The notes under the pieces: generated by a model
Database searches by the model: none
What the model saw: only the letters and a program-made list of their open reading frames with translations
Told to the model about the DNA's origin: nothing
Program-made: the position numbers and the translations under genes
Assembly (NCBI RefSeq): GCF_030678875.1
Contig: NZ_JAUUDS010000001.1
Coordinates: 868,001-932,000 of the forward strand
Reading direction: 5' to 3'
DNA: 64,000 nucleotides
Source of the DNA: Sphingomonas aurea
Lineage (GTDB): Bacteria; Pseudomonadota; Alphaproteobacteria; Sphingomonadales; Sphingomonadaceae
Part shown: positions 1-64,000 of the stretch, piece after piece
How the letters are laid out: each line of letters opens with the position of its first letter
Numbering within the stretch: position 1 is the stretch's first letter

Positions 1-115
1 GGCCGACGACGGCGAGGATCGTCTCGATCCCGAACGGGGCGAGCGCGACGGCGAGTTCGGTGGCGTACTGCCATACGCCCCCTACCGCGTCGGCGGCCAT
101 CAGCAGGCGCGTCAT
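1..115 (-). CDS. Glycosyltransferase family 4, N-terminal fragment (cut by window edge)
   Basis: Only the first 38 or so codons are in the window. The product begins MTRLLMAADAVGGVWQYA, the N-terminal Rossmann strand and glycine-rich loop typical of GT4 (GT-B fold) retaining glycosyltransferases, which transfer a sugar from a nucleotide-sugar donor. Its ATG at 115..113 overlaps the TGA of the upstream epimerase (ATGA), so it is translationally coupled as third gene of a minus-strand operon with two sugar epimerases. The acceptor and donor sites lie outside the window. Family assignment rests on the N-terminus and context only. Confidence 0.75.
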   Translation of the reverse strand, partial: MTRLLMAADAVGGVWQYATELAVALAPFGIETILAVVG

Positions 116-1176
116 GATGCGGCCCGGAGCAGCAGCGCTTCCTCCACGACCGGCAGGTTCAGGCGCCGCTCGGCCGCCAGCCAGCGGGCGAGGGTTGCGA
201 CACCGTCCTGCCAGGCGCGCTTCGGAGCGAGGCCGAGCGCCTGCTCGGCGGCGCGGGTGTCGGCGACGAAGTAGCGCTGGTCGCCGGCGCGCCAGTCGGC
301 ATAGCTCACCTCGACCTCGCGGCCGATCAGCGTGCCGATATGGGCGATCAGCTGGCGCAGGCTGATCGCGTTGGCGGGGCCGCCGCCCAGGTTGAACGCG
401 CGGCCCTTCACCGCGTCGATATGCCGCCACGCCTGCACATAGGCGTCGACCGCGTTCGACACGTCGAGAATGTCGCGGACCTGGTGACCGTCGCCGTAGA
501 GGGTGATCGGCTCGCCCTGCAGGGCGCGGATCAGGAAATGGGCGACCCAGCCCTGATCCTCGGTCCCCATCTGGCGCTGTCCGTAGATGCAGCTCATCCG
601 GATCACCGCGGCGGGCAAGCCGAAGCTGCGCGCGTAATCGAGAACGTATTGGTCAGCCGCCCCCTTCGACACGCCGTAGGGCGTGTGGAAATCGAGCGGG
701 CGATCCTCGCCGATGCCGTGCGCGCGGACCTGCGCGTCGACGGGGACATAGGCGTCGCCATCGAGCCGGAAATCGAGGTCGGCGAGGTCGCCATACACCT
801 TGTTGGTCGAGGCGAAGACCAGCGGGACCGCCCTGCCCTGCTGCCGCAAGGCTTCGAGCAGGTTGAACGTGCCGCCGATGTTGATCTCGTGATCCTCGCG
901 AGGATCGACCATCGAGGTGGTGACCGCGACCTGCGCGGCGAGGTGGAAGACCGCATCGGCATCCGTCACGGCCTGAGCCAGGCGGTCGGCGTCGCGGATG
1001 TCGGCATGAACGAAGTCGATCGCATCACCGTGGCGGTCGCGGAGCCAGTCCAGGTTGCGCTCCGTCCCGGCGCGGCTGAGCGCGTCGTAGACGCGGACGC
1101 GGTGGCCGTCGCCGGCGAGCCGGTCGGCCAGATTGGCGCCGATGAAGCCCGCCCCGCCGGTGACGAGGATGGTCAC
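112..1176 (-). CDS. NAD-dependent epimerase/dehydratase (nucleotide-sugar SDR), first of pair
   Basis: The 354-aa product is an extended short-chain dehydrogenase acting on a nucleotide sugar in the cytoplasm. It opens with the NAD-binding motif TGGAGFIG within the first 15 residues. It has a catalytic YGVSK (YxxxK) near the middle and the RDILDV segment usual in UDP-glucose epimerase relatives. I chose a GTG start at 1176 because the GTG overlaps the TGA of the preceding epimerase. A longer reading from 1251 adds Arg-rich sequence that does not look like an SDR N-terminus. The 3' end overlaps the glycosyltransferase by 4 bp. The exact sugar substrate cannot be told from sequence. Confidence 0.88.
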   Translation of the reverse strand: MTILVTGGAGFIGANLADRLAGDGHRVRVYDALSRAGTERNLDWLRDRHGDAIDFVHADIRDADRLAQAVTDADAVFHLAAQVAVTTSMVDPREDHEINIGGTFNLLEALRQQGRAVPLVFASTNKVYGDLADLDFRLDGDAYVPVDAQVRAHGIGEDRPLDFHTPYGVSKGAADQYVLDYARSFGLPAAVIRMSCIYGQRQMGTEDQGWVAHFLIRALQGEPITLYGDGHQVRDILDVSNAVDAYVQAWRHIDAVKGRAFNLGGGPANAISLRQLIAHIGTLIGREVEVSYADWRAGDQRYFVADTRAAEQALGLAPKRAWQDGVATLARWLAAERRLNLPVVEEALLLRAAS

Positions 1177-2288
1177 GCGACCAGTCCCCGCTTCTCCAGC
1201 TCCGCCCGCGCGGCGGCGACATTGTCGGTCGCGGTCTGCTCGGCGACCCACTCTGCGAGGTCGGCGAGACCCTGCTGGAAGTCCTGCGTGGCGCGGAAGT
1301 CAAGCTTCTCGGCGGCGAGCGAGGTGTCGCAGAAACAGTGGCGGATGTCGCCGATCCGCGCCTTGCCGACGATCTCCGGCGCGATGTCGTTCTTGCCCAT
1401 CGCACGGGCGAGTTCGGTCGCGACCTCGGTCACCGAGCGGTCGTGGCCCGAGCCGATGTTGAAGGTGCCGCCGGTCGCCTGCGGCAGGACCAAAGCGTCG
1501 GCGAAGGCGCGGGCGACGTCCGACACATGGACGAAGTCACGGCGCTGCTCGCCATCCTCGAAGATCATCGGCTGCTGGCCATTAAGCAGGCGCGAGGCGA
1601 AGATGGCGAGGACGCCGGTGTACGGGTTCGACAGCGCCTGGCCGGGGCCATAGACGTTGAACAGGCGCAGGCAGACCCCCTCCATGCCATAGGGCGCGGC
1701 CATGATGTGGGTGGTGCGCTCCTGCACATATTTGTTGAGCGCGTAGATCGACGACAGCGCCGGTCGCTTCCACTCGGGCGTCGCGACCGGGGCGAGCGGG
1801 CGGCCCTGCGCGTCGACCGGCTCCCAGTTGGACAGGCCGTCCTTCAGCCCGTGGCGCTCGGCATCCTCGACCAGCGCACCGTCGGCATCGCGGTACAGCC
1901 CCTCGCCATAGATCGACATGGACGAGGCCGTCACGACGCGGCGAACGGGATGGTCGATCAGCTTCTCGAACAGCACCGCGGTGCCGACGTCGTTAGTCGA
2001 GGTATAGCGCTCGACCTCGTACATCGACTGGCCCACGCCGACCTCTGCCGCGAGGTGGATGACGCTGTCGACGCCCTGGAGCGCGCGGGCGACGACGTCG
2101 CCGTTGCGGACATCGCCACGGATCAGCTCGGCCTCTGCATTGAGGAGCGGCGGGCGTTCGACGTCGCCGTGCACCTGCTCGATCAGGCTGTCGAGTACGC
2201 GGACGCGGTGGCCGCGGCGGAGCAGTTCGTCGCCGACGAAGCGGCCGATGAAACCGGCGCCGCCGGTGATGAGCACGGTTTCGGTCAA
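1173..2288 (-). CDS. NAD-dependent epimerase/dehydratase (nucleotide-sugar SDR), second of pair
   Basis: A 371-aa extended SDR with ITGGAGFIG at residues 6-14, a HLAAEVGVG strand, an ASSMSIYGEG serine-bearing active-site segment and YALNK as the YxxxK pair. Compared with the downstream paralogue it has an insertion of about 30 residues before the Tyr (around residues 135-165). This insertion is often seen in epimerases that sit beside glycosyltransferases in surface-polysaccharide loci. It is the first gene of the minus-strand operon and overlaps the next epimerase by 4 bp (GTGA). Two different SDRs in series suggest two modifications of one nucleotide sugar; that is inference. Confidence 0.88.
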   Translation of the reverse strand: MTETVLITGGAGFIGRFVGDELLRRGHRVRVLDSLIEQVHGDVERPPLLNAEAELIRGDVRNGDVVARALQGVDSVIHLAAEVGVGQSMYEVERYTSTNDVGTAVLFEKLIDHPVRRVVTASSMSIYGEGLYRDADGALVEDAERHGLKDGLSNWEPVDAQGRPLAPVATPEWKRPALSSIYALNKYVQERTTHIMAAPYGMEGVCLRLFNVYGPGQALSNPYTGVLAIFASRLLNGQQPMIFEDGEQRRDFVHVSDVARAFADALVLPQATGGTFNIGSGHDRSVTEVATELARAMGKNDIAPEIVGKARIGDIRHCFCDTSLAAEKLDFRATQDFQQGLADLAEWVAEQTATDNVAAARAELEKRGLVA

Positions 2289-2314
2289 CGCGCCGCCCCC
2301 GCGGCCTGGTAGTT

Positions 2315-2328
2315 GATCTGCGTCAATG
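2315..2328. promoter_or_regulatory. FNR/FixK-like dyad
   Basis: The 14-mer TTGATCTGCGTCAA matches the FNR/FixK consensus TTGAT-N4-ATCAA with one mismatch. It lies in the 216-bp gap between two divergent carbohydrate operons. Its centre is 33 bp upstream of the epimerase ATG and about 183 bp upstream of the histidine phosphatase, so activation of the plus-strand operon is positionally easier. No matching promoter elements could be called with confidence. The rest of the gap (2289-2504) shows no gene. Confidence 0.35.
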
Positions 2329-2504
2329 ACAAGCTCCCGTCGATCTGCTGCATTCGGTGACCCGGCCCGCAGGGCCGCGCCTCCGCCCCCGGAAATTATT
2401 TGGTACCCGGACGAAACGAAGCATCTTCTTCTTTGTTCCTAACGGGATGAGCTACATTCCTTATAACCCATGTTAATTTTGCTGCGGCTTTCGGTGGTGC
2501 GGCG

Positions 2505-3113
2505 ATGACGGCGAGCGTCCTGCTGATTCGGCATGCCGCGCATGTGCATCTCGACCGCTGCCTGTCGGGCCGGATGCCCGGCGTGCCGCTGAGCGAGGTC
2601 GGGCATGCGCAGGCGGCTGCGCTGGGTGCGGCGCTCGCCGACGAGGGGCTGACGGCGGTGGAGTGCAGTCCGCTCGACCGTACCCGCGAGACGGCGGCGG
2701 CGATCGCTAGCGCGGCTGGGCTGGGGGAGCCGCGGGCAGCCGAGGCGCTGGTCGAGATCGATCTGGGCGACTGGACGGGACGTGCGTTCGGCAGCTTCGG
2801 CGACGATCCGGCGTGGCGCGACTGGAACGCGCACCGTGGCACCGCGCGTATCCCCGGCGGCGAGACGATGGCGGAGGCGCAGGGCCGGATCGTCGGTTAT
2901 CTGGAGCAGATCGGGCGCGAACGATCGGGCGAGACGATCGCGCTGGTCACCCATTCGGACATGATCCGGGCGGCGGTGGCGCATGTGCTGGGGCTGTCGC
3001 TCGACCACCTGCTGCGCTTCGATGTGGGGCCGGCCTCGGTCAGTCGGGTGGTGATCGGCGACTGGGGCGCGCGGCTGGTCAGCCTGAACGAGCGATTGGG
3101 GGATGTGCGATGA
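2505..3113 (+). CDS. Histidine phosphatase family protein (phosphoglycerate-mutase-like)
   Basis: A 202-aa branch-2-free histidine phosphatase. LLIRHA at residues 6-11 gives the catalytic Arg-His; the usual RHG is RHA here. SPLDRTRETA at about residue 56 supplies the second Arg, EIDLGDW at about residue 84 the general acid, and VTHSDM at about residue 149 the second catalytic His. Such enzymes remove phosphate from small metabolites, often sugar phosphates. The stop overlaps the start of the following glycosidase (ATGA), so the two are co-translated. The context points to a sugar-phosphate or nucleotide-sugar intermediate as substrate, but that is inferred. The ribosome-binding site before the ATG is weak. 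Confidence 0.85.
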   Translation: MTASVLLIRHAAHVHLDRCLSGRMPGVPLSEVGHAQAAALGAALADEGLTAVECSPLDRTRETAAAIASAAGLGEPRAAEALVEIDLGDWTGRAFGSFGDDPAWRDWNAHRGTARIPGGETMAEAQGRIVGYLEQIGRERSGETIALVTHSDMIRAAVAHVLGLSLDHLLRFDVGPASVSRVVIGDWGARLVSLNERLGDVR

Positions 3114-4021
3114 TCGAAGCGGCGATGATCTGGAATGAGCCGAACAACAAGTCGCACTGGGACGTGGCGCTCGACCCCGACTGGGCGATCTTCGGCGAGA
3201 CGGTGAAGCAGGCAGGCGCGGCGATCCGCGCGGCCAATCCGGCGGTCACGCGCGTGCTGGGCGGCATGTCGCCGATCGACCCGCAGTTCGTCCACCGGCT
3301 GGCGGGATATGGGGTGATGGACGCGGTCGACGTGGTCGCCGTCCACGGATTTCCGCTCGACTGGAACCTGTGGTCGATCCACCAGTGGCCCGACAAGATC
3401 GCCGAGATCGAGGCGGCGGTGGCCAAGCCAATCTGGGTGACCGAGGTCGGCGTCGGCACCTTCGGCGCAGACGAGGTGCAGGTGTTCGGGATCGAGCGGA
3501 CCGCCGAGCTGCTGGTCGGGCGGGTGCCGCGCATCTTCTGGTACTCGCTGTTCGACCTGCCGATGGAATGGGGTGCCGAGACGCGGCACCGCGAGGCGGA
3601 AGGATCGAGCTATTACCGGCATTTCCACATGGGCCTGATCCGGCCGGACGGCACGCCGAAGCCGGCACTGGACAGCTATGCCAGGGTCGCCGGCGACGTG
3701 GGGCTGATGCAGTGGTTCCACTATCAGGACCCGCGGCTGGACGAGGCGGTGGCGTGGATGAAGCGGCTGGGCACCCGGCACCTGCGCACCGGGATGAGCT
3801 GGGCCGACAGCTTCCGCCCCGATGCGCGCGGCTGGTTCGACCGGCAGATGGAGGCGCTGGCGGACTTCGACGTCACGCTGACCTTCTGCTTCACGCCCGA
3901 GCATCTGGGGCTGGCACCGCACCACACCAGCCCGCCACGCGATCCCGCGCAGTTCGCCGACTTCTGCGCCGAGATGATCGAGCGCTACGCCCCCGCACAG
4001 GCCGCGCGGGCGGTCGCCTGA
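3110..4021 (+). CDS. Clan GH-A-like glycoside hydrolase with apparently permuted barrel
   Basis: A 303-aa protein that starts almost directly at a clan GH-A acid/base motif, IWNEPNN, with Glu10. It then has strand-like segments VLGGMSPID (49-57) and VDVVAVHGFP (73-82), a nucleophile strand IWVTEVGVG with Glu112, and RIFWYSLFD (141-149), i.e. barrel strands 4 to 8 in order. Residues 200-303 then read like the beginning of such a barrel: TRHLRTGMSWAD (222-233), VTLTFCFTPEHLG (255-267), then a PPRDPAQFADFCAEM helix that normally comes just before WNEP. The order is thus strands 4-8 followed by 1-3, a circular permutation. The start is fixed by the ATGA overlap with the phosphatase gene. No signal peptide is seen, so it acts in the cytoplasm. 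The substrate is unknown. Confidence 0.8.
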   Translation: MIEAAMIWNEPNNKSHWDVALDPDWAIFGETVKQAGAAIRAANPAVTRVLGGMSPIDPQFVHRLAGYGVMDAVDVVAVHGFPLDWNLWSIHQWPDKIAEIEAAVAKPIWVTEVGVGTFGADEVQVFGIERTAELLVGRVPRIFWYSLFDLPMEWGAETRHREAEGSSYYRHFHMGLIRPDGTPKPALDSYARVAGDVGLMQWFHYQDPRLDEAVAWMKRLGTRHLRTGMSWADSFRPDARGWFDRQMEALADFDVTLTFCFTPEHLGLAPHHTSPPRDPAQFADFCAEMIERYAPAQAARAVA

Positions 4022-4029
4022 GCATGGCC

Positions 4030-4536
4030 TCAGCCGGTCGGGGGCGGCTCTTTGTCGCGGAGCGTGTCGAGTACCTGTTCGGGGCGGACGTTGCGGGCGA
4101 TCTCATCGAGATTGGCGCCGTCGGTCGGCACCTCCAGCCGGTCGGCGATGCGGCCGAGCAGCGCTGCGACGCGGGACAGTTCGTGCTCGGCGAGAAGGTT
4201 GATGTGGAGGTCGAGATCGGCGCGCTCGTCGGCAAGGCGGGCGGTGCGGTTCTGCGAGATCAGCACGAAGGTCGACAGGAAGATCGCCTCGACCGAGGCG
4301 ACCATCGCCAGCACGACGAAGCTGGGGTCGAACTTCGGCTCCAGCCACAGGTTCCAGAAAATCCAGCCGCCGAACAGCGCCGCGTGGATGGCGACAAAGG
4401 TCATCGATCCGGTGAAGCCGGTGATCGCCGCCGCCAGCCGGTCGCCCAGACCCGCATCGGCGCGGTCGCGGGCGCGCTTGTCGCCGAGCGTATCGATGTT
4501 CCGGCGCAGCTGCGATTTCAGATCAGGGGATGACAT
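4030..4536 (-). CDS. DUF1003 family inner-membrane protein
   Basis: A 168-aa protein matching DUF1003. Two hydrophobic segments flank FDPSFVVL: one begins at TFVAIHAALFGGWIFWN and the other at VASVEAIFLSTFVLISQN. They are followed by a charged LDLHINLLAEHE helix typical of the family. The start at MSSPDL was taken because longer readings run into the promoter of the divergent dehydrogenase. It is transcribed opposite to its neighbours, convergent with the glycosidase (8-bp gap) and divergent from the alcohol dehydrogenase (45 bp). The family's biochemical role is unknown, and its place inside a carbohydrate locus may be incidental. Confidence 0.85.
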   Translation of the reverse strand: MSSPDLKSQLRRNIDTLGDKRARDRADAGLGDRLAAAITGFTGSMTFVAIHAALFGGWIFWNLWLEPKFDPSFVVLAMVASVEAIFLSTFVLISQNRTARLADERADLDLHINLLAEHELSRVAALLGRIADRLEVPTDGANLDEIARNVRPEQVLDTLRDKEPPPTG

Positions 4537-4581
4537 GACGACGGTAACCAATGGAAATCGCTCGGGCTCCGCGGGAAGACT

Positions 4582-5553
4582 ATGGTGAGCGCGATGATGC
4601 AGGCAGCGATCCTGGAAGGCCCGGCACGGATGACGATCACCGCGGTGGACCGGCCCGAGCCGGGGCCAGGCGAGGTGCGAATCCGGCTGGAGGGATGCGG
4701 GGTGTGCGCGTCGAACGTCGAGCCGTTCGAGGGGCAGCCCTGGTCCAGCTTCCCCGGCGAGGCGGGCGGCATGGGGCATGAAGGCTGGGGCACGATCGAC
4801 GCGGTCGGGCCCGATGTGTCGGGCCTTTCGGTGGGTGACCGGGTGGCGGCGCTGTCGTACCGCAGCTTCGCCGAATTCGATGTGGCGAGCGCCGACGCGG
4901 TGGCACTGCTGCCGCCCGCGCTCGACGGGCAGGCGTTCCCGGGCGAGCCGCTGGGTTGCGCGATGAACATCTTCCGCCGGAGCGATATTCAGGCCGGACA
5001 GACGGTGGCGATCGTCGGGATCGGCTTTCTGGGCGCGGTGCTGACGCGCCTGGCGACCGAGGCAGGGGCGCGGGTGATCGCGATCTCGCGGCGGCAGGAG
5101 TCGCTCGATCTGGCGCGGGCGTTCGGAGCGGCGGAAACGGTGCCGATGCACGATCATTACGCGATCATCGAGGCAGTCAAGGCGCTGACCGGCGGCAAGG
5201 GTTGCGAGCGGGTGATCGAGGCGGTCGGCAAGCAATGGCCGCTCGACCTGGCAGGCGAGCTGGTCGCCGAGGGCGGACGGCTGGTGATCGCGGGCTATCA
5301 TCAGGACGGGCCGCGGCAGGTCTCGATGCAGATGTGGAACTGGAAGGGAATCGACGTGGCGAACGCGCATGAGCGCGATCACGGCGTCTGCATGCGGGGG
5401 CTGCGCGAGGCGATCGACGCGGTGGCGAGCGGACGGATCGACCTGGCGCCGCTGCTGACCCATTCCTATCCGCTGGAGCGGGTGGCGGAGGCGATCACCG
5501 CGACGCGCGACAAGCCCGAAGGGTTCGTGAAGGCCGTGGTGGTGTTTTCGTGA
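4582..5553 (+). CDS. Zinc-type alcohol dehydrogenase (MDR superfamily)
   Basis: A 323-aa medium-chain dehydrogenase. GCGVCASN near residue 39 gives the catalytic zinc Cys42, GHEGWG gives His66-Glu67, and IVGIGFLGAV near residue 150 is the nucleotide-binding loop. The four-cysteine structural zinc lobe of classic alcohol dehydrogenases is absent. It overlaps the next oxidoreductase by 4 bp (GTGA), so the two probably act on successive or the same intermediates, for example oxidising a polyol or sugar hydroxyl. The start could also be one of the ATGs at 4594 or 4597. The cofactor (NAD or NADP) cannot be decided by eye. Confidence 0.85.
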   Translation: MVSAMMQAAILEGPARMTITAVDRPEPGPGEVRIRLEGCGVCASNVEPFEGQPWSSFPGEAGGMGHEGWGTIDAVGPDVSGLSVGDRVAALSYRSFAEFDVASADAVALLPPALDGQAFPGEPLGCAMNIFRRSDIQAGQTVAIVGIGFLGAVLTRLATEAGARVIAISRRQESLDLARAFGAAETVPMHDHYAIIEAVKALTGGKGCERVIEAVGKQWPLDLAGELVAEGGRLVIAGYHQDGPRQVSMQMWNWKGIDVANAHERDHGVCMRGLREAIDAVASGRIDLAPLLTHSYPLERVAEAITATRDKPEGFVKAVVVFS

Positions 5554-6542
5554 GCGCCACGACACGTCCGCGCGTCGGGTTCCTCGGCGTCGGCTGGATC
5601 GGACGGCATCGGATGGCGGCGATGCTGGCGACAGGGGCGATCGAGGCGGCGGCGATCAGCGATCCTTCCGCTGAAATGGTCACTGAGGCGGCGGCGCTGG
5701 TGCCCGGCGCGGCGATAGTGGACGATCTCGACGCCATGCTCGCACTGGGGCTCGACGGGGTGGTGATCGCGACGCCGAGCGCGCTCCACGCCGACCAGTC
5801 CATCCGTGCCTTATCGGGGGGGGCAGCGGTGTTCTGCCAGAAGCCGCTGGGGCGCGATGCGGACGAGGCGGCTCGCGTCGTCGAGGCGGCCGAACGCGCC
5901 GACCGGCTGCTGTCAGTCGACTTCTCGTACCGGCTGACTTCGGGGATGCAGGCCATCGCCGGCCTGCTGCGCGAGGGCGCGCTCGGCCGGGTCTTCGCGA
6001 TCGATCTGGTGTTCCACAATGCCTATGGGCCCGACAAGCCGTGGTTCTATGACCGGGCGCAGTCGGGCGGCGGGTGCGTGATGGACCTGGGGGTGCATCT
6101 GGTCGACCTGGCGCTGTGGGCGCTGGGAGCGGACGAGCCGGCAACGGTCGAGGCGCGGCTGTTCGCGGGCGGCACGCCGCTGACTGCCGACGCGGTCGAG
6201 GATTACGCGGTGGCGACGCTGACGCTGGCGGACGGGACGGCGATCCGGCTGGCCTGTTCATGGCGGCTGAACGCGGGCGTCGAGGCGGAGATCGGCGCCA
6301 CCTTCTACGGCACCAGCGGCGGCGCGCGGCTGCGCAACATCGGCGGCTCCTTCTACGACTTCGCGGCCGAGCGGTTCGCCGGCACGACGACCGAGGCGCT
6401 GGCGCCGGTCGACAGCGACTGGGGCGGCCGCGCGGCGGCGGACTGGGCGCGGCGGCTGGCGGCGGGCGCGCGGTTCGATCCCAAGGCGAAGCGGCTGGTC
6501 ACGGTGGCGCGGACTCTCGACCGGATCTATGCCTGGGGGTGA
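5550..6542 (+). CDS. Gfo/Idh/MocA family oxidoreductase
   Basis: A 330-aa two-domain oxidoreductase with the N-terminal Rossmann motif GFLGVGWIGRHR at about residues 10-21. The family EKP motif appears as QKP (FCQKPLG near residue 94). An AGGTPL-type C-terminal alpha/beta domain follows. These enzymes oxidise or reduce sugars, inositols and nucleotide sugars with NAD(P). It begins with GTG overlapping the stop of the upstream dehydrogenase. It is the last gene of the apparent plus-strand part of the carbohydrate locus; an 81-bp gap separates it from the acyl-CoA dehydrogenases. Substitution of the EKP glutamate by Gln is a mild oddity. Confidence 0.87.
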   Translation: MSATTRPRVGFLGVGWIGRHRMAAMLATGAIEAAAISDPSAEMVTEAAALVPGAAIVDDLDAMLALGLDGVVIATPSALHADQSIRALSGGAAVFCQKPLGRDADEAARVVEAAERADRLLSVDFSYRLTSGMQAIAGLLREGALGRVFAIDLVFHNAYGPDKPWFYDRAQSGGGCVMDLGVHLVDLALWALGADEPATVEARLFAGGTPLTADAVEDYAVATLTLADGTAIRLACSWRLNAGVEAEIGATFYGTSGGARLRNIGGSFYDFAAERFAGTTTEALAPVDSDWGGRAAADWARRLAAGARFDPKAKRLVTVARTLDRIYAWG

Positions 6543-6623
6543 CTTCGAAGATCGGGTACGTTTCCGCTTGTTCGCGGCCATCGCTCTGCTATCCCGATCT
6601 CCACAAGAGATCGGAGAGGATCG

Positions 6624-7820
6624 ATGGACCTTCGCTTCACCCCCGAGGAAGAGGCTTTCCGCGAAGAGGTACGCGCGTTCCTGCGTGACAAGCTGCCCAG
6701 GCGACTGTCGGACAAGGTCAGGCACGACCATACATTGTCCAAGGCGGACATGGAGGAGTGGCACGCGATCCTGAACGCGCGCGGCTGGCTGGCCAATCAC
6801 TGGCCGGTCGAGCATGGCGGGCCGGGCTGGTCGGTCGTGCAGCGCGCGATCTTCGAGGAAGAGGCGGCGCGCGCCCACGCCCCGCGGGTGATCCCGTTCG
6901 GCGTGTCGATGCTGGCACCGGTGCTCATCAAGTACGGGACCGAGGAGCAGAAAAGCCGCATCCTGCCCCGCATCCTCGACGGGTCCGACTGGTGGTGCCA
7001 GGGCTATTCAGAGCCGGGCTCCGGGTCGGATCTCGCCAGCCTGAAGACCAGCGCGGTGCGCGACGGCGACCACTATATCGTCAACGGGCAGAAGACCTGG
7101 ACGACGCTGGGCCAATATGCCGACTGGATCTTCTGCCTGGTGCGCACCGATCCCAAGGCGAAGGCGCAGGAGGGCATCTCGTTCCTCCTCATCGACATGA
7201 AGTCGCCGGGCGTCGAGGTTCGGCCGATCGTGCTGCTGGACGGCGATGCGGAGGTGAACGAGGTGTTCTTCACCGACGTGCGTGTGCCGGTCGGCAATCT
7301 GGTCGGCGAGGAGAACAAGGGCTGGACCTATGCCAAGTATCTGCTGACCTATGAGCGGACCAACATCGCCGGCGTCGGGGCGTCGGCGGCCGCGTTCGAC
7401 CGGCTGAAGGCGCTGGCGAACACGCTGACGCGCGGCGGGCGGCCGCTCGCCGACGATCCGCTGTTTGCAGCAAGGATGGCACGGGTCGAGATCGAGCTGG
7501 CCAACATGACGACGACCAACCTGCGCGTCGTCGCCGCGGCGGCAGGCGGCGGCGCACCGGGGGCGGAAAGCTCGATGCTGAAGATCAAGGGCACCGAGAT
7601 CCGCCAGGCGATCACCGCCCTCTTCCGCCGCGCCTATGGCCCTTATGCCCAGCCCTTCATTCCCGAGGCTTTCGAGGAGGGCTATAATGGCGAACCGGTC
7701 GGGCCGGAGGATGCCGGAGCCGCGGCGCCCAGCTATTTCAACAACCGCAAGCTGTCGATCTTCGGCGGGTCGAACGAGGTGCAGCGGAACATCATTTCCA
7801 AGATGATCGTGGGGCTCTGA
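6624..7820 (+). CDS. Acyl-CoA dehydrogenase, large subunit of a pair (pimeloyl-CoA dehydrogenase-like)
   Basis: A 398-aa flavoprotein of the acyl-CoA dehydrogenase family. It has an N-terminal helical domain, the FAD-binding QGYSEPGSGSDLAS segment near residue 130, KTWTT, and a C-terminal domain ending FGGSNEVQRN. The medium-chain catalytic Glu of YEGT is Gly in this tail. A Glu in YERTNIAG (about residue 249) sits where isovaleryl- and long-chain enzymes carry theirs. A good Shine-Dalgarno (GGAGAGG) precedes the ATG. The stop overlaps the next gene (TGATG). It resembles the large subunit of two-subunit enzymes annotated as pimeloyl-CoA dehydrogenase; the true acyl substrate is unknown. Confidence 0.87.
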   Translation: MDLRFTPEEEAFREEVRAFLRDKLPRRLSDKVRHDHTLSKADMEEWHAILNARGWLANHWPVEHGGPGWSVVQRAIFEEEAARAHAPRVIPFGVSMLAPVLIKYGTEEQKSRILPRILDGSDWWCQGYSEPGSGSDLASLKTSAVRDGDHYIVNGQKTWTTLGQYADWIFCLVRTDPKAKAQEGISFLLIDMKSPGVEVRPIVLLDGDAEVNEVFFTDVRVPVGNLVGEENKGWTYAKYLLTYERTNIAGVGASAAAFDRLKALANTLTRGGRPLADDPLFAARMARVEIELANMTTTNLRVVAAAAGGGAPGAESSMLKIKGTEIRQAITALFRRAYGPYAQPFIPEAFEEGYNGEPVGPEDAGAAAPSYFNNRKLSIFGGSNEVQRNIISKMIVGL

Positions 7821-8917
7821 TGGATTTCCACCACTATGACGACCGGCAGATGCTGGCCGACACGCTGCGTCGCTATCTGGCCGCGGAGGCGCCGGTCGAG
7901 GCGCGCAACCGGGTCGCCTATGGCGATACCGGGTACAGCCCGGCGGTGTGGGCGGGGCTGGGCGAACTCGGCATCGCGGGCGCGCTGTTCGGCGAGGATG
8001 CGGGTGGCTTCGGCGGGTCGGGCTTCGACATCATGGTCGTGTTCGAGGAACTGGGCCGCGCGCTGGCGGTCGAGCCATTCCTCGGCACGCTGATGGCCGG
8101 GCGCGCACTGGCGATTGCGGCGCCGGAGCATGCGGCGCTGGCGGAAATCGTGGCAGGGACGTCGATAATCGCCTTCGCTCATCAGGAGCCGCAGGACCGC
8201 GCAGCCGGCGATCCGCTCGCCACCCGCGCGACGAAGGTCGAGGGCGGCTGGTCGCTCGACGGTGCCAAGGCGGTGGTCGCGCAGGCCGAGGCGGCGGCGC
8301 TGCTGCTCGTGTCCGCCGAGACGGAGGATGGCCGGTCGCTGTTTCTGGTGCCGGCGGGCGCAAAGGGGCTGACGATCCGCGGCTATGCCAATGTCGATGG
8401 CGGGCGCTCGGCTGAGGTGACGCTGCGCGGGGTCGTGGTGGCGGACCGGGTCGCGGCGGATGGTGCCGCCGCGATCGCCGAGGCCGAGGCGGCCGGGCTG
8501 CTCGCCCTGTCGGCGGAGGGGCTGGGCGCGATGGAGGTCGCGAAGGAGGCGACCATCGAATATCTGCGCACCCGCAAGCAGTTCGGCGTGCCGATCGGCA
8601 AATTCCAGGCGCTCCAGCATCGCATCGCCACCGTGCTGATGGAGGTGGAGCAGGCACGCTCGGCGGTCATCAACGCGGCGGATGCGTTCGATAACAAGAG
8701 CGGTACGGCGCGCGACCGGATATTGTCGGCGGCCAAGCACACGATCGGCGCGATCGGGCAGCTTGTGGCCGAGGAGGCTATCCAGATGCATGGCGGCATC
8801 GGCATGACCTGGGAATTGCCGCTGTCCCACTATGCCAAGCGGATCACGATGATCGACCAGCAACTGGGCGATCAGGACCAGCATCTGCAGCGGTTCATCG
8901 CGTTGGGGCGGAGCTAA
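7820..8917 (+). CDS. Acyl-CoA dehydrogenase, small subunit of a pair
   Basis: A 365-aa acyl-CoA dehydrogenase homologue, more divergent than its neighbour. It retains the middle-domain pattern DGAKAVV and the C-terminal TRKQFGVPIGKFQALQH FAD-contact segment, followed by QMHGGIGMTWE. The canonical FAD-binding SEPGSGSD loop is not conserved (AHQEPQDRAAGDP instead). It overlaps the upstream subunit by one base, so equal expression and an alpha-beta complex are likely. Similar pairs occur in dicarboxylic-acid and sterol side-chain breakdown. No CoA ligase, hydratase or thiolase gene is adjacent, so the pathway is not given by context. Confidence 0.85.
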   Translation: MDFHHYDDRQMLADTLRRYLAAEAPVEARNRVAYGDTGYSPAVWAGLGELGIAGALFGEDAGGFGGSGFDIMVVFEELGRALAVEPFLGTLMAGRALAIAAPEHAALAEIVAGTSIIAFAHQEPQDRAAGDPLATRATKVEGGWSLDGAKAVVAQAEAAALLLVSAETEDGRSLFLVPAGAKGLTIRGYANVDGGRSAEVTLRGVVVADRVAADGAAAIAEAEAAGLLALSAEGLGAMEVAKEATIEYLRTRKQFGVPIGKFQALQHRIATVLMEVEQARSAVINAADAFDNKSGTARDRILSAAKHTIGAIGQLVAEEAIQMHGGIGMTWELPLSHYAKRITMIDQQLGDQDQHLQRFIALGRS

Positions 8918-8960
8918 TCATTACCCGGCATGGGCGGGCGCTCAGAGGATCAAGGATCAT

Positions 8961-9131
8961 TTCGCGCAAAGACGCAAAGACGCGAAGGAAGAAGAATGAT
9001 GTTCGCGCGGAGACGCGGAGGTGTTGCATCCAGCCGTGCGGCAGCTTTTCATCGCTGATCGTTTCTGAACAGGGGTGCGCTGGCGCGCACGAGACACCTT
9101 CGCGTCTTCGCGCGAACACCTTTTTTCTTCG
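8961..9131. repeat. Imperfect inverted/direct repeat cluster
   Basis: The 223-bp gap holds no gene but a repeat with two purine-rich direct copies (8961-8988 and 9002-9020, both reading TTCGCGC followed by GACGC units) and an inverted copy at 9094-9117. The 24 bases at 9001-9024 match the reverse complement of 9094-9117 at 22 positions. The repeat lies between convergent genes, the small acyl-CoA dehydrogenase subunit and the hydroxy-acid oxidase. It is probably a dispersed intergenic element that could also end transcription from both sides. Confidence 0.6.
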
Positions 9132-9140
9132 TCGCGCCGG

Positions 9141-10310
9141 TCAGGCGAGATACTCGCGTCCGAGATCCCGCACGTCGCAGCAGCCGATCAGGCCCATGGT
9201 CAGGTCGAGTTCGGCGATGACATTGTCGATCACCGCTTCCACGCCCGCCTGTCCGGCGGCGGCGAGGCCCCAAATATAGGGGCGGCCGAGCAGCACCGCG
9301 TCGGCGCCGAGCGCCAGCGCCCTGGCGACGTCGGCGCCGCCGCGGATGCCGCTGTCGAACAGCACGCGCGCGCGGCCGGCGACGGCGTCGACGCAGCGGC
9401 CGAGCTGCGCGGCCGAGCCGACCGCACCGTCGACCTGCCGGCCGCCATGGTTGGAGACGATGATGCCGTCCCAGCCCTCGCCCGCCACACGGGCGGCGTC
9501 GGCGGGGTGCTGGATGCCCTTCAACACCACTGGCAGGCCGGTCCACTCACGGATCCTCGCCAGCCGCTGCCAGTCGAGCGTGGGGTCCGAGTAGAGGCGG
9601 GTGAAGAGCTGCGCGGCAGCGAGCATGTCCTCCTCGGGTGGGCGGGCGAGCATCGAGCGGAACACCGGATCGCTGGTATACTGGGCGATCCCCTGCCCCT
9701 TCAGGAACGGCAGGAAGCCGTGGTCGAGATCTGCCGGGCGCCAGCCGAGCATGGTCGTGTCGAGGGTGACGACGATCGCCTCGCATCCGGCGGCTTCGGC
9801 ACGGCGGACCAGGCTCTCGGCGAGGTCGTCGGAGCGGGTCCAGTAGAGCTGGAACCAGCGCGGCCCCTGCCCCATCGCCGCCGCGCAGTCCTCCATGGCG
9901 ACCGATGCCTGGTTGGAAAAGACCATCGGCACGCCCCTTGCCGCCGCGGCGCGGGCGGTGGCGAGGTCGGCGTCGGCATGCGCCAGCTCCTGCACGCCGA
10001 TCGGTGCAAGGAGGAGCGGTGCCGGCAGGCGCCGGCCGAACAGCTCGATGCCGAGCGAGCGCTCGCCGACGTCGCGTAGCATGCGCGGGACGAGCCGGAC
10101 GGCGTCGAGCGCGGCGCGGTTGGCGCCCTCGGTCGTGCCCGATCCGGCGGAGCGGAGATAGCCGAACGCCTGCGGCGTCATCGCCGCCTCGGCCGCGCGC
10201 TCCAGCGCGTCGACGGCGAACGGGACGGTCGGGGCCTGCCCCATCAGTCCGGCGGCATAGGCCTGCGCCAGGCGGATCGGGCCGGGGCCGGGCGAAACTG
10301 CGTGGGTCAT
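9141..10310 (-). CDS. FMN-dependent alpha-hydroxy-acid oxidase / lactate 2-monooxygenase-like
   Basis: A 389-aa TIM-barrel flavoenzyme that oxidises a 2-hydroxy acid, probably lactate, to the 2-oxo acid. LLLAPIGVQELAH and NQASVAMEDC form the FMN pocket. VVTLDTTMLGWRPAD is the strand-4 region. SNHGGRQVDG carries the active-site His and Arg, and FDSGIRGG plus LGRPYIWG bind the FMN phosphate. The length and the LGWRPADL loop are closer to lactate 2-monooxygenase than to membrane LldD. The ATG overlaps the stop of the pirin gene by 4 bp, so it is the second gene of a two-gene operon. Confidence 0.87.
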   Translation of the reverse strand: MTHAVSPGPGPIRLAQAYAAGLMGQAPTVPFAVDALERAAEAAMTPQAFGYLRSAGSGTTEGANRAALDAVRLVPRMLRDVGERSLGIELFGRRLPAPLLLAPIGVQELAHADADLATARAAAARGVPMVFSNQASVAMEDCAAAMGQGPRWFQLYWTRSDDLAESLVRRAEAAGCEAIVVTLDTTMLGWRPADLDHGFLPFLKGQGIAQYTSDPVFRSMLARPPEEDMLAAAQLFTRLYSDPTLDWQRLARIREWTGLPVVLKGIQHPADAARVAGEGWDGIIVSNHGGRQVDGAVGSAAQLGRCVDAVAGRARVLFDSGIRGGADVARALALGADAVLLGRPYIWGLAAAGQAGVEAVIDNVIAELDLTMGLIGCCDVRDLGREYLA

Positions 10311-11227
10311 GGATAGCGCACCGGGGCGGGCTCGTCGGGGAGCGGGATGAATTCATGCTCCTCGGGCACGTCGGCGAAGCGGCGCCCGCGCCAGTCCGCC
10401 TTGGCCTGCTCGATCCGGTCGGGGCGAGAGGAGACGAAGTTCCAGTAGATATGGCGCTGCTCGGGGAAGGGCTCGCCGCCGATCAGCATCAGGCGCGTTG
10501 GGCCCTCGGCACGGACGACCACTTCGGCCTCGGGCTTGAGCACGACCAGCTCGCCCGCAGCGAAGCCGCCGGTCTGGCCGACGACCTGGATCGCGCCCTC
10601 GACGACGTAGAGCGCACGCTCGACATGCTCGGCGCCAGGGCGATAGCGCGCACCGTCGGCCAGCACGATGTCGGCATAGACCAGGTCGGAGAAGGTCATG
10701 ACCGGCGATGTCATGCCGTCGGCCGAGCCGGCGATCACGGTAACCGTTGTGCCCTCTGCGCTGGCGGTGGGGATCGCCGCGGCCTTGTAGTGGGCGAAAT
10801 CGGCGGCGACCTCTTCCTTGTCGGCGGGCAGCGCGATCCACGTCTGGAGGCCGTAGAGGCTGGTGTCGGCGGCGCGCTGTTCCGGGCCGGTGCGTTCGGA
10901 ATGGACGATGCCCTGCCCCGCGGTCATCCAGTTGACCTCGCCCGGGCGGATCGCCTGGACCGAGCCGACGCTGTCGCGGTGCATGATCTCCCCACCGAGC
11001 AGATAGGTGACCGTGGCGAGGCCAATATGCGGATGGGGCCGCACGTCCAGCCCCTCGCCACCGCGAAACGCCGCGGGACCCATCTGGTCGAAGAAGATGA
11101 AGGGCCCGACCATCCGCCGGTGCGCGGAAGGCAGCGCGCGGCGGACGGTGAAGCCGTCGCCCAGATCGCGCGTCGGCGGCAGGATGACCTGCTCGACGCC
11201 GTCTATGTCGCTGGACCGGATCGACAT
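10307..11227 (-). CDS. Pirin family bicupin
   Basis: A 306-aa pirin. The N-terminal cupin carries the metal ligands in DVRPHPHIGLATVTYLL and HSERTGPEQR, the pirin signature of three His and one Glu. The C-terminal cupin ends at FVSSRPDRIEQAKADW. Members are cytosolic Fe-dependent proteins with quercetinase-like or redox-sensing roles. The start at 11227 has a clear AAGGAG eight bases upstream, and longer readings lack one. It is the first gene of an operon with the hydroxy-acid oxidase. A specific partner is not evident. Confidence 0.9.
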   Translation of the reverse strand: MSIRSSDIDGVEQVILPPTRDLGDGFTVRRALPSAHRRMVGPFIFFDQMGPAAFRGGEGLDVRPHPHIGLATVTYLLGGEIMHRDSVGSVQAIRPGEVNWMTAGQGIVHSERTGPEQRAADTSLYGLQTWIALPADKEEVAADFAHYKAAAIPTASAEGTTVTVIAGSADGMTSPVMTFSDLVYADIVLADGARYRPGAEHVERALYVVEGAIQVVGQTGGFAAGELVVLKPEAEVVVRAEGPTRLMLIGGEPFPEQRHIYWNFVSSRPDRIEQAKADWRGRRFADVPEEHEFIPLPDEPAPVRYP

Positions 11228-11288
11228 GCGGGCAACTCCTTGTTCCATCGTGATCGTGCGCAAGCCTAGCGAGTGACATCGGCGCCGG

Positions 11289-11323
11289 GAAGGCGATGAC
11301 GGGCATGTCATCGTTTCGCCTTC
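11289..11323. promoter_or_regulatory. Imperfect hairpin in divergent promoter region
   Basis: The 198-bp gap between pirin and the TonB receptor holds one clear dyad. The inner arms CGATGAC (11294-11300) and GTCATCG (11307-11313) are perfect, extended outward by GAAGG/CCTTC with a two-base bulge. It could be an operator or a leader hairpin for the receptor, which has its own GGGGGA ribosome site just before 11426. No promoter boxes could be assigned. Confidence 0.25.
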
Positions 11324-11425
11324 TGTACGTCACGCACACGTCACCCCGCCGTCATCGGAGCGTCGCCAAGCGCTCCTACCGGGGCCGCAGAACGGCCGGA
11401 AAGGCCGGTTATCGGGGGAAATTTC

Positions 11426-14400
11426 ATGTTCGCATCGCCCGCGCGGCCCGTCCGCGCCCGTCTTCTCGCGCGTGCCCTGCTGCTGGGCTGCGCCGCCTGG
11501 CCGGCGGCGGTGATCGCCGCACCGGCGGCCGAGGGGAGCGCCGCCGATGCGGTCGCACGCGGCGAGGGCGTGCTGACCGGTACCGTGACGCAAGGGGGCA
11601 GCGGCGAGTATCTGGACGGCGCGTCCGTATCGATCCCGGCGCTGCGGCTGGAGACGGCGGCGGACCGGTCGGGCCGCTACACGCTGACCGGCATCCCGGC
11701 GGGCACGTTCGAGGTGGTGGTCCGCTATGTCGGCTTTCCCGACCTGCGCCGACAGGTAACGATCGGGGCGGAGGCGCAGACGCTGGACGTCGCGCTGACC
11801 CCGGCCGCCGAGAGTGAGGGCGAGGAGATCGTGGTACGCGGCTCGCGCCCGATCGCCGAGTCCGAGGCGGCGGCGCTGCAGCTGCAGCGAACCAGCCCGG
11901 CGCTGGTGTCGGTGATCGCATCGGACTCGGTCGGCCGCCTGCCCGACCAGAATGTGGCACAGGCGGTCAGCCGCCTGCCGGGCGTCGGCGTGCAGCGCGA
12001 CCAGGGGCAGGCCCGCTACATCAACCTGCGCGGCGCGCCGATTAACTGGACGACACTGTCGTTCGACGGCATCAACGTCGTCAGCCCGGAAGGGCGCGAC
12101 GCGCGGTTCGATTCCATTCCCTCGGCGATCGCATCCCAGATCGTCGTGCGCAAGGCGGTGACCCCGGACATGACCGGCGAGACGATCGCGGGCAATGTCG
12201 ACATCATCACCCGCTCGGCCTTCGATTATCCGGGCTTTCGCGGCCAGGCGAAGGGTGGCGTCGGCCATGTCGAGCTGGGCAAGAAAACCGAGTATGAGGC
12301 GTATCTGGTCCTGTCCGACCGGTTCCAGACCGGCATCGGCGAGTTCGGCATCGTCTCGTCGGGCAGCATCTATCGCCGCGGCATGGTCACCGACAATTTC
12401 GAGACCGATTTCGAGGCGGTGGACCGCGACCAGCGGCCGGGCTTCGCCGACCGCATCTGGGCGCGCGAGACGGAGAACAAGCTGTATCGGCTGACGCGCA
12501 AGAACTACTCGCTGTCCAGCCGGCTCGACTTTCGGCCCAACGACGGCAACTCGCGGCTGTTCGCTGAGACGATCTACTCGGCGTTCCAGGACGACGAGCA
12601 GCGCAACAACTATATCTTCGACCTCGACGACCAGCAGTCGCGCGTTCCCAACGGCACCGCGGCCTGCACCGTCAACGCGACGCCGGCGGCCGGCACGACG
12701 GGCTATGCCGACGTCTGCACCGGCAACACGCCGCTAGCAGGAACGGTGTACGGTATCGACCTGAACTCCAACTTCCTGGTGCGGGCATACAAGCAGTCGG
12801 TGTTCACCAACACGGTCGGCGGCGACCATGAGCTGGGCGACTGGACGGTGAAGTGGCGCGGGAATTACAGCCGCTCGATCGACGACCGCTCGGCACCGGG
12901 GCAGCTGAACTATGACAGCCCTGGCTTCGGCACCAACGGCGCCAATGCGGGCAATCGCCTGACCGTCGGTTACGACCTGACCGATCCGCAGCTGGCCAAG
13001 GTGCAGCTGTTCCGCACCATCCGCAACGCCAACGGGACGTTCTCTCGTGGCGCGCGGGTCACGGCGATCGAGGATTTCCCGCGTACCCTGACGCGGCTGC
13101 GCTCCCTAAAGGCGAAGGACGTGACCGAGGCGTACACCGCCAAGCTGGACGTGACGCGCGAGATGGAGCTGTTCGCGACGCCGGTGACCTTTGCCGGCGG
13201 CGTCCGCTATGACGACCGGACCAAGACGTCGCGCGAATATGCGATCGACACCACCAATATCAGCACGCTGGGCGTCGCCACGGGGTATGATGCGATCGCC
13301 ACGACCGGCGGGTTCCAGGGCGAGATCCCGCTCGGCTACACCTTCCAGTATTTCGACCGGGACAAGCTGCTTGCGCTGGTCGACAAGGCGAAGGCGGTGC
13401 TGCCGTACAGTTTCGTTCGCGCCAATTACTACAAGGTGCAGGAGAAGGTGTACTCCGCCTATGCGATGGCGACGGTGACCACCGGCTGGGGCAACGTGAT
13501 CGGCGGCGCGCGCGTCGAGCATATCCGCAACGACAGCGCCGCCTTCGCCAACACCACGCCGATCGACGTGAAGAGCGAGCAGACCTTGGTCTATCCCAGC
13601 CTCCACCTGAACTGGGACGTGAACCAGCAGATGAAGGCGCGGCTGTCGTTCAATACCGGCGCGGCGCGGCCCGATTACGACCAGCTGCGCCCCAACCTGA
13701 CCTTCAACGACGCCAACCTGACCATCTCCGGCGGCAATCCGGAGGCGAAGCCGGAGAAGGCGAAGGGCGTCGACCTGTACGTCGAATATTACACGATGCC
13801 GCGCGGCTTCCTGTCGGTCGGCGTCTTCTACAAGGACGTGACCGACGTGCTGTTCGATTCAGTGGGCACGTTCGGGCGCACGACGCTGAACATCGGCGGC
13901 GTCGATCGGTCGCAGTATCAGTATGCGACGATCACCAATGGCGGTGACGGCTATATCCTGGGTCTGGAGGCGGCAATCCAGCAGCAGCTGGACCCGTTCG
14001 TCGCCGATCTGGACCTGCCCGACTGGATGGGCGGGTTCGGCGTGCAGCTGAACGCGACCCTGAACAAGAGCCGGGCGACCACCCTGCCCGTTGGCGTCGT
14101 GCCCGCGCGCAAGGTGCCGCTGCCCGGTGCGTCAGACGCGGTCTACAACCTGATCGGCTATTACGAGAAGTACGGCTTCTCGGCGCGGGTATCGTACCAG
14201 AACCGCTCGCCCTGGCTGGATGCGATCGGGTCGTTCGACAATGTCGGCGGCGTGGTGCGCGGGGTCGATGGCGGCGATTTCTACTGGGCCAAGGACGACG
14301 AGCTCGACGCCAGCCTGCGCTACGCGATCACGCCGAATATCGAGGTCTATGCCGATTTCGCCAACCTGCTGAACGGGCCGGGTCGCCGCTATGTCCGCTC

Positions 14401-14470
14401 GAGCCGCTACACGATTGAGCATGAGACGTTCGGGCGGCGCTACACCGGCGGCGTGCGGGTGACCTTCTGA
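11426..14470 (+). CDS. TonB-dependent receptor with carboxypeptidase-regulatory-like N-domain
   Basis: A 1014-aa outer-membrane receptor. A signal peptide (about residues 1-32) ends near AVIAAPAA. A CarboxypepD_reg-like beta-sandwich follows (about 50-130; TGIPAGTFEVVVRYVGF). The plug domain then runs from EEIVVRG to GNVDIITR (about 133-260), and a 22-strand barrel ends in the aromatic GGVRVTF. TonB and proton-motive force would drive uptake through it. The gene overlaps the downstream phytase by one base, so the imported compound is probably phytate or its breakdown products. The length is at the long end for the family, as in oligosaccharide and organophosphate receptors. Confidence 0.92.
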   Translation: MFASPARPVRARLLARALLLGCAAWPAAVIAAPAAEGSAADAVARGEGVLTGTVTQGGSGEYLDGASVSIPALRLETAADRSGRYTLTGIPAGTFEVVVRYVGFPDLRRQVTIGAEAQTLDVALTPAAESEGEEIVVRGSRPIAESEAAALQLQRTSPALVSVIASDSVGRLPDQNVAQAVSRLPGVGVQRDQGQARYINLRGAPINWTTLSFDGINVVSPEGRDARFDSIPSAIASQIVVRKAVTPDMTGETIAGNVDIITRSAFDYPGFRGQAKGGVGHVELGKKTEYEAYLVLSDRFQTGIGEFGIVSSGSIYRRGMVTDNFETDFEAVDRDQRPGFADRIWARETENKLYRLTRKNYSLSSRLDFRPNDGNSRLFAETIYSAFQDDEQRNNYIFDLDDQQSRVPNGTAACTVNATPAAGTTGYADVCTGNTPLAGTVYGIDLNSNFLVRAYKQSVFTNTVGGDHELGDWTVKWRGNYSRSIDDRSAPGQLNYDSPGFGTNGANAGNRLTVGYDLTDPQLAKVQLFRTIRNANGTFSRGARVTAIEDFPRTLTRLRSLKAKDVTEAYTAKLDVTREMELFATPVTFAGGVRYDDRTKTSREYAIDTTNISTLGVATGYDAIATTGGFQGEIPLGYTFQYFDRDKLLALVDKAKAVLPYSFVRANYYKVQEKVYSAYAMATVTTGWGNVIGGARVEHIRNDSAAFANTTPIDVKSEQTLVYPSLHLNWDVNQQMKARLSFNTGAARPDYDQLRPNLTFNDANLTISGGNPEAKPEKAKGVDLYVEYYTMPRGFLSVGVFYKDVTDVLFDSVGTFGRTTLNIGGVDRSQYQYATITNGGDGYILGLEAAIQQQLDPFVADLDLPDWMGGFGVQLNATLNKSRATTLPVGVVPARKVPLPGASDAVYNLIGYYEKYGFSARVSYQNRSPWLDAIGSFDNVGGVVRGVDGGDFYWAKDDELDASLRYAITPNIEVYADFANLLNGPGRRYVRSSRYTIEHETFGRRYTGGVRVTF

Positions 14471-15486
14471 TGCGCGCAGCCGTACTGGGCGCGCTGGCGC
14501 TATCGGCGTGCGCGACCCTGCCGGCGCCCGCAGGCGACGTACAGATGGTCCCGGCGACGGTGGAGACTGAGCCGGTCGCCAGCGCCGACGACGCCGCCGA
14601 CGACCCGGCGATCTGGCGCAACCCGCGTGCGCCGGAACGCAGCCTGGTGGTCGCGACCGACAAGCAGGCGGGCATCCATGTCTATGGGCTGGACGGCCGC
14701 CGGCTGAGCTACACGCCTGCGCCGCGACTGAACAATGTCGACCTGCGCGAGGTCGGCGGCCGCATCCTGGTCGCCGCCAGCGACCGGGCGGACGTAGCAC
14801 AGGCGCATGTCTCGCTGTTCGAGCTGGATCCGGCGACGGCGCGGCTGCGTCCGCTCGGCCGCTATCCGGTCGGTGCGGGCGAGGCATATGGCATGTGCCT
14901 GTGGACGCGGGCGCGCGACGGGGCGTTGTTCGGCTTCGTCGTGCTGAAGGACGGGCGAATCGATCAGGTCGCGATGCAAGGCGGCGCGGTGCCGCAGGTC
15001 CGCACCGTCCGCTCGATGAAGCTTGCCACCCAGTCCGAGGGGTGCGTGGCGGACGATCGCACCGGGCTGCTCTATGTCGCGGAGGAGGATGCCGGGCTGT
15101 GGCGCTTCGCCGCCGATCCCGCTGCGCCGGGCACCGCGACAGCGGTCGCAAGGGTGGACGGACGGACGCTGGTAGCGGATGCCGAGGGGCTCGCGCTGGC
15201 CCCGGCCGGACGGCGTGGCGGCTATCTGGTGGTGTCGAGTCAGGGCGACAATGCGTACACCCTCTACCGGCTGCCGGGCGTGACCTATGCAGGACGCTTC
15301 CGGATCGGGGGCGGCGCGATCTACGGGACGAGCGAGACGGACGGGATCGAGCTGATGCCCGGCGATTTCGGACCGGGGTTCCGCAAGGGGCTGTTCGTGG
15401 CGCAGGACGGCGACAATGCGCCGGCGACGCAGAACTTCAAATATGTCGACTGGGGCAAGGTGAAGCGCGCGCTGAAGCTGCGCTGA
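14470..15486 (+). CDS. Beta-propeller phytase, predicted lipoprotein
   Basis: A 338-aa protein starting at an ATG that overlaps the receptor stop. A short lipoprotein signal ends in the lipobox LSAC, with Cys14, so it is likely anchored in the periplasm or outer membrane. Typical beta-propeller phytase blades are visible: DDPAIW and ATDKQAGIHVYGLDG (first blade), LNNVDLREV, EAYGMCLW, SEGCVADDRTGLLYVAEEDAGLW, DAEGLAL and VVSSQGDNAY. The acidic residues in these segments are those that bind calcium and phosphate in the family. It hydrolyses phytate to lower inositol phosphates and phosphate. Coupled with the TonB receptor it forms a phytate-use unit. Confidence 0.92.
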   Translation: MRAAVLGALALSACATLPAPAGDVQMVPATVETEPVASADDAADDPAIWRNPRAPERSLVVATDKQAGIHVYGLDGRRLSYTPAPRLNNVDLREVGGRILVAASDRADVAQAHVSLFELDPATARLRPLGRYPVGAGEAYGMCLWTRARDGALFGFVVLKDGRIDQVAMQGGAVPQVRTVRSMKLATQSEGCVADDRTGLLYVAEEDAGLWRFAADPAAPGTATAVARVDGRTLVADAEGLALAPAGRRGGYLVVSSQGDNAYTLYRLPGVTYAGRFRIGGGAIYGTSETDGIELMPGDFGPGFRKGLFVAQDGDNAPATQNFKYVDWGKVKRALKLR

Positions 15487-15501
15487 TCCTGCCGACCCAA
15501 A

Positions 15502-15528
15502 CTCCCCTCCCTTGTTCAGGGAGGGGAG
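15502..15528 (+). terminator. GC-rich stem-loop after the phytase gene
   Basis: A perfect 11-bp stem (15502-15512 with 15518-15528) has a 5-base loop and begins 16 bp after the phytase stop. A purine-rich stretch follows rather than a T-run, so it is either a weak terminator or a dispersed CTCCCCTCCC-type palindrome. The nearby ATG at 15532 belongs to this repeat and is not a likely start for the next gene. Confidence 0.5.
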
Positions 15529-15591
15529 AAGATGGGGGTTGGACATTTGGTCCGGGTGACAGGGCGGCGGCGGGCGGCTAGGCACGAAAGT

Positions 15592-16002
15592 GTGACCAGC
15601 TTGCGCCGCCTTGTCTTGCAATCTCCGTGGCTTGCGGCCCTGCTGCTGCTGGCGACGCTGGCGGCGCGACTGATGGTGCCGACCGGATACATGGTCGCGC
15701 AGCAGGACGGGCATGCCGCGATCGTCCTGTGTCCGGGTGCGGCGGACGCCGCCCCCGTGGCGATGACGGGGATGCACCACGGCATGGCAAGCGACCATGC
15801 CCCCTCCCCCACGCATGACAAGCCCGAGCCGCCTTGCGCCTTTGCCGGGCTGAGCCTCCACGCGCTGGGCAGTGCCGATCCGCTGCTGCTGGCAGTGCTG
15901 ATCGCATTCGTGCTGGCGCTGGGAACGCGGAGCCGGCCGACGCCGCTCTCCGCGCCGCGGCTCTACTGGCGACCACCATCGCACGGCCCGCCGACCGCCT
16001 GA
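15592..16002 (+). CDS. DUF2946-like small exported protein, Met/His-rich
   Basis: About 136 aa from a GTG at 15592; a longer reading from 15532 runs through the repeat and lacks a plausible N-terminus. An N-terminal hydrophobic stretch (PWLAALLLLATLAARLMVP) is followed by GYMV and a Cys, then the metal-ligand-rich MTGMHHGMASDH, a CAFAGL motif and a second hydrophobic segment. The C-terminus YWRPPSHGPP is typical of DUF2946 proteins. These are often found just before copper-linked TonB receptors. It lies 88 bp upstream of such a receptor. A role in periplasmic copper or other metal handling is inferred. Confidence 0.7.
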   Translation: MTSLRRLVLQSPWLAALLLLATLAARLMVPTGYMVAQQDGHAAIVLCPGAADAAPVAMTGMHHGMASDHAPSPTHDKPEPPCAFAGLSLHALGSADPLLLAVLIAFVLALGTRSRPTPLSAPRLYWRPPSHGPPTA

Positions 16003-16090
16003 TCGCTCCGTCAGCGCGCCTGCCCGGATCGGGCGGCGCATCCGGTCCACGTCCCGCGCGGCTGCACGGGGCGGTCGAGAAGGTCGTTCA

Positions 16091-18103
16091 ATGCTATCCA
16101 AGATCCCCACGCGCCGCCGTCGCGTGCCCGTGCTCGCCTGTGCCCTGCTGTCCGCCACTCCGGTCTTCGCCGAGGAGCCGCAGGCCGATACCCGCTTCTC
16201 CATCGGCGATATCGTCGTCACCGGGCGGCCGGCCGACGGCGTGCTGACTTCGGTCGATACCCTTGGCGGCGATACCGCACAGCGCCAGCTGGTCGACAAT
16301 AGCTGGGAACTGTTCGCGCGGCTGCCCGGCGTCGTGCTGACCGACTTTAACCAGGGAACGACGTCGGGCCGCTTCTCGATCCGCGGGTTCAATGGCGAGG
16401 GGGAGATCAACGCGGTCAAGCTGCTGATCGACGGCATTCCGGCCAACGACAATGCCGGCGGGATGCCGTTCATCGACACGGTGCCGTCGCTCGATATCGC
16501 CGGGATCGAGCTGGTGCGCGGCACCGCCGACCCGCGCTGGGGGCTGCACGCCATCGCCGGCAGCGCGGGCATCGCGACGCGGACCGGCGGAACCTATGCC
16601 GATGCCCGCCTCGCCATCGGTGCTTTCGGGGTACTGGACGGGCAGCTGTCCGCCGGCATCGAGCGCGGTGGTTTCAGCCAGAACTACACGGTCGCCTATC
16701 GCAGCACCGACGGGTTTCGCGACCATGGCGGGCTGGAGCGAGTGAACCTGGCCGGCAAATGGTTCTATCGCACCGGCGGCACACGCGTGGGGGCGATCGT
16801 CCGCCACTCGATCGCGAATGCCGAGGAGCCGGGCTATTTGACCGAAGCGGATGCTGAGGGTGACCGCCGCCGCTCCTATCCGATCTCCGCGACCGATGGC
16901 GGACGGCGGCAGATGGAGATGTACGGGTTGCTGCTCGACAGCGATCTCGCGAGTGGGTTGACGCTCGCGGCACGGGCATATCGCAACGTGTTGGACGACG
17001 ACCGCTATGTGCGCTTTTCCGCCAGCGTCGCGCAGCAGCGGCGGCTGACCGGGGAGCGGCAGGACGGCGGCAGCGCGATGCTGCGCTATCACGCCAGTGG
17101 GCTACCGTTCGACCTGATGCTGGAAGCTGGCGGCGACGTGCAGGTGCAGCACGTCCGCAGCCGGCGCTGGCTGACCGACCGGCGCGTGCTCGGCCGCCAG
17201 ACACGCGACCAGGATTTCGACCTGACCGTCTATGGCGGCTATGTCCAGGCGGTCATCCAGCCGGCCCCTTGGTTGACGGTGACGCCGGGCTGGCGCTGGG
17301 ACCGGGTGGCAGGGAGCTATCTCGACCGGCTGACCGGCACGCCGGCACCGATCAACGATTACGGCACGATCAGCCAGCCCAAGCTGGCGGTCGCGGTAAC
17401 CCCGGCCAGGGGCGTGACGCTCTATGGCAATTACGGGCGGACCTTCCAGATCGGGATCGGTGCCGCCAGCTATCTGGTGCCACCGCGGGTCAGCGACGTC
17501 GATCCGTCGATCAACGAGGGCGTGGAGACTGGCGTGAAGCTGGCGCCAAGCCGCCGTATCGAGGCACGGATCGCGCTGTGGCAGCAGACCGCGAGCGGCG
17601 AGCTGCGCCGGCGGCTGAACGACCCGAGCGGCGACGTCGACAATCTCGGCGCGACGCGGCGGCGTGGGCTGGACGTGCAGCTGAGCGTACGGCCGGTCGA
17701 CGCCGTGTCGCTATGGGGCAGCTATTCCTACCAGCGGGCGGTGATCCGCATCCCTGCGCCGGCCACGCCGTCGCAGGCGGGCAACGATATCGACCATGTG
17801 CCGCGGAACGTCTTCTCGGGCGGAATCGACGTGGCCGCGACGCCGCGGCTGCGCCTGTCGCTCTGGGGGAACGGCCAGTCTTCGTATCAGCTCGATCCGG
17901 CGAACAGCCAGGGGCGGTATGGCGACTATGTCGCGTTGACGTCGGAGGTCGCGTTGCGTGTGACGACGCAAGTCGAGCTGTCCGCGCAGGTCCGCAATCT
18001 GGGCGGGGCGCGCTATGCCTATGTCTGGTACGACGGCGCGCAACGACTGTTCGCGCCGGTCGACCCGCGCGCATTGTTCGTCGCCGCGCGGCTGAGGCTA
18101 TGA
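16091..18103 (+). CDS. TonB-dependent receptor (metal/siderophore type)
   Basis: A 670-aa outer-membrane receptor with a signal peptide ending near PVFAEEPQ. A TonB-box-like IGDIVVTG is at about residues 38-45. The plug has GRFSIRGFNGEGEINAVKLLIDG and ends around GSAGIATRTGG. The remainder is a beta-barrel finishing LFVAARLRL. There is no N-terminal regulatory sandwich and the length suits siderophore or metal chelate receptors. The gene overlaps the PepSY gene by 4 bp and follows the Met/His-rich small protein, so a metal complex (copper or iron) is the likely cargo. Confidence 0.9.
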   Translation: MLSKIPTRRRRVPVLACALLSATPVFAEEPQADTRFSIGDIVVTGRPADGVLTSVDTLGGDTAQRQLVDNSWELFARLPGVVLTDFNQGTTSGRFSIRGFNGEGEINAVKLLIDGIPANDNAGGMPFIDTVPSLDIAGIELVRGTADPRWGLHAIAGSAGIATRTGGTYADARLAIGAFGVLDGQLSAGIERGGFSQNYTVAYRSTDGFRDHGGLERVNLAGKWFYRTGGTRVGAIVRHSIANAEEPGYLTEADAEGDRRRSYPISATDGGRRQMEMYGLLLDSDLASGLTLAARAYRNVLDDDRYVRFSASVAQQRRLTGERQDGGSAMLRYHASGLPFDLMLEAGGDVQVQHVRSRRWLTDRRVLGRQTRDQDFDLTVYGGYVQAVIQPAPWLTVTPGWRWDRVAGSYLDRLTGTPAPINDYGTISQPKLAVAVTPARGVTLYGNYGRTFQIGIGAASYLVPPRVSDVDPSINEGVETGVKLAPSRRIEARIALWQQTASGELRRRLNDPSGDVDNLGATRRRGLDVQLSVRPVDAVSLWGSYSYQRAVIRIPAPATPSQAGNDIDHVPRNVFSGGIDVAATPRLRLSLWGNGQSSYQLDPANSQGRYGDYVALTSEVALRVTTQVELSAQVRNLGGARYAYVWYDGAQRLFAPVDPRALFVAARLRL

Positions 18104-19224
18104 GCCGGCAGGCGCTGCGTGTCACGGTGCGGCGGTGGCACTTGTGGCTGGGGATCACGCTTGGCGGGCTGTTCGCGCTGGTCGGGCTGACCGGCAGCGC
18201 GCTGGTCTTCTACCCGGAGCTGGAGCGGGCGTTCAGCGAGCCGCTCCACGCGGTGCCGGCGGGCACGCGTCCGCGCTCATGGCAGGCGGTGCTCGACACG
18301 CTGCACCGCGAGCATCCGGAGCGGACGGGCGCGTGGCGGATCGAGGTGACGGCAGAGGGCGGCGCGATCCCCATCCGCTACTATGACCCACCCGAGACGC
18401 GGGGGCCCGGCCGCTTCGCCCCGCTGCTGCTATGGATCGACCCGGTCCAGCTGACGACGATCCGCGCCGGCTTCTGGGGCCGAACAGTGGTGACGTGGCT
18501 GTACGACCTCCATTACCGCCTGCTACTCGACGCACCGGGCGGAACGGCGCTGGGAATACTGGGCATTGCCATGCTCGGGCTGATCGGCAGCGGACTGTGG
18601 GCGTGGTGGCCGCGGCCGGGCAGCTGGCGGCGGGCGCTGCGGTTCAAGCGCGACGCCGCGGCGGTGCGGCGGCTCTACGACCTGCACAAGGTCGTCGGGC
18701 TGGCCAGTGTGGGCCTGCTGCTGCTGGTGACCGCGACGGGGGTGATGCTGGACCTGCCCGATCAGACGCGGGCGGTGATCGGGCGCGTGTCGCCGCTCTA
18801 TCGGGCCTCGGCTGTGGTGACGGTTCCCCGTGGTGCGATGCTGTCACTGGATGCGCTGGCACGGATCGCGCAGGCGCGAATGCCCGATGGCGCACTGGCG
18901 TGGATCGAGACCCCCGCCGGCCCGCGCGGCACGGTGCGGGTCAACCTGTCGCGGCCGGGGGAACCGAGCCGGCGCTTTCCGCGGACCAATGTGTGGCTGG
19001 ATCCGTATGACGGACGGATCGTGGCGTATCGCGATGGGCTGGCGGAGACGGGCGGCGACACGGTGCTGGACTGGCTCCACCCGCTGCACGGTGGCGAGGC
19101 CGCGGGTATGGCGGGGCGGGTGCTGATCTTCCTGAGCGGATTGGCGCCGACGATGCTGTTCGTTACCGGCTGGCTGCGCTGGCGACGACGCGGCCGGCAA
19201 CGCCGGTCGATGCATTTGGTTTGA
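18100..19224 (+). CDS. PepSY-domain inner-membrane protein
   Basis: A 374-aa PepSY_TM family protein. The first membrane segment is WLGITLGGLFALVGLTGSAL (about 16-36), then a periplasmic PepSY region. Two central segments follow, the second containing HKVVGLASVGLLLLVTATG, and a C-terminal segment sits near VLIFLSGLAPTMLFVTGW with the HPLHGG loop before it. Conserved His residues (LHYRLLLD, DLHKVVG) could bind haem or metal. Such proteins adjoin siderophore or copper receptors and are thought to reduce the imported complex. It is translationally coupled (ATGA) to the receptor. Confidence 0.88.
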   Translation: MSRQALRVTVRRWHLWLGITLGGLFALVGLTGSALVFYPELERAFSEPLHAVPAGTRPRSWQAVLDTLHREHPERTGAWRIEVTAEGGAIPIRYYDPPETRGPGRFAPLLLWIDPVQLTTIRAGFWGRTVVTWLYDLHYRLLLDAPGGTALGILGIAMLGLIGSGLWAWWPRPGSWRRALRFKRDAAAVRRLYDLHKVVGLASVGLLLLVTATGVMLDLPDQTRAVIGRVSPLYRASAVVTVPRGAMLSLDALARIAQARMPDGALAWIETPAGPRGTVRVNLSRPGEPSRRFPRTNVWLDPYDGRIVAYRDGLAETGGDTVLDWLHPLHGGEAAGMAGRVLIFLSGLAPTMLFVTGWLRWRRRGRQRRSMHLV

Positions 19225-19275
19225 CGGAGCCTGCCGCCGCGGACATCGTGATCGGCAAGGAGAGCGGGATCGATC

Positions 19276-20307
19276 ATGACGGACGGCGATCAGGGCATAT
19301 TCGCCAGCCTGCCACCCATTCGCGAGCTGGCGATCGGCGATGCCGCGACGCTCGATCGCACGCTGCGCGAAGCAAACGAGCCATTCGTCGTGCGCGGCCT
19401 CGTCGCCGACTGGCCCATTGTGCGGGCGGGACAGGAATCCGCGCGGAGGGCGCGCGACTATATCGCCCGCCACGCGCAGCCGAAGCCGTTTGCCGTATCG
19501 GTCGTCAATCCGCGCAGCGGCGGACGCCTGTTCTACGACGATGCCGAGGGCATGAATTTCCAGACGGCGCATGCCGGACTGGCGCAGATCTTCGCGCGGA
19601 TCGATGCCGACGAGGGGGTGCCCGACACGCCGCCCATCTATCTGGCGTCCGTCAACATGCAGGAGTTCTTCATCGGGCTGCACGAGGCGAATCATGTCGA
19701 CCTGGGCGATCGCAAGCCGCTTGCCAGTATCTGGATGGGTACGCGGACGCGGATCGCGGCACACAACGATGTGGCGGACAATCTGGCCTGCGTCGCGGTC
19801 GGGGAGCGCCGGTTCACGCTGTTTCCGCGAGACCAGTTCCGCAACCTCTATCTGGGTCCGGTGGACGACACGCCGGCGGGGCGGCCGATCAGCATGGTCG
19901 ATTTCCACAATCCCGATTTTGCCCGGTTCCCGCGGTTCCGCGAGGCACTCGCCCATGCCCAGGTCTGTGTGCTGGGCGCGGGCGATGCCCTCTACATCCC
20001 GACGATGTGGTGGCACCATGTCGAAGGACTGGCGGCGTTCAACGTGCTGGTGAACTATTGGTGGCGGGACAGCCCGCGATGGCTGACCCAGCCGCAGGAC
20101 GCGCTGAGCCACGCGATGCTCGCGATCCGCGACCTGCCCGACGACGAGCGGCGCCACTGGCGCGACATGTTCGACCATTATGTGTTCGCCGCCGGTCCCG
20201 ACGTGACGGAGCATATTCCGGAACATCAGAGGGGGGTGCTCGCCACCCTGACCGCCGAAAGTGCGGAGCGCATCCGCGCCGTCCTTGCCAGGGCGTTCGG
20301 GCGATGA
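19276..20307 (+). CDS. Cupin-like (JmjC-type, Cupin_8) protein
   Basis: A 343-aa cytosolic protein of the cupin_8/JmjC group. N-terminal PFVVRGLVADWPIV matches the family opening. The core has WMGTRTRIAAHNDVADNLACV, where the usual HxD metal pair appears as HND (His-Asn-Asp), and ALYIPTMWWHHVEGL with the distal His. Members include Fe(II)/2-oxoglutarate hydroxylases. In sphingomonads and xanthomonads they often accompany TonB receptors. It follows the PepSY gene by 51 bp with an AAGGAG upstream. Hydroxylation of a receptor ligand or protein is conceivable but unproved. Confidence 0.85.
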   Translation: MTDGDQGIFASLPPIRELAIGDAATLDRTLREANEPFVVRGLVADWPIVRAGQESARRARDYIARHAQPKPFAVSVVNPRSGGRLFYDDAEGMNFQTAHAGLAQIFARIDADEGVPDTPPIYLASVNMQEFFIGLHEANHVDLGDRKPLASIWMGTRTRIAAHNDVADNLACVAVGERRFTLFPRDQFRNLYLGPVDDTPAGRPISMVDFHNPDFARFPRFREALAHAQVCVLGAGDALYIPTMWWHHVEGLAAFNVLVNYWWRDSPRWLTQPQDALSHAMLAIRDLPDDERRHWRDMFDHYVFAAGPDVTEHIPEHQRGVLATLTAESAERIRAVLARAFGR

Positions 20308-20464
20308 GAGTCTGTTTGAAAACTCGCGAAAGAGCGAGTTTCGATGCGGCGCCGGCCCGCTCCCCCACCCCGACCGCCCACAGAGTATCCTTGATGGGCG
20401 GTCGGGGTGGGGGAGCGGGCCGGCGCCGCAAAACGTGCCCTCAGCACGTTTTCAAACAGCCTCT
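20307..20464. repeat. Nested composite palindrome (three hairpins inside an outer inverted repeat)
   Basis: The outer arms AGAG-N-CTGTTTGAAAAC (20307-20323) and their complement at 20448-20464 match at 16 of 17 bases. Inside lie a left hairpin (20320-20327 with 20334-20341, 8 bp), a right hairpin (20430-20438 with 20444-20452, 9 bp), and a central perfect 35-bp inverted repeat (20346-20380 with 20395-20429) around a 14-base loop. The element fills the space between convergent genes and would act as a bidirectional terminator. Its order suggests a small non-autonomous mobile or REP-like element. Confidence 0.85.
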
Positions 20465-20470
20465 GAGCCG

Positions 20471-21454
20471 TCAGGGTCGCAAGGGATAGACGCCGCCCGG
20501 CTCGGCGGCAACGAACCGGTCGGCCGCGATGCCATGGGCACGCACCGCCGCTGCAAGTCCTTCGACCGGCGCCTCCCGCGCCTCGTCGGTCAGCTGGAAC
20601 GTGCCCCAGTGGATGCCCAGTGCCCGGGTCGCCCCGACATCGGTGAAGATCCGTACCGCCTCTGTCGGGTCGACATGCTGTGCGGCCATGAACCAGCGCG
20701 GCGCATAGGCGCCGATCGGGATCAGCGCGACATCCGGCGATCCCAGGCGCCTGCGCACATCGCCGAAGATCCTGCCGTCGCCAAAGCCCGTGTCACCGAC
20801 GAACCAGATCGAGCCTGCGGCCGTGTCGAGGAAATGACCGCTCCACAGCGTCATCCGCGTGTCGCTAGGCCAGCGATTGGACCAGTGATTGGCGGGGGTG
20901 AGCGTGGTCGCAATCCCCGCGCCAAGCTCCAGCCGATCCCACCAGTCGCCAGTGACGCACCTCGCCAGCGGCACGGCGGCCCGCACGATCGCATCGTTGC
21001 CGAGCGGCATGGCCATCAGCGGATCATGGGCGGCCTGCAGCCGCCGCAGCGTCGCGATGTCGAGATGGTCGTAATGGCCGTGGCTCAGCAGCACGACGTC
21101 GATCGGCGGCAGGTCGTCGAACGCGATTCCCGGTTCGGTTACGCGGCGCGGGCCGATGTGGCGAAACGGACTCGCGCGCGCCGACCAGACCGGGTCGGTT
21201 AGGAGGTTCACGCCACCCGCCTGGACCAGCAGGGTCGCGTGGCCGACCATCGTGATGCGGATGCCGTCGACCCGGGCGGGTGGCCTGGCGGTGGTGACCG
21301 GCACCGACCGGGGCCATCTGGCGGCACCGCCCGCCAGCTTCCAGCGCAGCATGTCGCGCAGGCCCCGATCGGTGCCGGGCTGGCCGGGATTGAAGAAGCG
21401 GGTGCCGTCGAAATGGTCGCTGGGCGGTCCGGCGTAGTAGGGATTGCGGGCCAT
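20471..21454 (-). CDS. MBL-fold metallohydrolase (UlaG / NAPE-PLD-like)
   Basis: A 327-aa metallo-beta-lactamase-fold protein. The HGHYDHLD motif (HxHxDH) lies after LPPIDVVLLS, TMVGHATLLVQAG is the first sandwich strand, WFVGDTGFGD holds the third-strand metal Asp, and GIHWGTFQL the last His. This arrangement is that of the UlaG/NAPE-PLD branch, acting on lactones or phosphodiesters. The start at 21454 (MARNPYY) suits relatives; an upstream ATG at 21490 is possible. It ends next to the nested palindrome and is divergent from two small unknown genes. No signal peptide is visible. Confidence 0.88.
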   Translation of the reverse strand: MARNPYYAGPPSDHFDGTRFFNPGQPGTDRGLRDMLRWKLAGGAARWPRSVPVTTARPPARVDGIRITMVGHATLLVQAGGVNLLTDPVWSARASPFRHIGPRRVTEPGIAFDDLPPIDVVLLSHGHYDHLDIATLRRLQAAHDPLMAMPLGNDAIVRAAVPLARCVTGDWWDRLELGAGIATTLTPANHWSNRWPSDTRMTLWSGHFLDTAAGSIWFVGDTGFGDGRIFGDVRRRLGSPDVALIPIGAYAPRWFMAAQHVDPTEAVRIFTDVGATRALGIHWGTFQLTDEAREAPVEGLAAAVRAHGIAADRFVAAEPGGVYPLRP

Positions 21455-21558
21455 GGCGTCCGTTCGATCACGGGCCGTGCCGCCAGGCAAGCCTCTTCCG
21501 CCACCTGTTCGACCGCGATCGGACTTGGGACATGGCCTTGGCTCAGGTACGGACAGGC

Positions 21559-21825
21559 ATGAACTTCGATCAGATGCTCATCCATTTCTTCGGCACCGAA
21601 GATGTCGCCGATCTCGCGCCGGAGGCGCTCGCGGCCGGCCTGGACCGGCTGCTCGTGCAATTCGGGCTGGAGCGGGATTCCGGCAGGCGGTTCGCGCTCT
21701 GGTGCCTGGCCTATATGCTGGGAGCGGCACCGGACCTGGAGGTCGCGTTCAAGGACGAGGCGGACAGAGACGCCGCACGCGATTTCATGGATGCCGTGGA
21801 CCGCGATTCCGACGAGGACCGCTGA
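21559..21825 (+). CDS. Small uncharacterised protein, helical, acidic
   Basis: An 88-aa protein from MNFDQML; a start at 21532 would add nine residues. It is predicted mostly helical, with FFGTEDVADLAPEALAAGLD, GLERDSGRRFALWCLAYMLG and an acidic tail FKDEADRDAARDFMDAVDRDSDEDR. I recognise no domain with known function. Reading-frame composition is like its neighbours and it is followed after 3 bp by another small gene, so both are likely real and co-transcribed. There is no signal peptide or membrane segment. Confidence 0.6.
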   Translation: MNFDQMLIHFFGTEDVADLAPEALAAGLDRLLVQFGLERDSGRRFALWCLAYMLGAAPDLEVAFKDEADRDAARDFMDAVDRDSDEDR

Positions 21826-21828
21826 TCC

Positions 21829-22086
21829 ATGGCCGACGACTATGATCGGGGCCGACGCGACGGGCTGAGGCTGGCGCTTGCCATCCTGGCCGCGGAGGAG
21901 GCGAAATGGGCGGCGCTTCTGGGTGAAAGTCCCTCGTGGCGGACCAATGCCATTCGGGAGGTGCGCCACAAGACGCTGCAGGTCGCACAGAAGCGGGTGC
22001 AGACCGTCCTGAACCGGCTCACGCCCAAGGACGTCGGAACGATTGACCCGGAACTGGCCGACGCGCTGGAAAGGGCCGGACTCTAG
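21829..22086 (+). CDS. Small uncharacterised protein
   Basis: An 85-aa protein starting 3 bp after the previous stop. It is helical and charged: MADDYDRGRRDGLRLAL, then WAALLGESPSWRTNAIREVRHKTL and a short acidic end. No family recognised. It reads as a cytosolic coiled or helical-bundle partner of the protein before it, based only on the tight spacing. The next gene begins 61 bp on with its own ribosome-binding site. Confidence 0.55.
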   Translation: MADDYDRGRRDGLRLALAILAAEEAKWAALLGESPSWRTNAIREVRHKTLQVAQKRVQTVLNRLTPKDVGTIDPELADALERAGL

Positions 22087-22147
22087 CGACTGCTGGGGGC
22101 GGGCCGCGCCACTGCTGACGACGATGCAGGCTCACAGGAGAGATGAC

Positions 22148-23197
22148 ATGACGCGATCACGCCCGATCTGGTCCACCGCTGCCATCCTCCTTGCGCTGCT
22201 TGCCCCGGCGATCTCGGCCCAGCAGCGCACGGTGCCGGCTGGTGCTCCGGAAACCCCCTATGTCGCACCGGACAAGGCGTATCTGTTCGCCCATATGACC
22301 AAGGAGCGGTACGGCGTGCTGCACTATTCGGTCAGCCGCGACGGTCTGCACTGGCGACAGTTGAACCGGGGCCAGCCGGTATCGAGCGACTATCACGGCC
22401 ACCCGTCGATCGCGCGCGGTGAGGATGGTCGCTATTATCTGGTCGGCAATCGGAGCGACGACGACCCGCTGATCCGCTTCTGGGTGTCGAACGATCTGGT
22501 GCGCTGGACGGCGTTCGGCAGCTATCGCCCCGAGCTGCGCGATATTGCCGGCCTGCCCGGCGCGCTCCAGCGGATCGGTGCGCCGAAGCTGTTCTACGAC
22601 CCGCCGTCCCGTCGCTATCTGCTGACCTGGCACACCCCGAACGTTCCCGGCGCATCGGACGATCCCGAGCGCTACTGGACCAGCCAGCGGACGCTCTACG
22701 TGCTGTCGCCCGATCTGAAGCGCTTCGCCGCCCGCCCGCAGCGGCTGTTCGACTGGGACATGGCGACGATCGACACCTTCGTCGTTCCCAACGATGTGGG
22801 CACGCCCGGATATTGCGCGGTCTTCAAGGACGAACGCTATCCATCGTACGACTGGACGACGGGCAAGACGGTGCGGATCAGCTGTGCGCCGACCCTGACC
22901 GGGCCTTACCCCCTGCCCGGCCCGCCGCTCAGCCCCAACTTCCGCGAAGCGCCGACGCTGATCCGATCGCCCGACGATCGTGACTGGCTGCTCTACTACG
23001 AGCAATATGCCGGAACGAGCTATGGCCTGTCCAAGGCACCACGGCTCGCCGGGCCGTGGTATCAGGTTTCCGGCAACACGGGGGTGGCCGAGTGGGACCG
23101 CTATGCGATGCCGCCCGGCCTGCGGCACGGTTCGATGATCGCGATCAGCCGCGCACAACTTGATGCGCTGGTCGCGGCCTACCCGCCCGCCGGTTAA
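22148..23197 (+). CDS. Secreted five-bladed beta-propeller glycosidase-like protein (GH43-like)
   Basis: A 349-aa protein with a signal peptide ending at AISAQQ (about residue 24). The AGGAG ribosome site at about 22136 supports this start over one 105 bp upstream. Repeated blades are visible: YLFAHMTKERYGVLHYSVSRDGLHW, HPSIARGEDGRYYLVGN, FWVSNDLVRWTAFG, APKLFYDPPSRRYLLTW, TFVVPNDVGTPGYCAVFKDE and EAPTLIRSPDDRDWLLYY. These resemble the DG.W and Asp/Glu-bearing motifs of GH43/62-type enzymes acting on arabinose or xylose polysaccharides. The catalytic residues are not assigned. It would act in the periplasm or outside. Confidence 0.72.
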   Translation: MTRSRPIWSTAAILLALLAPAISAQQRTVPAGAPETPYVAPDKAYLFAHMTKERYGVLHYSVSRDGLHWRQLNRGQPVSSDYHGHPSIARGEDGRYYLVGNRSDDDPLIRFWVSNDLVRWTAFGSYRPELRDIAGLPGALQRIGAPKLFYDPPSRRYLLTWHTPNVPGASDDPERYWTSQRTLYVLSPDLKRFAARPQRLFDWDMATIDTFVVPNDVGTPGYCAVFKDERYPSYDWTTGKTVRISCAPTLTGPYPLPGPPLSPNFREAPTLIRSPDDRDWLLYYEQYAGTSYGLSKAPRLAGPWYQVSGNTGVAEWDRYAMPPGLRHGSMIAISRAQLDALVAAYPPAG

Positions 23198-25041
23198 CTC
23201 CCGCGACGGGCGGCGATCCAGGCGTCCACCTGACGCTCGAGGATCGGCAGCGGCAGCGATCCCGAGCCGATCAGGAGGTCGTGGAAGCCGCGAATGTCGA
23301 ACTTCGGCCCCAGCGCCCGCTCGGCCTTCCCGCGAAGCTCCACGATCTTCAGCATCCCGATCTTGTAGCCCGTCGCCTGCCCGGGCAGCGTGATGTAGCG
23401 GCGCACCTCGGAACGGCCCTGATCGGGTGCGGCGCGACCAGTATGGACGATATAATCGATCGCCTGGTCTTCGGTCCAACCCTTGGCATGGATGCCGGTG
23501 TCGACCACCAGCCGCGCGGCCCGGAACAGCTCCGCATCGAGCCGCATGAAGTCGTCCGACGGCTTGGGGAAAGCGCCCATCTCCTTGCACAATGCCTCGG
23601 CATAGAGGCCCCAGCCCTCGCTGAACGCGACATAGCGTGCGCTCTGGCGGAACTTCGGCCCGCTACTCTGGCCGACCTGGATATCCCCTTGCATCACATG
23701 GCCCGGCACGCCTTCGTGGCACATCAGGTCGCGCAGCGCCGATGGCGGCGTCGCATCGGTGGTGCCGAGCAGGTGGACATAGACGCGGCCGGGCCGTGCG
23801 CCGTCGCGACTGGGGCCCGCGGCATGGGCGGCGCCCCCGGCGACCTCGCTGAACGACGGTTCGCGGACCACCTCCATGGCGTGGACCGGGAGCTTGCCGA
23901 AGTATTTCGGCAGCAGCGTGCGGTTGAACGCGAGCGCGGCGTTGGCGTCCTTCAGATATTTCGCGCGCAACGCGTCGGTCCAGGGGACCACCGGAAAGCG
24001 GCGGGCGATGTCCGCGTAGAAGGCTTGGCGATCCTTCAGCCCGGCGGCGCGGGCGAGTGCATCCTGCTCGCCCTCGATCCGCTTCACCTCCGACAGGCCG
24101 ATTTGGTGGATCTGATCGGCGGTGAGGTCGGTAGTGGTGTTGAGCTTCAGAGCCGCGGCGTACCAGGCAGCCCCGTTGGGAAGGGTCAGCGCCCCGACCC
24201 GCCCGCCCGGCGCGGACGGCAGGTCGGCCTGTGCCCAGGCGATGACGCGGTCATAGGCGGGCTTGATCGTCAGGAGCGCAGCGCGCGTGTCGGCGAGGAG
24301 CGCGTCCGCCTGCGCCGCATCGAGCTTGCCACCCGCCCGCAGCTTCGCGACCTTGGCCTGCGCATCCGCCCACAATGGCGACGCCGCGCCGTCGTCGAAC
24401 GGCGCACCGGTCACGATCGCCCGACTGCCCGTGATGACACGCTCGATCTGGAACCTGGGCGCGCGCACGCCGGCCGCGTCGGACGCCTCGCTGAGCTGGA
24501 TCGCCGTATCGAGCACCGCCGGGATCGCCCGCAACCGCGCGGCATAGGCGCGCATGTCGCCTGCGTCCTGCACCGTATGGGTATTGATAAGGAAGTTCGG
24601 CAGCTGCGCGTGGGTCGAATACAGAAACGAATAGAAGGGCGGCGCCTGCAGTCGGAACCGATAGCTCAGCTCGGCGCGATCCAGCTCCAGCGCCCATATG
24701 TCGTAGTTCACCTGCGCGTCCGACGAGAGCTTCGCCCGGTCGAAGCCCGCCTTCATCCGCGCCACGCTGGCGCGGCGGCGTTGCAGCCGTCGCAGGGCAG
24801 CGGCATCGCTGATATCGTCCAGCCGATCCTGCCCCTCCTTCAACCCGAGTTGCGTGGCGAGCTGCGGACGCTCGCGAAGCTCCTCGGCAAATTCCGTGTC
24901 GAGGAATGCGTAGAGCCGCGCATCTTCGGCTTGCGCAGGGGCCGGCGCCGGGGCGGCAAGCGCCGCATGGGCGGCGAGCAGGGCTGGCGCGGCGAGCACG
25001 AGGGCCGCGGCTTGAAGGCAAGGCAGTCGGCGCATCGTCAT
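23194..25041 (-). CDS. DUF885 family periplasmic metallopeptidase-like protein
   Basis: A 615-aa protein with a signal peptide (about 1-29, ending ALAAPAPA). The DUF885 hallmark CHEGVPGHVMQ is at about residue 443, preceded by RVYVHLLGTTDATPPSALRDL, and followed by RQSARYVAFSEGWGLYAEAL, which gives the downstream Glu. The HExxxGH-like motif suggests a zinc peptidase related to carboxypeptidase M32; substrates are unknown. Its stop overlaps that of the convergent GH43-like gene by 4 bp. The next residue choice for start is MRRLP two codons on. Confidence 0.88.
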   Translation of the reverse strand: MTMRRLPCLQAAALVLAAPALLAAHAALAAPAPAPAQAEDARLYAFLDTEFAEELRERPQLATQLGLKEGQDRLDDISDAAALRRLQRRRASVARMKAGFDRAKLSSDAQVNYDIWALELDRAELSYRFRLQAPPFYSFLYSTHAQLPNFLINTHTVQDAGDMRAYAARLRAIPAVLDTAIQLSEASDAAGVRAPRFQIERVITGSRAIVTGAPFDDGAASPLWADAQAKVAKLRAGGKLDAAQADALLADTRAALLTIKPAYDRVIAWAQADLPSAPGGRVGALTLPNGAAWYAAALKLNTTTDLTADQIHQIGLSEVKRIEGEQDALARAAGLKDRQAFYADIARRFPVVPWTDALRAKYLKDANAALAFNRTLLPKYFGKLPVHAMEVVREPSFSEVAGGAAHAAGPSRDGARPGRVYVHLLGTTDATPPSALRDLMCHEGVPGHVMQGDIQVGQSSGPKFRQSARYVAFSEGWGLYAEALCKEMGAFPKPSDDFMRLDAELFRAARLVVDTGIHAKGWTEDQAIDYIVHTGRAAPDQGRSEVRRYITLPGQATGYKIGMLKIVELRGKAERALGPKFDIRGFHDLLIGSGSLPLPILERQVDAWIAARRGS

Positions 25042-25145
25042 TCCCCGGTGGTTCGATCATCCGGCTTACGAGCATGCGGCGCGCGGGTGAAGCGCCCTAT
25101 CCCGCTAAATCGACGCGAGCGAGATCCAGGGCCAACGGCGACGTC

Positions 25146-25247
25146 GTAATCGAGGCCGCAACCTGGGCGATGATGCTGATGGGCTTAGGCATGGTCGGTG
25201 CGACCGCTCGCGATTGTCGGCCAACGGCGAAGACGGTCGCCGCCTGA
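25146..25247 (+). pseudogene. Relic of a PEP-CTERM sorting signal
   Basis: This short stretch translates as EAATWAMMLMGLGMVGA followed by ARDCRP and a stop. It closely matches the C-terminal anchor of the intact PEPxxWA-CTERM gene at 58071 (PEPATWAMLLVGFGMVGA), but with the Pro-Glu-Pro degraded to Ile-Glu-Ala and the Arg cluster broken. No coding-looking sequence or signal peptide precedes it in frame. I read it as the 3' remnant of a deleted exosortase-substrate gene. The rest of the 25042-25303 gap shows nothing. Confidence 0.55.
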
Positions 25248-25303
25248 TCTCCGTCATGACCGGACCGCCGAAGCGATCCCGGCGGCCCTGCCACATCCAA
25301 AAT

Positions 25304-25597
25304 CTAGCGGCGGCTCAGTCGCTTGTTGTTGGCAGCCACCTTGCGGCGGTAATGTTTCAGCGTGCCCTGCACCGCACCGAGCGGTGTCAGCGCCAGCGCA
25401 CCGGTCATGAAGCGGGTCTGCAATTCCATCGCGGCGCGCACCTTCTCGGTGACCATCAGTTCGGCCTCCGCACCGCCCGCCGCGCCGCCGGTGGCGATGC
25501 GCGCCATACGCAGCGCCATCACCGTGCCGGCCTCCGCGCCGAGCAGCCAGGTGTCCATGCCCGCCTTCATCCACGCGGCGTAGGCTGTGCCGGTCAT
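25304..25597 (-). CDS. Small phasin-like uncharacterised protein
   Basis: A 97-aa protein with a good ribosome site (GGAGAACGTC before the ATG). It is helical and amphipathic: YAAWMKAGMDTWLLGAEAGTVMALRMARIA, then ELMVTEKVRAAMELQTRFMTGAL, and a basic C-terminus HYRRKVAANNKRLSRR. The pattern resembles phasin-type proteins that coat polyhydroxyalkanoate granules, but no PHA gene is nearby and I am not certain of the family. It stands alone, 43 bp downstream of the GH130-like gene on the same strand, so the two may be co-transcribed. Confidence 0.6.
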   Translation of the reverse strand: MTGTAYAAWMKAGMDTWLLGAEAGTVMALRMARIATGGAAGGAEAELMVTEKVRAAMELQTRFMTGALALTPLGAVQGTLKHYRRKVAANNKRLSRR

Positions 25598-25640
25598 GAC
25601 GTTCTCCCCGGTTCAGTATGCGTCAGTCGTTCACCCCCAT

Positions 25641-26921
25641 CTAGCGCATCGCGGACAGGATGTCGTCCACCGCGCCGACCGCGAACGCCGAATATTCGTC
25701 GGCGATCGCATAGGGCAGCAGCACGCGTCGTTTGTGGAGCAGCGCGCCGCAGCTATATGTGACGTTGGGAACATAGCCGCCGCGCTGCTCGCCGCTAGGG
25801 AACAGCAGAGGCGATGGGGTCCGCGCCAGGACCTTCGCAGGATCGGCCTTGTCGAGCAGGCACGCGCCGACGCAGTAGCCGCGCACCAGCCCGACCCCAT
25901 GAGTGAACACCAGCCACCCCTCGTCGATCTCGATCGGCGAGCCGCAATTGCCGATCTGAACGAACTCCCACGGGTAGCGCGGCCCCATGATGATCTCGCC
26001 AGTCTCCCAGTGGTGCAGGTCGTCGGACCGCGACAGCCAGATATTCTCGTTGTCCTGCCGGCCGAGCATCACGAACTGCCCGTCGATCCGGCGGGGAAAC
26101 AGCGCCATGCCCTTGTATCCCGCCATCGCGCCGGTCAGCGACCGCATTTCGTAGGTACGCACGTCTATCCCGCGCAACAGCTCCGGGCGTGCCTCGCGGC
26201 CATCGAAGGCGGTGTAGGTGCCGATCACGCTCTCGGTGCCGTCGTCATCGGTGAAATGGACGAGCCGCAGGTCCTCCACTCCCTGCCGCTGGCTAGGCAA
26301 GGTCGGGAAGATCACGGTTTCCGATATGTCCTCGCTGTCGTCGGCGCGCAGCCGAACCCAGCCCGCATCGTCGTCCTTCTCGATCCGCGGGGGGACGCCC
26401 TGCGCGCTTGGAGGATCGACCACCAGACCGTCCGCACCATCCCAGGTGCCCGAGCGGAACGTCACCGACGAGATATGCCCCTCGCCCACGCCGCGCAGCG
26501 ACAGGAGGAAGGCGATGCTATCGTCGGTCTCGTCCTGATCGGGCACCGCGATGATCGAGGGATTGAACAGCGCGGCGCTCTCGAAGGCATATTCCTGGCT
26601 GAAATAGGCGCCGACCAGCAGCTGGTCGCATTCCGCCTCGACGCTGACACCCAGCTCGTCCCTCACCTCCGCGAAGCGACGCAGGAATACGGCGTCGACG
26701 TTCCGGTGCCGCGACTGCATCGCATTGTGGAGAAGCCCCAGCATCCGCTGCCGCATCTCCGGCGACAGCGCCATCAGGCGCGATGCCACCGCCTCGGACC
26801 GGGTCGGTCGCCCATCGGCGAACGCCGCGGGGTAGCTGAAGCCGAATGGCCGGATGACCGTGCGCGCCGGATCCGGTTTGAGTTCCAGATCGAGTGTCCT
26901 GAATACGTCCGCAGCTTCCAT
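25641..26921 (-). CDS. GH130-like glycosidase / mannosyl phosphorylase
   Basis: About 426 aa from the ATG at 26921, which has GAGGA seven bases upstream; a GTG at 26942 would add seven residues. The five-bladed propeller signature of GH130 is visible: FNPSIIAVPDQ, TYTAFDGREARPELLRG, GYKGMALFPRRIDGQFVMLGRQDNENIWLSRSDDLHHW, IGNCGSPIEIDEGWLVFTHGVG and GGYVPNVTYSCGALLHKRRVLLPYAIAD. GH130 enzymes phosphorolyse or hydrolyse beta-mannosides in the cytoplasm. No transporter or other mannan gene adjoins it, so its substrate is open. Confidence 0.82.
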   Translation of the reverse strand: MEAADVFRTLDLELKPDPARTVIRPFGFSYPAAFADGRPTRSEAVASRLMALSPEMRQRMLGLLHNAMQSRHRNVDAVFLRRFAEVRDELGVSVEAECDQLLVGAYFSQEYAFESAALFNPSIIAVPDQDETDDSIAFLLSLRGVGEGHISSVTFRSGTWDGADGLVVDPPSAQGVPPRIEKDDDAGWVRLRADDSEDISETVIFPTLPSQRQGVEDLRLVHFTDDDGTESVIGTYTAFDGREARPELLRGIDVRTYEMRSLTGAMAGYKGMALFPRRIDGQFVMLGRQDNENIWLSRSDDLHHWETGEIIMGPRYPWEFVQIGNCGSPIEIDEGWLVFTHGVGLVRGYCVGACLLDKADPAKVLARTPSPLLFPSGEQRGGYVPNVTYSCGALLHKRRVLLPYAIADEYSAFAVGAVDDILSAMR

Positions 26922-26957
26922 CAGCCAGTCCTCGCTGTCCACATGGCGGGAAAGCGA

Positions 26958-26987
26958 AGCTCGACGCGGATCGATCCGCGTCGAGCT
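26958..26987 (-). terminator. 30-bp perfect palindrome between adhesin and GH130 genes
   Basis: The 30 bases are a perfect self-complementary palindrome centred on GATC, beginning 22 bp downstream of the adhesin stop and 37 bp upstream of the GH130 start. On the minus strand the arm is followed by TTCGCTTTCC, a weak T-rich tail. It probably ends the two-partner-secretion transcript. An operator for the GH130 gene is the alternative. Confidence 0.5.
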
Positions 26988-27008
26988 GTTCTCAGGCGTG
27001 GCTGTCGA

Positions 27009-30000
27009 TCACCGGGCCGCGCCTCGCGATACGACGACGGTGCGGATCTGCGCTACAGACAGCGCCAGCTTCGTCTTGGCGGTGGCGAGACCATAGAGGG
27101 CGACCGTCTCGGCATCGGTGTCGCCCGGATCGCGGATCACGGTAATCATCAGCACGCCCGGTGCGATTTCCCCGACCGAAAGGTCGAGCAGCCCGGCAGG
27201 CGTCTCCGCGCTCGCCTGCACCGCCGTCACCGGAGCGCGCAGCGCCGGCGGGGGCAGCGCACCGCTGGCGCTGGCCTGCAACGCGACGGTGTTGCCGCCA
27301 TCGGTCGCGACATAGGTGCCGATCAGGTTCAGCGGCGTACCCGTCGCGCTGCGATAGATGCTCATCGGCTCGCCGCGGATCGCCGCCGTAGCGGGTTCGT
27401 CGAGGAGCAGGCTGGTGCGTCCGGCGGCGCTCACGACATGATTGCCGAACACCAGCCCGGCCGCGCCGCTCGGAGCGGGCAGCGCGGTGACCAGGGTCGC
27501 TCCTGCGTCGCGCCGGGCGTCACCGATCACCGCTGCGGCCGCAACGGCGGTGCCGCCCGCTTCCTGCGCCGTGCCGTTGGCCCCTTGCGGGCTGCCGACG
27601 ATCCCGGCCAGCAGGGTCGCGGCGTCGGCACGCGGCAGGATGTCGGCGCTGGTCGCAGCGCTGGTCGATGCGAGCCGATAATTGCCGCTATCGGCTCCGG
27701 TCAGGGTGAGGCCGCTGACGGTCACTACCTTGCCGAGCCCCGCCGCTGCCGTGTCGAACCGCGCGCTGCCGGTCGCCGTCAGCTTGTCGCCCGCGATCAG
27801 GCCATCGAACCGGGATCCCGCGAGCGTCGCAAGGACGGTGCCGTCGAACGTCTTGTCATTGGCCGTCACCAGCGCCGTGACCAGGCGCGGCGCGATGGTG
27901 GCGCTGGTGGTGCCGGTCGTTGCGGCGAGCCGGTAATTGCCCGCATCCGTACCCGATAGCGCCAGGCCGTTCACCGTCACCGTCTTGCCCGTGCCGGCAT
28001 TTCGGGTGTCGAAGCTGCCGGTGCCTGCGACATTCACGCTGTCGCCCGCGACCAGCACGCCATTGGCGAAAGCCGCGCCGACCACGGCCGCGGTCGTGCC
28101 GTCATAGACCTTGTTCTGGGCCGAGAGCAGAGCGGAAATGATCCGCTGCGTGATCGCGGCCGTTGTGGTGCCGGCGGTGGCGGACAGCTGGTAATTGCCC
28201 GCGTCCGCGCCCGTCAGGGTGACCCCAGACACCGTCACCGTCTTGCCCGTCCCCGCGTTGCGAGTGTCGAACACGCCGGTCCCGGTGGCGCTGACGCTGT
28301 CACCCGCGATCAACGCGCCGCTCGCGAAGTCCACACCGATCGTGGCGACGGTGGTGCCGTCATAGACCTTGTTCTGAGCCGAGAGCAGCGCCGAGATGAT
28401 CCGCCGCGTGATCGCGGCGGTCGTGGTGCCGGTGGCAGTGGACAGCTGGTAATTGCCCGCATCCGCACCGGTCAGGGTGACGCCAGATACCGTCACCGTC
28501 TTGCCGGTGCCCGCATCGCGGGTGTCGAACACGCCGGTCCCGGTGGCGCTGACGCTGTCGCCCGCAATCAGCGCGCCGTTGGCGAAGTCGACGCCGATCG
28601 TGGCGACGGTGGTGCCGTCATAGACCTTGTTCTGGGCCGAGAGCAGCGCCGAGATGATCCGCTGGGTGATTGCGGCGGTGGTGGTGCCGGCGGTGGTGGA
28701 CAGCTGGTAATTGCCCGCGTCCGCACCGCTCAGGGTCAGACCGCTGACCGTCACCGTCTTGCCGGTACCCGCATTGCGGGTGTCGAACGTGCCGGTTCCG
28801 GTCGCGCTGACGCTGTCACCCGCGATCAGCCCACCGTTCGCGAAGTCGATGCCCACCGTGGCGGCGGTGGTGCCGTCGTAGACCTTGTTCTGAGCCGAGA
28901 ACTGCGCCGAGATGATCCGCTGGGTGATCGCGGCAGTAGTCGTGCCGGTGGTGGCGGACAGCTGGTAATTGCCCGCGTCCGCACCGGTCAGGGTCAGGCC
29001 GCTGACGGTGACGGTCTTCCCGATCCCGACATTGCGGGTGTCGAAGGTGCCGGTGCCGCTGACGGCGAGGCTGTCGTTGCCGATGACGGCGCCATTGCCG
29101 AAGCCGGCCGCGACCGTGGCGGCGGTGGTGCCGTCATAGACCTTGTCCTGCGCGCCGAGGATCGCCGACACGATGCGCCGGGTGATCGTCGCAGTGGTCG
29201 TGGCGGTCGACGTGGCGAGCTGGTAATTGGCCGCATCCGTTCCCGACAGCATCAGGCCCGACACCGTCACCGTCTTGCCAAAACCCGCATTGGCATCGGC
29301 GAAGGTCGCGCCGCTTGCGCTGACGTTCAGCGCGTCGCCGGCGATCACCGCGCCGGCGGCAAAGCCGGGCGTGGCGGTCGCGGTGACGGTGCCGTCATAG
29401 GCCCTGTTCTGTGCAACGGCCTGCGCGGTAACGGTCCGCGGCGTGATCGTGCCGATCAGCCCGGTCGCATTCGCGCCGACGCCATAGCCGTAGACGGTAA
29501 CGGCGCCGTTCTGCGCGGTACCCAGCGTCAGACCCGATGCGGTCACGCCCTTACCCGTGCCGACATTGCGATCGGCATAGGCGGCGGAGGTGTAGCCGGC
29601 CATGATCTGGCTGACATCGTCGCCGTCGATGCCGCCGCTCGTCGCGAAGTTCGAGAGCGCCAGCGTCGCGGCGGTGGTGCCGTCATAGACCTTGGTGGTC
29701 GTGCCGGTCAGCGCCACGCCGACGATCGGCGCGACGGTGTAGAGATGGCCGTTGCCGCTCGCCTGCGCCGGTGCGGTCAGCCCGTACGTCGCGGCATACT
29801 GCTTGAAATCGATGGTCAGGCCGCCGCGCGTGTCGGCAGTCGGATCGGTCGAATAGGTCAGCCAGCGCCCGCCGCTCGCGACCAGCGCGCCGCTACCCGC
29901 CAGGTTGACGAAGTTGCGCGCCGCCGCGGCGATTACGGCCGTGCCGCTGCCCGGCGCGCTGATCGCGCCGCCGCTGCCGATCGTCACGTCGGTCGACCCG

Positions 30001-32585
30001 GCCCGCGCCAGCACCGATCCGGTGCCGCTGGTGTTCCGGAGCAGCCCGTCCACCTGGATCGCGCCGTTCAGCAGCGTCAGTCGCTCTGTCGCGCCGAAGG
30101 CGAAGCCGCTGCTGCTGATCGTCGTCGTGCCGGTGCCGTCGAGGCGACCGATCGTCAGGTTGCGGACACCCGCCAGCTGGGTGAAGCTGCTGCTCGGTAC
30201 GATGCCGTCATTGCCGTCGAGGTTGATGTTGGTGGTCGGATCGTGCGGCTCGAGGATGATGTTGGCGGTCGAGCTGTTCTGCAGCGTCGCACCGGCGAAG
30301 CTGATGTTGGTCGCGCGCAGGGTCAGCGACTGGCTGCCGGTGTTGAAGTTGACCGTGCTGGTGAAGTTGATGTTGCCGTCGGTGCGGATGTTGGCACCGC
30401 CCAGCATCGTCAGCGGGGTCGAGAAATTGACGTTGCCGGACAGGTCGAGCAGTCCGCTCAGCCGCTTGATCCCCGTAGAATCGCCCAGATTGGGGGCCGA
30501 CGGGTTGGCCGTCTTCACCTCGTCGCCGAAGACCAGTCGGCCCGTGCCCAGGGTGACGTTGCCGCCGATCGTCGCGACGTTGGTCTCGCTGGACGGCGAC
30601 CGGCCGAAATAGACGTACAGATTGCCGCCCTCGGTCGAGATGTTCTTGTTGAGCGTGATCGATCCGTTGCCGCCATTGTCCGAATCGCCGGAGATGCGGA
30701 CATAGCCGCCGTGCGTGGTAATGTTGCCGGAAACGGTGATGCCGTCCGCGCCCAGCAGCGTGATGCTGCCCGCACCCGGCGTACCGTTGCCGATCACGCC
30801 GACATCGTGGCTGGGCAAGGATCCAATCGCCGGATTGTCGCCGACGTCGCCCGGATCGCCGGCGATCAGGTTGAACGTGCCCAGCCTGCCCGTGACGATG
30901 CCGGGACTCTGCGTCGAGTTCTCGCCAATCCGCTCGCCAATCGACCCCTCGCCCAGGCCGCCGCCGTTCATGTAGATGCTGCCGGTGCCCGATACCTTCA
31001 GCGTGTTGTCGGGGTTGGCGAACAGGATCGAGGCGCGCCGGCTGCTGGGCGTGCCGCTCAGGCCGTTGAGCGTTTCCGCGCGGAAGCTGACGTTGCGCTG
31101 CATGACGATGTCGCCATCGCCGCCATTGCCGTTCAGGTCGTTGAAGGTGATGTAGCGCGTCGCCTGGAGCAGCACGTTGGCGGTCTGCGCCTCCAGCGTT
31201 GCGGCATACACGGTGATGTCGCCCGTCCCCGACGTCCAATCGCCGCTGGTGCCCGATCCGCCCTCGATCGTGATGTTGGTCGGGTCGAGCAGCAGGTCGC
31301 CGGTCCGCCCCATCGGCGCCAGCGCGTCGGCGATACCGGCGTAGTGCAGCACCTCCTTGCCCGACACCTCCAGCTGGCCGCCATCGCCGCCGGCGGCACC
31401 GCCGCGGGCCGACAGGCGGCCGGCGAAGCGGGTCGTGCGGTCGGACCAGGCGGTGACCTCGCCGCCATTGCCGTTGGTCGTGGCATCGGCGCGGATCGTG
31501 CTGGCGGCGTCCACTGTCAGGTTCGTGGCGTTGGCGACGCCGGCGTCCTTGCCGAACCGGCCTCCGCCGATCTGCACGATGCCGCCGCCGGCCGTGCCGC
31601 TGGCATCGATCGCGGCGCCGGACAGTGCCACGTCATGCCCCGTCACGGTGATCGCGCCGCCCCGGCCGAAGGCGGAGGAGGCGTCGAGCGTACCGGTCAG
31701 GTCGACCGCGCCGGCCGTCGCATCCCCGTCGAGCACGATGCGCCCCGCACGGGAAACGAGCGCGGTCGCGCGGATCAGGCCGCTGTTGTTGACGACGCTG
31801 GCGGTCGCCGCGTCGGCGCCGCGCGCGGTCAGCGCAACCAGGCCCCCGGACGCGTCGATCGTGCCGCTGTTACCGGCCAGTGCGCCCAGCACGCCGCGCT
31901 CCACCCGGTAGCCGACCAGCCCGTCGCCGACGAAGTCGAGCGTCACCGCATCGCCCGCGGCCAGTACCGTGCTGCCACCCGGCGTCGTGATCGTCCCGCT
32001 GTTGGTGACGCTGGGTCCGACCAAGGCGACGACACCGCCGGCCGCGCTGCCCAGCACCCCGCCGTTGACGATCGCACCCGCGCCCGTGCCGCCGGTCAGC
32101 CGCAGCCGCCCTGCGGCGAAATCGGCGTCCGACAGCGCCAGCGACGAGGCGACGAGCCCACCGACATCGACGGACGCGCCACGTCCGAACACGACACCGT
32201 TGGGGTTCAGCAGCCAGACCTGGCCATTGGCGGACAGCCGGCCGAGGATCTGGCTGGCGCTGCCGCCGGTCACGCGGTTCAGCGCGACGCTGTTCGCGCC
32301 GGGCTGCTGGAAGACCACTGCGCCGCCCGCTCCGATATCGAAGCCGGTCCAGTTGGCGACCATCCGGTCGCTGGTCTGGTGGATGTCGACGCGGTTCGCG
32401 CCGGTGGTGATCGTCGCGCTGCCCGAGACGACGGAGCCGCCGGTCGGCAGCACCGGGGCGGTCTGTGCCCTGAGCGGCGTGGAGAGCGCGAGCGTGCCGA
32501 GCAGGGCGACGGAACTGGCGCCGACGAGCAGGCGGCGGCGGGGTGCGTGCGAAAAGGTCATGATCGATCCAGCGATAGAGAGCAT
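27009..32585 (-). CDS. Two-partner secretion exoprotein (TpsA adhesin) with YDG repeats
   Basis: A 1858-aa exported protein. A signal peptide ends near STPLRAQ. The TPS (haemagglutinin-activity) domain follows, with NRVDIHQTSDRMVANW, the motif NPNGVVFG and GGLVASSL (about residues 40-180). Next come beta-helix repeats to about residue 960, and then eight YDG-type repeats (NKVYDGTT...GNYQL) to about residue 1660. A non-repeated C-terminal domain ends without a cell-wall anchor. It would be moved across the outer membrane by the TpsB protein encoded just upstream. The ATG used overlaps the TpsB stop (TGATG); MTFSHAP eight codons on is an alternative. The role is probably adhesion or biofilm. 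Confidence 0.9.
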   Translation of the reverse strand: MLSIAGSIMTFSHAPRRRLLVGASSVALLGTLALSTPLRAQTAPVLPTGGSVVSGSATITTGANRVDIHQTSDRMVANWTGFDIGAGGAVVFQQPGANSVALNRVTGGSASQILGRLSANGQVWLLNPNGVVFGRGASVDVGGLVASSLALSDADFAAGRLRLTGGTGAGAIVNGGVLGSAAGGVVALVGPSVTNSGTITTPGGSTVLAAGDAVTLDFVGDGLVGYRVERGVLGALAGNSGTIDASGGLVALTARGADAATASVVNNSGLIRATALVSRAGRIVLDGDATAGAVDLTGTLDASSAFGRGGAITVTGHDVALSGAAIDASGTAGGGIVQIGGGRFGKDAGVANATNLTVDAASTIRADATTNGNGGEVTAWSDRTTRFAGRLSARGGAAGGDGGQLEVSGKEVLHYAGIADALAPMGRTGDLLLDPTNITIEGGSGTSGDWTSGTGDITVYAATLEAQTANVLLQATRYITFNDLNGNGGDGDIVMQRNVSFRAETLNGLSGTPSSRRASILFANPDNTLKVSGTGSIYMNGGGLGEGSIGERIGENSTQSPGIVTGRLGTFNLIAGDPGDVGDNPAIGSLPSHDVGVIGNGTPGAGSITLLGADGITVSGNITTHGGYVRISGDSDNGGNGSITLNKNISTEGGNLYVYFGRSPSSETNVATIGGNVTLGTGRLVFGDEVKTANPSAPNLGDSTGIKRLSGLLDLSGNVNFSTPLTMLGGANIRTDGNINFTSTVNFNTGSQSLTLRATNISFAGATLQNSSTANIILEPHDPTTNINLDGNDGIVPSSSFTQLAGVRNLTIGRLDGTGTTTISSSGFAFGATERLTLLNGAIQVDGLLRNTSGTGSVLARAGSTDVTIGSGGAISAPGSGTAVIAAAARNFVNLAGSGALVASGGRWLTYSTDPTADTRGGLTIDFKQYAATYGLTAPAQASGNGHLYTVAPIVGVALTGTTTKVYDGTTAATLALSNFATSGGIDGDDVSQIMAGYTSAAYADRNVGTGKGVTASGLTLGTAQNGAVTVYGYGVGANATGLIGTITPRTVTAQAVAQNRAYDGTVTATATPGFAAGAVIAGDALNVSASGATFADANAGFGKTVTVSGLMLSGTDAANYQLATSTATTTATITRRIVSAILGAQDKVYDGTTAATVAAGFGNGAVIGNDSLAVSGTGTFDTRNVGIGKTVTVSGLTLTGADAGNYQLSATTGTTTAAITQRIISAQFSAQNKVYDGTTAATVGIDFANGGLIAGDSVSATGTGTFDTRNAGTGKTVTVSGLTLSGADAGNYQLSTTAGTTTAAITQRIISALLSAQNKVYDGTTVATIGVDFANGALIAGDSVSATGTGVFDTRDAGTGKTVTVSGVTLTGADAGNYQLSTATGTTTAAITRRIISALLSAQNKVYDGTTVATIGVDFASGALIAGDSVSATGTGVFDTRNAGTGKTVTVSGVTLTGADAGNYQLSATAGTTTAAITQRIISALLSAQNKVYDGTTAAVVGAAFANGVLVAGDSVNVAGTGSFDTRNAGTGKTVTVNGLALSGTDAGNYRLAATTGTTSATIAPRLVTALVTANDKTFDGTVLATLAGSRFDGLIAGDKLTATGSARFDTAAAGLGKVVTVSGLTLTGADSGNYRLASTSAATSADILPRADAATLLAGIVGSPQGANGTAQEAGGTAVAAAAVIGDARRDAGATLVTALPAPSGAAGLVFGNHVVSAAGRTSLLLDEPATAAIRGEPMSIYRSATGTPLNLIGTYVATDGGNTVALQASASGALPPPALRAPVTAVQASAETPAGLLDLSVGEIAPGVLMITVIRDPGDTDAETVALYGLATAKTKLALSVAQIRTVVVSRGAAR
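27843..29700 (-). repeat. Tandem 258-bp YDG repeat array inside the adhesin gene
   Basis: The tripeptide-coding site of each repeat recurs at 27843, 28101, 28359, 28617, 28875 and 29133, exactly 258 bp (86 codons) apart. Divergent copies at 29394 and 29682 have spacings of 261 and 288 bp. The four central copies (about 28101-28950) are nearly identical in DNA, not only in protein, which points to recent duplication or gene conversion. Outer copies have diverged (AYDGT, TFDGT). Copy number is expected to vary between strains. Confidence 0.9.
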
Positions 32586-34336
32586 CAGAAGCGGACGGCG
32601 GCCTGGAACCAGCCCCGCCAGTCGGACGTGTCGGTCGGCCCGACGAGCAGCGTGTCCTGCCGCACGTCGCCACCGATGCGGCGGGCGACGGCGGTGTGGA
32701 TCGACCAGTGCTCGCCCGCCGCGTTCAGGCCGATGCCGGCGGCGTACAGCCCACGATCATTGTCGCGGGCGGCGCCCTGCCAGGGCTGATCGTTCAGCCA
32801 GAGGCGCGCGCCATCGACAAAGGCGAGCAGTTGCAGCGTGGCCTTCAGCGGCGGTGCCGGGATCAGGCGCCGCAGCTCCAGCGTGCCGAGCACTCCCTCG
32901 TCACCGATCCCCTCGCCGACCGAATAGGCCCGCACGCCGGAGGGACCGCCGGACAGGAATTTCTGCGAGCTGTCGAGGTTGCGGTTGGCCATCTGTCCGG
33001 ACAGGCCAGCAAACAGCGTCCAGCGATCGGCGGCATCCAGCGTCTGGGTGCGCGACAGCCGTCCCGTCGCCTTCAGGTACGTGCCGTCGACGCGTGCGGT
33101 CAGCCGGTCGACGAGCAGCTGGTCGCGATTGCGCGACAGGTCCGCGCCACCGACCGTCAGCGTCACCGCTGCCTCGCTGAGCCCACCGCGCCCGAAGCTG
33201 TCGAAGCCGTCACCGGTCAGGCCGAGCGTCACCGCATCGATCCGGCGGTTGCTGATCCCGATGCCGCGTGCGCGATCCTTCAGCGCCAGATGCTCGTAGC
33301 CGGCGGTCGCATACAGGTTGCCCGCGCGGCTGCGCACGACCGGATAGCCGAGCTGCGCCGAGGCCGCAGTGGCCGATCCGGCCAGCGACAGGCTGCGGAA
33401 CCGCGGCTGGTCGACCCGGTAGTCCAGGTAATTTCCGCCTAGTGTCAGGCGCAATCCCGATGCCGACAGGGGCAGCGCGTACAGTCCATTGACGAGCGTG
33501 CTGCCCGACGTGAAGCGGGCACCCAGCGCCGCCTCGTCCCCAATGCGCAACGGATCGTTCAGGCGCAGCCCCGCGCCGGTGCGCAACATCCCCGTACTGG
33601 GACTGCCATAATTGTCGATCGACAGCTCGCTGCCGATCAGCGGTGCCTCCTCGGCCTGGAGGACCAGCCGGCTGGTGCCGGTGCGGCTGCCCGGCTCCAG
33701 CGTCGCGCGCGCGGTGATGCCGGGCAGGTCGTTGACCAGCAGCATCGCGCGTTCCAGCTCCGCGGTCCGCAGCGGCGCGTCGCGGCGGGTGGCGCGGACG
33801 ATCGGTGCGGTCAGACGATGCTGATCGATACGCGTCCGGCCGACCACCGTCACCGCGTCGGCACCGGCCAGGCGCCCGCCGACGATGGCGATCGTCACGC
33901 TGCCCTCGGTCACGTCCTGCCGCGGCAGATAGGCATAGGCGAGCGCATAGCCCCGCGCACGCAGGTAGCGGGTCACGCCATCCGCCAGCGCCTGCAGCCC
34001 GGGATGGTCCAGCGTCCGGCCGATCGCCTCGCGCGTACGCTCGACCAGCGCCTCGCTGTCGGCAAGCGCGGTGTCGCCCGAGAAGGTGATGGCACGGATC
34101 GTCACCGACACCTCGCCCGCCGGCACCGCCGTGCGCGTCTCGGGCACGGCGATGACCGGCGCCGCCTCGGGCACGGGGCGGGGCGTGGTGGCAGTGCTGC
34201 GCTGTTCGTTGAGCAGCGAGCCGGCATTGGGCACGCTCTGCGCGGCAGCAGAGGCCGCTGCGAACAGGCTGGCAGAGCCGGCGAGCAGGCTCAGCGCCCG
34301 GCGGAGAGAAGCGGATCGATCATGAAGTGACGGCAA
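32585..34336 (-). CDS. ShlB/FhaC/HecB-family outer-membrane transporter (TpsB)
   Basis: A 583-aa protein with a signal peptide ending ASAAAQS (about residue 33). A Pro-rich linker follows. The first POTRA domain starts at SVTIRAITFSGDTAL and the second at GRLAGADAVTVVGRTRID. The 16-strand barrel runs from about residue 240 and contains SVGEGIGDEGVLGTLELRR and LQLLAFVDGARLW, close to the family's RGY and VDGG motifs. It ends GWFQAAVRF with a terminal Phe for BAM recognition. Its stop overlaps the adhesin start by one base, so the pair is one operon. Confidence 0.9.
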   Translation of the reverse strand: MPSLHDRSASLRRALSLLAGSASLFAAASAAAQSVPNAGSLLNEQRSTATTPRPVPEAAPVIAVPETRTAVPAGEVSVTIRAITFSGDTALADSEALVERTREAIGRTLDHPGLQALADGVTRYLRARGYALAYAYLPRQDVTEGSVTIAIVGGRLAGADAVTVVGRTRIDQHRLTAPIVRATRRDAPLRTAELERAMLLVNDLPGITARATLEPGSRTGTSRLVLQAEEAPLIGSELSIDNYGSPSTGMLRTGAGLRLNDPLRIGDEAALGARFTSGSTLVNGLYALPLSASGLRLTLGGNYLDYRVDQPRFRSLSLAGSATAASAQLGYPVVRSRAGNLYATAGYEHLALKDRARGIGISNRRIDAVTLGLTGDGFDSFGRGGLSEAAVTLTVGGADLSRNRDQLLVDRLTARVDGTYLKATGRLSRTQTLDAADRWTLFAGLSGQMANRNLDSSQKFLSGGPSGVRAYSVGEGIGDEGVLGTLELRRLIPAPPLKATLQLLAFVDGARLWLNDQPWQGAARDNDRGLYAAGIGLNAAGEHWSIHTAVARRIGGDVRQDTLLVGPTDTSDWRGWFQAAVRF

Positions 34337-34803
34337 GGGACGATGGCCTTCTGTAGGTGCGCGTCCCTCCTCGTTCCGGGATGGTTAAGCCCCGATAAGT
34401 CGTTTGTCGCATTACAGGACGTATCGGCTGTGATTGTGGACAAGCGCCTCAGTCTGGCGCATCGCCGACCATCAGGCGTTCGACTGCGCCCCTGTCCGCG
34501 CGGCGTTTGGCCGACAGCTTGCGCCTACATCGTGAGACGCACTCAGCGCACCGCCGCTCTGGCTTGCCGCTTCGATATGCGGGAGAGAGGACGCTGTATT
34601 CCGGGGCGGGTTGGTCGTGGCGCTCCCGTCCTGCACCTATGCGGTGCGGCAGCCTTCGAGATCCGACGAGAGGAGCGGGCCGTCGAACCACGGGATCAAA
34701 CACCCGACACTAGGAGGCTTCCCCCTCTGCCGGCGATCGGCGAACGAAAAAAGCCGGATCATTTCTGACCCAGCTTCACCCACTCTTTCCGTGGTTTTCC
34801 AAG
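34337..34803. other. Non-coding region upstream of tpsB and beside tRNA-Arg
   Basis: About 467 bp without a convincing gene. Open frames on both strands (for example plus 34343-34768) are Arg/Cys-rich, lack ribosome-binding sites and match nothing I know. The part next to 34336 should hold the tpsB promoter, with an AT-richer stretch around 34385-34440. The lower GC content and position beside a tRNA could mark an old integration scar, but no att repeat or integrase remains. Confidence 0.4.
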
Positions 34804-34880
34804 TGGCGCGCCCGGAACGATTCGAACGTCCGACCCTCAGATTCGTAGTCTGATGCTCTATCCAGCTGAGCTACGGGCGC
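34804..34880 (-). tRNA. tRNA-Arg (anticodon ACG)
   Basis: Read on the minus strand the 77 bases fold as a full cloverleaf. The acceptor GCGCCCG pairs with CGGGCGC, the D-loop has AGCTCAGCTGGATAGAGC, the anticodon loop is CTACGAA with anticodon ACG, and the T-loop is GTTCGAATC. The 3' CCA is encoded (TGG at 34804-34806). A34 is normally deaminated to inosine, reading CGU/CGC/CGA. It stands alone, downstream of nothing obvious on its strand. Confidence 0.97.
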
Positions 34881-34984
34881 GCAATGGAGGTGCGCCAATA
34901 GCAGGGTTCCGGAAGGGCGCAAGGGCAATCGACAGAAAATCTGCGCCGTTGTGCGGGGCGGGTGCGGATCGTAGGACATCGCGC

Positions 34985-35485
34985 ATGAAGATCCTCCCCG
35001 CGCTGGCGCTGCTGCCGCTCCTGATCGCCGGCTGTTCGCGGGACAGGACCGCCTATCCGTCGCTCGCCAAACGGCCGGTCGAGGCGATGAACTTCGCCGA
35101 TCCCCCTGCCCCGCCGGAACAGGCGGTGGTGGCCGACCCGGCGCTCGACGCACGGATCGCGACGTGGCGGACGCGGCTGGCAGCGGTGGCGAGCGGGTTC
35201 GACGAGGCTGCCGCCAAGACCGAGCGGATGGCGAAGGCGGCGGGCGCACGCACGGTCGGCAGCGACGCGTGGCTCGACGTGCAGACCGCACTCGCCGGGC
35301 TCGACGACTGGCGGGCACAGGCGACCGCGATCGCGGCGGATGCAGAGGCGGCCGGCAGCGCGCGGGCGGCGATGCTCACCCCACCCTATCCATCGCTGGA
35401 GGCGCTGGAGCAGACGGCATCGGCCGAGGTCGACCGGCAGGGTGCGGCACTCGACCGGGTGCAGGCGCTGCTGCCCGCCGCCTGA
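34985..35485 (+). CDS. Putative lipoprotein of unknown function
   Basis: A 166-aa protein beginning MKILPALALLPLLIAGC, a lipoprotein signal with lipobox LIAGC (Cys17). The mature part is helical and Ala-rich, with ALDARIATWRTRLAAVASGFDEAAAKTE and repeated AxxEA patterns suggestive of a coiled coil from about residue 55 to the end. The upstream open frame crosses the tRNA gene and is not translated. The gene converges on the MFS/spermidine-synthase-like gene with 4 bp between stops. No family recognised; an outer-membrane-associated or periplasmic structural role is only a guess. Confidence 0.7.
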   Translation: MKILPALALLPLLIAGCSRDRTAYPSLAKRPVEAMNFADPPAPPEQAVVADPALDARIATWRTRLAAVASGFDEAAAKTERMAKAAGARTVGSDAWLDVQTALAGLDDWRAQATAIAADAEAAGSARAAMLTPPYPSLEALEQTASAEVDRQGAALDRVQALLPAA

Positions 35486-35489
35486 CGGC

Positions 35490-37700
35490 TCAGGGCCGTT
35501 TCAGGAGCGGCAGGATGGTCGAATAATCATCGGTCCAGGCGGCGATGCCGGGGCGGGTCTGGGGCGCGCGCCAGTCCCTGCTGCTGTGCGTCAGCCGGGC
35601 GAGGACTTCGGGGTCGCGCGACAGGGCGATCCACAACGAGTGGGACGCGGTGGTGTCGAGTGTCGACGGCTTGTAGTCGAGCAGCGTCGCGGCCCAGCCC
35701 CCTTCCTGCGCCGCGGCGGCGACCACCGGCTCCAGATCGAGGAACCGGTTGGAGATGTGGACCAGGAGCAGCCCGCGCGCACCGACGACGCGGGCATAGG
35801 CGGCGAACGCCTCGCGCGTCATCAAGTGCATCGGCACCGCGTCGGACGAGAAGGCGTCCAGCACCAGCAGGTCGAGCGAGGCGGGCTCCGCGCGCGCCAG
35901 GCTGACCCGCGCGTCGCCTAGCACGATCTCCGGATGCGGCAGGCAGCGCGACAGATAGGTGAACTGGCCGGTGTCGCGGGCGATGCGGATCACCGCGGGG
36001 TCAATCTCGTAGAAGCGCCAGCTCTGGCCGGGACGCGCGTAGCAGGCGAGCGTACCGGTGCCGAGGCCGACCACGCCGACCCGCGCATGGGTGCCGTAGA
36101 GTGCCGGCAGGGCCTGCATCGCCTGCCCCACGCCGCTGCCGGGCGCGTAATAGGTGGTCGGCGTGCGCTCGCGCGCGACGGTGCCGGCGAGCTGGATGCC
36201 GTGGACGGTCGTGCCGTGGTCCAGCTCGCGCAGGCGAGGGCCGCTGCGGATGGTGTAGACGCCGAAATAGCTCCGCGTCCGCGCACCCGGCTCGGTGGAC
36301 AGCGCCAGCGAGCGATAGCCGCCGAACAGCATCAGCGATGTGGCGAGGACAGCGACATAGGCAGGCCGCATCCCCACCGACGCCAGGCCGATCGCGGCGA
36401 TGGCGAGGAAAAACACGCCGCGCCGCTGCGTCTCCGCCCCGTCGACCGCGCCGACGATCAGCAGCACGGCAAGCAGGGCCACCACGATCGCCAGCGCGAT
36501 CGGTCGCCGCCTACCCCACCACAGGTTGCGGATGCCGGCGGTGAGAAAGGTCTGCGGCGCCAGCGCACCGGCGGCGAGGATCAGCAGCGGATATTCATAG
36601 GTCCAGTCGAACACCACCGGCGCGACCAGCCCGGCGAACACCCCGCCCAGCGCTCCGCCCGCGGCCATGGCGAGATAGAAACCGGTAAGCCGATCGGGCG
36701 AGGGCCGGCAGCGATAGAGCGCGGTGTGCAGCGCGACCGAGGCGATGAACAGCAGCGCGAGCGCAATGCCCAGCGTGAACCACGGCCCCTCCTGATAGCC
36801 GCCCATCATCACCCCGCCGAACAGCAGGATGGTGATCGGTGCGATCCGGGTGATGAAGTCCGCCGGCCCGCGCCGGTCGGCAAAGGCGACGGTGAAACTG
36901 AGCAGGTAGAGCCCGAGCGGCAACACCCAGAGGAGTGGCATCGCGACGATATCGGTGGTGATGTAGGTCGAGGTCGCGAGCATCAGCCCCGACGGGACCA
37001 GCGCCAGCGCGATCCACCAGCCGATCGTCCGGGGCGATGGCCGCGCGGAGGGGGTGGCGGCGGTCGCGGCCGGCTCCGACCCGCGCGGCAGGGTGGCGAC
37101 GCAGGCGACGACGAGGGCGGCGAGCAGGACATAGCCGCCGCTCCAGAACAGGCTCTGCGTCCTGACCGCCATCAACGGCTCGACCATGAGCGGATAGGCG
37201 ATCAGCCCGGCGAAGCTGCCGAGGTTGGACGCGGCGTAGAGCGCATAGGGGTCGCGCCCGCCGCTCGCCACGCTGAACCAGCGCTGCACCAGTGGCGCCT
37301 GCGCCGAAACCGCGAAGAACAGCGGTCCGATCGAACCCAGCAGCAGCCACGGCGCCCACAGCGCCGGCTGGGCGTCAGCCGGCAGCTGCGATGCGGTCAG
37401 CCCGATCGGCAACCAGAGGGCAGCGGCGAGCAGCACACCGAGATGAACCATCCCCTGCACCCGCGGCCGCAGCCGGCCGAGCCCATGGGCATAGGCGTAA
37501 CCGCCGAGCAGCAGTGCCTGATAGACGAGCATCGCCGAGTTCCACACCGCCGGCGCCCCACCCAGCCGCGGCAGCGCCATGCGCGCCACCATCGGCTGGA
37601 CGAGGAACAGCAGGAACGATCCGGTCAGTATGGTCAGGACGAAGAGCGCGCGGCTGGCATAGGCCGCGGCACCGTCCGGCGCCCTCAAGGCTTCGCTCAT
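35490..37700 (-). CDS. Fused membrane (MFS-like) and spermidine-synthase-like protein
   Basis: A 736-aa fusion. The first 450 or so residues have about 12 to 14 hydrophobic segments, starting LFVLTILTGSFLLFLVQPMVARM, with the PRLGGAPAVWNSAMLVYQ motif of this family. The C-terminal third is a methyltransferase/aminopropyltransferase fold with GVVGLGTGTLACYARPGQ, YEIDP, VLGDAR and VLDAFSSDAVPMHL. The classic GGGDG of spermidine synthases is altered, so true polyamine synthesis is doubtful. It overlaps hemB by 4 bp (ATGA) and is probably co-transcribed with it, without an obvious functional link. Confidence 0.87.
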   Translation of the reverse strand: MSEALRAPDGAAAYASRALFVLTILTGSFLLFLVQPMVARMALPRLGGAPAVWNSAMLVYQALLLGGYAYAHGLGRLRPRVQGMVHLGVLLAAALWLPIGLTASQLPADAQPALWAPWLLLGSIGPLFFAVSAQAPLVQRWFSVASGGRDPYALYAASNLGSFAGLIAYPLMVEPLMAVRTQSLFWSGGYVLLAALVVACVATLPRGSEPAATAATPSARPSPRTIGWWIALALVPSGLMLATSTYITTDIVAMPLLWVLPLGLYLLSFTVAFADRRGPADFITRIAPITILLFGGVMMGGYQEGPWFTLGIALALLFIASVALHTALYRCRPSPDRLTGFYLAMAAGGALGGVFAGLVAPVVFDWTYEYPLLILAAGALAPQTFLTAGIRNLWWGRRRPIALAIVVALLAVLLIVGAVDGAETQRRGVFFLAIAAIGLASVGMRPAYVAVLATSLMLFGGYRSLALSTEPGARTRSYFGVYTIRSGPRLRELDHGTTVHGIQLAGTVARERTPTTYYAPGSGVGQAMQALPALYGTHARVGVVGLGTGTLACYARPGQSWRFYEIDPAVIRIARDTGQFTYLSRCLPHPEIVLGDARVSLARAEPASLDLLVLDAFSSDAVPMHLMTREAFAAYARVVGARGLLLVHISNRFLDLEPVVAAAAQEGGWAATLLDYKPSTLDTTASHSLWIALSRDPEVLARLTHSSRDWRAPQTRPGIAAWTDDYSTILPLLKRP

Positions 37701-38686
37701 CTGCCCAGCAGCCGCGCGGCGTGGCCGGCGTGGTAGGTCAGCACGCCGGAACAGCCGGCGCGCTTGAATGCCATCAGCGTTTCCAGCACGAGCGCGTCGC
37801 GCTCGCCGGCGCCGGCGGCGACCGCGGCCTCCAGCATCGCATACTCGCCGGACACCTGATAGGCGAAGACCGGCACCTCGAAGCGCTGCTTCACGCGGGC
37901 GACGATATCGAGATAGGGCAGGCCGGGCTTGACCATGACGCTGTCGGCGCCCTCGGCCAGGTCGAGCGCGACTTCGCGCAGCGCCTCTTCGGCGTTGGCG
38001 CTGTCCATCTGATAGGTCTTCTTGTCCCCCTTCAGCAGGCCGCGGCTGCCGACCGCGTCGCGGAACGGACCGTAAAAGGCAGACGCGTATTTGGCGGCGT
38101 AGCTCATGATCTGGACGTTGCGGTGGCCCTCGCCCTCCAGCGCGCCGCGGATCGCGCCGATACGGCCGTCCATCATGTCGGAAGGCGCGATGATGTCGGA
38201 GCCGGCACGCGCCTGGTTGAGCGCCTGTTGCACGAGCGCGTCGGCAGTCGCGTCGTTGACGACATAGCCGGCGGCATCGACCAGCCCGTCATGGCCGTGG
38301 GTGGTATAGGGGTCGAGCGCGACGTCGGTCAGCACGCCGATCTCCGGCACCGCGTCCTTCAACGCGCGGATCGCGCGGCACATCAGGTTGTCGGGGTTCA
38401 GCGCTTCCGCCCCGTCGTCGGAGCGCAGGTGCGCGGGCGTGTTGGGGAACAGGGCGATGCAGGCGATGCCTAGGTCGCGCGCCTCGCGCCCGCGTAGAAC
38501 GATATTGTCGACCGACCAGCGTGAAACGCCAGGCAGGCTGGCGATCGGCTCCTCCGCCTGTGACCCTTCCGCAATGAACAGCGGCCAGATCAGGTCGGCC
38601 GGGGTCAGCACCGTCTCTGCATGGAGCCGGCGGCTCCAGGCAGAGGCGCGGGTGCGGCGGAGGCGGAGCGCGGGAAAGGAGGACAT
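37697..38686 (-). CDS. hemB: Delta-aminolevulinic acid dehydratase (porphobilinogen synthase)
   Basis: A 329-aa enzyme that condenses two 5-aminolevulinate molecules to porphobilinogen in haem biosynthesis. Clear family segments are LIWPLFIAEG, DVALDPYTTHGHDG, GSDIIAPSDMMDGR, KYASAFYGPFRDAV and GADSVMVKPGLPYLD with the Schiff-base Lys. The metal-site region ALDPYTTHGHDG lacks the three-cysteine zinc cluster, so it is the Mg-dependent type. MSSFPAL at 38686 is taken as the start; an ATG at 38698 would add four residues. It is divergent from a lipid kinase gene across 70 bp. Confidence 0.96.
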   Translation of the reverse strand: MSSFPALRLRRTRASAWSRRLHAETVLTPADLIWPLFIAEGSQAEEPIASLPGVSRWSVDNIVLRGREARDLGIACIALFPNTPAHLRSDDGAEALNPDNLMCRAIRALKDAVPEIGVLTDVALDPYTTHGHDGLVDAAGYVVNDATADALVQQALNQARAGSDIIAPSDMMDGRIGAIRGALEGEGHRNVQIMSYAAKYASAFYGPFRDAVGSRGLLKGDKKTYQMDSANAEEALREVALDLAEGADSVMVKPGLPYLDIVARVKQRFEVPVFAYQVSGEYAMLEAAVAAGAGERDALVLETLMAFKRAGCSGVLTYHAGHAARLLGR

Positions 38687-38756
38687 GGGCCCGCCCATGC
38701 GGGATCGGACGCGCGCCCGCAAGCGTTGGGCGGATGGTTGCGGGAGTGTATCGATC

Positions 38757-39653
38757 ATGCGGGAAATCCGGTCGGCGGCGATGATCGTCAACGCGAAATC
38801 GCGAAAGGGGCAGAAGCTGTTCAAGCGCGCCTGCGCGGCGATGCAGGGTCTGCCGTACAAGGTCGATGCCCGCGCGGTTGAGGATCCGGAGCAGCTGGAA
38901 GCGACCGTGCGCGACGTGCTGGCGGCCAAGCCGGACCTCGTCATCCTGGGCGGCGGCGACGGAACGATCAGCGGGCTTGTCGACCTGCTGGTCGGGCAGG
39001 ACGTGGTGCTGGGGGTGCTGCCGCTCGGTACCGCCAACAGCTTCTCGCGGACGCTCGGCATCCCGCGCACGATCGAGGGGGCGGTGGATGTCATCAGGGC
39101 CGGGCACACGCGGCGCATCGACCTGGGCATGATCGACGGCGACTATTTCGCCAATTGCGCGGCGATGGGGATCAGCCCGCAGATCGCCGAGACGGTGCCG
39201 CACGGCCTGAAGAAGGTGCTGGGGATGGTCGGCTATCTGGGCTGGGCCGGCTATCAGTTCGGGCGGTTCAAGCCGTTCACGCTCCATGTCGACGACGGCA
39301 CGACCAAGCGCAAGATGCGGGTGGTGGAGGTGCGGATCTCTAATGGACCGTACCATGGCGGCACCTGGCTGGTCGACGAGGCGTCGGTCAATTCGGGCGA
39401 GATCGTCGTCCAGGCCGTGCGCGGGCGTTACAAGCGCAAGCTGGTCTATAACTGGATGGCGAGCATCCTGGGGCTGAAGGCGCGGCACCAGGACACGATC
39501 AGCTTTTCCGCCAAGAGCGTCCATGTCGATACCGAGCCGCGGCTGCCGATCTCGATCGACGGCGAGGTACTGGCGCGGACGCCGGTGACGGCGAAGGTGG
39601 CGGCCGGGGTGATCGAGGTGATGGCGCCGCCTACTCCGCCGCGGCAGGGCTAG
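38757..39653 (+). CDS. Diacylglycerol/lipid kinase family protein (YegS-like)
   Basis: A 298-aa DagK-catalytic-domain protein that phosphorylates a lipid hydroxyl using ATP. N-terminal IVNAKSRKG and the LGGGDGTIS nucleotide loop at about residues 63-71 are diagnostic. LPLGTANSFSRTLGIP and IDLGMIDGDYFANCAAMG follow, then a beta-sandwich domain with PISIDGE near the end. The start follows GGGAG by ten bases, and longer readings overlap hemB antisense. The 3' end overlaps the convergent MATE gene by 23 bp. The lipid substrate is not determined. Confidence 0.9.
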   Translation: MREIRSAAMIVNAKSRKGQKLFKRACAAMQGLPYKVDARAVEDPEQLEATVRDVLAAKPDLVILGGGDGTISGLVDLLVGQDVVLGVLPLGTANSFSRTLGIPRTIEGAVDVIRAGHTRRIDLGMIDGDYFANCAAMGISPQIAETVPHGLKKVLGMVGYLGWAGYQFGRFKPFTLHVDDGTTKRKMRVVEVRISNGPYHGGTWLVDEASVNSGEIVVQAVRGRYKRKLVYNWMASILGLKARHQDTISFSAKSVHVDTEPRLPISIDGEVLARTPVTAKVAAGVIEVMAPPTPPRQG

Positions 39654-41025
39654 ACGCCGGCACCATCAGCCGGCCTTTCCGCCACGGGCCGTAAATATAG
39701 TAGAGCGTCGCGCCGAGCAGCGTCACCGCCGAGCCGGTCGGGAAACTCCACCACAGCGCATCCGCGCCGAGCGCAGGATGTGCGAGCAATGCGATGCCGA
39801 GGCGTACCGGGAACATCGCGACGAACAGGATGACCAGCGGCCCCCACACCGCACCGTTGGCGCGGACCGTGCCGAACAGCACCATGGTCGCGCCGAACAG
39901 CACGAAGCTCCAGCTGGCGATCAGGCCGATGCGCTGGGCGATCGGGATCGCGGCGCTGCCCTCTGCCAGGAACAGGCCGAGCGTGGTGCGATCGAACCAC
40001 AGCACCGCGACGACCAGCACGCCGGTCATCGCGACGTTGTAGATCAGCCCGACACGGGTGATCCGGCCGACCCGGTCCCACTTGCCCGCGCCGATATTCT
40101 GCGCCGCCATCGCGCTGACCGCGGCGCCGATCGCCAGCGCCGGCATCTGGATATAGGCCCAGAGCTGGAGCGTGACGCCATAGGCCGCGGTGGTCGCCAC
40201 CCCCTCGCGGTTGACCAGCCCGACCATCGCCAGCCCCGCGACCGAGATGACCAGCATCTGCGCGCCGATCGGCAGCCCCTTGCCAACGATGGTCTTCACC
40301 AGCGCCCGGTCAGGAAGGAGGTAGGACAGCTCGGCGCCACGCAGCCGGATCGGCAGGTCGCGCAGGTTGAGATAGGCGACCAGCGCGACGATCGACACGC
40401 CGTTGGCGATCAGCGTCGCCAAGGCCGAGCCGGCGATGCCGAGCCGCGGGAATGGCCCGAGGCCGAGGATCAGTACCGGGTTCAGCCCGGTGTCGACGAT
40501 CACCGCCAGCACCATGAACCAGAGGGGCGTCATTGAATCGCCGGTGCCGCGCAGCCCCATCATCGCGAGGACGAGGATCATCGACGCGGGCAGGCCGAGG
40601 AAGATGACGCGCAGATAGGCATCGGCCAGCGGCAGCGCCTCGCGCGGGGTGGCGAGGAGCAGGAGGATGTCGTGCGAGCAGGCCCAGCCGAGCAGCGCCA
40701 CGACGATCGAGGTCGCCAGCACCAGCCCGATCGCCGAGCCGAAGGCGCGCCGTGCGCCCTCCACGTCGCCGCGGCCCCAGCTCTGGCCGGTCAGGATGGT
40801 CGCAGCCATGCCGAAGCCGAAGACGGCACCGAACATCAGGAACATGATGATGTTGGCGTTCGACGTCGCCGCCAGCGCCCCCTCCCCCAGGAAACGCCCG
40901 ACCCAGATCGCGTTGATCGAGCCGTTGAGCGACTGGAGGATGTTCGACCCCAGCGTCGGCAGCGCGAAGGCGAGCAATGTGGTGCCGATCGGGCCGGTGG
41001 TGAGATCGCGCTGCGGTTTCGCCAA
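39631..41025 (-). CDS. MATE family multidrug/cation exporter
   Basis: A 464-aa protein with 12 membrane helices. The first helix has FALPTLGSNILQSLNGSINAIWVGRFLG, the usual MATE opening, and the second half repeats the fold from GKGLPIGAQMLVISVAGLAM. It exports drugs or metabolites in exchange for Na or H ions. I chose a TTG start at 41025 (MAKPQRDLTTGPIG) because AGGAGG lies nine bases upstream and the longer ATG reading runs into a dispersed repeat. It is convergent with the lipid kinase gene, with a 23-bp overlap. Confidence 0.9.
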   Translation of the reverse strand: MAKPQRDLTTGPIGTTLLAFALPTLGSNILQSLNGSINAIWVGRFLGEGALAATSNANIIMFLMFGAVFGFGMAATILTGQSWGRGDVEGARRAFGSAIGLVLATSIVVALLGWACSHDILLLLATPREALPLADAYLRVIFLGLPASMILVLAMMGLRGTGDSMTPLWFMVLAVIVDTGLNPVLILGLGPFPRLGIAGSALATLIANGVSIVALVAYLNLRDLPIRLRGAELSYLLPDRALVKTIVGKGLPIGAQMLVISVAGLAMVGLVNREGVATTAAYGVTLQLWAYIQMPALAIGAAVSAMAAQNIGAGKWDRVGRITRVGLIYNVAMTGVLVVAVLWFDRTTLGLFLAEGSAAIPIAQRIGLIASWSFVLFGATMVLFGTVRANGAVWGPLVILFVAMFPVRLGIALLAHPALGADALWWSFPTGSAVTLLGATLYYIYGPWRKGRLMVPASSPAAAE

Positions 41026-41109
41026 TTGCCTGGCCCTCCTGTCGGCTGGGGGGTGGGATGCCGGGTCGGCGGGCCCGTGTCGAGGGTGGTTATGAGCGGC
41101 ACCGCCCCT

Positions 41110-41258
41110 CTTCGTCATCCCGGCGAACGCCGGGACCCATGGACACGGTGACCAAGCGGCCGTCCCCGATCACCAGCCACACCGAAACCATGGATCCCGG
41201 CGTTCGCCGGGATGACGAAGAAGGGTGTCGTCATGCCTGGACAAGCCCGGCATGACGA
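41110..41258. repeat. Dispersed palindrome: long inverted repeat plus adjacent hairpin
   Basis: The arms 41110-41142 and 41188-41220 are inverted repeats matching at 32 of 33 bases around a 45-bp spacer. A second hairpin at 41228-41237/41249-41258 carries the TCGTCATGCC motif. The same motif and layout occur at 58835-58932. The element lies between the promoter side of the MATE gene and the stop of valS, where it could terminate valS-side transcripts of either strand. Confidence 0.8.
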
Positions 41259-41270
41259 AAAGAGGCGATC

Positions 41271-43922
41271 CTACCCCAGCCGCCCCAGCGCCGCGTGCAG
41301 GCGGGCTGCCTCTGCCATCTTGTCGGCATGGTCGGCCTTGGCCTTCTCCACCGCCTCGGGCTTGGCGCGCTCGACGAAGCTGGGGTTCGACAGGCGGCCA
41401 CCCAGCGCGTCGCGCTCCTTCTCCGCCGCGGCGATCGCCTTGGTCAGGCGGGTGCGCTCGGCGTCGAGGTCGATGACGCCGGCGAGCGGCAGGACGAAGG
41501 TCGCCTCGTCCACCACCACCTGCGCCGCGCCGCCAGCGGCGACGTCGCCGTCCGTCATGTCGACGCGGGCGAGGCGGGCGAGCGCCGGCTGCTGCCGCGC
41601 CAATCGCGCCGTCGTACCCTCGCCCGCGTCGCGGACGTGGAGCGGCAGGCGCGCGCCCGGCGGCACGTTCAGCTCGGTCCGCGCGGTGCGGATGTCGGAG
41701 ACGAGGCGGATCAGCCAGTCGATCTCGCGCTCCGCCTCGGGATCGAGCGCGCGCGCGTCCGGCATCGGCCAATGCGCGACGATCAGGTCGTGGTCGCGCG
41801 ACGCCAGCCCGTGCCACAGCTCCTCGGTAACGAAGGGCATGAACGGGTGGAGGATGACCAGGATCTGGTCGAGCACCCAGCCCGCCACCGCCTTGGTCTC
41901 GTCATCGATCTGGCCCTTGATAAGTTCGAGATACCAGTCGCAGAAGCGGCTCCAGACGAACTGGTAGATGGCGTTGGCCGCCGCGTCGAAGCGGTACTCG
42001 CCGAGCGCCAGGTCGACCGCCTGCACCGTCCGCACCGTCTCGGCCAGGATCCACTGGTTGACCGCGTGGGTGGCGGCGGGCGGCTCCAGCGTGGTCGATC
42101 CGCCGATGCCGTTGGCCTGGGCGAAGCGGCAGGCGTTCCACAGCTTCGTGGCGAAGTTGCGGTATCCCTCGACCCGCTTCTCGTCCATCTTGATGTCGCG
42201 GCCCTGGCTCTCCATCGCCGCCATGAAGAAGCGCAGCGCATCGGCGCCATAGCGGTCGATCAGGCCGAGCGGGTCGACGGTGTTGCCCTTCGACTTCGAC
42301 ATCTTGGCGCCGTCTGCCGCGCGGACCAGCCCGTGCAGGTAGAGCGTGCGGAACGGCACGTCGTGCAGAAAGTGCAGCCCCTGCATCATCATCCGCGCAT
42401 CCCAGAAGAACAGGATGTCGAAGCCGGAGATCAGGACATCGTTGGGATAGCGGCGCTGCCACTCGCCCTCGTGCGGCCAGCCCATCGTCGCGAAGGGCCA
42501 TAGCGCGGACGAGAACCACGTATCCAGCACGTCCGGATCGCGGGTCAGCGTCACCCCCTGTCCCGCTTCGGCCCGGGCATCTTCCTCGGTTTGCGCGACG
42601 AAGATACGGCCGTCCTCGGCGAACCAGGCGGGGATCTGGTGGCCCCACCACAGCTGACGCGACACGCACCAGGGCTGGATGTTTTCCATCCAATTGAAGA
42701 AGGTCTTCTCCCACGTCTTCGGCACCAGCCGGATCGCGCCGGTCTGCACCGCCTCGATCGCGGGCGCCGCCAGCGTCTTGGCGTCGACATACCATTGGTC
42801 GGTCAGCCACGGCTCGATCACCACGCCGGAGCGGTCGCCGTACGGCGTCTGGATGATGCGCGGCTCGGCATCGTGCTCGGCGCCCTCCTTGTCGACATGC
42901 GGGATCAGGACGCCGTCCGCCTTCAGCCGGGCAACGACGGCCTTGCGCGCCTCCGCGGTCGACAGGCCGAGCAGATCGGTGGGGATCAGCCCGTCGCTCG
43001 TCTGAACGACGTTCGCCTTGGCATCGAGCATGTTGAGCATCTCGCCGGCCTTCATGCCCGCGCGCTTGCCCACCTCGAAATCGTTGAAGTCGTGACCGGG
43101 CGTGATCTTGACCGCGCCCGATCCCAGCGCCGGGTCGGCATGCTCGTCCGCCACGATCGGGATCAACCGCCCGGTGATCGGCAGCCGCACGCGCTTGCCG
43201 ACCAGCGCGGTATAGCGCTCATCGGTCGGGTTCACCGCCACGGCCATATCGGCGAGCATCGTCTCCGGCCGGGTCGTCGCGACCTCGATAAAGCCGGATC
43301 CGTCCTCGAGCGGGTAGCGGATGTGCCAGAAATGGCCCTTGATCTCGCGCGTCTCGACCTCGAGGTCGCTGATCGCCGTGCCGAGGCCCGGATCCCAATT
43401 GACCAGCCTTTTGTCGCGATAGAGCAGGCCCTGCCTGTGTAGCTCGACGAAGACCTTCAGCACCGCCCTGCTGAACCCCTCGTCCATCGTGAACCGCTCG
43501 TTCGACCAGTCCATCGAGCAGCCGAGCCGGCGCAGCTGGCCGGTGATCTGGCCGCCGCTCTCCGCCTTCCACGCCCAGACCTTGTCGATGAACTCGTCAC
43601 GGGTGAAGTCGGTGCGCTTGCTGCCGGCGGCGTTCAGCTGGCGCTCGACCACCATCTGCGTCGCGATGCCGGCATGGTCGGTGCCGACCACCCACATCGC
43701 GTCCTTGCCCTTCAGCCGGGCGTGGCGGGTCAGGATGTCCTGCAAAGTATTGTCGAGCGCGTGGCCGATATGCAGGCTGCCGGTGACGTTGGGCGGCGGG
43801 TTGACGATCGTCCACGGCTCCGCGCCCGGGCGATCGGGGCGGAACAGCCCCTGTTCCTCCCAATGCGCGTACCAGCGCTGTTCGATGGCGGCAGGGTCGA
43901 AGGTCTTGGGAAGCTCGGTCAT
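41271..43922 (-). CDS. valS: Valyl-tRNA synthetase
   Basis: An 883-aa class I aminoacyl-tRNA synthetase. The HIGH motif appears in [15 protein letters not shown] (residues 38-52). The editing (CP1) domain has [17 protein letters not shown] near residue 218, the KMSKS loop is [13 protein letters not shown], and [16 protein letters not shown] precedes it. A C-terminal coiled coil ([20 protein letters not shown] and on) is the tRNA-binding arm of bacterial ValRS. Length is a little under that of the E. coli enzyme. It charges tRNA-Val and is a single-copy essential gene. Confidence 0.98.
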
Positions 43923-44100
43923 GGAGCGGCCCTAAAGTTCCTTGGCGGCGAGGACAATCGCCACGTCAGTTTATGCGCAAACAGCCGCTTTCGAGACATG
44001 ATGCCGCGTATCGGCCAGTCGGCGCATGACAATTTCATTAGGGATCGCCGCAGATAGTCGAGGGATCGACCCGAAATTCCATCTCGTCAGGTTACTCGCA

Positions 44101-44697
44101 ATGCCCATTCTGAAACGCGTTCATGACCAGCTGCGCGCTCTGCTCCATGATTATCGCAGCCAGCTGACCTCTGGCCAAGCCATTGATAAGTCGAAGATAA
44201 TGCATGACCGCTTCGTCTTCTACGTGGCGTTCCGACAGCTGAACGAGATCGTCCACAACAGCATCGCGGCGGTTCCCCTGGAACGCTTGCCGAGCCGTGC
44301 TGCAATCGTTTTTGGCGAGTATCATGAGCGGATGCGCGTCCTGAATCAGCGCTACAGCGAGAAGATCAGGCGGTGGACGCCAGAAAAGATTGGGATGGAT
44401 CCGAACAGTTACCGGGAGGAATCGGCGAGGATGCATCGCCTGATCGAAGCACAGTTCGTTTGGGAGGAGCGCATGCTTTCGCCCCTCCTCTCACTCGGCG
44501 CGCGGCCGCAAACGAAGGCGGCGGCGCCTGCTCAGACGCCACCGACGAGGATCAACTCCCCGGCTTTGTCCAGCGGTTCATCCATCCTAACACTTCTCCA
44601 TACCATTGACGCGAGTTCTTCGGTTTCAGCACCCAATGATTCTCATTGGGAAACACCAGCAACCGAGAGGGAATACCGCGTCGCTGCAGGGCGGTGA
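44101..44697 (+). CDS. Uncharacterised helical protein, lower GC, overlapping the S9 peptidase gene antisense
   Basis: About 198 aa from MPILKRVHDQL (an ATG at 44026 is possible). The first 150 residues are helical with well-spaced His/Glu: HDRFVFYVAFRQLNEIVHNS, EYHERMRVLNQRYSEKIRRW and ESARMHRLIEAQFVWEERMLSPLL. The last of these resembles the HxxEE..L.PLL helix of hemerythrin-like domains, but the full ligand set is not present. The sequence is visibly less GC-rich than its neighbours. The last 48 codons lie antisense over the end of the peptidase gene, so the natural stop may have been lost. Function unknown. Confidence 0.55.
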   Translation: MPILKRVHDQLRALLHDYRSQLTSGQAIDKSKIMHDRFVFYVAFRQLNEIVHNSIAAVPLERLPSRAAIVFGEYHERMRVLNQRYSEKIRRWTPEKIGMDPNSYREESARMHRLIEAQFVWEERMLSPLLSLGARPQTKAAAPAQTPPTRINSPALSSGSSILTLLHTIDASSSVSAPNDSHWETPATEREYRVAAGR

Positions 44698-46618
44698 AGG
44701 CAGCAAGGCCCTGGGTATATGGAATCCGGAAATCCTTCTCCCCGGTGATGACCAGCATCGGGGTCTTCCACCGATCGACGAAGTTCACCGGGTTCCATTT
44801 CTCGAACGCCTGCGGGTCCTCGTAATAAGTCTTGCCGCCATGTTCCCACTCGTCGAACCATAGCTCCTCGGTCTCATACGCCATGGCCCGCGCGTCGAAG
44901 ACGCCGTCGTGCTGGACGATGCACTTGAACCGATCAGGCCACTGCCCCTCGATCCAGTTCATCATATAGCCGCCATAGGATGCACCGAGCGCGCAGGCGC
45001 GGTCGCCGTCGAGCCAGCCGAACTTGGCCGTTGCCGCGGCGAGGCCCTTCTGAAGATCCTCCAGCGGCCAGCCGCCCCAGTTGTTGCTGATCGAGTCGGT
45101 GAAGCCCTGGCCGTATCCCGTCGATCCGTGAAAATCGACCGCGACCAGACCGTATCCGGCGCCCGCGAACACCGCCGGGTTCCAGCGATAGGACCAGCTG
45201 TTGTTGCTCGACCCCTGCGGGCCGCCATGGACCATGAAGGCGACCGGCACCTTGCCGCTCGTACCCGCCGGACGCACGGCATAGCCCCAGACGGTGTCGT
45301 CGTTCGCGCCCTTGAACGAGAAGCGGGTGACGGCGGGCATGTCGATCCCGGCCAGCCGCTCGGCATTGACGCTGGTCAGCCGCTGCGCACGGTTCGGCTT
45401 CGTGACCAGGTAATAGTCGTCGGGCGCGGTCAGGCTGTCGAGCGCGACCACGGCGCCCTTGGGCACCACCGCGACGCTGGCGACATGACCCTCGCCGGTC
45501 AGCCGCTGCACCTTGCCGGTGGCGGCGTCGACGCGGAACAGCGGGGTTTCCTGCGTGTCGTCGGCGGTGACGTAGAGCGACTTGCCATCGGGCGCCCAGG
45601 CGATCGAGGCGACCGAACGGTCCCACGCTTCCGTCACCGCCCGGGTCTGGCCGGAAGCGAGGTCGCGGATCGTCAGCACCTGCCGATCGGCCTCGAACCC
45701 CGGCCGCTTCATCGCGAAATAAGCGAGGCTGCGACCGTCCGGCGAGACGGTCGGCAGATTGTCGGTCGCCTGGTTGGCGGCGGTCAGGTTGGTCGGGGCG
45801 GCCGAGCCGTCCGCGGGCACCGAGAAGATGTCGAGGTTGGTGGACGTCGCCTCGATCCGCCCCGCCTCGCGCAGGGCGAAATAGACGGTGCGGCTGTCGG
45901 GGCTCCATGCCACCTCCTCGCCGCCGCCGAACGGCTTGGACGGTGTGTCGCCGACGAGCGCGCCGGTGATGCGCATGCCGTCGCCGGGCGCGCCCGCGGC
46001 GGTCAGCGGCAGGACGAACAGCTGCGAGCGGGTACCATCCGCCCACGTGTCCCAGTGGCGCACGAACAGCTGGTCATAGGTGTGGCCGGAGCCGGCGTCC
46101 GCCGCCTTCTTCTCCATCGCCGGCGCCAGGCTGGGAGCGCCGGGCTTGCGGTCGGCCCAGACCAGCAGCTTCGTCGCGTCGGGCGAAACCTTGAACCCGC
46201 CGAAGCCGCCCTGGAAGCCGGTCAGCTTACGCGGCGTGCCGCCGGTCAGCGGCACCGACCAGACGGCACCGTCGCCGCCGCCCCCACCCTCACCGTTCTT
46301 GTCCGAGGTGAAATACACGGTGTCGCCGACGACCTGCGGGTCGTTCTCGTTGACGTCGGGTTCGGCGACCAGCTTCTCCGGCCTGGCGCCGCGGCGGGTC
46401 AGGTCGAGGCGCCACAGGTCGTAACGGCCGCGATCGGCGTCGAGGTCGGTCTCGCGCTGCGCCCAGACCAGCCAGTGGCCGTCCTTCGACGCGACGGGCG
46501 CACCGACGCGGCTGAGCATGGTCACGTCCTGGATGGTCAGCGGGCGGGCGGCGGCGGGGGCGGCGATCACGGGCGCAAACGCCAGCCCGGCGAGGAGGAG
46601 GTGCTTCATGGCAGGCAT
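44552..46618 (-). CDS. S9 family peptidase (prolyl oligopeptidase / acylaminoacyl peptidase type), exported
   Basis: A 688-aa serine peptidase. A signal peptide ends near APAAARP (about residue 24); the start may be MKHLLL at 46609. The N-terminal half is a WD-like beta-propeller (repeated VSPDG and SPDSRTVYFA segments). The C-terminal alpha/beta-hydrolase has MVHGGPQGSSN, the nucleophile elbow GASYGGYM with the catalytic Ser, TGEKDFRIPY with the Asp and NENHWV with the His. It cleaves short peptides, probably in the periplasm. It lies 73 bp downstream of the LOV kinase gene, with a palindrome between. Confidence 0.92.
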   Translation of the reverse strand: MPAMKHLLLAGLAFAPVIAAPAAARPLTIQDVTMLSRVGAPVASKDGHWLVWAQRETDLDADRGRYDLWRLDLTRRGARPEKLVAEPDVNENDPQVVGDTVYFTSDKNGEGGGGGDGAVWSVPLTGGTPRKLTGFQGGFGGFKVSPDATKLLVWADRKPGAPSLAPAMEKKAADAGSGHTYDQLFVRHWDTWADGTRSQLFVLPLTAAGAPGDGMRITGALVGDTPSKPFGGGEEVAWSPDSRTVYFALREAGRIEATSTNLDIFSVPADGSAAPTNLTAANQATDNLPTVSPDGRSLAYFAMKRPGFEADRQVLTIRDLASGQTRAVTEAWDRSVASIAWAPDGKSLYVTADDTQETPLFRVDAATGKVQRLTGEGHVASVAVVPKGAVVALDSLTAPDDYYLVTKPNRAQRLTSVNAERLAGIDMPAVTRFSFKGANDDTVWGYAVRPAGTSGKVPVAFMVHGGPQGSSNNSWSYRWNPAVFAGAGYGLVAVDFHGSTGYGQGFTDSISNNWGGWPLEDLQKGLAAATAKFGWLDGDRACALGASYGGYMMNWIEGQWPDRFKCIVQHDGVFDARAMAYETEELWFDEWEHGGKTYYEDPQAFEKWNPVNFVDRWKTPMLVITGEKDFRIPYTQGLAAFTALQRRGIPSRLLVFPNENHWVLKPKNSRQWYGEVLGWMNRWTKPGS

Positions 46619-46648
46619 GTAGAGCAGATCGAAATCCGCCCTTCAACT

Positions 46649-46664
46649 GGTAACGATCGTTACC
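46649..46664. promoter_or_regulatory. 16-bp perfect palindrome upstream of the S9 peptidase
   Basis: GGTAACGATCGTTACC is a perfect 16-bp dyad, 31-46 bp before the peptidase start. It is too AT-balanced and lacks a T-run for a terminator. It resembles operators of LacI- or TetR-type repressors, which sit at this distance over a promoter. No regulator gene is adjacent, so the protein that would bind it is unknown. Confidence 0.4.
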
Positions 46665-46691
46665 GCCCCAGCGTAATCAGCTAGCCGTGGA

Positions 46692-48302
46692 TCAGGTCCG
46701 TGCGCCGGGCTTGTCGAGCACCTGCCGGATCCGTTCGTTCAGATCGGCACGGCGGTAGGGCTTGCGGATCAGCTCGTACGACCGCGCACCCTCGTCGATC
46801 GCCTCGTCCGCGAACCCGGTGGTCAGCAGAACGCCGGTATGCGGGTAATCGCGCTTTACCGCATTGGCGAGCGCGACGCCGTTCATCCCACCGGGCATCA
46901 ACACGTCGGTGAACAGCAACTGATAGTGCGGATCACCCTGCAACACATCGAGCGCCTGGCGCGCGTTCATCGCGAGGGTGACGTCGTAACCCAGATCACG
47001 CAGCATCTCGCGGCCCAGTTCGCCGACATCGGCCTGATCCTCGACCATCAGCACCCGTTCGCGCCCGCCATCCTGCTGGCGCGACACTGGCGCTGCCTTG
47101 CCGGCAACCGAGCCGCTGGCGCGCGGGAAGAACAGCGAGAAACGGGCGCCGCCCTCCGCCTCGTTGCGGACGGTCGCCAGTCCGCCCGACTGGCGCATGA
47201 AGCCGTAGACCATTGCCAGGCCCAGTCCGGTGCCCTTGCCCATCTCCTTGGTCGTGAAGAAGGGATCGAATACCTTGTCGACGATGGCGGGATCGATGCC
47301 GGGGCCGTTGTCGGTGATCGTCACCACCACATATTCGCCCGCGGCCAGCTTCTGCCCGGCGGGCTCGTCATCATCGGGCAGAACGATGTTGCGCGTCTCG
47401 ATCGCGATCGATCCGCCGTCGCCCACCACATCGCGGGCGTTGGCGATGATGTTCTGCAACGCCATTTCGGCCTGCACCGGATCGATGCGGCAGTTCCACA
47501 GATGATCGTCGAGATGGCGGCGGACGGTGACGCCCTCGCCCGCCGTCCGGTCGATGATCGGGCGAAAATCGGCGATCAACGAGTTGAAGTTGAGCAGGCG
47601 GTCGCGCAGTTCCTGCTTGCGCGCAAAGGCCAGCAGCTGCTGGGTCAGCGTCGCGCCACGGCTGGCCGAGGTGGCGATCGCCTCGATCGCACGGCGGGCG
47701 GAGCGATCCTCCTGCCCGACCCGCGCCTCCAGGATATCGACATAGCCCAGAATGACCTGGAGCAGGTTGTTGAAGTCGTGCGCGATGCCGCCGGTCAGCT
47801 TGCCGACCGCCTCCATCTTCTGCGCCTCGTGCAGCGCCTCTTCCGCCTCGCGCCGGCGTGAGATGTCGAGCTGCGAGCCGAAGAAATAGAGCAGCTCGCC
47901 CGACTGGTCGAACACCGGCGACACGAACAGCGCGTTCCAGAAGGTCGAGCCGTTCTTGCGGTAGTTCAGCACCTCGACCGCGATCTCCTCGCGCTTGAGG
48001 ATCGCGGCGCGCAGCTGGTCGACGACCTCCCGATCGGTCTCCGGCCCCTGGAGGAAGCGGCAGTTGCTGCCGACGATCTCTTCCTCGGTATAGCCCGTCA
48101 TGAAGGTGAAGGCTTCGTTGCAGAAGATGATCGGATTATCGGGCTGGTGCGGATCGGTGACGATCATCGGCATCCGCGTCGTTTGCACGGCGGCGAAGAA
48201 GATGTCGTGCGAGGCGCCATGCGGCGGGCGCGCGTCGCTGATCCGCGGCGGCGGCACCATGCCGACGTTCGACTTTTCCGGCGGCGGATCGAAAGCGGTC
48301 AT
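46692..48302 (-). CDS. LOV-domain hybrid histidine kinase with C-terminal receiver
   Basis: A 536-aa cytoplasmic sensor. Residues 33-150 are a PAS/LOV domain with GSNCRFLQG, where Cys81 is the flavin-adduct cysteine, followed by the NYRKNGSTFWN and FGSQLDIS strands. The kinase phosphoacceptor is His175 in LTGGIAHDFNN. The ATP-binding domain shows NIIANARD (N box), DNGPGID, FDPFFTTK and GTGLGLAMVYG. Residues 416-530 form a receiver with Glu421-Asp422, phosphoacceptor Asp466 in FTDVLMPGGM and Lys in RKPYRR. It should sense blue light through FMN. No separate response regulator is nearby. Confidence 0.93.
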   Translation of the reverse strand: MTAFDPPPEKSNVGMVPPPRISDARPPHGASHDIFFAAVQTTRMPMIVTDPHQPDNPIIFCNEAFTFMTGYTEEEIVGSNCRFLQGPETDREVVDQLRAAILKREEIAVEVLNYRKNGSTFWNALFVSPVFDQSGELLYFFGSQLDISRRREAEEALHEAQKMEAVGKLTGGIAHDFNNLLQVILGYVDILEARVGQEDRSARRAIEAIATSASRGATLTQQLLAFARKQELRDRLLNFNSLIADFRPIIDRTAGEGVTVRRHLDDHLWNCRIDPVQAEMALQNIIANARDVVGDGGSIAIETRNIVLPDDDEPAGQKLAAGEYVVVTITDNGPGIDPAIVDKVFDPFFTTKEMGKGTGLGLAMVYGFMRQSGGLATVRNEAEGGARFSLFFPRASGSVAGKAAPVSRQQDGGRERVLMVEDQADVGELGREMLRDLGYDVTLAMNARQALDVLQGDPHYQLLFTDVLMPGGMNGVALANAVKRDYPHTGVLLTTGFADEAIDEGARSYELIRKPYRRADLNERIRQVLDKPGART

Positions 48303-48329
48303 CGGCGGCTAAACCACAGGTCACGCGAG

Positions 48330-48367
48330 TCGTTCCCGGCCTGCACGGCGGCCGGCATCGGGAACGA
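48330..48367 (-). terminator. Stem-loop downstream of the popZ-like gene
   Basis: A 9-bp perfect stem (48330-48338 with 48359-48367) encloses a 20-base GC-rich loop, beginning 11 bp after the popZ-like stop. No T-run follows on the minus strand, so termination may be partial. It separates the popZ-like gene from the LOV kinase gene. Confidence 0.4.
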
Positions 48368-48377
48368 TGCGGTCACG

Positions 48378-48971
48378 TCAGCGGGGCTGACCGGTAATCC
48401 GGGCGATCTCGCTTGCCACCATCTCCTCGACCATCGCCGGCAGGTTGGTATCGAGCCAGTCGCGCAGCATCGGGCGGAGCATGGAGCGGACCACGCCCTC
48501 CAGGCTACCGTCGTCGTTGCGTTCCGCAGCGGTCACATCGGGCTGCGCAACGAGGCGGGTCAGGTTGTCGAGTGCGCTCCGGCTCGCCTGCGCGGTCCGA
48601 TCCGACAGGATCGGGTCGACCGCCGCCACAGCCGGCGCGGCGGCGGGTGCCGACGCAGACTGGCGCGGCGCCGGGCCGGCCGGACGGATCGAGGCGAGCT
48701 GGGGCTCGACATGCGGCTGGGCCATCGTCACGACATCCTCGACAGGAGCTTCGTCAACCGGGGCTTCGTAGGCGGCGGGGATCGGGTCGCTGAGTTCCAG
48801 CACCTCGGCATCCTCGTCGTCGAAATAGGACGGCTCCGGCGCGGGCACCGGTGCCGGCTGCGTCCGCGGCGCACGGCGGGAGCGCACCGGCCCCTCGCCC
48901 TCTTCGGCGATGATCCGCTTGATGGAGGACAGGATCTCTTCCATCGACGGCTCGGCGCTCATGTCCCCCAT
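48378..48971 (-). CDS. popZ: PopZ-like cell-pole organising protein (DUF2497)
   Basis: About 197 aa. The N-terminus MGDMSAEPSMEEILSSIKRI is the conserved PopZ client-binding helix. A Pro/Glu/Asp-rich disordered middle follows (about 30-125). The C-terminal oligomerisation helices contain LRPMLRDWLDTNLPAMVEEMV. In Caulobacter PopZ forms a polar matrix that anchors chromosome origins and kinases. The start is uncertain: the ATG at 48971 or 48962 fits, and a longer reading from 49025 overlaps the TolC-like gene. It follows that gene on the same strand. The symbol is used by domain similarity. Confidence 0.8.
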   Translation of the reverse strand: MGDMSAEPSMEEILSSIKRIIAEEGEGPVRSRRAPRTQPAPVPAPEPSYFDDEDAEVLELSDPIPAAYEAPVDEAPVEDVVTMAQPHVEPQLASIRPAGPAPRQSASAPAAAPAVAAVDPILSDRTAQASRSALDNLTRLVAQPDVTAAERNDDGSLEGVVRSMLRPMLRDWLDTNLPAMVEEMVASEIARITGQPR

Positions 48972-48999
48972 CCCCGATTCAGCCCCCTTGTGCCCGCCC

Positions 49000-50523
49000 C
49001 TATTGGCGGTTCGGCGAGGACGCACCTGTGGTTAATCCGGGGCTCCTGTCAACATCGGTGTCCAGCATCGGATCAAGCGGGCCGCTGACCGTGGCGGTCT
49101 GCGCCGGGGTCGCCCTGGTCGAGGTGGCGAGCGGTTCCGGCTCGCCGTCGTCGCCGAAATCGTTGAACCGACGGCGGACCCGCTTGTAGTTCGTCGTCGG
49201 GTCGTAGAGCGTCGTGCCTTCGAGGTTCAGGTCGCGCGCCTCGGCATTGCCCATCGCGGCGAGCAGCGCGAAGCCGGCGACATAGGCGTCGCGGCGTGCG
49301 GTGACGAGCGTCACCTGGCTGTTCAGCAGCTCCTGCTCGGCATTCAGGATGTCGAGGATCGTGCGCGTGCCGACGCTGTTTTCGGCCCGCACGCCCTCCA
49401 GGCTCAGCTTGTTGGCGTTCACCGCCGTCTCGGACGAGGCGATCACCTGCTGCGCCGACTGCCAGATCGCATAGGCGGAGCGGGTCTGCGAGATCACGGC
49501 CCGCTCGGCGCCGGTCAGCTGCTCGATCGCCTGGCTGCGTCCCGCCTCTGCCTGGCGGACCCGTGCAGCCGGTGCGCCGCCCTGGAACAAGGGCAGCGAC
49601 AGCTGGAGCCCGGTGGTGACGGCGGTGCCGCTGCCGGGAACACGCTGGCCATTGGCGACCGCCGGAACGGAGCCGAGATAGTTGAAATAGGTGCCAGTCG
49701 TCACCGCCGCAACGCGCGGGCGGCGCCCGGCCCGCGCGACGTCGATGTCGAAGCGGGTGGCGTCCGCCGCCTTGCGCGCGGCGAGCAGCTGCGGATTACG
49801 GTCGAGCGCGGTGTCGACCGCCGCCGCCGGCGAGGCCGGCAGGTTGGGGAGCGCCGGCGGCTGTTCCAGCGCGACCGGCGGCGCGCCGACGACCGCGATA
49901 TAGTTCTCGCGACTGGAGATCAGCTGCGCCTCGGCCGACTGAAGCTGTGCACGGGCGAGCGCCAGCCGCGCCTCCGACTGGGCGACGTCGGTACGGGTCA
50001 GGTCGCCGACCTGGAACCGGTCGCGGCTGGCGTTCAGGTTGACGTCGAGAACGCGGACGTTCTGCTGGTTCAGCCCGACGATCGCCTCGTCGCGGATCAC
50101 GTTCATATAGGCCGCGACCACGTTGACGAAGGTGTTCGCCTCGGTGTTGCGCAGCGTGGCCTGGCCGGACTCGACCCTGGTCTCGGCAGCACGCACCGCG
50201 TTGCGCACCGCGCCGCCCTGATAAAGCGGAACGGACAGCTGGAGTTGGCTGTTCGCCAGCCGCTCAGGGTTGAGGAAGTTGTTGTTGGCCTGGATCGCGT
50301 TCTCCGTCGCAGTGCCGCTGGCGGCGAGCGAGGGCAGCCCGTTGGAGCGCGCTATCGGCACATTCTCGTCGGTCGCGCGCTGCGCCGCGCGCTGCGCGGT
50401 GAGGGTCGGATTGTTGGCATAGGCCTTTGCCAACGCCTCACGCAGCGTTTCCGCCGACACGGGTGCCAGCGGCAGCAGCGCGACTCCCGCGAGCGCCGCG
50501 CGACGGAACAGAAGCCGCGTCAC
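49000..50523 (-). CDS. TolC family outer-membrane efflux/secretion channel
   Basis: About 507 aa from a GTG at 50523, five bases after the pcm stop. A signal peptide (LLFRRAALAGVALLPLAPVSA) precedes the mature start ETLREALAKAYANNPTL, the standard TolC opening. Two copies of the outer-membrane-factor fold are seen, the first with NPERLANSQLQLSVPLYQGG and the second with TTGLQLSLPLFQGGAPAARV, followed by GTRTILDILNAEQELLNSQ. A low-complexity C-terminal extension of about 80 residues follows DLNLEG. It serves as a trimeric exit duct for RND/ABC exporters or type I secretion. Confidence 0.92.
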   Translation of the reverse strand: MTRLLFRRAALAGVALLPLAPVSAETLREALAKAYANNPTLTAQRAAQRATDENVPIARSNGLPSLAASGTATENAIQANNNFLNPERLANSQLQLSVPLYQGGAVRNAVRAAETRVESGQATLRNTEANTFVNVVAAYMNVIRDEAIVGLNQQNVRVLDVNLNASRDRFQVGDLTRTDVAQSEARLALARAQLQSAEAQLISSRENYIAVVGAPPVALEQPPALPNLPASPAAAVDTALDRNPQLLAARKAADATRFDIDVARAGRRPRVAAVTTGTYFNYLGSVPAVANGQRVPGSGTAVTTGLQLSLPLFQGGAPAARVRQAEAGRSQAIEQLTGAERAVISQTRSAYAIWQSAQQVIASSETAVNANKLSLEGVRAENSVGTRTILDILNAEQELLNSQVTLVTARRDAYVAGFALLAAMGNAEARDLNLEGTTLYDPTTNYKRVRRRFNDFGDDGEPEPLATSTRATPAQTATVSGPLDPMLDTDVDRSPGLTTGASSPNRQ

Positions 50524-50528
50524 CGCGA

Positions 50529-51209
50529 TCAGAACCGAAAGCCGGTCGGCCGGGCGAACCCCGGCAGCAGCACGCACTCCGCGTCGGCAAACGGCATGAC
50601 GCCGTGCCCGCTGGCGGTGCGGCGACCGCTCGCCAGCCGCGTAACGCCGCGCTCGACCAGTCCGGTGGCGATCCGACCGCCGGGGCGCAGCTGAGCGACC
50701 AGCGAATCGGGCAGAGCCTCGACCGCACCGTCGACCAGCAGCACATCATAGGGCGCACCATCGGCATGGCCACCTGCGAGCGAATCCTCGACCAGCGTGA
50801 CGCCATCGGTGCCGGCCAATGCCGCACGAGCCGCTTCGGCGAGAGCGGGATCGCTCTCGACCGCAGTCACCTGTGCGCCAAGCAATGCAGCGACGGTAGC
50901 GGTATAGCCCGTCGCCGCGCCGATCAGCAGCACACGATCACCGTCGAGGATCTCCGCCTCGGTCAACAGGCGGCCGGTCGCCATCGGCGGATTCTGGAAG
51001 CGTCCGCCGCCCAGCGGCAGCGGCCCGTCACGATAGGCGATCGCGCGCGACGTGGCGGCCACGAAATCCTCACGCGCCACCGTTCCCATCGCCGCGACGA
51101 CGCGAACGTCGTCGACGCCCGTGGTGCGCAGCTGGCTGGACACCATGGCCTGGCGCATCGCTGCGCTATCGGTCGACGCGCTGGCGTCGGAGATATCGAT
51201 CGTCGTCAT
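50529..51209 (-). CDS. pcm: Protein-L-isoaspartate O-methyltransferase family protein
   Basis: A 226-aa SAM-dependent methyltransferase of the PCMT family that repairs isoaspartyl residues. MVSSQLRTTGVDDVRVVAAM and VAREDFV are the usual N-terminal helix motifs. PMATGRLLTEAEI and VLLIGAATGYTATVAALLG form the SAM site, with TAVESDP as the acidic strand. Some family residues of motif I are changed (GAATGY for GTGSGY). It lies directly upstream of the tolC-like gene on the same strand, an order seen in other alphaproteobacteria, and the two are likely co-transcribed. Confidence 0.9.
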   Translation of the reverse strand: MTTIDISDASASTDSAAMRQAMVSSQLRTTGVDDVRVVAAMGTVAREDFVAATSRAIAYRDGPLPLGGGRFQNPPMATGRLLTEAEILDGDRVLLIGAATGYTATVAALLGAQVTAVESDPALAEAARAALAGTDGVTLVEDSLAGGHADGAPYDVLLVDGAVEALPDSLVAQLRPGGRIATGLVERGVTRLASGRRTASGHGVMPFADAECVLLPGFARPTGFRF

Positions 51210-51313
51210 GGCCCACCCTCTACGCGAAGCGTCTTAGTCACGCAATACACTGTTGCGGATTTCGCCTTTCCCTATCGCGCGACGTCGGATGCGCCAAGGG
51301 GCACCCATATGCG

Positions 51314-51346
51314 AAAGGGGCGGCGGACCCGCTGGTCCACCGCCCC
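51314..51346 (-). terminator. Intrinsic terminator of the first Flp pilin gene
   Basis: On the minus strand a 13-bp stem (51334-51346 with 51317-51329, one G-T pair) has a 4-base loop, followed by TTTCG. It begins about 38 bp past the pilin stop. A second small hairpin lies between, at 51352-51383. Strong pilin expression would justify such a terminator. Confidence 0.65.
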
Positions 51347-51384
51347 CGCAAGAACGTCCGAAGGCCGGGTGGCCTGGGCGTTCG

Positions 51385-51549
51385 TTACTTCATGTTCGCC
51401 GAGACGGCGTTGAAGGTCGTGCCGAGCTTGGTGCCCAGCTGCGACATCGCGCCGATGGCAGCGACGGCGATCAGGGCGGCGATCAGGCCGTATTCGATGG
51501 CGGTGGCGCCCTTCTTGTTCTTGAACATGTTGCGAATCGTCTGCATTTC
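51385..51549 (-). CDS. Flp family type IVb pilin
   Basis: A 54-aa prepilin from MQTIRNMFKNKKG. The prepilin peptidase site is Gly-Ala in KKGATAIEYGLI, with Glu at position +5 and a hydrophobic helix (AALIAVAAIGAMSQLG). Length and sequence are typical of Flp pilins of tight-adherence (tad) systems. GGAG lies six bases before this ATG, favouring it over ATGs further upstream. No tad/cpa genes are in the window, so the secretion machinery must be elsewhere. A second pilin gene lies 120 bp upstream. Confidence 0.92.
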   Translation of the reverse strand, partial: EMQTIRNMFKNKKGATAIEYGLIAALIAVAAIGAMSQLGTKLGTTFNAVSANMK

Positions 51550-51627
51550 GGTCTCCATCGTCGAAGCTTCAGTCACCCGGCCGGGCCGGGTATCCGGGCC
51601 AGCACCTTCGGGATTAAGCGGGCTGGG

Positions 51628-51643
51628 TTGAAAAAGACTTAAG
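51628..51643. promoter_or_regulatory. CtrA-like site upstream of the Flp pilin gene
   Basis: TTGA-N7-TTAAG fits the CtrA consensus TTAA-N7-TTAAC with mismatches at two positions. It lies about 80-95 bp before the pilin start. pilA genes of Caulobacter are CtrA-controlled, which makes the match of interest, but two mismatches allow chance. Confidence 0.3.
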
Positions 51644-51669
51644 CTCGCCAAGTTTGTGAGTAATTTGGG

Positions 51670-51861
51670 TCAACGGGCGTTGACGACCTTTTGGCTGACA
51701 TTGCCCCACATGCCGATGGTCACGTCGGCGACGCTGGACAGCCCGACCATCATGACCAGCACGATCATCGCGATGATGAGGCCATATTCCACCGCGGACA
51801 CCCCGCGTTGATCGGAGAGCATGCGCGCGACGAGGCGGCGGACGGCTTGCACGGACACCAT
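51670..51861 (-). CDS. Second Flp family type IVb pilin
   Basis: A 63-aa prepilin-like protein. A short basic leader MVSVQAVRRLVARMLSDQRG is followed by the cleavage context RGVSAVEYGLI with Glu+5 and the hydrophobic IIAMIVLVMMVGLSSVADV. Its C-terminus (TIGMWGNVSQKVVNAR) differs from the first pilin, so it may be a minor pilin or pseudopilin. It is on the same strand, 120 bp upstream of the first pilin gene, with promoter-like sequence between. The leader is a little longer than in the main pilin. Confidence 0.87.
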   Translation of the reverse strand: MVSVQAVRRLVARMLSDQRGVSAVEYGLIIAMIVLVMMVGLSSVADVTIGMWGNVSQKVVNAR

Positions 51862-51909
51862 GGCGGTGGTGGTTAGCCGCCTTTGCTTAACGATTGACCA
51901 ATATTCGCC

Positions 51910-52113
51910 TCAATCAGGCTTTTCCGGCGGTCGATAGGTCAGCCTGCGCGTCCCGTTCCAGCGACGGATCAGCGCGCGGGCAAGTCCGCCGCCGTGAAAA
52001 TAATCGTGCCACCAGCGTGCCCGGCGGCGGCGCTCGATGCGCTCGCCCCATAGCAGCGCCGCCGCGAGCAGCGCGAGGATCGCGACGCCCAGGACGATCG
52101 CCTCGATCAGCAT
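51910..52113 (-). CDS. Small membrane protein of unknown function
   Basis: A 67-aa protein from MLIEAIVLGVAILALLAAALLWGE, a single N-terminal membrane helix. A basic region RIERRRRARWWHDYFHGGGLARALIRRWNG follows, and the end is TYRPPEKPD. Longer readings pass through the tRNA-Cys gene and are not coding. No family recognised. It lies 48 bp upstream of the second pilin gene, on the same strand, and 41 bp past the tRNA 3' end. It has no clear ribosome-binding site, which lowers confidence. Confidence 0.5.
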   Translation of the reverse strand: MLIEAIVLGVAILALLAAALLWGERIERRRRARWWHDYFHGGGLARALIRRWNGTRRLTYRPPEKPD

Positions 52114-52154
52114 GCGGGAGAAGATGATTTTGCGGAGCGCTGAACGCGCGGATC

Positions 52155-52228
52155 TGGAGGCCCGACCGGGAATCGAACCCGGGTGCAAGGATTTGCAGTC
52201 CTCTGCGTCACCACTCCGCCATCGGGCC
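52155..52228 (-). tRNA. tRNA-Cys (anticodon GCA)
   Basis: Minus-strand cloverleaf of 74 bases with GGCCCGA/TCGGGCC acceptor arms, U discriminator and encoded CCA (TGG at 52155-52157). The anticodon loop is CTGCAAA with anticodon GCA, and the T-loop is GTTCGATTC. GCA with U73 is the standard identity set of cysteine tRNA. Confidence 0.97.
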
Positions 52229-52285
52229 TCGATCTGCGGGAGGCGGGCTGATGGGGAATTTTGTCGTCCCGGTCAACTATGATCG

Positions 52286-53233
52286 TCAGAGCCGGCCCAT
52301 CTTGAGGAACTTCGTCCGACGCTCGCTGCGCAGCTCCTGCGCGGAGAGCGGGGCAAGGTCCTTCAACGCACCGTCGATCGTGTCGCCCAGAGCCGAAATC
52401 GCGGCGGCGGGGGCGCGGTGGGCGCCGCCCAGCGGCTCGGCGACGATCGTGTCGATGATGCCGAGCGACTTCAGGTCCTGCGCGGTCACCCGCATCGCCT
52501 CGGCCGCGTCGGCGGCGCGGTCGGCGGTGCGCCACAGGATCGAGGCGCAGCCTTCGGGACTGATGACCGAGTAGACGGCATGCTCGAACATCAGCACGCG
52601 GTTGCCCGCGGCCAGCGCCACCGCGCCGCCAGAGCCGCCCTCGCCCACGATTGCCGCGACCACCGGCACGCCTGCGTTCAGGCATGCCTCTGTCGAGCGG
52701 GCGATCGCCTCGGCCTGGCCACGCTCCTCGGCCTGGATGCCGGGAAAGGCGCCCGACGTGTCGACGAGCGTCACGATCGGCAGGGCAAAACGGTCGGCGA
52801 GTTCGACCAGGCGGATCGCCTTGCGATACCCCTCTGGCTTGCCCATGCCGAAATTGTGGCGGATGCGGCTGGCGGTGTCGGCGCCCTTCTCGTGCCCGAT
52901 CGCGAGCACGCGGCGGCCGCGGAACGTCGCGAAGCCGCCGATGATCGCCTGGTCGTCGCCGAACGCGCGGTCGCCGGCCAGCGGCAGGAACTCGTCGAAA
53001 AGGCCGGCGACATAGTCCTTGAAGTGCGGCCGTTCCGGATGACGGGCGACCTGCGTCTTCTGCCACGGCGACAGCTTGGCGAAAGTGTCGCGCAGCAGCT
53101 TGTCGGATTTGGCCTGCAGGCGGGCGATCTCCGCGTCGATATCGACCGCGCCGTCGGCGGCGGTCTCGCGCAGTTCGTCGATCCGGCCCTGCAGCTCGGC
53201 GATCGGTTTCTCGAATTCGAGGAAGCTTGCCAT
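52286..53233 (-). CDS. accA: Acetyl-CoA carboxylase carboxyltransferase, alpha subunit
   Basis: A 315-aa subunit that with AccD moves carboxyl from biotin to acetyl-CoA, forming malonyl-CoA for fatty-acid synthesis. MASFLEFEKPIAELQ is the standard N-terminus. RHPERPHF, GHEKGADTASRIRHNFGMGKPEGYRKA, LVDTSGAFPGIQAEERGQAEAIA, GEGGSGGA and SPEGCASILWR are crotonase-fold motifs of AccA. The start at 53233 removes an upstream reading that overlaps xerD. It lies 10 bp downstream of xerD on the same strand. Confidence 0.97.
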   Translation of the reverse strand: MASFLEFEKPIAELQGRIDELRETAADGAVDIDAEIARLQAKSDKLLRDTFAKLSPWQKTQVARHPERPHFKDYVAGLFDEFLPLAGDRAFGDDQAIIGGFATFRGRRVLAIGHEKGADTASRIRHNFGMGKPEGYRKAIRLVELADRFALPIVTLVDTSGAFPGIQAEERGQAEAIARSTEACLNAGVPVVAAIVGEGGSGGAVALAAGNRVLMFEHAVYSVISPEGCASILWRTADRAADAAEAMRVTAQDLKSLGIIDTIVAEPLGGAHRAPAAAISALGDTIDGALKDLAPLSAQELRSERRTKFLKMGRL

Positions 53234-53243
53234 CGCCCGGCGG

Positions 53244-54149
53244 TTAAGGCTGGCGCGGCGCGAGGTCAACGAGCGGGTGACGTGCATTCACCAGCTCGAC
53301 CAGCCGGCCGGCATCGACATGGGTGTAGATCTCGGTCGTCGCGATGTCGGCATGGCCCAGCATCGTCTGGAGCGCGCGCAGGTCGGCACCGCCCGCCAGC
53401 AGGTGCGTCGCGAAAGCATGGCGCAGGACGTGCGGGCTGACCCGGTCGGGCGGGATCCCCGCCGCCGCCGCCAGCTCCTTGACCAGCTGGTAGAGCCGGA
53501 TGCGGGTCAGATGCCGCGCGCCGGAGGGAAAGAGGAAGGGTTTGGCCACGGGCACATGCACCCGCCACGCCGCGACGGCCGCCCGCGCCCGGTCGGAGAT
53601 CGGCACCAGCCGCTCCTTTCCGCCCTTGCCCGCCAGGATCAGGTAGGGCCGGTCGGGCGCGACCGCGTTGCGCGGCAGCGACACCAGCTCGGTCGCGCGC
53701 AGGCCCGAGCCGTAGAGCAGCTCGACGATCGCGGCGAGGCGCAGATCGCCGGGCAGCGGACGCTCCACCGCCAGCCGCTCGGCGATGGCGGCGAACAGCC
53801 GGTCTATATCGGCGTGGCTCAGTATCTTGGGCAGCGGTCGGGCGGCACCGGGGCGGGGTAGCGCGACGCCGGGGTCGTCGGCGCGGTGCCCTTCTTCGTG
53901 AAGAAAGGCGAAGAAGCGGCGCAGCGACGCCGCCTTGCGCGCGACGGTGGCGCGCGACAGCGCGCGCCACTCGGTCGCCAGTGTCTGGAGCGCCGCGGCG
54001 TCGGCCTCTGCCAGCCGCCCGCCCAGCACCTCCGACGCCAGCGACAGGTCGCTGCGGTAGGCGGCAAGCGTATTGCGCGCCGCCCCCGCCTCAGCCGCCA
54101 GCATTTCCAGGAAGCGGTCGATCAGCGGCCGGTCGGCCAGTCCGGTCAC
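53244..54149 (-). CDS. xerD: Tyrosine site-specific recombinase XerD
   Basis: A 301-aa tyrosine recombinase that resolves chromosome dimers at dif together with XerC. The N-terminal SAM-like core-binding domain begins FLEMLAAEAGAARNTLAAYRSDL. The catalytic domain shows LYGSGLRATELVSL (first Arg), GKGGKERLVPI (Lys), HVLRHAFATHLL (His, Arg), LGHADIATTEIYTH with the later His and nucleophile Tyr. The GTG start overlaps the stop of the upstream unknown gene by 4 bp. Being in a conserved accA-aroK neighbourhood, it is housekeeping, not phage. Confidence 0.93.
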   Translation of the reverse strand: MTGLADRPLIDRFLEMLAAEAGAARNTLAAYRSDLSLASEVLGGRLAEADAAALQTLATEWRALSRATVARKAASLRRFFAFLHEEGHRADDPGVALPRPGAARPLPKILSHADIDRLFAAIAERLAVERPLPGDLRLAAIVELLYGSGLRATELVSLPRNAVAPDRPYLILAGKGGKERLVPISDRARAAVAAWRVHVPVAKPFLFPSGARHLTRIRLYQLVKELAAAAGIPPDRVSPHVLRHAFATHLLAGGADLRALQTMLGHADIATTEIYTHVDAGRLVELVNARHPLVDLAPRQP

Positions 54150-55921
54150 GCGCGCGCGACCGCCTCTGCGGCGATCATCCGGGCCTCGCCCTCCAAGCCG
54201 ACCGCGCGGAGTGCGGCGACGATGCGGAACAGCGCGGCGGGCGGCACGCCGCGCCACGCGCCCGTCTGCATGCCGATGCCCGCCAGCAGCAGCACGGTGC
54301 CGGGTTGCTCATCGGCGACCGCGCGGTCGAGCGCGCGGGTCCAGCTGTCCTGCCGGCCGATCGGCACGCCGAGCGATTCGGCGGCACGCTCCACCTCGAT
54401 CTGCGGCATCCGGCCGAGCCCGGCGAGTCCGGCGAAGAGCAGCCGCTGCCGCACCGCCCCGCCGCCATAGCCGTCCACGTCGCTCGCCGCGTAGCGCCGG
54501 CCGCCATCGGGATCGGACAGCGCCAGCAGCGCCCAGGCCTGCCCCCCGGCCGGCACCACTCCTGCCCAGCGCTGTGCCGTCCGGTCGAGCCCGGCCGACA
54601 GCATCGCGGCGATGAGCCGGTCCGCGTCTGCGTTGTTCGGCCCCGCCGGCTGACGCACCGCGGCACGGGCAGTCAGGATCAGCCGGCCATAGCCAGGATC
54701 ATTGCCCCAGATCTGGCGCAGCGCCGTCAGCCGCGCCGCCGGATCCGGATCGGTATAGGCGGTGCGAAGGTCGGCGGCGGTCGAGGCGGCGGCGGCCGGT
54801 GCGTCGTCCGCCATCGCCACCGCGCCATAAAGGTCGACGAGCGCGATGTTCGAGAACACGCCCTGCGCCGCCGCCTGCTCGGCGATGGCTACGCGGTCCT
54901 TGACCGGAACAGAGGGCGACAGCGCCTGCCAGGAGCGGACCTGCGGGCCGACCGCGGTGTAGAAATCGTCAGGGATCGCCACGCCGGTCGCGGTCGCCAA
55001 TCCGAAGCGCCACGGCGTCAGCCGGTCGGCATCGGTCCACTCGATCGTCACCGCCTGGCGCCCCTGGCCAGCCGCGCCCATCACCTTCTCGGCGAGGTGC
55101 TGGTCGAACCCGGTACCGACCCGGCGGCGGCGAACGGCGGCAAAGGCCGCGCGCGCCGCCGCGCCGTCACCCGCGAGCGCGGTGCAGACCGGGCGGGCGA
55201 GCGCCCAGGCGCCCTCCCCCGTCGTCGCCAGCCCGGCATCGGCGAGCGGGCAGAGCCCGGCCGGATCGCCCGCGGCCAGCATCGCGTTGAGCGCGACCTG
55301 ATAGAGTTTGGGCGTGTAGTTGCCGTTGTCGACCTGCTGGACGACCGCGCGCGCCGCGACCGATTCGCCCATGCGCAGCAGCAGCCAGGCACGCTCGGCG
55401 GCGAAATCGGCACCGTTCAGATGGCGGGGCGTGTCGAGTTGCCCAACCAGCGCACGGCGCAGCGCGATGGACAGCCAGCGTGACGGCAGCGGCGCGGCCA
55501 TGCGGCGCATCAACTGCTCGACATAGATTCCGTCCGCCCGCCCGAACGCGTCGGGCGCGATGCCACGTCCGACGCCGACATCGCTCAGCGAGCGTCGCGC
55601 CGAGGCCGGCATCTCATAGGCGGCCAGCGTCGCCGGATCGACCGGGCTGGGCGTGGCGCTCGGCGTCGGCAGCGGCGACGGCGTGTCGGTGGGCAGCGGC
55701 TGGACGACCGCACCGGTCGCGTCGGGCGTCGCCAGCGGTCGCGGGGTCGCGGTACCGCCGGGGCGCGGCACCGTTGGCGTCGCCGTGGCGCGCGGCGCAG
55801 GGGCGGGTTCACCAAAGCCGGGCGGCAGGATCGACTCGGGCCGGTCCTGCGCCAGCCCGGCTCCACCGATTACGAGGGCGCCGAGCGCCGCCGCCAGCAG
55901 CGCCCTATTGGAGGTTCGCAA
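54146..55921 (-). CDS. Large exported protein of unknown function with Pro/Thr-rich linker
   Basis: About 591 aa from a TTG at 55921, which yields a clean signal peptide RTSNRALLAAALGALVIGGAGLAQ; a GTG at 55966 gives an Arg/Ser-rich extension instead. A low-complexity Pro/Thr/Ser region (about 30-95) is followed by an Ala-rich alpha-solenoid-like region. Segments there such as AERAWLLLRMGESVAARAVVQQVDNG and LVDLYGAVAMADD resemble degenerate TPR-type helical pairs. I know no function. It overlaps both the 44-aa gene upstream and xerD downstream, so all are in one transcript. It would sit in the periplasm. Confidence 0.72.
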   Translation of the reverse strand: MRTSNRALLAAALGALVIGGAGLAQDRPESILPPGFGEPAPAPRATATPTVPRPGGTATPRPLATPDATGAVVQPLPTDTPSPLPTPSATPSPVDPATLAAYEMPASARRSLSDVGVGRGIAPDAFGRADGIYVEQLMRRMAAPLPSRWLSIALRRALVGQLDTPRHLNGADFAAERAWLLLRMGESVAARAVVQQVDNGNYTPKLYQVALNAMLAAGDPAGLCPLADAGLATTGEGAWALARPVCTALAGDGAAARAAFAAVRRRRVGTGFDQHLAEKVMGAAGQGRQAVTIEWTDADRLTPWRFGLATATGVAIPDDFYTAVGPQVRSWQALSPSVPVKDRVAIAEQAAAQGVFSNIALVDLYGAVAMADDAPAAAASTAADLRTAYTDPDPAARLTALRQIWGNDPGYGRLILTARAAVRQPAGPNNADADRLIAAMLSAGLDRTAQRWAGVVPAGGQAWALLALSDPDGGRRYAASDVDGYGGGAVRQRLLFAGLAGLGRMPQIEVERAAESLGVPIGRQDSWTRALDRAVADEQPGTVLLLAGIGMQTGAWRGVPPAALFRIVAALRAVGLEGEARMIAAEAVARA

Positions 55922-56039
55922 GCGAGACCTGCTTCTCGACCTGAGTCGTCGGCCGTTCCGAATCACGGCCCGCGAGCAGGAACAGCCCGCCCCCGATCAC
56001 GGCGACGAGGATGATGAGGAAGACGACCAGGCGGGACAT
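55905..56039 (-). CDS. 44-aa single-pass membrane microprotein
   Basis: A 44-residue product, MSRLVVFLIILVAVIGGGLFLLAG followed by a charged tail ERPTTQVEKQVSLANLQ. One membrane helix and a short soluble tail are plain. The stop overlaps the start of the large exported protein by 17 bp. Its first codon is 96 bp from aroK on the other strand, where both promoters must lie. The tight overlap and the same orientation suggest it is a partner or regulator of the large protein. No family recognised. Confidence 0.65.
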   Translation of the reverse strand: MSRLVVFLIILVAVIGGGLFLLAGRDSERPTTQVEKQVSLANLQ

Positions 56040-56135
56040 GGAAAAAGCCTTGATGACGTAGAACCGGGCGGAAGAGTCGTAGGGGCGGCGGTACTTTTTG
56101 CGTGAACGCCCTGCGGCTGTATAGCGCGGCCCGCG

Positions 56136-56666
56136 ATGATGGAAAGCCAAACCCCCTGGACCGGCCGGCCGCTGGTGCTCGTCGGGCTGATGGGGGTCGG
56201 CAAGTCGACCGTCGGACGCCGACTGGCGACCCGGCTCGACCTGCCGTTCGTCGATGCCGATCACGAGATCGAATCGGCCGCCGGGCTCAGCATCACCGAG
56301 ATCTTCGATCGGTTCGGCGAACCCTATTTCCGCGACGGCGAGCGGCGCGTGATCGGGCGGCTGATGGACGGCACGCCCAAGGTGATCGCCACCGGCGGCG
56401 GCGCCTTCGTCAACGACGAGACGCGCGCCCTGATCCTCGACCAGTCGACCGCGATCTGGCTGCATGCCCATCCCGAGATCCTGGCCGAGCGGGTCCGCCG
56501 CCGCGACACCCGCCCGCTACTGCGCGGCAAGGACGCACGCCAGGTGCTGACCGATCTCGCCGCCAAGCGCGATCCGCTATACGCGATGGCGCCCATCCAT
56601 GTCGCCAGCCAGCGCGGGCCGCACGAGGCGACCGTCAACGCCATATTGAAAGCCATCGGACGATGA
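56136..56666 (+). CDS. aroK: Shikimate kinase
   Basis: A 176-aa kinase that makes shikimate 3-phosphate with ATP in the aromatic amino-acid pathway. Walker A is GLMGVGKST (residues 17-25). DADHEIE at about residue 40 binds shikimate, FGEPYFRDGERRVI holds its Arg, ATGGGAFV follows, and RDTRPLLRG is the lid. MESQT one codon on is an equal start choice. It overlaps aroB by 4 bp (ATGA) and is divergent from the microprotein gene. Confidence 0.96.
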   Translation: MMESQTPWTGRPLVLVGLMGVGKSTVGRRLATRLDLPFVDADHEIESAAGLSITEIFDRFGEPYFRDGERRVIGRLMDGTPKVIATGGGAFVNDETRALILDQSTAIWLHAHPEILAERVRRRDTRPLLRGKDARQVLTDLAAKRDPLYAMAPIHVASQRGPHEATVNAILKAIGR

Positions 56667-57793
56667 AGGTCACGGTCGAACTGGGTTCCCGCAGCTACCC
56701 GATCCTGATTGAGCCGGGGCTGCTGGCGCAGGCGGGCGAACATCTGGCGCCGCTGGCGCGCGGGCGGCCGATGGCGATCGTCACCGACGAGAATGTCCGT
56801 CCGCATCTCGACACCCTGCAGGCGGCGATGAACGCGGCGGGCATCGCCAGCGAGGCGCTGGTGCTGCCGCCCGGTGAGGCGACGAAGAGCTGGGCGCGGC
56901 TGGCCGAGGTGTGCGACTGGCTGCTGCGTCAGGGCGTCGAGCGCGGCGATCACGTCGTGGCGCTCGGCGGCGGGGTGATCGGCGACCTGGTGGGTTTCGC
57001 CTGCGCGATCCTGAAGCGCGGGTGTGGTTTCGTGCAGATCCCGACGACGCTGCTGGCTCAGGTCGATTCGTCGGTCGGCGGCAAGACCGCGATCAACACG
57101 CCCGCCGGCAAGAACCTGATCGGCGCCTTTCACCAGCCGTCCCTGGTGCTGATCGACCCGGCGGTCCTCGACACGCTGTCCCCCCGCGAGCTGGCGGCCG
57201 GCTATGCCGAGGTGGTCAAATACGGGCTGATCGACGACGCGGACTTCTTCGCCTGGTGCGAGGCGAATGGCGCCGCACTGCTGGCGGGCGACGTCGACGC
57301 GCGGGTCCATGCCATCGCTCACTCGGTCGCCGCCAAGGCGCGGATCGTTGCCGCGGACGAGCACGAGACCAACGGCACCCGCGCGCTCCTGAACCTGGGC
57401 CACACCTTCGGTCATGCGCTGGAGGCAGAGGCGGGCTTCGACGGCAGCCTGATCCACGGCGAGGGCGTAGCGGCGGGCATCGCCCTCGCCTTCCGTTTCT
57501 CCGTCGCCCAAGGACTGTGCGCTATTGCCGAGGCCGAGCGGGTTGCCGCGCATTTCCGCGCCGTCGGCCTGCCTGATGGGCTGGCGCGGGCGGGGATCGC
57601 GGCCGACGGCGCGAGGCTGGTCGACCATATGCGCCACGACAAGAAGATGGCGGCGGGCACCCTGCCCTTCCTGCTCGTGCGCGGGATCGGGCGGACCTAT
57701 GTCGACCGCACGGTCGATCTCGCCACGGTCGAGCGCTTCCTCGATGCCGAGCCGCGTAGGATGCCGGGCGCCGTGCCGTGCCCAACGGCGTAA
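56663..57793 (+). CDS. aroB: 3-dehydroquinate synthase
   Basis: A 376-aa NAD- and zinc-dependent enzyme that closes DAHP to 3-dehydroquinate. [48 protein letters not shown] and [11 protein letters not shown] are the core motifs. The zinc ligands are in the last of these, in [11 protein letters not shown] and in HGEGVAAG. It is the second enzyme of the pathway, encoded downstream of aroK in the common alphaproteobacterial order. Its last five codons overlap the start of a DUF2256 gene in another frame. Confidence 0.97.
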
Positions 57794-57921
57794 AGAAGCG
57801 CGATCTGCCGACGAAAACCTGCCCCGCCTGCGGCCGGCCATTTACCTGGCGAAAGAAATGGGCGCGCGACTGGGAGCACGTCGTCTACTGCTCGGACGCA
57901 TGCCGTCGCCAACGGCCATGA
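57778..57921 (+). CDS. DUF2256 small zinc-finger-like protein
   Basis: A 47-aa protein from GTG 57778, reading [19 protein letters not shown], then [20 protein letters not shown] and ACRRQRP. Two cysteine pairs, CPAC and CSDAC, would bind one zinc; [10 protein letters not shown] is diagnostic of DUF2256. It begins inside aroB in the +1 relative frame, overlapping by 16 bp, so it is probably translated by coupling. The family has no firm function, though a nucleic-acid or protein-binding role is plausible. Confidence 0.8.
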
Positions 57922-58001
57922 TTAACATCGCGCTGTTTGTACCATTCTGACACGGTGATCGAAAAAGGTTCCCGATCAGGATTTTCTGGTGAACTTTCTG
58001 G

Positions 58002-58016
58002 TTAACCGGGGATTAG
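58002..58016. promoter_or_regulatory. CtrA-like site upstream of the PEP-CTERM gene
   Basis: TTAA-N7-TTAG on the plus strand, or CTAA-N7-TTAAC on the minus strand, matches the CtrA consensus TTAA-N7-TTAAC with one mismatch. It lies 55-69 bp before the PEP-CTERM start, a suitable promoter distance. The ribosome site GGGAG precedes the ATG by eight bases. The remaining 57922-58070 gap shows nothing else. Confidence 0.3.
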
Positions 58017-58070
58017 GCCCGCAACGTTTGTCGCAGGACGGCAGGCGTTTGTCGAACAGGGAGATCCCGT

Positions 58071-58697
58071 ATGCGTTTGAAGACCATCGCCCTTGCCGCG
58101 TCCGCCTTGTGCGTGATGCCGTCCGCCGCCAATGCCGCCGTCACCGCAACGCTGGGCAGCAGCGGGGGCACGCTCGTGTCGCTCAGCCAGGCCGGCCTGA
58201 ACGGTGGCGCAGTTGCCACCCTGTCCGGTGGCACGGTGTACACCAACGACCGTCCGTTTGCCGACATGCCTGCCGGCACCATCTTCGGCAACGCCTTCCT
58301 CGCGGTTGGCCCGACCGCGGGTCAGCCGGCCACGCTGACCTTCACCAACGCGCTGACCTATCTCAGCTTCCTGTGGGGTTCGCCCGACACGTACAACCAG
58401 CTGACGCTCACCACCAACCAGCGCAGCTATACCTACACCGCCAATTCGCTGGGTTTCACCACGACCGACGGCAACCAGAGCATCTCGCAGGCGGTGCAGT
58501 TCGCCGCGAGCGCTGGTGAGACGATCAGCAGCATCTCGTTCAACAATTCGCCGGCTGTGGATGCGTTCGAAACCGCCAACTACCGCATCACCGCGGTGCC
58601 GGAACCCGCCACCTGGGCGATGCTGCTGGTCGGCTTCGGCATGGTCGGCGCCGCATCGCGCTATCGCCGTCGCAGCGTTCGCGCCGCGATCGCCTGA
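58071..58697 (+). CDS. PEPxxWA-CTERM sorting-domain exported protein
   Basis: A 208-aa protein with a signal peptide (MRLKTIALAASALCVMPSAANA). A beta-rich middle (about 25-175) contains TLTFTNALTYLSFLWGSPDTYNQL. The C-terminal exosortase signal is VPEPATWAMLLVGFGMVGAA with RYRRRS after it. It is exported, then anchored and cut by an exosortase encoded elsewhere. Similar proteins are surface or matrix components in sphingomonads. It is a single-gene unit with its own terminator and a possible CtrA site upstream. Confidence 0.9.
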   Translation: MRLKTIALAASALCVMPSAANAAVTATLGSSGGTLVSLSQAGLNGGAVATLSGGTVYTNDRPFADMPAGTIFGNAFLAVGPTAGQPATLTFTNALTYLSFLWGSPDTYNQLTLTTNQRSYTYTANSLGFTTTDGNQSISQAVQFAASAGETISSISFNNSPAVDAFETANYRITAVPEPATWAMLLVGFGMVGAASRYRRRSVRAAIA

Positions 58698-58721
58698 ACG
58701 GCCGAGCCGTAACGGACAGGG

Positions 58722-58756
58722 AAGCCGCGGGCCGCAAGGCTCGCGGCTTTCTTATT
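58722..58756 (+). terminator. Terminator of the PEP-CTERM gene
   Basis: Stem AAGCCGCG (58722-58729) pairs with CGCGGCTT (58742-58749). An inner GCC/GGC pair around a GCAA tetraloop and single-base bulges complete it, followed by TCTTATT. It starts 24 bp past the stop. Confidence 0.7.
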
Positions 58757-58834
58757 GCCTGGAGCGAGTGGAAGCGTACCCGTGCTCCTGCGAACGCGAG
58801 ACGTTGCGTGGGTTTCGCGTCGGCACCTCTTCTT

Positions 58835-58932
58835 TCGTCATGCCGGGCTGGTCCCGGCATCCACGGCTCCGCAAGAACAGCGTATCGAGCGTATGCGGTT
58901 CGGTGGATGCCGGGACGAGCCCGGCATGACGA
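58835..58932. repeat. Dispersed palindrome (second copy of the TCGTCATGCC family)
   Basis: Arms 58835-58866 and 58901-58932 are inverted repeats matching at 30 of 32 bases around a 34-bp spacer. Each arm itself contains the small palindrome TGCCGGG...CCCGGCA. The arm ends equal those of the element at 41110-41258. It lies between the terminator of the PEP-CTERM gene and the convergent DUF423 gene. The rest of 58757-58982 shows nothing. Confidence 0.8.
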
Positions 58933-58982
58933 AGGGAATTCTGCACAAATCCTGCGGACGCGGGGAGCGCCTTCCGAATATC

Positions 58983-59309
58983 CTAACCGCGTAGCTGCCA
59001 GGCGAGCCAGAGCCAGCCGCCGATCAGCAACGCGCCGCCGATCGGCGTCACCGCGCCCAGCCAGCGCGGCGCGCCCAGCGCCATGGCGTAGAGGGTGACC
59101 GCGAAGATCGCCCCGCCCGCGACGAACAGCCACGCCGGGCCGCGCGCCTCCCAGCGGAGCGCGACGAGGGCGGCGACCGCGTGGATCAGCTGATACTGGC
59201 CGCCTGTGCGCAGCCACTCCGCCGCCTGACCGGAGGCGCCATGTGCGCCGAACGCACCGGCGGCGACGGCGAGCGCGCCCGACAGCGCGGCGAAGACGGC
59301 GAGGATCAT
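58983..59309 (-). CDS. DUF423 family small membrane protein
   Basis: A 108-aa inner-membrane protein with four hydrophobic segments. The start MILAVFAALSGALAVAAGAFGAHG is the hallmark of DUF423, followed by TGGQYQLIHAVAALVAL and the helices around ALGAPRWLGAVTPIGGALLIGGW. Function is unknown. The ATG overlaps the stop of the antiporter gene by 4 bp, making it the last gene of the cvpA operon. The extent and all landmarks agree with the family. Confidence 0.9.
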   Translation of the reverse strand: MILAVFAALSGALAVAAGAFGAHGASGQAAEWLRTGGQYQLIHAVAALVALRWEARGPAWLFVAGGAIFAVTLYAMALGAPRWLGAVTPIGGALLIGGWLWLAWQLRG

Positions 59310-61066
59310 CGCGGGTCGTTCCCCCAGGGAAAGCGCTCGGCGGTTTCGGCACGAGCGGCTCGAATGTCGCCTGCTTCCACCTGGATACGCAGCCGCTCCT
59401 TGTCGCGCGCGCGGTACATTTCTTCCGCGCGATCGATGTCGGCCGGCGCGATGCCGAGCCCGCGCATCGCCAGGCGCGCCATCTTCACCGCGGATTCCAG
59501 CACCTCGCGCACGACATAGTCGGCCGGGCCCTTCTTCAGCTTGATGAGCGCACGCCGGTCATAGGCGCGGACATAGATGGCGGCATTGGGGAACGCCTCG
59601 TGCACGCCCTCGACCATCTCGGGCTCGATCTGGTCGCCGTCGATGCAGAACAGGATCAGTTCGGCGTCCGCCGCCCCCGCCTGGCGCAGCAGGTCGAGCC
59701 GGGTGCCGTCCCCGTAGTAGACCTTGGCGCCGAACTCGCCCGCGATGTCGATCATCTCGATGTCGCGGTCGATCAGCGTGACGGGAATGTCCTGGGTCAG
59801 CAGCATCTGGCCGACCGTCTGGCCGAACCGGCCATAGCCGACGATGATCGCGTTGGCGCCGTCGGCGGTCGGCCCGTCGCGCTCGCCGCCCTTGACGATC
59901 GGCTCGGCGCGGAAACGGCGAGTGGCGCTCATCAGGAATGGCGTGGTCGCCATCGACAGGGTGATGATCGCGCCGAACAGGCTGGCCGCCTGTGGCTCGA
60001 TCAGCAGCCCCGACTGCGCCTGCGCGAAGAGGACGAAGCCGAACTCGCCGCCCTGGCTGAGCAGCAGGCCGAGCGCCAGCGCACCGCGCCACGTCATGCG
60101 GAAGGCGAGGCCGATCAGGAAGATCACCAGCGCCTTGGTGGCGATCAGCGCCGCCGCCATGCCGGCGACGAACAGTGGTCGCTCGGCGATGGCGTTCAGG
60201 TCGAGCATCATACCGATCGCCAGGAAGAACAGGCCGAGCAGGATCGAGCGGAACGGCTCCACGTCCGCCTCCAGCTCGTGGCGATACGGGCTGTCGGCGA
60301 GCATCACGCCGGCGATGAAGGCGCCGAGCGCGGTCGACAGGCCCAGCAGTTCCATCACCGCCGCACTGGCAATGACGGTGAACAGGCCGGCGAACACGAA
60401 CATCTCGCGCTCGCCCAGATTGCCGATCAGCCGGAACAGCGGCCGCAGCAGGAAACGCCCGGCCAGCACCAGCCCCACGACGGCGCCCACCGTCTCGAGC
60501 GCGAGCAGCCAGCCCGGTGGTCCATGCGCGTCGGCGGGATTGCGGCTCATCGCGGCGATGATGGTGATGAGCGGGACGATCGACAGGTCCTGGAACAGCA
60601 GGATCGCAAAGGTCCGCTCCCCGAAGGCCGTTCGCATCCGGCCCGACGACTGAAGCATCGGCAGCACCTGCGCGGTCGACGACAGGCCGAGCGGCAGGCC
60701 GAGCGCCAACGCCGCCGCGGGCGAGAAGCCGGCGAGCAGCACCACGCCGGTGATCGCCAGCCCGCACAGCGCGACCTGGACGAGCCCGACGCCGAAGATT
60801 TCCTGCTTCATCCGCCACAATCGTGACGGGTTCAGCTCCAGCCCGACGATGAACAGGAGGAGCGTGATGCCGAGTTCGGCGATCCCCATCTTCGATTCCG
60901 CATCGCCGACCAGCCCCAGCACATGCGGGCCGACCACCGCCCCAGCGACGAGATAACCCAGCGTCGCGCCAAGTCCCAGCCGCCGGAACAGCAGCACGAA
61001 GGCAAGGCCCATGCCGAGCAGCACGGCGCCGTCGCGCAGCAGGGAGAACTCGCCGGTGCCATGCAT
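59306..61066 (-). CDS. CPA2 family monovalent cation:proton antiporter with RCK domain (KefB/KefC-like)
   Basis: A 586-aa transporter. About 12 membrane helices (Na_H_Exchanger) run from AVLLGMGLAFVLLFRRLGLGATLGYLVAG to about residue 390, with GLELNPSRLW, LSSTAQVLPML and LGAFIAGVMLADSPYRHELE as family landmarks. A TrkA-N/RCK domain follows, IIVGYGRFGQTVGQMLL, binding NAD or nucleotide. A C-terminal tail lies after AIYVRAYD. It exchanges K or Na for protons. MHGTGEF is the start by overlap with the IscU-like gene; earlier sequence is Arg/Gly-rich. Confidence 0.93.
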   Translation of the reverse strand: MHGTGEFSLLRDGAVLLGMGLAFVLLFRRLGLGATLGYLVAGAVVGPHVLGLVGDAESKMGIAELGITLLLFIVGLELNPSRLWRMKQEIFGVGLVQVALCGLAITGVVLLAGFSPAAALALGLPLGLSSTAQVLPMLQSSGRMRTAFGERTFAILLFQDLSIVPLITIIAAMSRNPADAHGPPGWLLALETVGAVVGLVLAGRFLLRPLFRLIGNLGEREMFVFAGLFTVIASAAVMELLGLSTALGAFIAGVMLADSPYRHELEADVEPFRSILLGLFFLAIGMMLDLNAIAERPLFVAGMAAALIATKALVIFLIGLAFRMTWRGALALGLLLSQGGEFGFVLFAQAQSGLLIEPQAASLFGAIITLSMATTPFLMSATRRFRAEPIVKGGERDGPTADGANAIIVGYGRFGQTVGQMLLTQDIPVTLIDRDIEMIDIAGEFGAKVYYGDGTRLDLLRQAGAADAELILFCIDGDQIEPEMVEGVHEAFPNAAIYVRAYDRRALIKLKKGPADYVVREVLESAVKMARLAMRGLGIAPADIDRAEEMYRARDKERLRIQVEAGDIRAARAETAERFPWGNDPR

Positions 61067-61506
61067 CAGGTGTCGACCCGCTCTGCCGCCGCCAGCGCCG
61101 CGGCCTCTGCCGCCGCCTCGAACGCCAGCCGGATCGAGGCGTGGCGCGCGGTGTGCGGCAGCGCGGGCGTGAAGATCGCAAGGCCCGGCCAGTCGGGCGC
61201 GTCGCCTTCCCCGGTCGCCAGCCACTCTGCCAAGGCGTCGCGGGCGGCGGCGAGATCTGCCGGGGTCCGGCCGACGATCTCCGTTCCGAGCAGAGACGCG
61301 GACGCTTGCCCCAGCGCGCAGGCCCGAACCAGCAGGCCGACGGCGGCGACGCGCCCATCGGCGCCAAGGTCGATATCGACCGTCACGCGGCTGCCGCAGA
61401 TCGGCGAGCGCCGCTCGCTCGTTCCCATCGGCGCCGTCAGCCGCGCGTGATGCGGGATGCTGGCGGCCAGGCGCAGGATGTCAGTGTTGTAGAGCGTCCC
61501 GCTCAT
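61066..61506 (-). CDS. Iron-sulfur scaffold-like protein (IscU/NifU-N family) lacking the third Cys
   Basis: A 146-aa IscU-fold protein. Cys37 in SPICGS and Cys63 in RACALGQAS match the first two cluster ligands of IscU, and GLAIFTPALPHTARHASIRLAFEAA the last helix. Where IscU has its third Cys this protein has His residues, and the Asp after the first Cys is Ser. Such variants are known in sphingomonads as iron-sulfur scaffold proteins, but their cluster loading is untested. It sits between cvpA and the antiporter, overlapping both (4 bp and 1 bp). Confidence 0.8.
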   Translation of the reverse strand: MSGTLYNTDILRLAASIPHHARLTAPMGTSERRSPICGSRVTVDIDLGADGRVAAVGLLVRACALGQASASLLGTEIVGRTPADLAAARDALAEWLATGEGDAPDWPGLAIFTPALPHTARHASIRLAFEAAAEAAALAAAERVDT

Positions 61507-62066
61507 GATGCGTCACCCGTGGTGGTCGGGTCGGGCGTGGGTGCCCGCGCGCCGAACACCGGCAGTCCCCGGCGGCGGCGGTCGACGAAATCGGCGATGC
61601 CGGCGCTGGTGGCGTTCAGGAGCGGATAGGTGCGGCTCTTGACCATCCAGAGCGGCCGCCGCGCCGGACCGCCGCTGACCGTGTCGATCACCAGCGCGAC
61701 CAGCAGGAATACCAGGCTGACCAGGATCAGCCCTTTGAGCGCACCGAAGCCGAAGCCGAGCGCGCGATCGACGGGGCCGAGGACCGAGGTTCGGGTCCGC
61801 CTGCCAATGGCGTTCGCCACCAGCTTGCCGCCCAGATAGGTGACGCCCGCGAGCAGTGCGAAGGCGAGGACGGCTGCGCCCGATACGGTGCCGACCACGC
61901 CGGTCAGCGCCTGTGCGACGGGGATATGGAACAGCTTCAGCGCGGCGACGATCGCGATCCAGGCGAACAGCGACAGCACCTCGGTCACGAAGCCGCGCAC
62001 CGCGCCCATCACCGCGGCACCCGCCACGGCGATGAGGACGATCACGTCGAGCGAGGTCAGTGCCAT
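61503..62066 (-). CDS. CvpA family membrane protein
   Basis: A 187-aa protein with four membrane helices. LTSLDVIVLIAVAGAAVMGAVRGFVTEVLSL is the CvpA opening, and LGPVDRALGFGFGALKGLILVSLVFLL the last helices. A basic C-terminal tail follows. CvpA proteins affect colicin V release, biofilm or envelope stability. MALTSLD at 62066 is chosen; an ATG seven codons earlier is possible. It overlaps the IscU-like gene by 4 bp and follows radA by 94 bp, a common order. Confidence 0.92.
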   Translation of the reverse strand: MALTSLDVIVLIAVAGAAVMGAVRGFVTEVLSLFAWIAIVAALKLFHIPVAQALTGVVGTVSGAAVLAFALLAGVTYLGGKLVANAIGRRTRTSVLGPVDRALGFGFGALKGLILVSLVFLLVALVIDTVSGGPARRPLWMVKSRTYPLLNATSAGIADFVDRRRRGLPVFGARAPTPDPTTTGDAS

Positions 62067-62160
62067 GTCCGCCCTAAAGCGCGGCATAGCGGGCGGTGTC
62101 GAGAGAGAAAATCATCGTGGGGCAGAAGCGCCGGGCATGGCGGTCCATTCGCGAAAACGA

Positions 62161-63531
62161 TCACCGCCCGAGCATGTGATCGACGAACTGCGCCAGCGTG
62201 CGGAAACCGGTCAGCCGCAGCGCGCCGTCATCCTTGGCCATCGCGCCCGGCACCAGCGCACGCTCGAAGCCGAGCTTCGCCGCCTCCTTCAGCCGCAGGG
62301 GACCATGCGCCACCGGCCGGATCTCGCCCGACAGCGCGACCTCGCCGAACGCGACCGCCTGCGGCGGCACCGGTCGTTCGGACAGCGCCGACACCAAAGC
62401 CGCCGCGACCGCCAGGTCGGCGGCCGGGTCCTGCACCTTGTAGCCACCGGCAATGTTCAGATAGACCTCGCACGCCGAGAAGGAGAGGCCGCAGCGCGCC
62501 TCCAGCACCGCCAGGATCATGGCCAGCCGGCCGGAATCCCAGCCGACCACCGACCGCCGAGGCGTCGCCCCGCTGGCAAGGCGGACGACCAGCGCCTGGA
62601 TCTCGACCAGCACCGGCCGCGTCCCCTCCAGCGCCGGAAAGACGGTGGCGCCGGTCACCCCCTCGTCGCGGTGGGTCAGGAACAGGGCGGAGGGGTTCGC
62701 GACCTCGGACAGGCCCTCGCTCTCCATCGAGAAAACGCCGATCTCGTCGGTGCCGCCAAAGCGGTTCTTGACGGCGCGCAGGATGCGGTACTGGTGCGAT
62801 CGTTCGCCCTCGAACGCCATCACCGTGTCGACCATGTGCTCGAGCACCCGGGGGCCGGCGATGCTGCCATCCTTGGTGACGTGACCGACCAGTACCAGCG
62901 CGGTACCGCGCTCCTTGGCGAAGCGGATCAGCTCCTGGCTCGACGCGCGCACCTGGCTGACGGTGCCGGGCGCGCCCTCGATCAGGTCGGAGTGCATGGT
63001 CTGGATCGAGTCGATCACCAGCAGCGCCGGCGGTTGTCCCGCCGACAGGGTCGTCAGGATGTCGCGCACCGACGTCGCCGCAGCCAGCTGCACCGGCGCC
63101 GCGCCCAGACCCAGCCGCCGCGCGCGCAGCCGCACCTGATCGGCCGCCTCCTCGCCCGATACATAGGCGACCGAGCGCCCCGCCGTCGCGAGCCGGGCCG
63201 CCGCCTGGAGCAGCAGGGTCGACTTGCCGATGCCGGGATCGCCGCCGATCAGCGTCGCCGAACCCTCTACGAAGCCACCGCCCAGCGCGCGGTCGAACTC
63301 GGCAATGCCGGTCGCCATCCGCGCGGGCAGCGTCACCTCGGCGTCGAGCGAGGTCAGCTGGATCGCCCGACCGCCGCCGTGCAGATGATGCTTGGCGGCG
63401 AACGGCGTGACGACCGCCCCCGCCTCCTCGACCAGCGTGTTCCACTCGGCGCAGTCGGTGCACTGCCCCTGCCAGCGCGACGCGACCGAGCCGCATGCCT
63501 GGCATACATATCGTTTCTGCGGCTTGGCCAT
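62161..63531 (-). CDS. radA: DNA repair protein RadA
   Basis: A 456-aa RecA-superfamily helicase that aids branch migration in recombination. A four-Cys zinc finger (CQACG...CTDC) lies at residues 10-27. Walker A is GGDPGIGKST near residue 94 and Walker B LLVIDSIQTM. The RadA-specific KNRFGGTDE precedes a Lon-like C-terminal domain with NIAGGYKVQDPAADLAVAAAL and GEVALSGEIRPV. MAKPQKRY is the start; upstream sequence is not conserved. It is divergent from a glycosyltransferase gene across 117 bp. Confidence 0.97.
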   Translation of the reverse strand: MAKPQKRYVCQACGSVASRWQGQCTDCAEWNTLVEEAGAVVTPFAAKHHLHGGGRAIQLTSLDAEVTLPARMATGIAEFDRALGGGFVEGSATLIGGDPGIGKSTLLLQAAARLATAGRSVAYVSGEEAADQVRLRARRLGLGAAPVQLAAATSVRDILTTLSAGQPPALLVIDSIQTMHSDLIEGAPGTVSQVRASSQELIRFAKERGTALVLVGHVTKDGSIAGPRVLEHMVDTVMAFEGERSHQYRILRAVKNRFGGTDEIGVFSMESEGLSEVANPSALFLTHRDEGVTGATVFPALEGTRPVLVEIQALVVRLASGATPRRSVVGWDSGRLAMILAVLEARCGLSFSACEVYLNIAGGYKVQDPAADLAVAAALVSALSERPVPPQAVAFGEVALSGEIRPVAHGPLRLKEAAKLGFERALVPGAMAKDDGALRLTGFRTLAQFVDHMLGR

Positions 63532-63648
63532 GCAGGCGATGTAGCGGAACGAGACGAGAACACAAGCGCTGCGCCGTTCGCAATATTTCGGTAACAAAGG
63601 GCGATCTCGCTGGCGTCCGCGCGCACTCGCCGCTATCGCCCCGGCCCC

Positions 63649-64000
63649 ATGCAGGCCACCTCCATCAAGTCGGCCACCGATCTGCGCGTTGCCCTGTTCA
63701 GCGGCAACTACAACTACACGCGCGATGGCGCCAACATGTCGCTGAACCTGCTCGTCGGCCATCTGCTGGCGCAGGGCGTCAAGGTGCGCGTCTATTCGCC
63801 GACGGCCTCGCGGCCCGCCTTCACGCCGACCGGCGACTTGGTGTCGGTGCCGGCCATTCCGCTGCCGGGCGGGCGCAGCGAGTATCGGCTGGCGCGCGGA
63901 CTGCCTGCGTCGGTGCGGCGTGACCTGGAGGCGTTTGCACCCAACATCGTCCATGTCTCCGCCCCCGAACTGCTCGGCCACGCGGCGGTGCGCTGGGCGG
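63649..64000 (+). CDS. Glycosyltransferase family 4/1, N-terminal part (cut by window edge)
   Basis: The first 117 residues of a GT-B glycosyltransferase. It has DLRVALFSGNYNYTRDGANMSLN (glycine/Asn-rich first loop), GHLLAQGVKVRVYSPTA and DLEAFAPNIVHVSAPELLGHAA, the N-domain pattern of GT4 enzymes that use UDP- or GDP-sugars. Its acceptor and C-terminal donor site lie beyond the window. It is transcribed away from radA. It may act on cell-surface glycans or glycolipids; that is inferred only from family. Confidence 0.82.
   Translation, partial: MQATSIKSATDLRVALFSGNYNYTRDGANMSLNLLVGHLLAQGVKVRVYSPTASRPAFTPTGDLVSVPAIPLPGGRSEYRLARGLPASVRRDLEAFAPNIVHVSAPELLGHAAVRWA

Follow-up and report, generated by a model that had tools for sequence, protein, structure and literature searches.

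The putative glycosidase gene and its neighbours

Close to the beginning of the window (the whole stretch of 64,000 nucleotides of Sphingomonas aurea DNA that was analysed), a forward-strand gene at 3110..4021 encodes a 303-residue putative glycosidase, here called P0001, whose barrel is circularly permuted judging by the list of open reading frames, by profile matches and by an AlphaFold2 model. Directly upstream on the same strand lies a histidine-phosphatase-type gene (2505..3113; MSMEG_4193-like, 146.7 bits, below the curated cut-off of 203.85), and the glycosidase ATG and the end of the phosphatase reading frame share 4 bp (3110-3113), as an earlier sequence-only reading of this DNA had described. 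Beyond the phosphatase gene are two NAD-dependent epimerase/dehydratase-type genes on the reverse strand: SDR1 (112..1176, with a GTG start at 1176), whose domain carries an ordinary-order barrel on its N-terminal side in related bacteria, and SDR2 (1173..2288), recognized by domain matches and by comparison of loci. On the other side, a DUF1003 gene (4030-4536, reverse strand; 87.8 bits) separates the glycosidase gene from two forward-strand genes: a zinc-type alcohol dehydrogenase gene (4582..5553; weakly scyllo-inosose-dehydrogenase-like, 104.3 bits against a cut-off of 450) and a Gfo/Idh-type oxidoreductase gene (5550..6542; weakly inositol-2-dehydrogenase-like, 98.2 bits against 355). Homologues of both are also found near an ordinary-order barrel gene (locus L116 of genome G265). 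The best NCBIfam fits of the neighbour genes all fall below the curated cut-offs, except for TIGR04290, a methyltransferase family found at related loci (see below).

P0001 itself is poorly covered by family profiles. It passes the gathering cut-off of Pfam PF11790 (Glyco_hydro_cc; 25.3 bits against 21), but only over residues 3-145, and scores 11.2 bits against the GH39 profile PF01229, below its cut-off of 26 (with any linear profile, permutation costs part of the score). A Pfam scan to E 10 gives only these two families and PF07745, with no match to the GH70 profile, and no NCBIfam model is found up to E 10. A direct sequence search against solved structures returned nothing meaningful (best E 0.19), so that profiles were required.

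Two swapped segments of one barrel

The first hint of a rotated order came from a survey of 299 genomes from this phylum, followed by BLASTP: one 784-residue frame in G265 holds the equivalent of P0001 residues 196-294 followed by that of residues 7-185, i.e. the ordinary order. A trimmed profile (A3) built from 29 ordinary-order relatives matches P0001 in two pieces: profile positions 111-288 match residues 6-188 (145.2 bits, E 3.4e-46) and positions 4-104 match residues 196-294 (90.6 bits, E 1.5e-29), both E-values referring to a search set of just three sequences. Rotating P0001 in silico at residue 190 leaves a single match from profile position 4 to 288, with 243.7 bits. Individual ordinary-order proteins align in the same way: residues 128-315 of P0228, a stand-alone protein of 332 residues, align with P0001 7-187 (37% identity, 95.9 bits) and its residues 5-120 with P0001 180-294 (37% identity, 79.7 bits), and another ordinary barrel, P0121, aligns in two pieces of 33% and 27% identity. 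Neither is covered by Pfam: no model is found for P0228 up to E 0.01, and nothing beyond a chance match for P0121.

The features of the permuted gene can be delineated accordingly. Residues 2-188 (3113..3673, forward strand) hold the elements from strand 4 to helix 8, which form the later part of the ordinary relatives and now come first (A3 match, with predicted strands at 2-7, 47-53, 75-80, 108-113 and 142-145). The block from strand 1 to helix 3 has moved from the N-terminus to the C-terminus and occupies residues 196-294 (3695..3991, forward strand; A3 match, with strands at 198-200, 224-230 and 254-260 and a helix at 279-293). Between them, residues 189-195 (3674..3694, forward strand) form the gap between the two profile matches and join the old C-terminus (helix 8) to the old N-terminus (strand 1) over about seven residues, modelled as the end of a helix (186-193) and a short loop. 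Since the A3 matches end at profile position 104 and resume at 111, the cut lies between helix 3 and strand 4.

By its sequence, P0001 is a natural circular permutant: two swapped homologous segments become one continuous match after rotation and, in the predicted structure, give the same fold. The suspicion that the barrel is permuted, first raised from the letters alone, is thus borne out (pieces of 145 and 91 bits become one of 244); the moved block, then placed at 200-303, is real, but begins near residue 196. It is the more distant relatives that establish the permutation, because they have strands 1-3 at the N-terminus and are matched in two swapped pieces; among close homologues, strands 1-3 ahead of the NEP motif are absent. 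Neither of the two results that the earlier reading named as evidence against itself was obtained.

The start of the gene

If the N-terminus of an ordinary enzyme had been mis-called, the protein would also seem to begin near strand 4: its strands 1-3 would lie upstream, and the C-terminal piece would belong to a second, partial barrel. In the window the frame is indeed open for 133 codons before the glycosidase ATG, but this stretch lies inside the phosphatase gene. The relatives are more informative: the start motif of P0001 is present in 78 of the best 80 loci from named genomes, with an in-frame stop at most 10 codons upstream in 13 of the 78 and at most 25 codons upstream in 20, and in one case (L084) a TAA abuts the ATG with zero codons between. 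A six-frame scan of the best 80 named loci found exactly one barrel reading frame in each (80/80), in two swapped pieces, and no second barrel piece. Together, the upstream stops and the scan exclude both a missed N-terminus and a partial second barrel, and we regard this explanation as virtually impossible. The start site of P0001 is supported by its relatives at the sequence level, in line with the earlier judgement that a missed N-terminus was unlikely (a stop within 10 codons in 13 out of 78).

Predicted fold

The AlphaFold2 model (monomer; pLDDT 87.8, pTM 0.88) is one closed barrel of eight strands with a helix after each, in the order b4-b5-b6-b7-b8-b1-b2-b3, and its last helix spans residues 279-293. 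The alignment used as input was narrow (70-85% identity to the query), and residues 157-166 of the model fall below pLDDT 50. The map drawn before from the sequence (strand 4 with the NEP motif, nucleophile strand, strand 8, strands 1-3, last helix) recurs nearly residue for residue in the model. Structural alignments to other TIM barrels (VIA-align) cover residues 1-298 of P0001. A separate C-terminal domain is ruled out by the model and by this alignment: in the model, residues 196-294 supply the first three strands of the one barrel. The fold predicted for P0001 is thus a closed barrel of eight strands, the same as in its ordinary relatives. The model has the (beta/alpha)8 barrel of clan GH-A, but its strands run 4-5-6-7-8-1-2-3 along the chain, not 1 to 8; P0001 is therefore a permuted derivative and not a regular member of the clan.

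The barrel could instead be completed in trans, by a domain-swapped dimer or by a partner protein. Only a monomer was modelled, and a swapped dimer would be identical by sequence; however, the monomer closes confidently (pTM 0.88), residues 1-298 align with TIM barrels, and the join is as short as expected for old ends that were neighbours. We consider completion in trans very improbable.

Sequential structure searches recover little with the permuted model: at E ≤ 0.001 it matches 7 PDB chains, against 298 for an ordinary-order relative. Among the 50 matches listed by Foldseek there are TIM barrels of many kinds but no recognized GH-A enzyme, and the same holds for the 50 listed by VIA-align. 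This absence is to be expected with sequential methods and says nothing about membership in the clan.

Probable catalytic residues

Behind the first predicted strand (2-7) comes the motif W8-N9-E10-P11, E112 ends the strand at 108-113, and a further strand lies at 142-145. The earlier reading had the positions right (NEP at 8-11, nucleophile strand at 107-116, strand 8 at 141-149), except that N-E-P itself is at residues 9-11 (3134..3142, forward strand). E10, just past strand 4, is the likely acid/base and E112 (3443..3445, forward strand), at the end of strand 7, the likely nucleophile. All 80 of the 80 aligned sequences share nine residues without change: N9, E10, H79, E112, W144, Y145, R226, W231 and D233. 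P11 is invariant as well. We take R226 to be the strand-2 arginine usual in the clan.

Structurally, the ordinary-order form is closest to PslG, and a profile of the permuted proteins matches this enzyme in two pieces: residues 3-154 correspond to residues 132-302 of the crystallized construct (23.0 bits) and residues 200-296 to 25-131 (5.7 bits, i-E 64, not significant alone). The two matches are adjacent in PslG and swapped in P0001, with a whole-sequence E of 2.8e-6. Counting by hand along the alignment, E10 falls on construct residue 139 and E112 on 250. The acid/base and nucleophile of PslG are given as Glu165 and Glu276 in the consulted portions of two papers (PMC11912335; PMC9075953), at a constant offset of 26 from the construct residues, so that E10 and E112 align with the catalytic pair. 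Both the model and the PslG register therefore place an NEP acid/base glutamate after strand 4 and a nucleophile glutamate at the end of strand 7, as in clan GH-A, and Glu112 as nucleophile and Glu10 as acid/base would act in a retaining double displacement.

Two other functional readings have to be weighed. The protein might be a permuted but inactive pseudoenzyme, serving as a glycan binder or a cluster scaffold; we found no report of activity for the lineage in the open-licence literature, but the nine invariant residues include E10 and E112, and both glutamates align with the catalytic pair of PslG, which makes this reading improbable. It might also be a beta-xylosidase, or another exo-acting enzyme of the GH39 type, that serves sugar catabolism: several sources label homologues as beta-xylosidase, the GH39 profile matches weakly (11.2 bits), and the xyloside assay proposed in the earlier reading points the same way, while PslG is not a xylosidase. 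This we consider unlikely, if worth some weight. The preferred reading is a putative retaining beta-glycosidase, whose possible role is discussed below with its gene cluster.

Distribution and origin

The rotated order is conserved among close homologues. With P0001 as query, each of the 8000 candidates scored had E ≤ 0.001, and the swapped order is found in all 120 of the closest proteins listed (query included; at least 77% identical). A scan of named genomes found at least 466 loci with a relative, and all 80 of the best loci kept have the swapped order, so that the rotation noticed in this one gene holds in both sets. By their record titles, these 80 loci are mostly from Sphingomonas, with others from Paracoccus, Roseomonas, Azospirillum and other Alphaproteobacteria, and one from a Lysobacterales metagenome-assembled genome (L078). 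One permuted homologue (L099, G619:C1:3595083-3595979) has one in-frame TGA, which may reflect decay of this copy or an error in sequencing.

For the ordinary-order relatives, P0121 served as query: of 2677 candidates, 230 proteins reached E ≤ 0.001, and 120 of these were listed; out of the 121 ordinary-type proteins (P0121 and those 120, including the 29 profile members), 110 are matched in one piece across the junction, 11 over one half only and none in swapped order. The P0228-type proteins that carry an organism name (four of 120 listed) are from three Tepidisphaeraceae and one Humisphaera, all Planctomycetota.

Three partly overlapping genome samples were surveyed. With a profile of the P0228 group (E ≤ 1e-8), 398 genomes of the phylum yielded 12 with the swapped form, two with the ordinary form (G265 and G441), one (G114) with a weaker continuous match, and none with both; with profile A1 (E ≤ 1e-10), 385 genomes of the class yielded eight swapped and six ordinary (order verified), again none with both; and the P0001 search of 299 genomes of the phylum found the permuted form in nine. 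The distribution of the permuted gene is patchy: even within the genus, it is found in two of the six genomes listed in the 299-genome survey.

In a tree of 45 permuted sequences (rotated) and 68 ordinary ones, all permuted sequences lie on one side of a branch (support 100/100), and in a tree with distant PslG-like outgroups the 13 permuted sequences form one group (95/96). The best outgroup tree places the permuted clade outside all ordinary sequences (99/97) and not nested among them, with long outgroup branches, and neither constrained tree is rejected: p-AU is 0.434 for the permuted clade joined with the P0228 group and 0.443 for the permuted clade joined with the fused group (barrels fused to an SDR domain, see below). 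To our knowledge the ordinary strand order is general in clan GH-A, and on this ground we take the permuted order as derived, once. The permuted gene likely goes back to an ordinary-order ancestor that was duplicated in tandem, with the copies fused and the outer parts then lost. No intermediate of this route was observed; in the sole long protein examined (P0316, 529 residues), the extra N-terminal part appears by eye to be some other upstream protein rather than another barrel.

Genomic context and a possible role

The cluster to which the window's permuted gene belongs, viewed in an 18.5 kb stretch of the genome (L114), contains, beside the genes described above, a further SDR gene and four homologues of the glycosyltransferase-type genes of locus L017, in the reverse-strand part that ends with SDR1 and SDR2. 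The cluster of G265 (L116) is similar: a TIGR04290-type methyltransferase gene, an SDR gene, three glycosyltransferase-type genes, an ordinary barrel fused to SDR1, SDR2, and alcohol dehydrogenase and Gfo/Idh genes; no phosphatase gene was detected in it. All seven ordinary-order loci from the 299-genome and A1 surveys have barrel and SDR1 fused within a single frame, with SDR2 present as well (7/7); unlike these, the barrel of the P0228 group stands alone. By comparison of the loci, the permuted enzyme thus takes the place of the SDR1-fused ordinary barrel of related bacteria, and the fusion suggests that glycosidase and SDR1 act in one process.

Many of the 120 matches listed for P0121 have Pfam domains of the SDR type and are named, for example, CDP-paratose 2-epimerase. 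The same name is given by the sources to many barrel-only proteins (about 320-370 residues) with no SDR domain listed, and has probably spread from the fused barrel-SDR proteins.

The gene directly upstream of the permuted gene is of the TIGR04290 methyltransferase type in 75 out of the best 80 named loci and of the histidine-phosphatase type in two, with neither detected in three; the copy in the window, preceded by the phosphatase gene, differs from these 75. A search of the open-licence literature for TIGR04290 found no paper. A second permuted copy in the same genome (L014/L115, G000:C11:68722-69627; 74% identical) directly follows a TIGR04290-type methyltransferase gene, and its other neighbours are polysaccharide-pyruvyltransferase-type and FrhB-like genes (families scanned on the relatives at L016). 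An inositol-3-phosphate-synthase-like gene, with a model score below the cut-off, lies in the flank of 46 of the best 80 named loci (e.g. L026, 8951-10105); this gene and the inositol-dehydrogenase-like neighbours hint at an inositol-containing product of the cluster.

Because the chain starts at strand 4, there is no room for a signal peptide and the permuted enzyme would be cytosolic, different from PslG of Pseudomonas aeruginosa, which is reported to reside chiefly at the inner membrane and to a lesser extent in the periplasm (PMC9075953, in the part consulted). The same part of that paper describes glycosidase genes within polysaccharide-synthesis clusters, and by analogy with PslG in the psl cluster the permuted enzyme may trim or turn over a beta-linked glycan made by the adjacent glycosyltransferases and SDR epimerases. 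Taken as a whole, we are highly confident in a natural GH-A-like permutant that is predicted to have the same closed barrel and is a putative cytosolic retaining beta-glycosidase trimming the glycan of its cluster.

Comparison with known permuted glycosidases

The known systems closest to P0001 differ from it in strand order or in clan. PslG (GH39, clan GH-A; PDB 4zn2, 5bx9 and 9g17) has the ordinary order, whereas P0001 starts with strand 4. The fused barrel-SDR proteins (CDP-paratose-2-epimerase-like; P0122, G265/L010) and the P0228 group belong to the same protein family as P0001, as both pieces align; the fused forms also lie in a similar cluster with SDR2 and glycosyltransferase-type genes, but have the ordinary order and share one chain with SDR1.

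GH70 belongs to clan GH-H. Like P0001, it has a glycosidase barrel that is circularly permuted in nature, with the break within one element of that in P0001, and it is the one other case of a natural permutation inside a glycosidase barrel that we found in the open-licence literature searched. The barrel of GH70 glucansucrases, relative to GH13, reads N-a3-b4-...-a8-b1-a1-b2-a2-b3-C (PMC11046441, in the excerpt consulted); its cut puts helix 3 at the N-terminus, whereas the cut in P0001 leaves helix 3 at the C-terminus. By sequence, GH70 also belongs to another family, its catalytic triad comprises two Asp residues and a Glu (PMC6274110, portion consulted), and its members are multidomain enzymes with a signal peptide (the same excerpt of PMC11046441). 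In MalS (GH13_19; PMC10223318) and a ruminal GH3 subfamily, both published cases of changed order in glycosidases, the rearrangement seems to concern entire domains and not the strands within a barrel, judging by the titles and the start of an abstract. No natural permutant of clan GH-A was among the hits listed from the open-licence literature, including the accessible portions of PMC6274110, PMC11046441, PMC8250049 and PMC6887791.

The process and the fold are known, and the clan is new for barrel permutation. We lean, with some reserve, towards the combined proposition that this is the first natural permuted GH-A glycosidase, that it forms an active lineage of single origin, patchy in Sphingomonas, Paracoccus and relatives, that its break is independent of that in GH70, and that the junction is a preferred opening site. 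If the same break did arise independently in two unrelated glycosidase barrels, catalytic TIM barrels would be opened preferentially at this junction.

The permuted lineage and its unpermuted relatives in similar clusters are a natural matched pair, in which the effect of chain order on folding, stability and catalysis can be compared. The permutation also explains why annotation fails for these proteins, with PF11790 covering only residues 3-145 and structure search recovering 7 PDB chains against 298, and other permuted enzymes may be similarly hidden.
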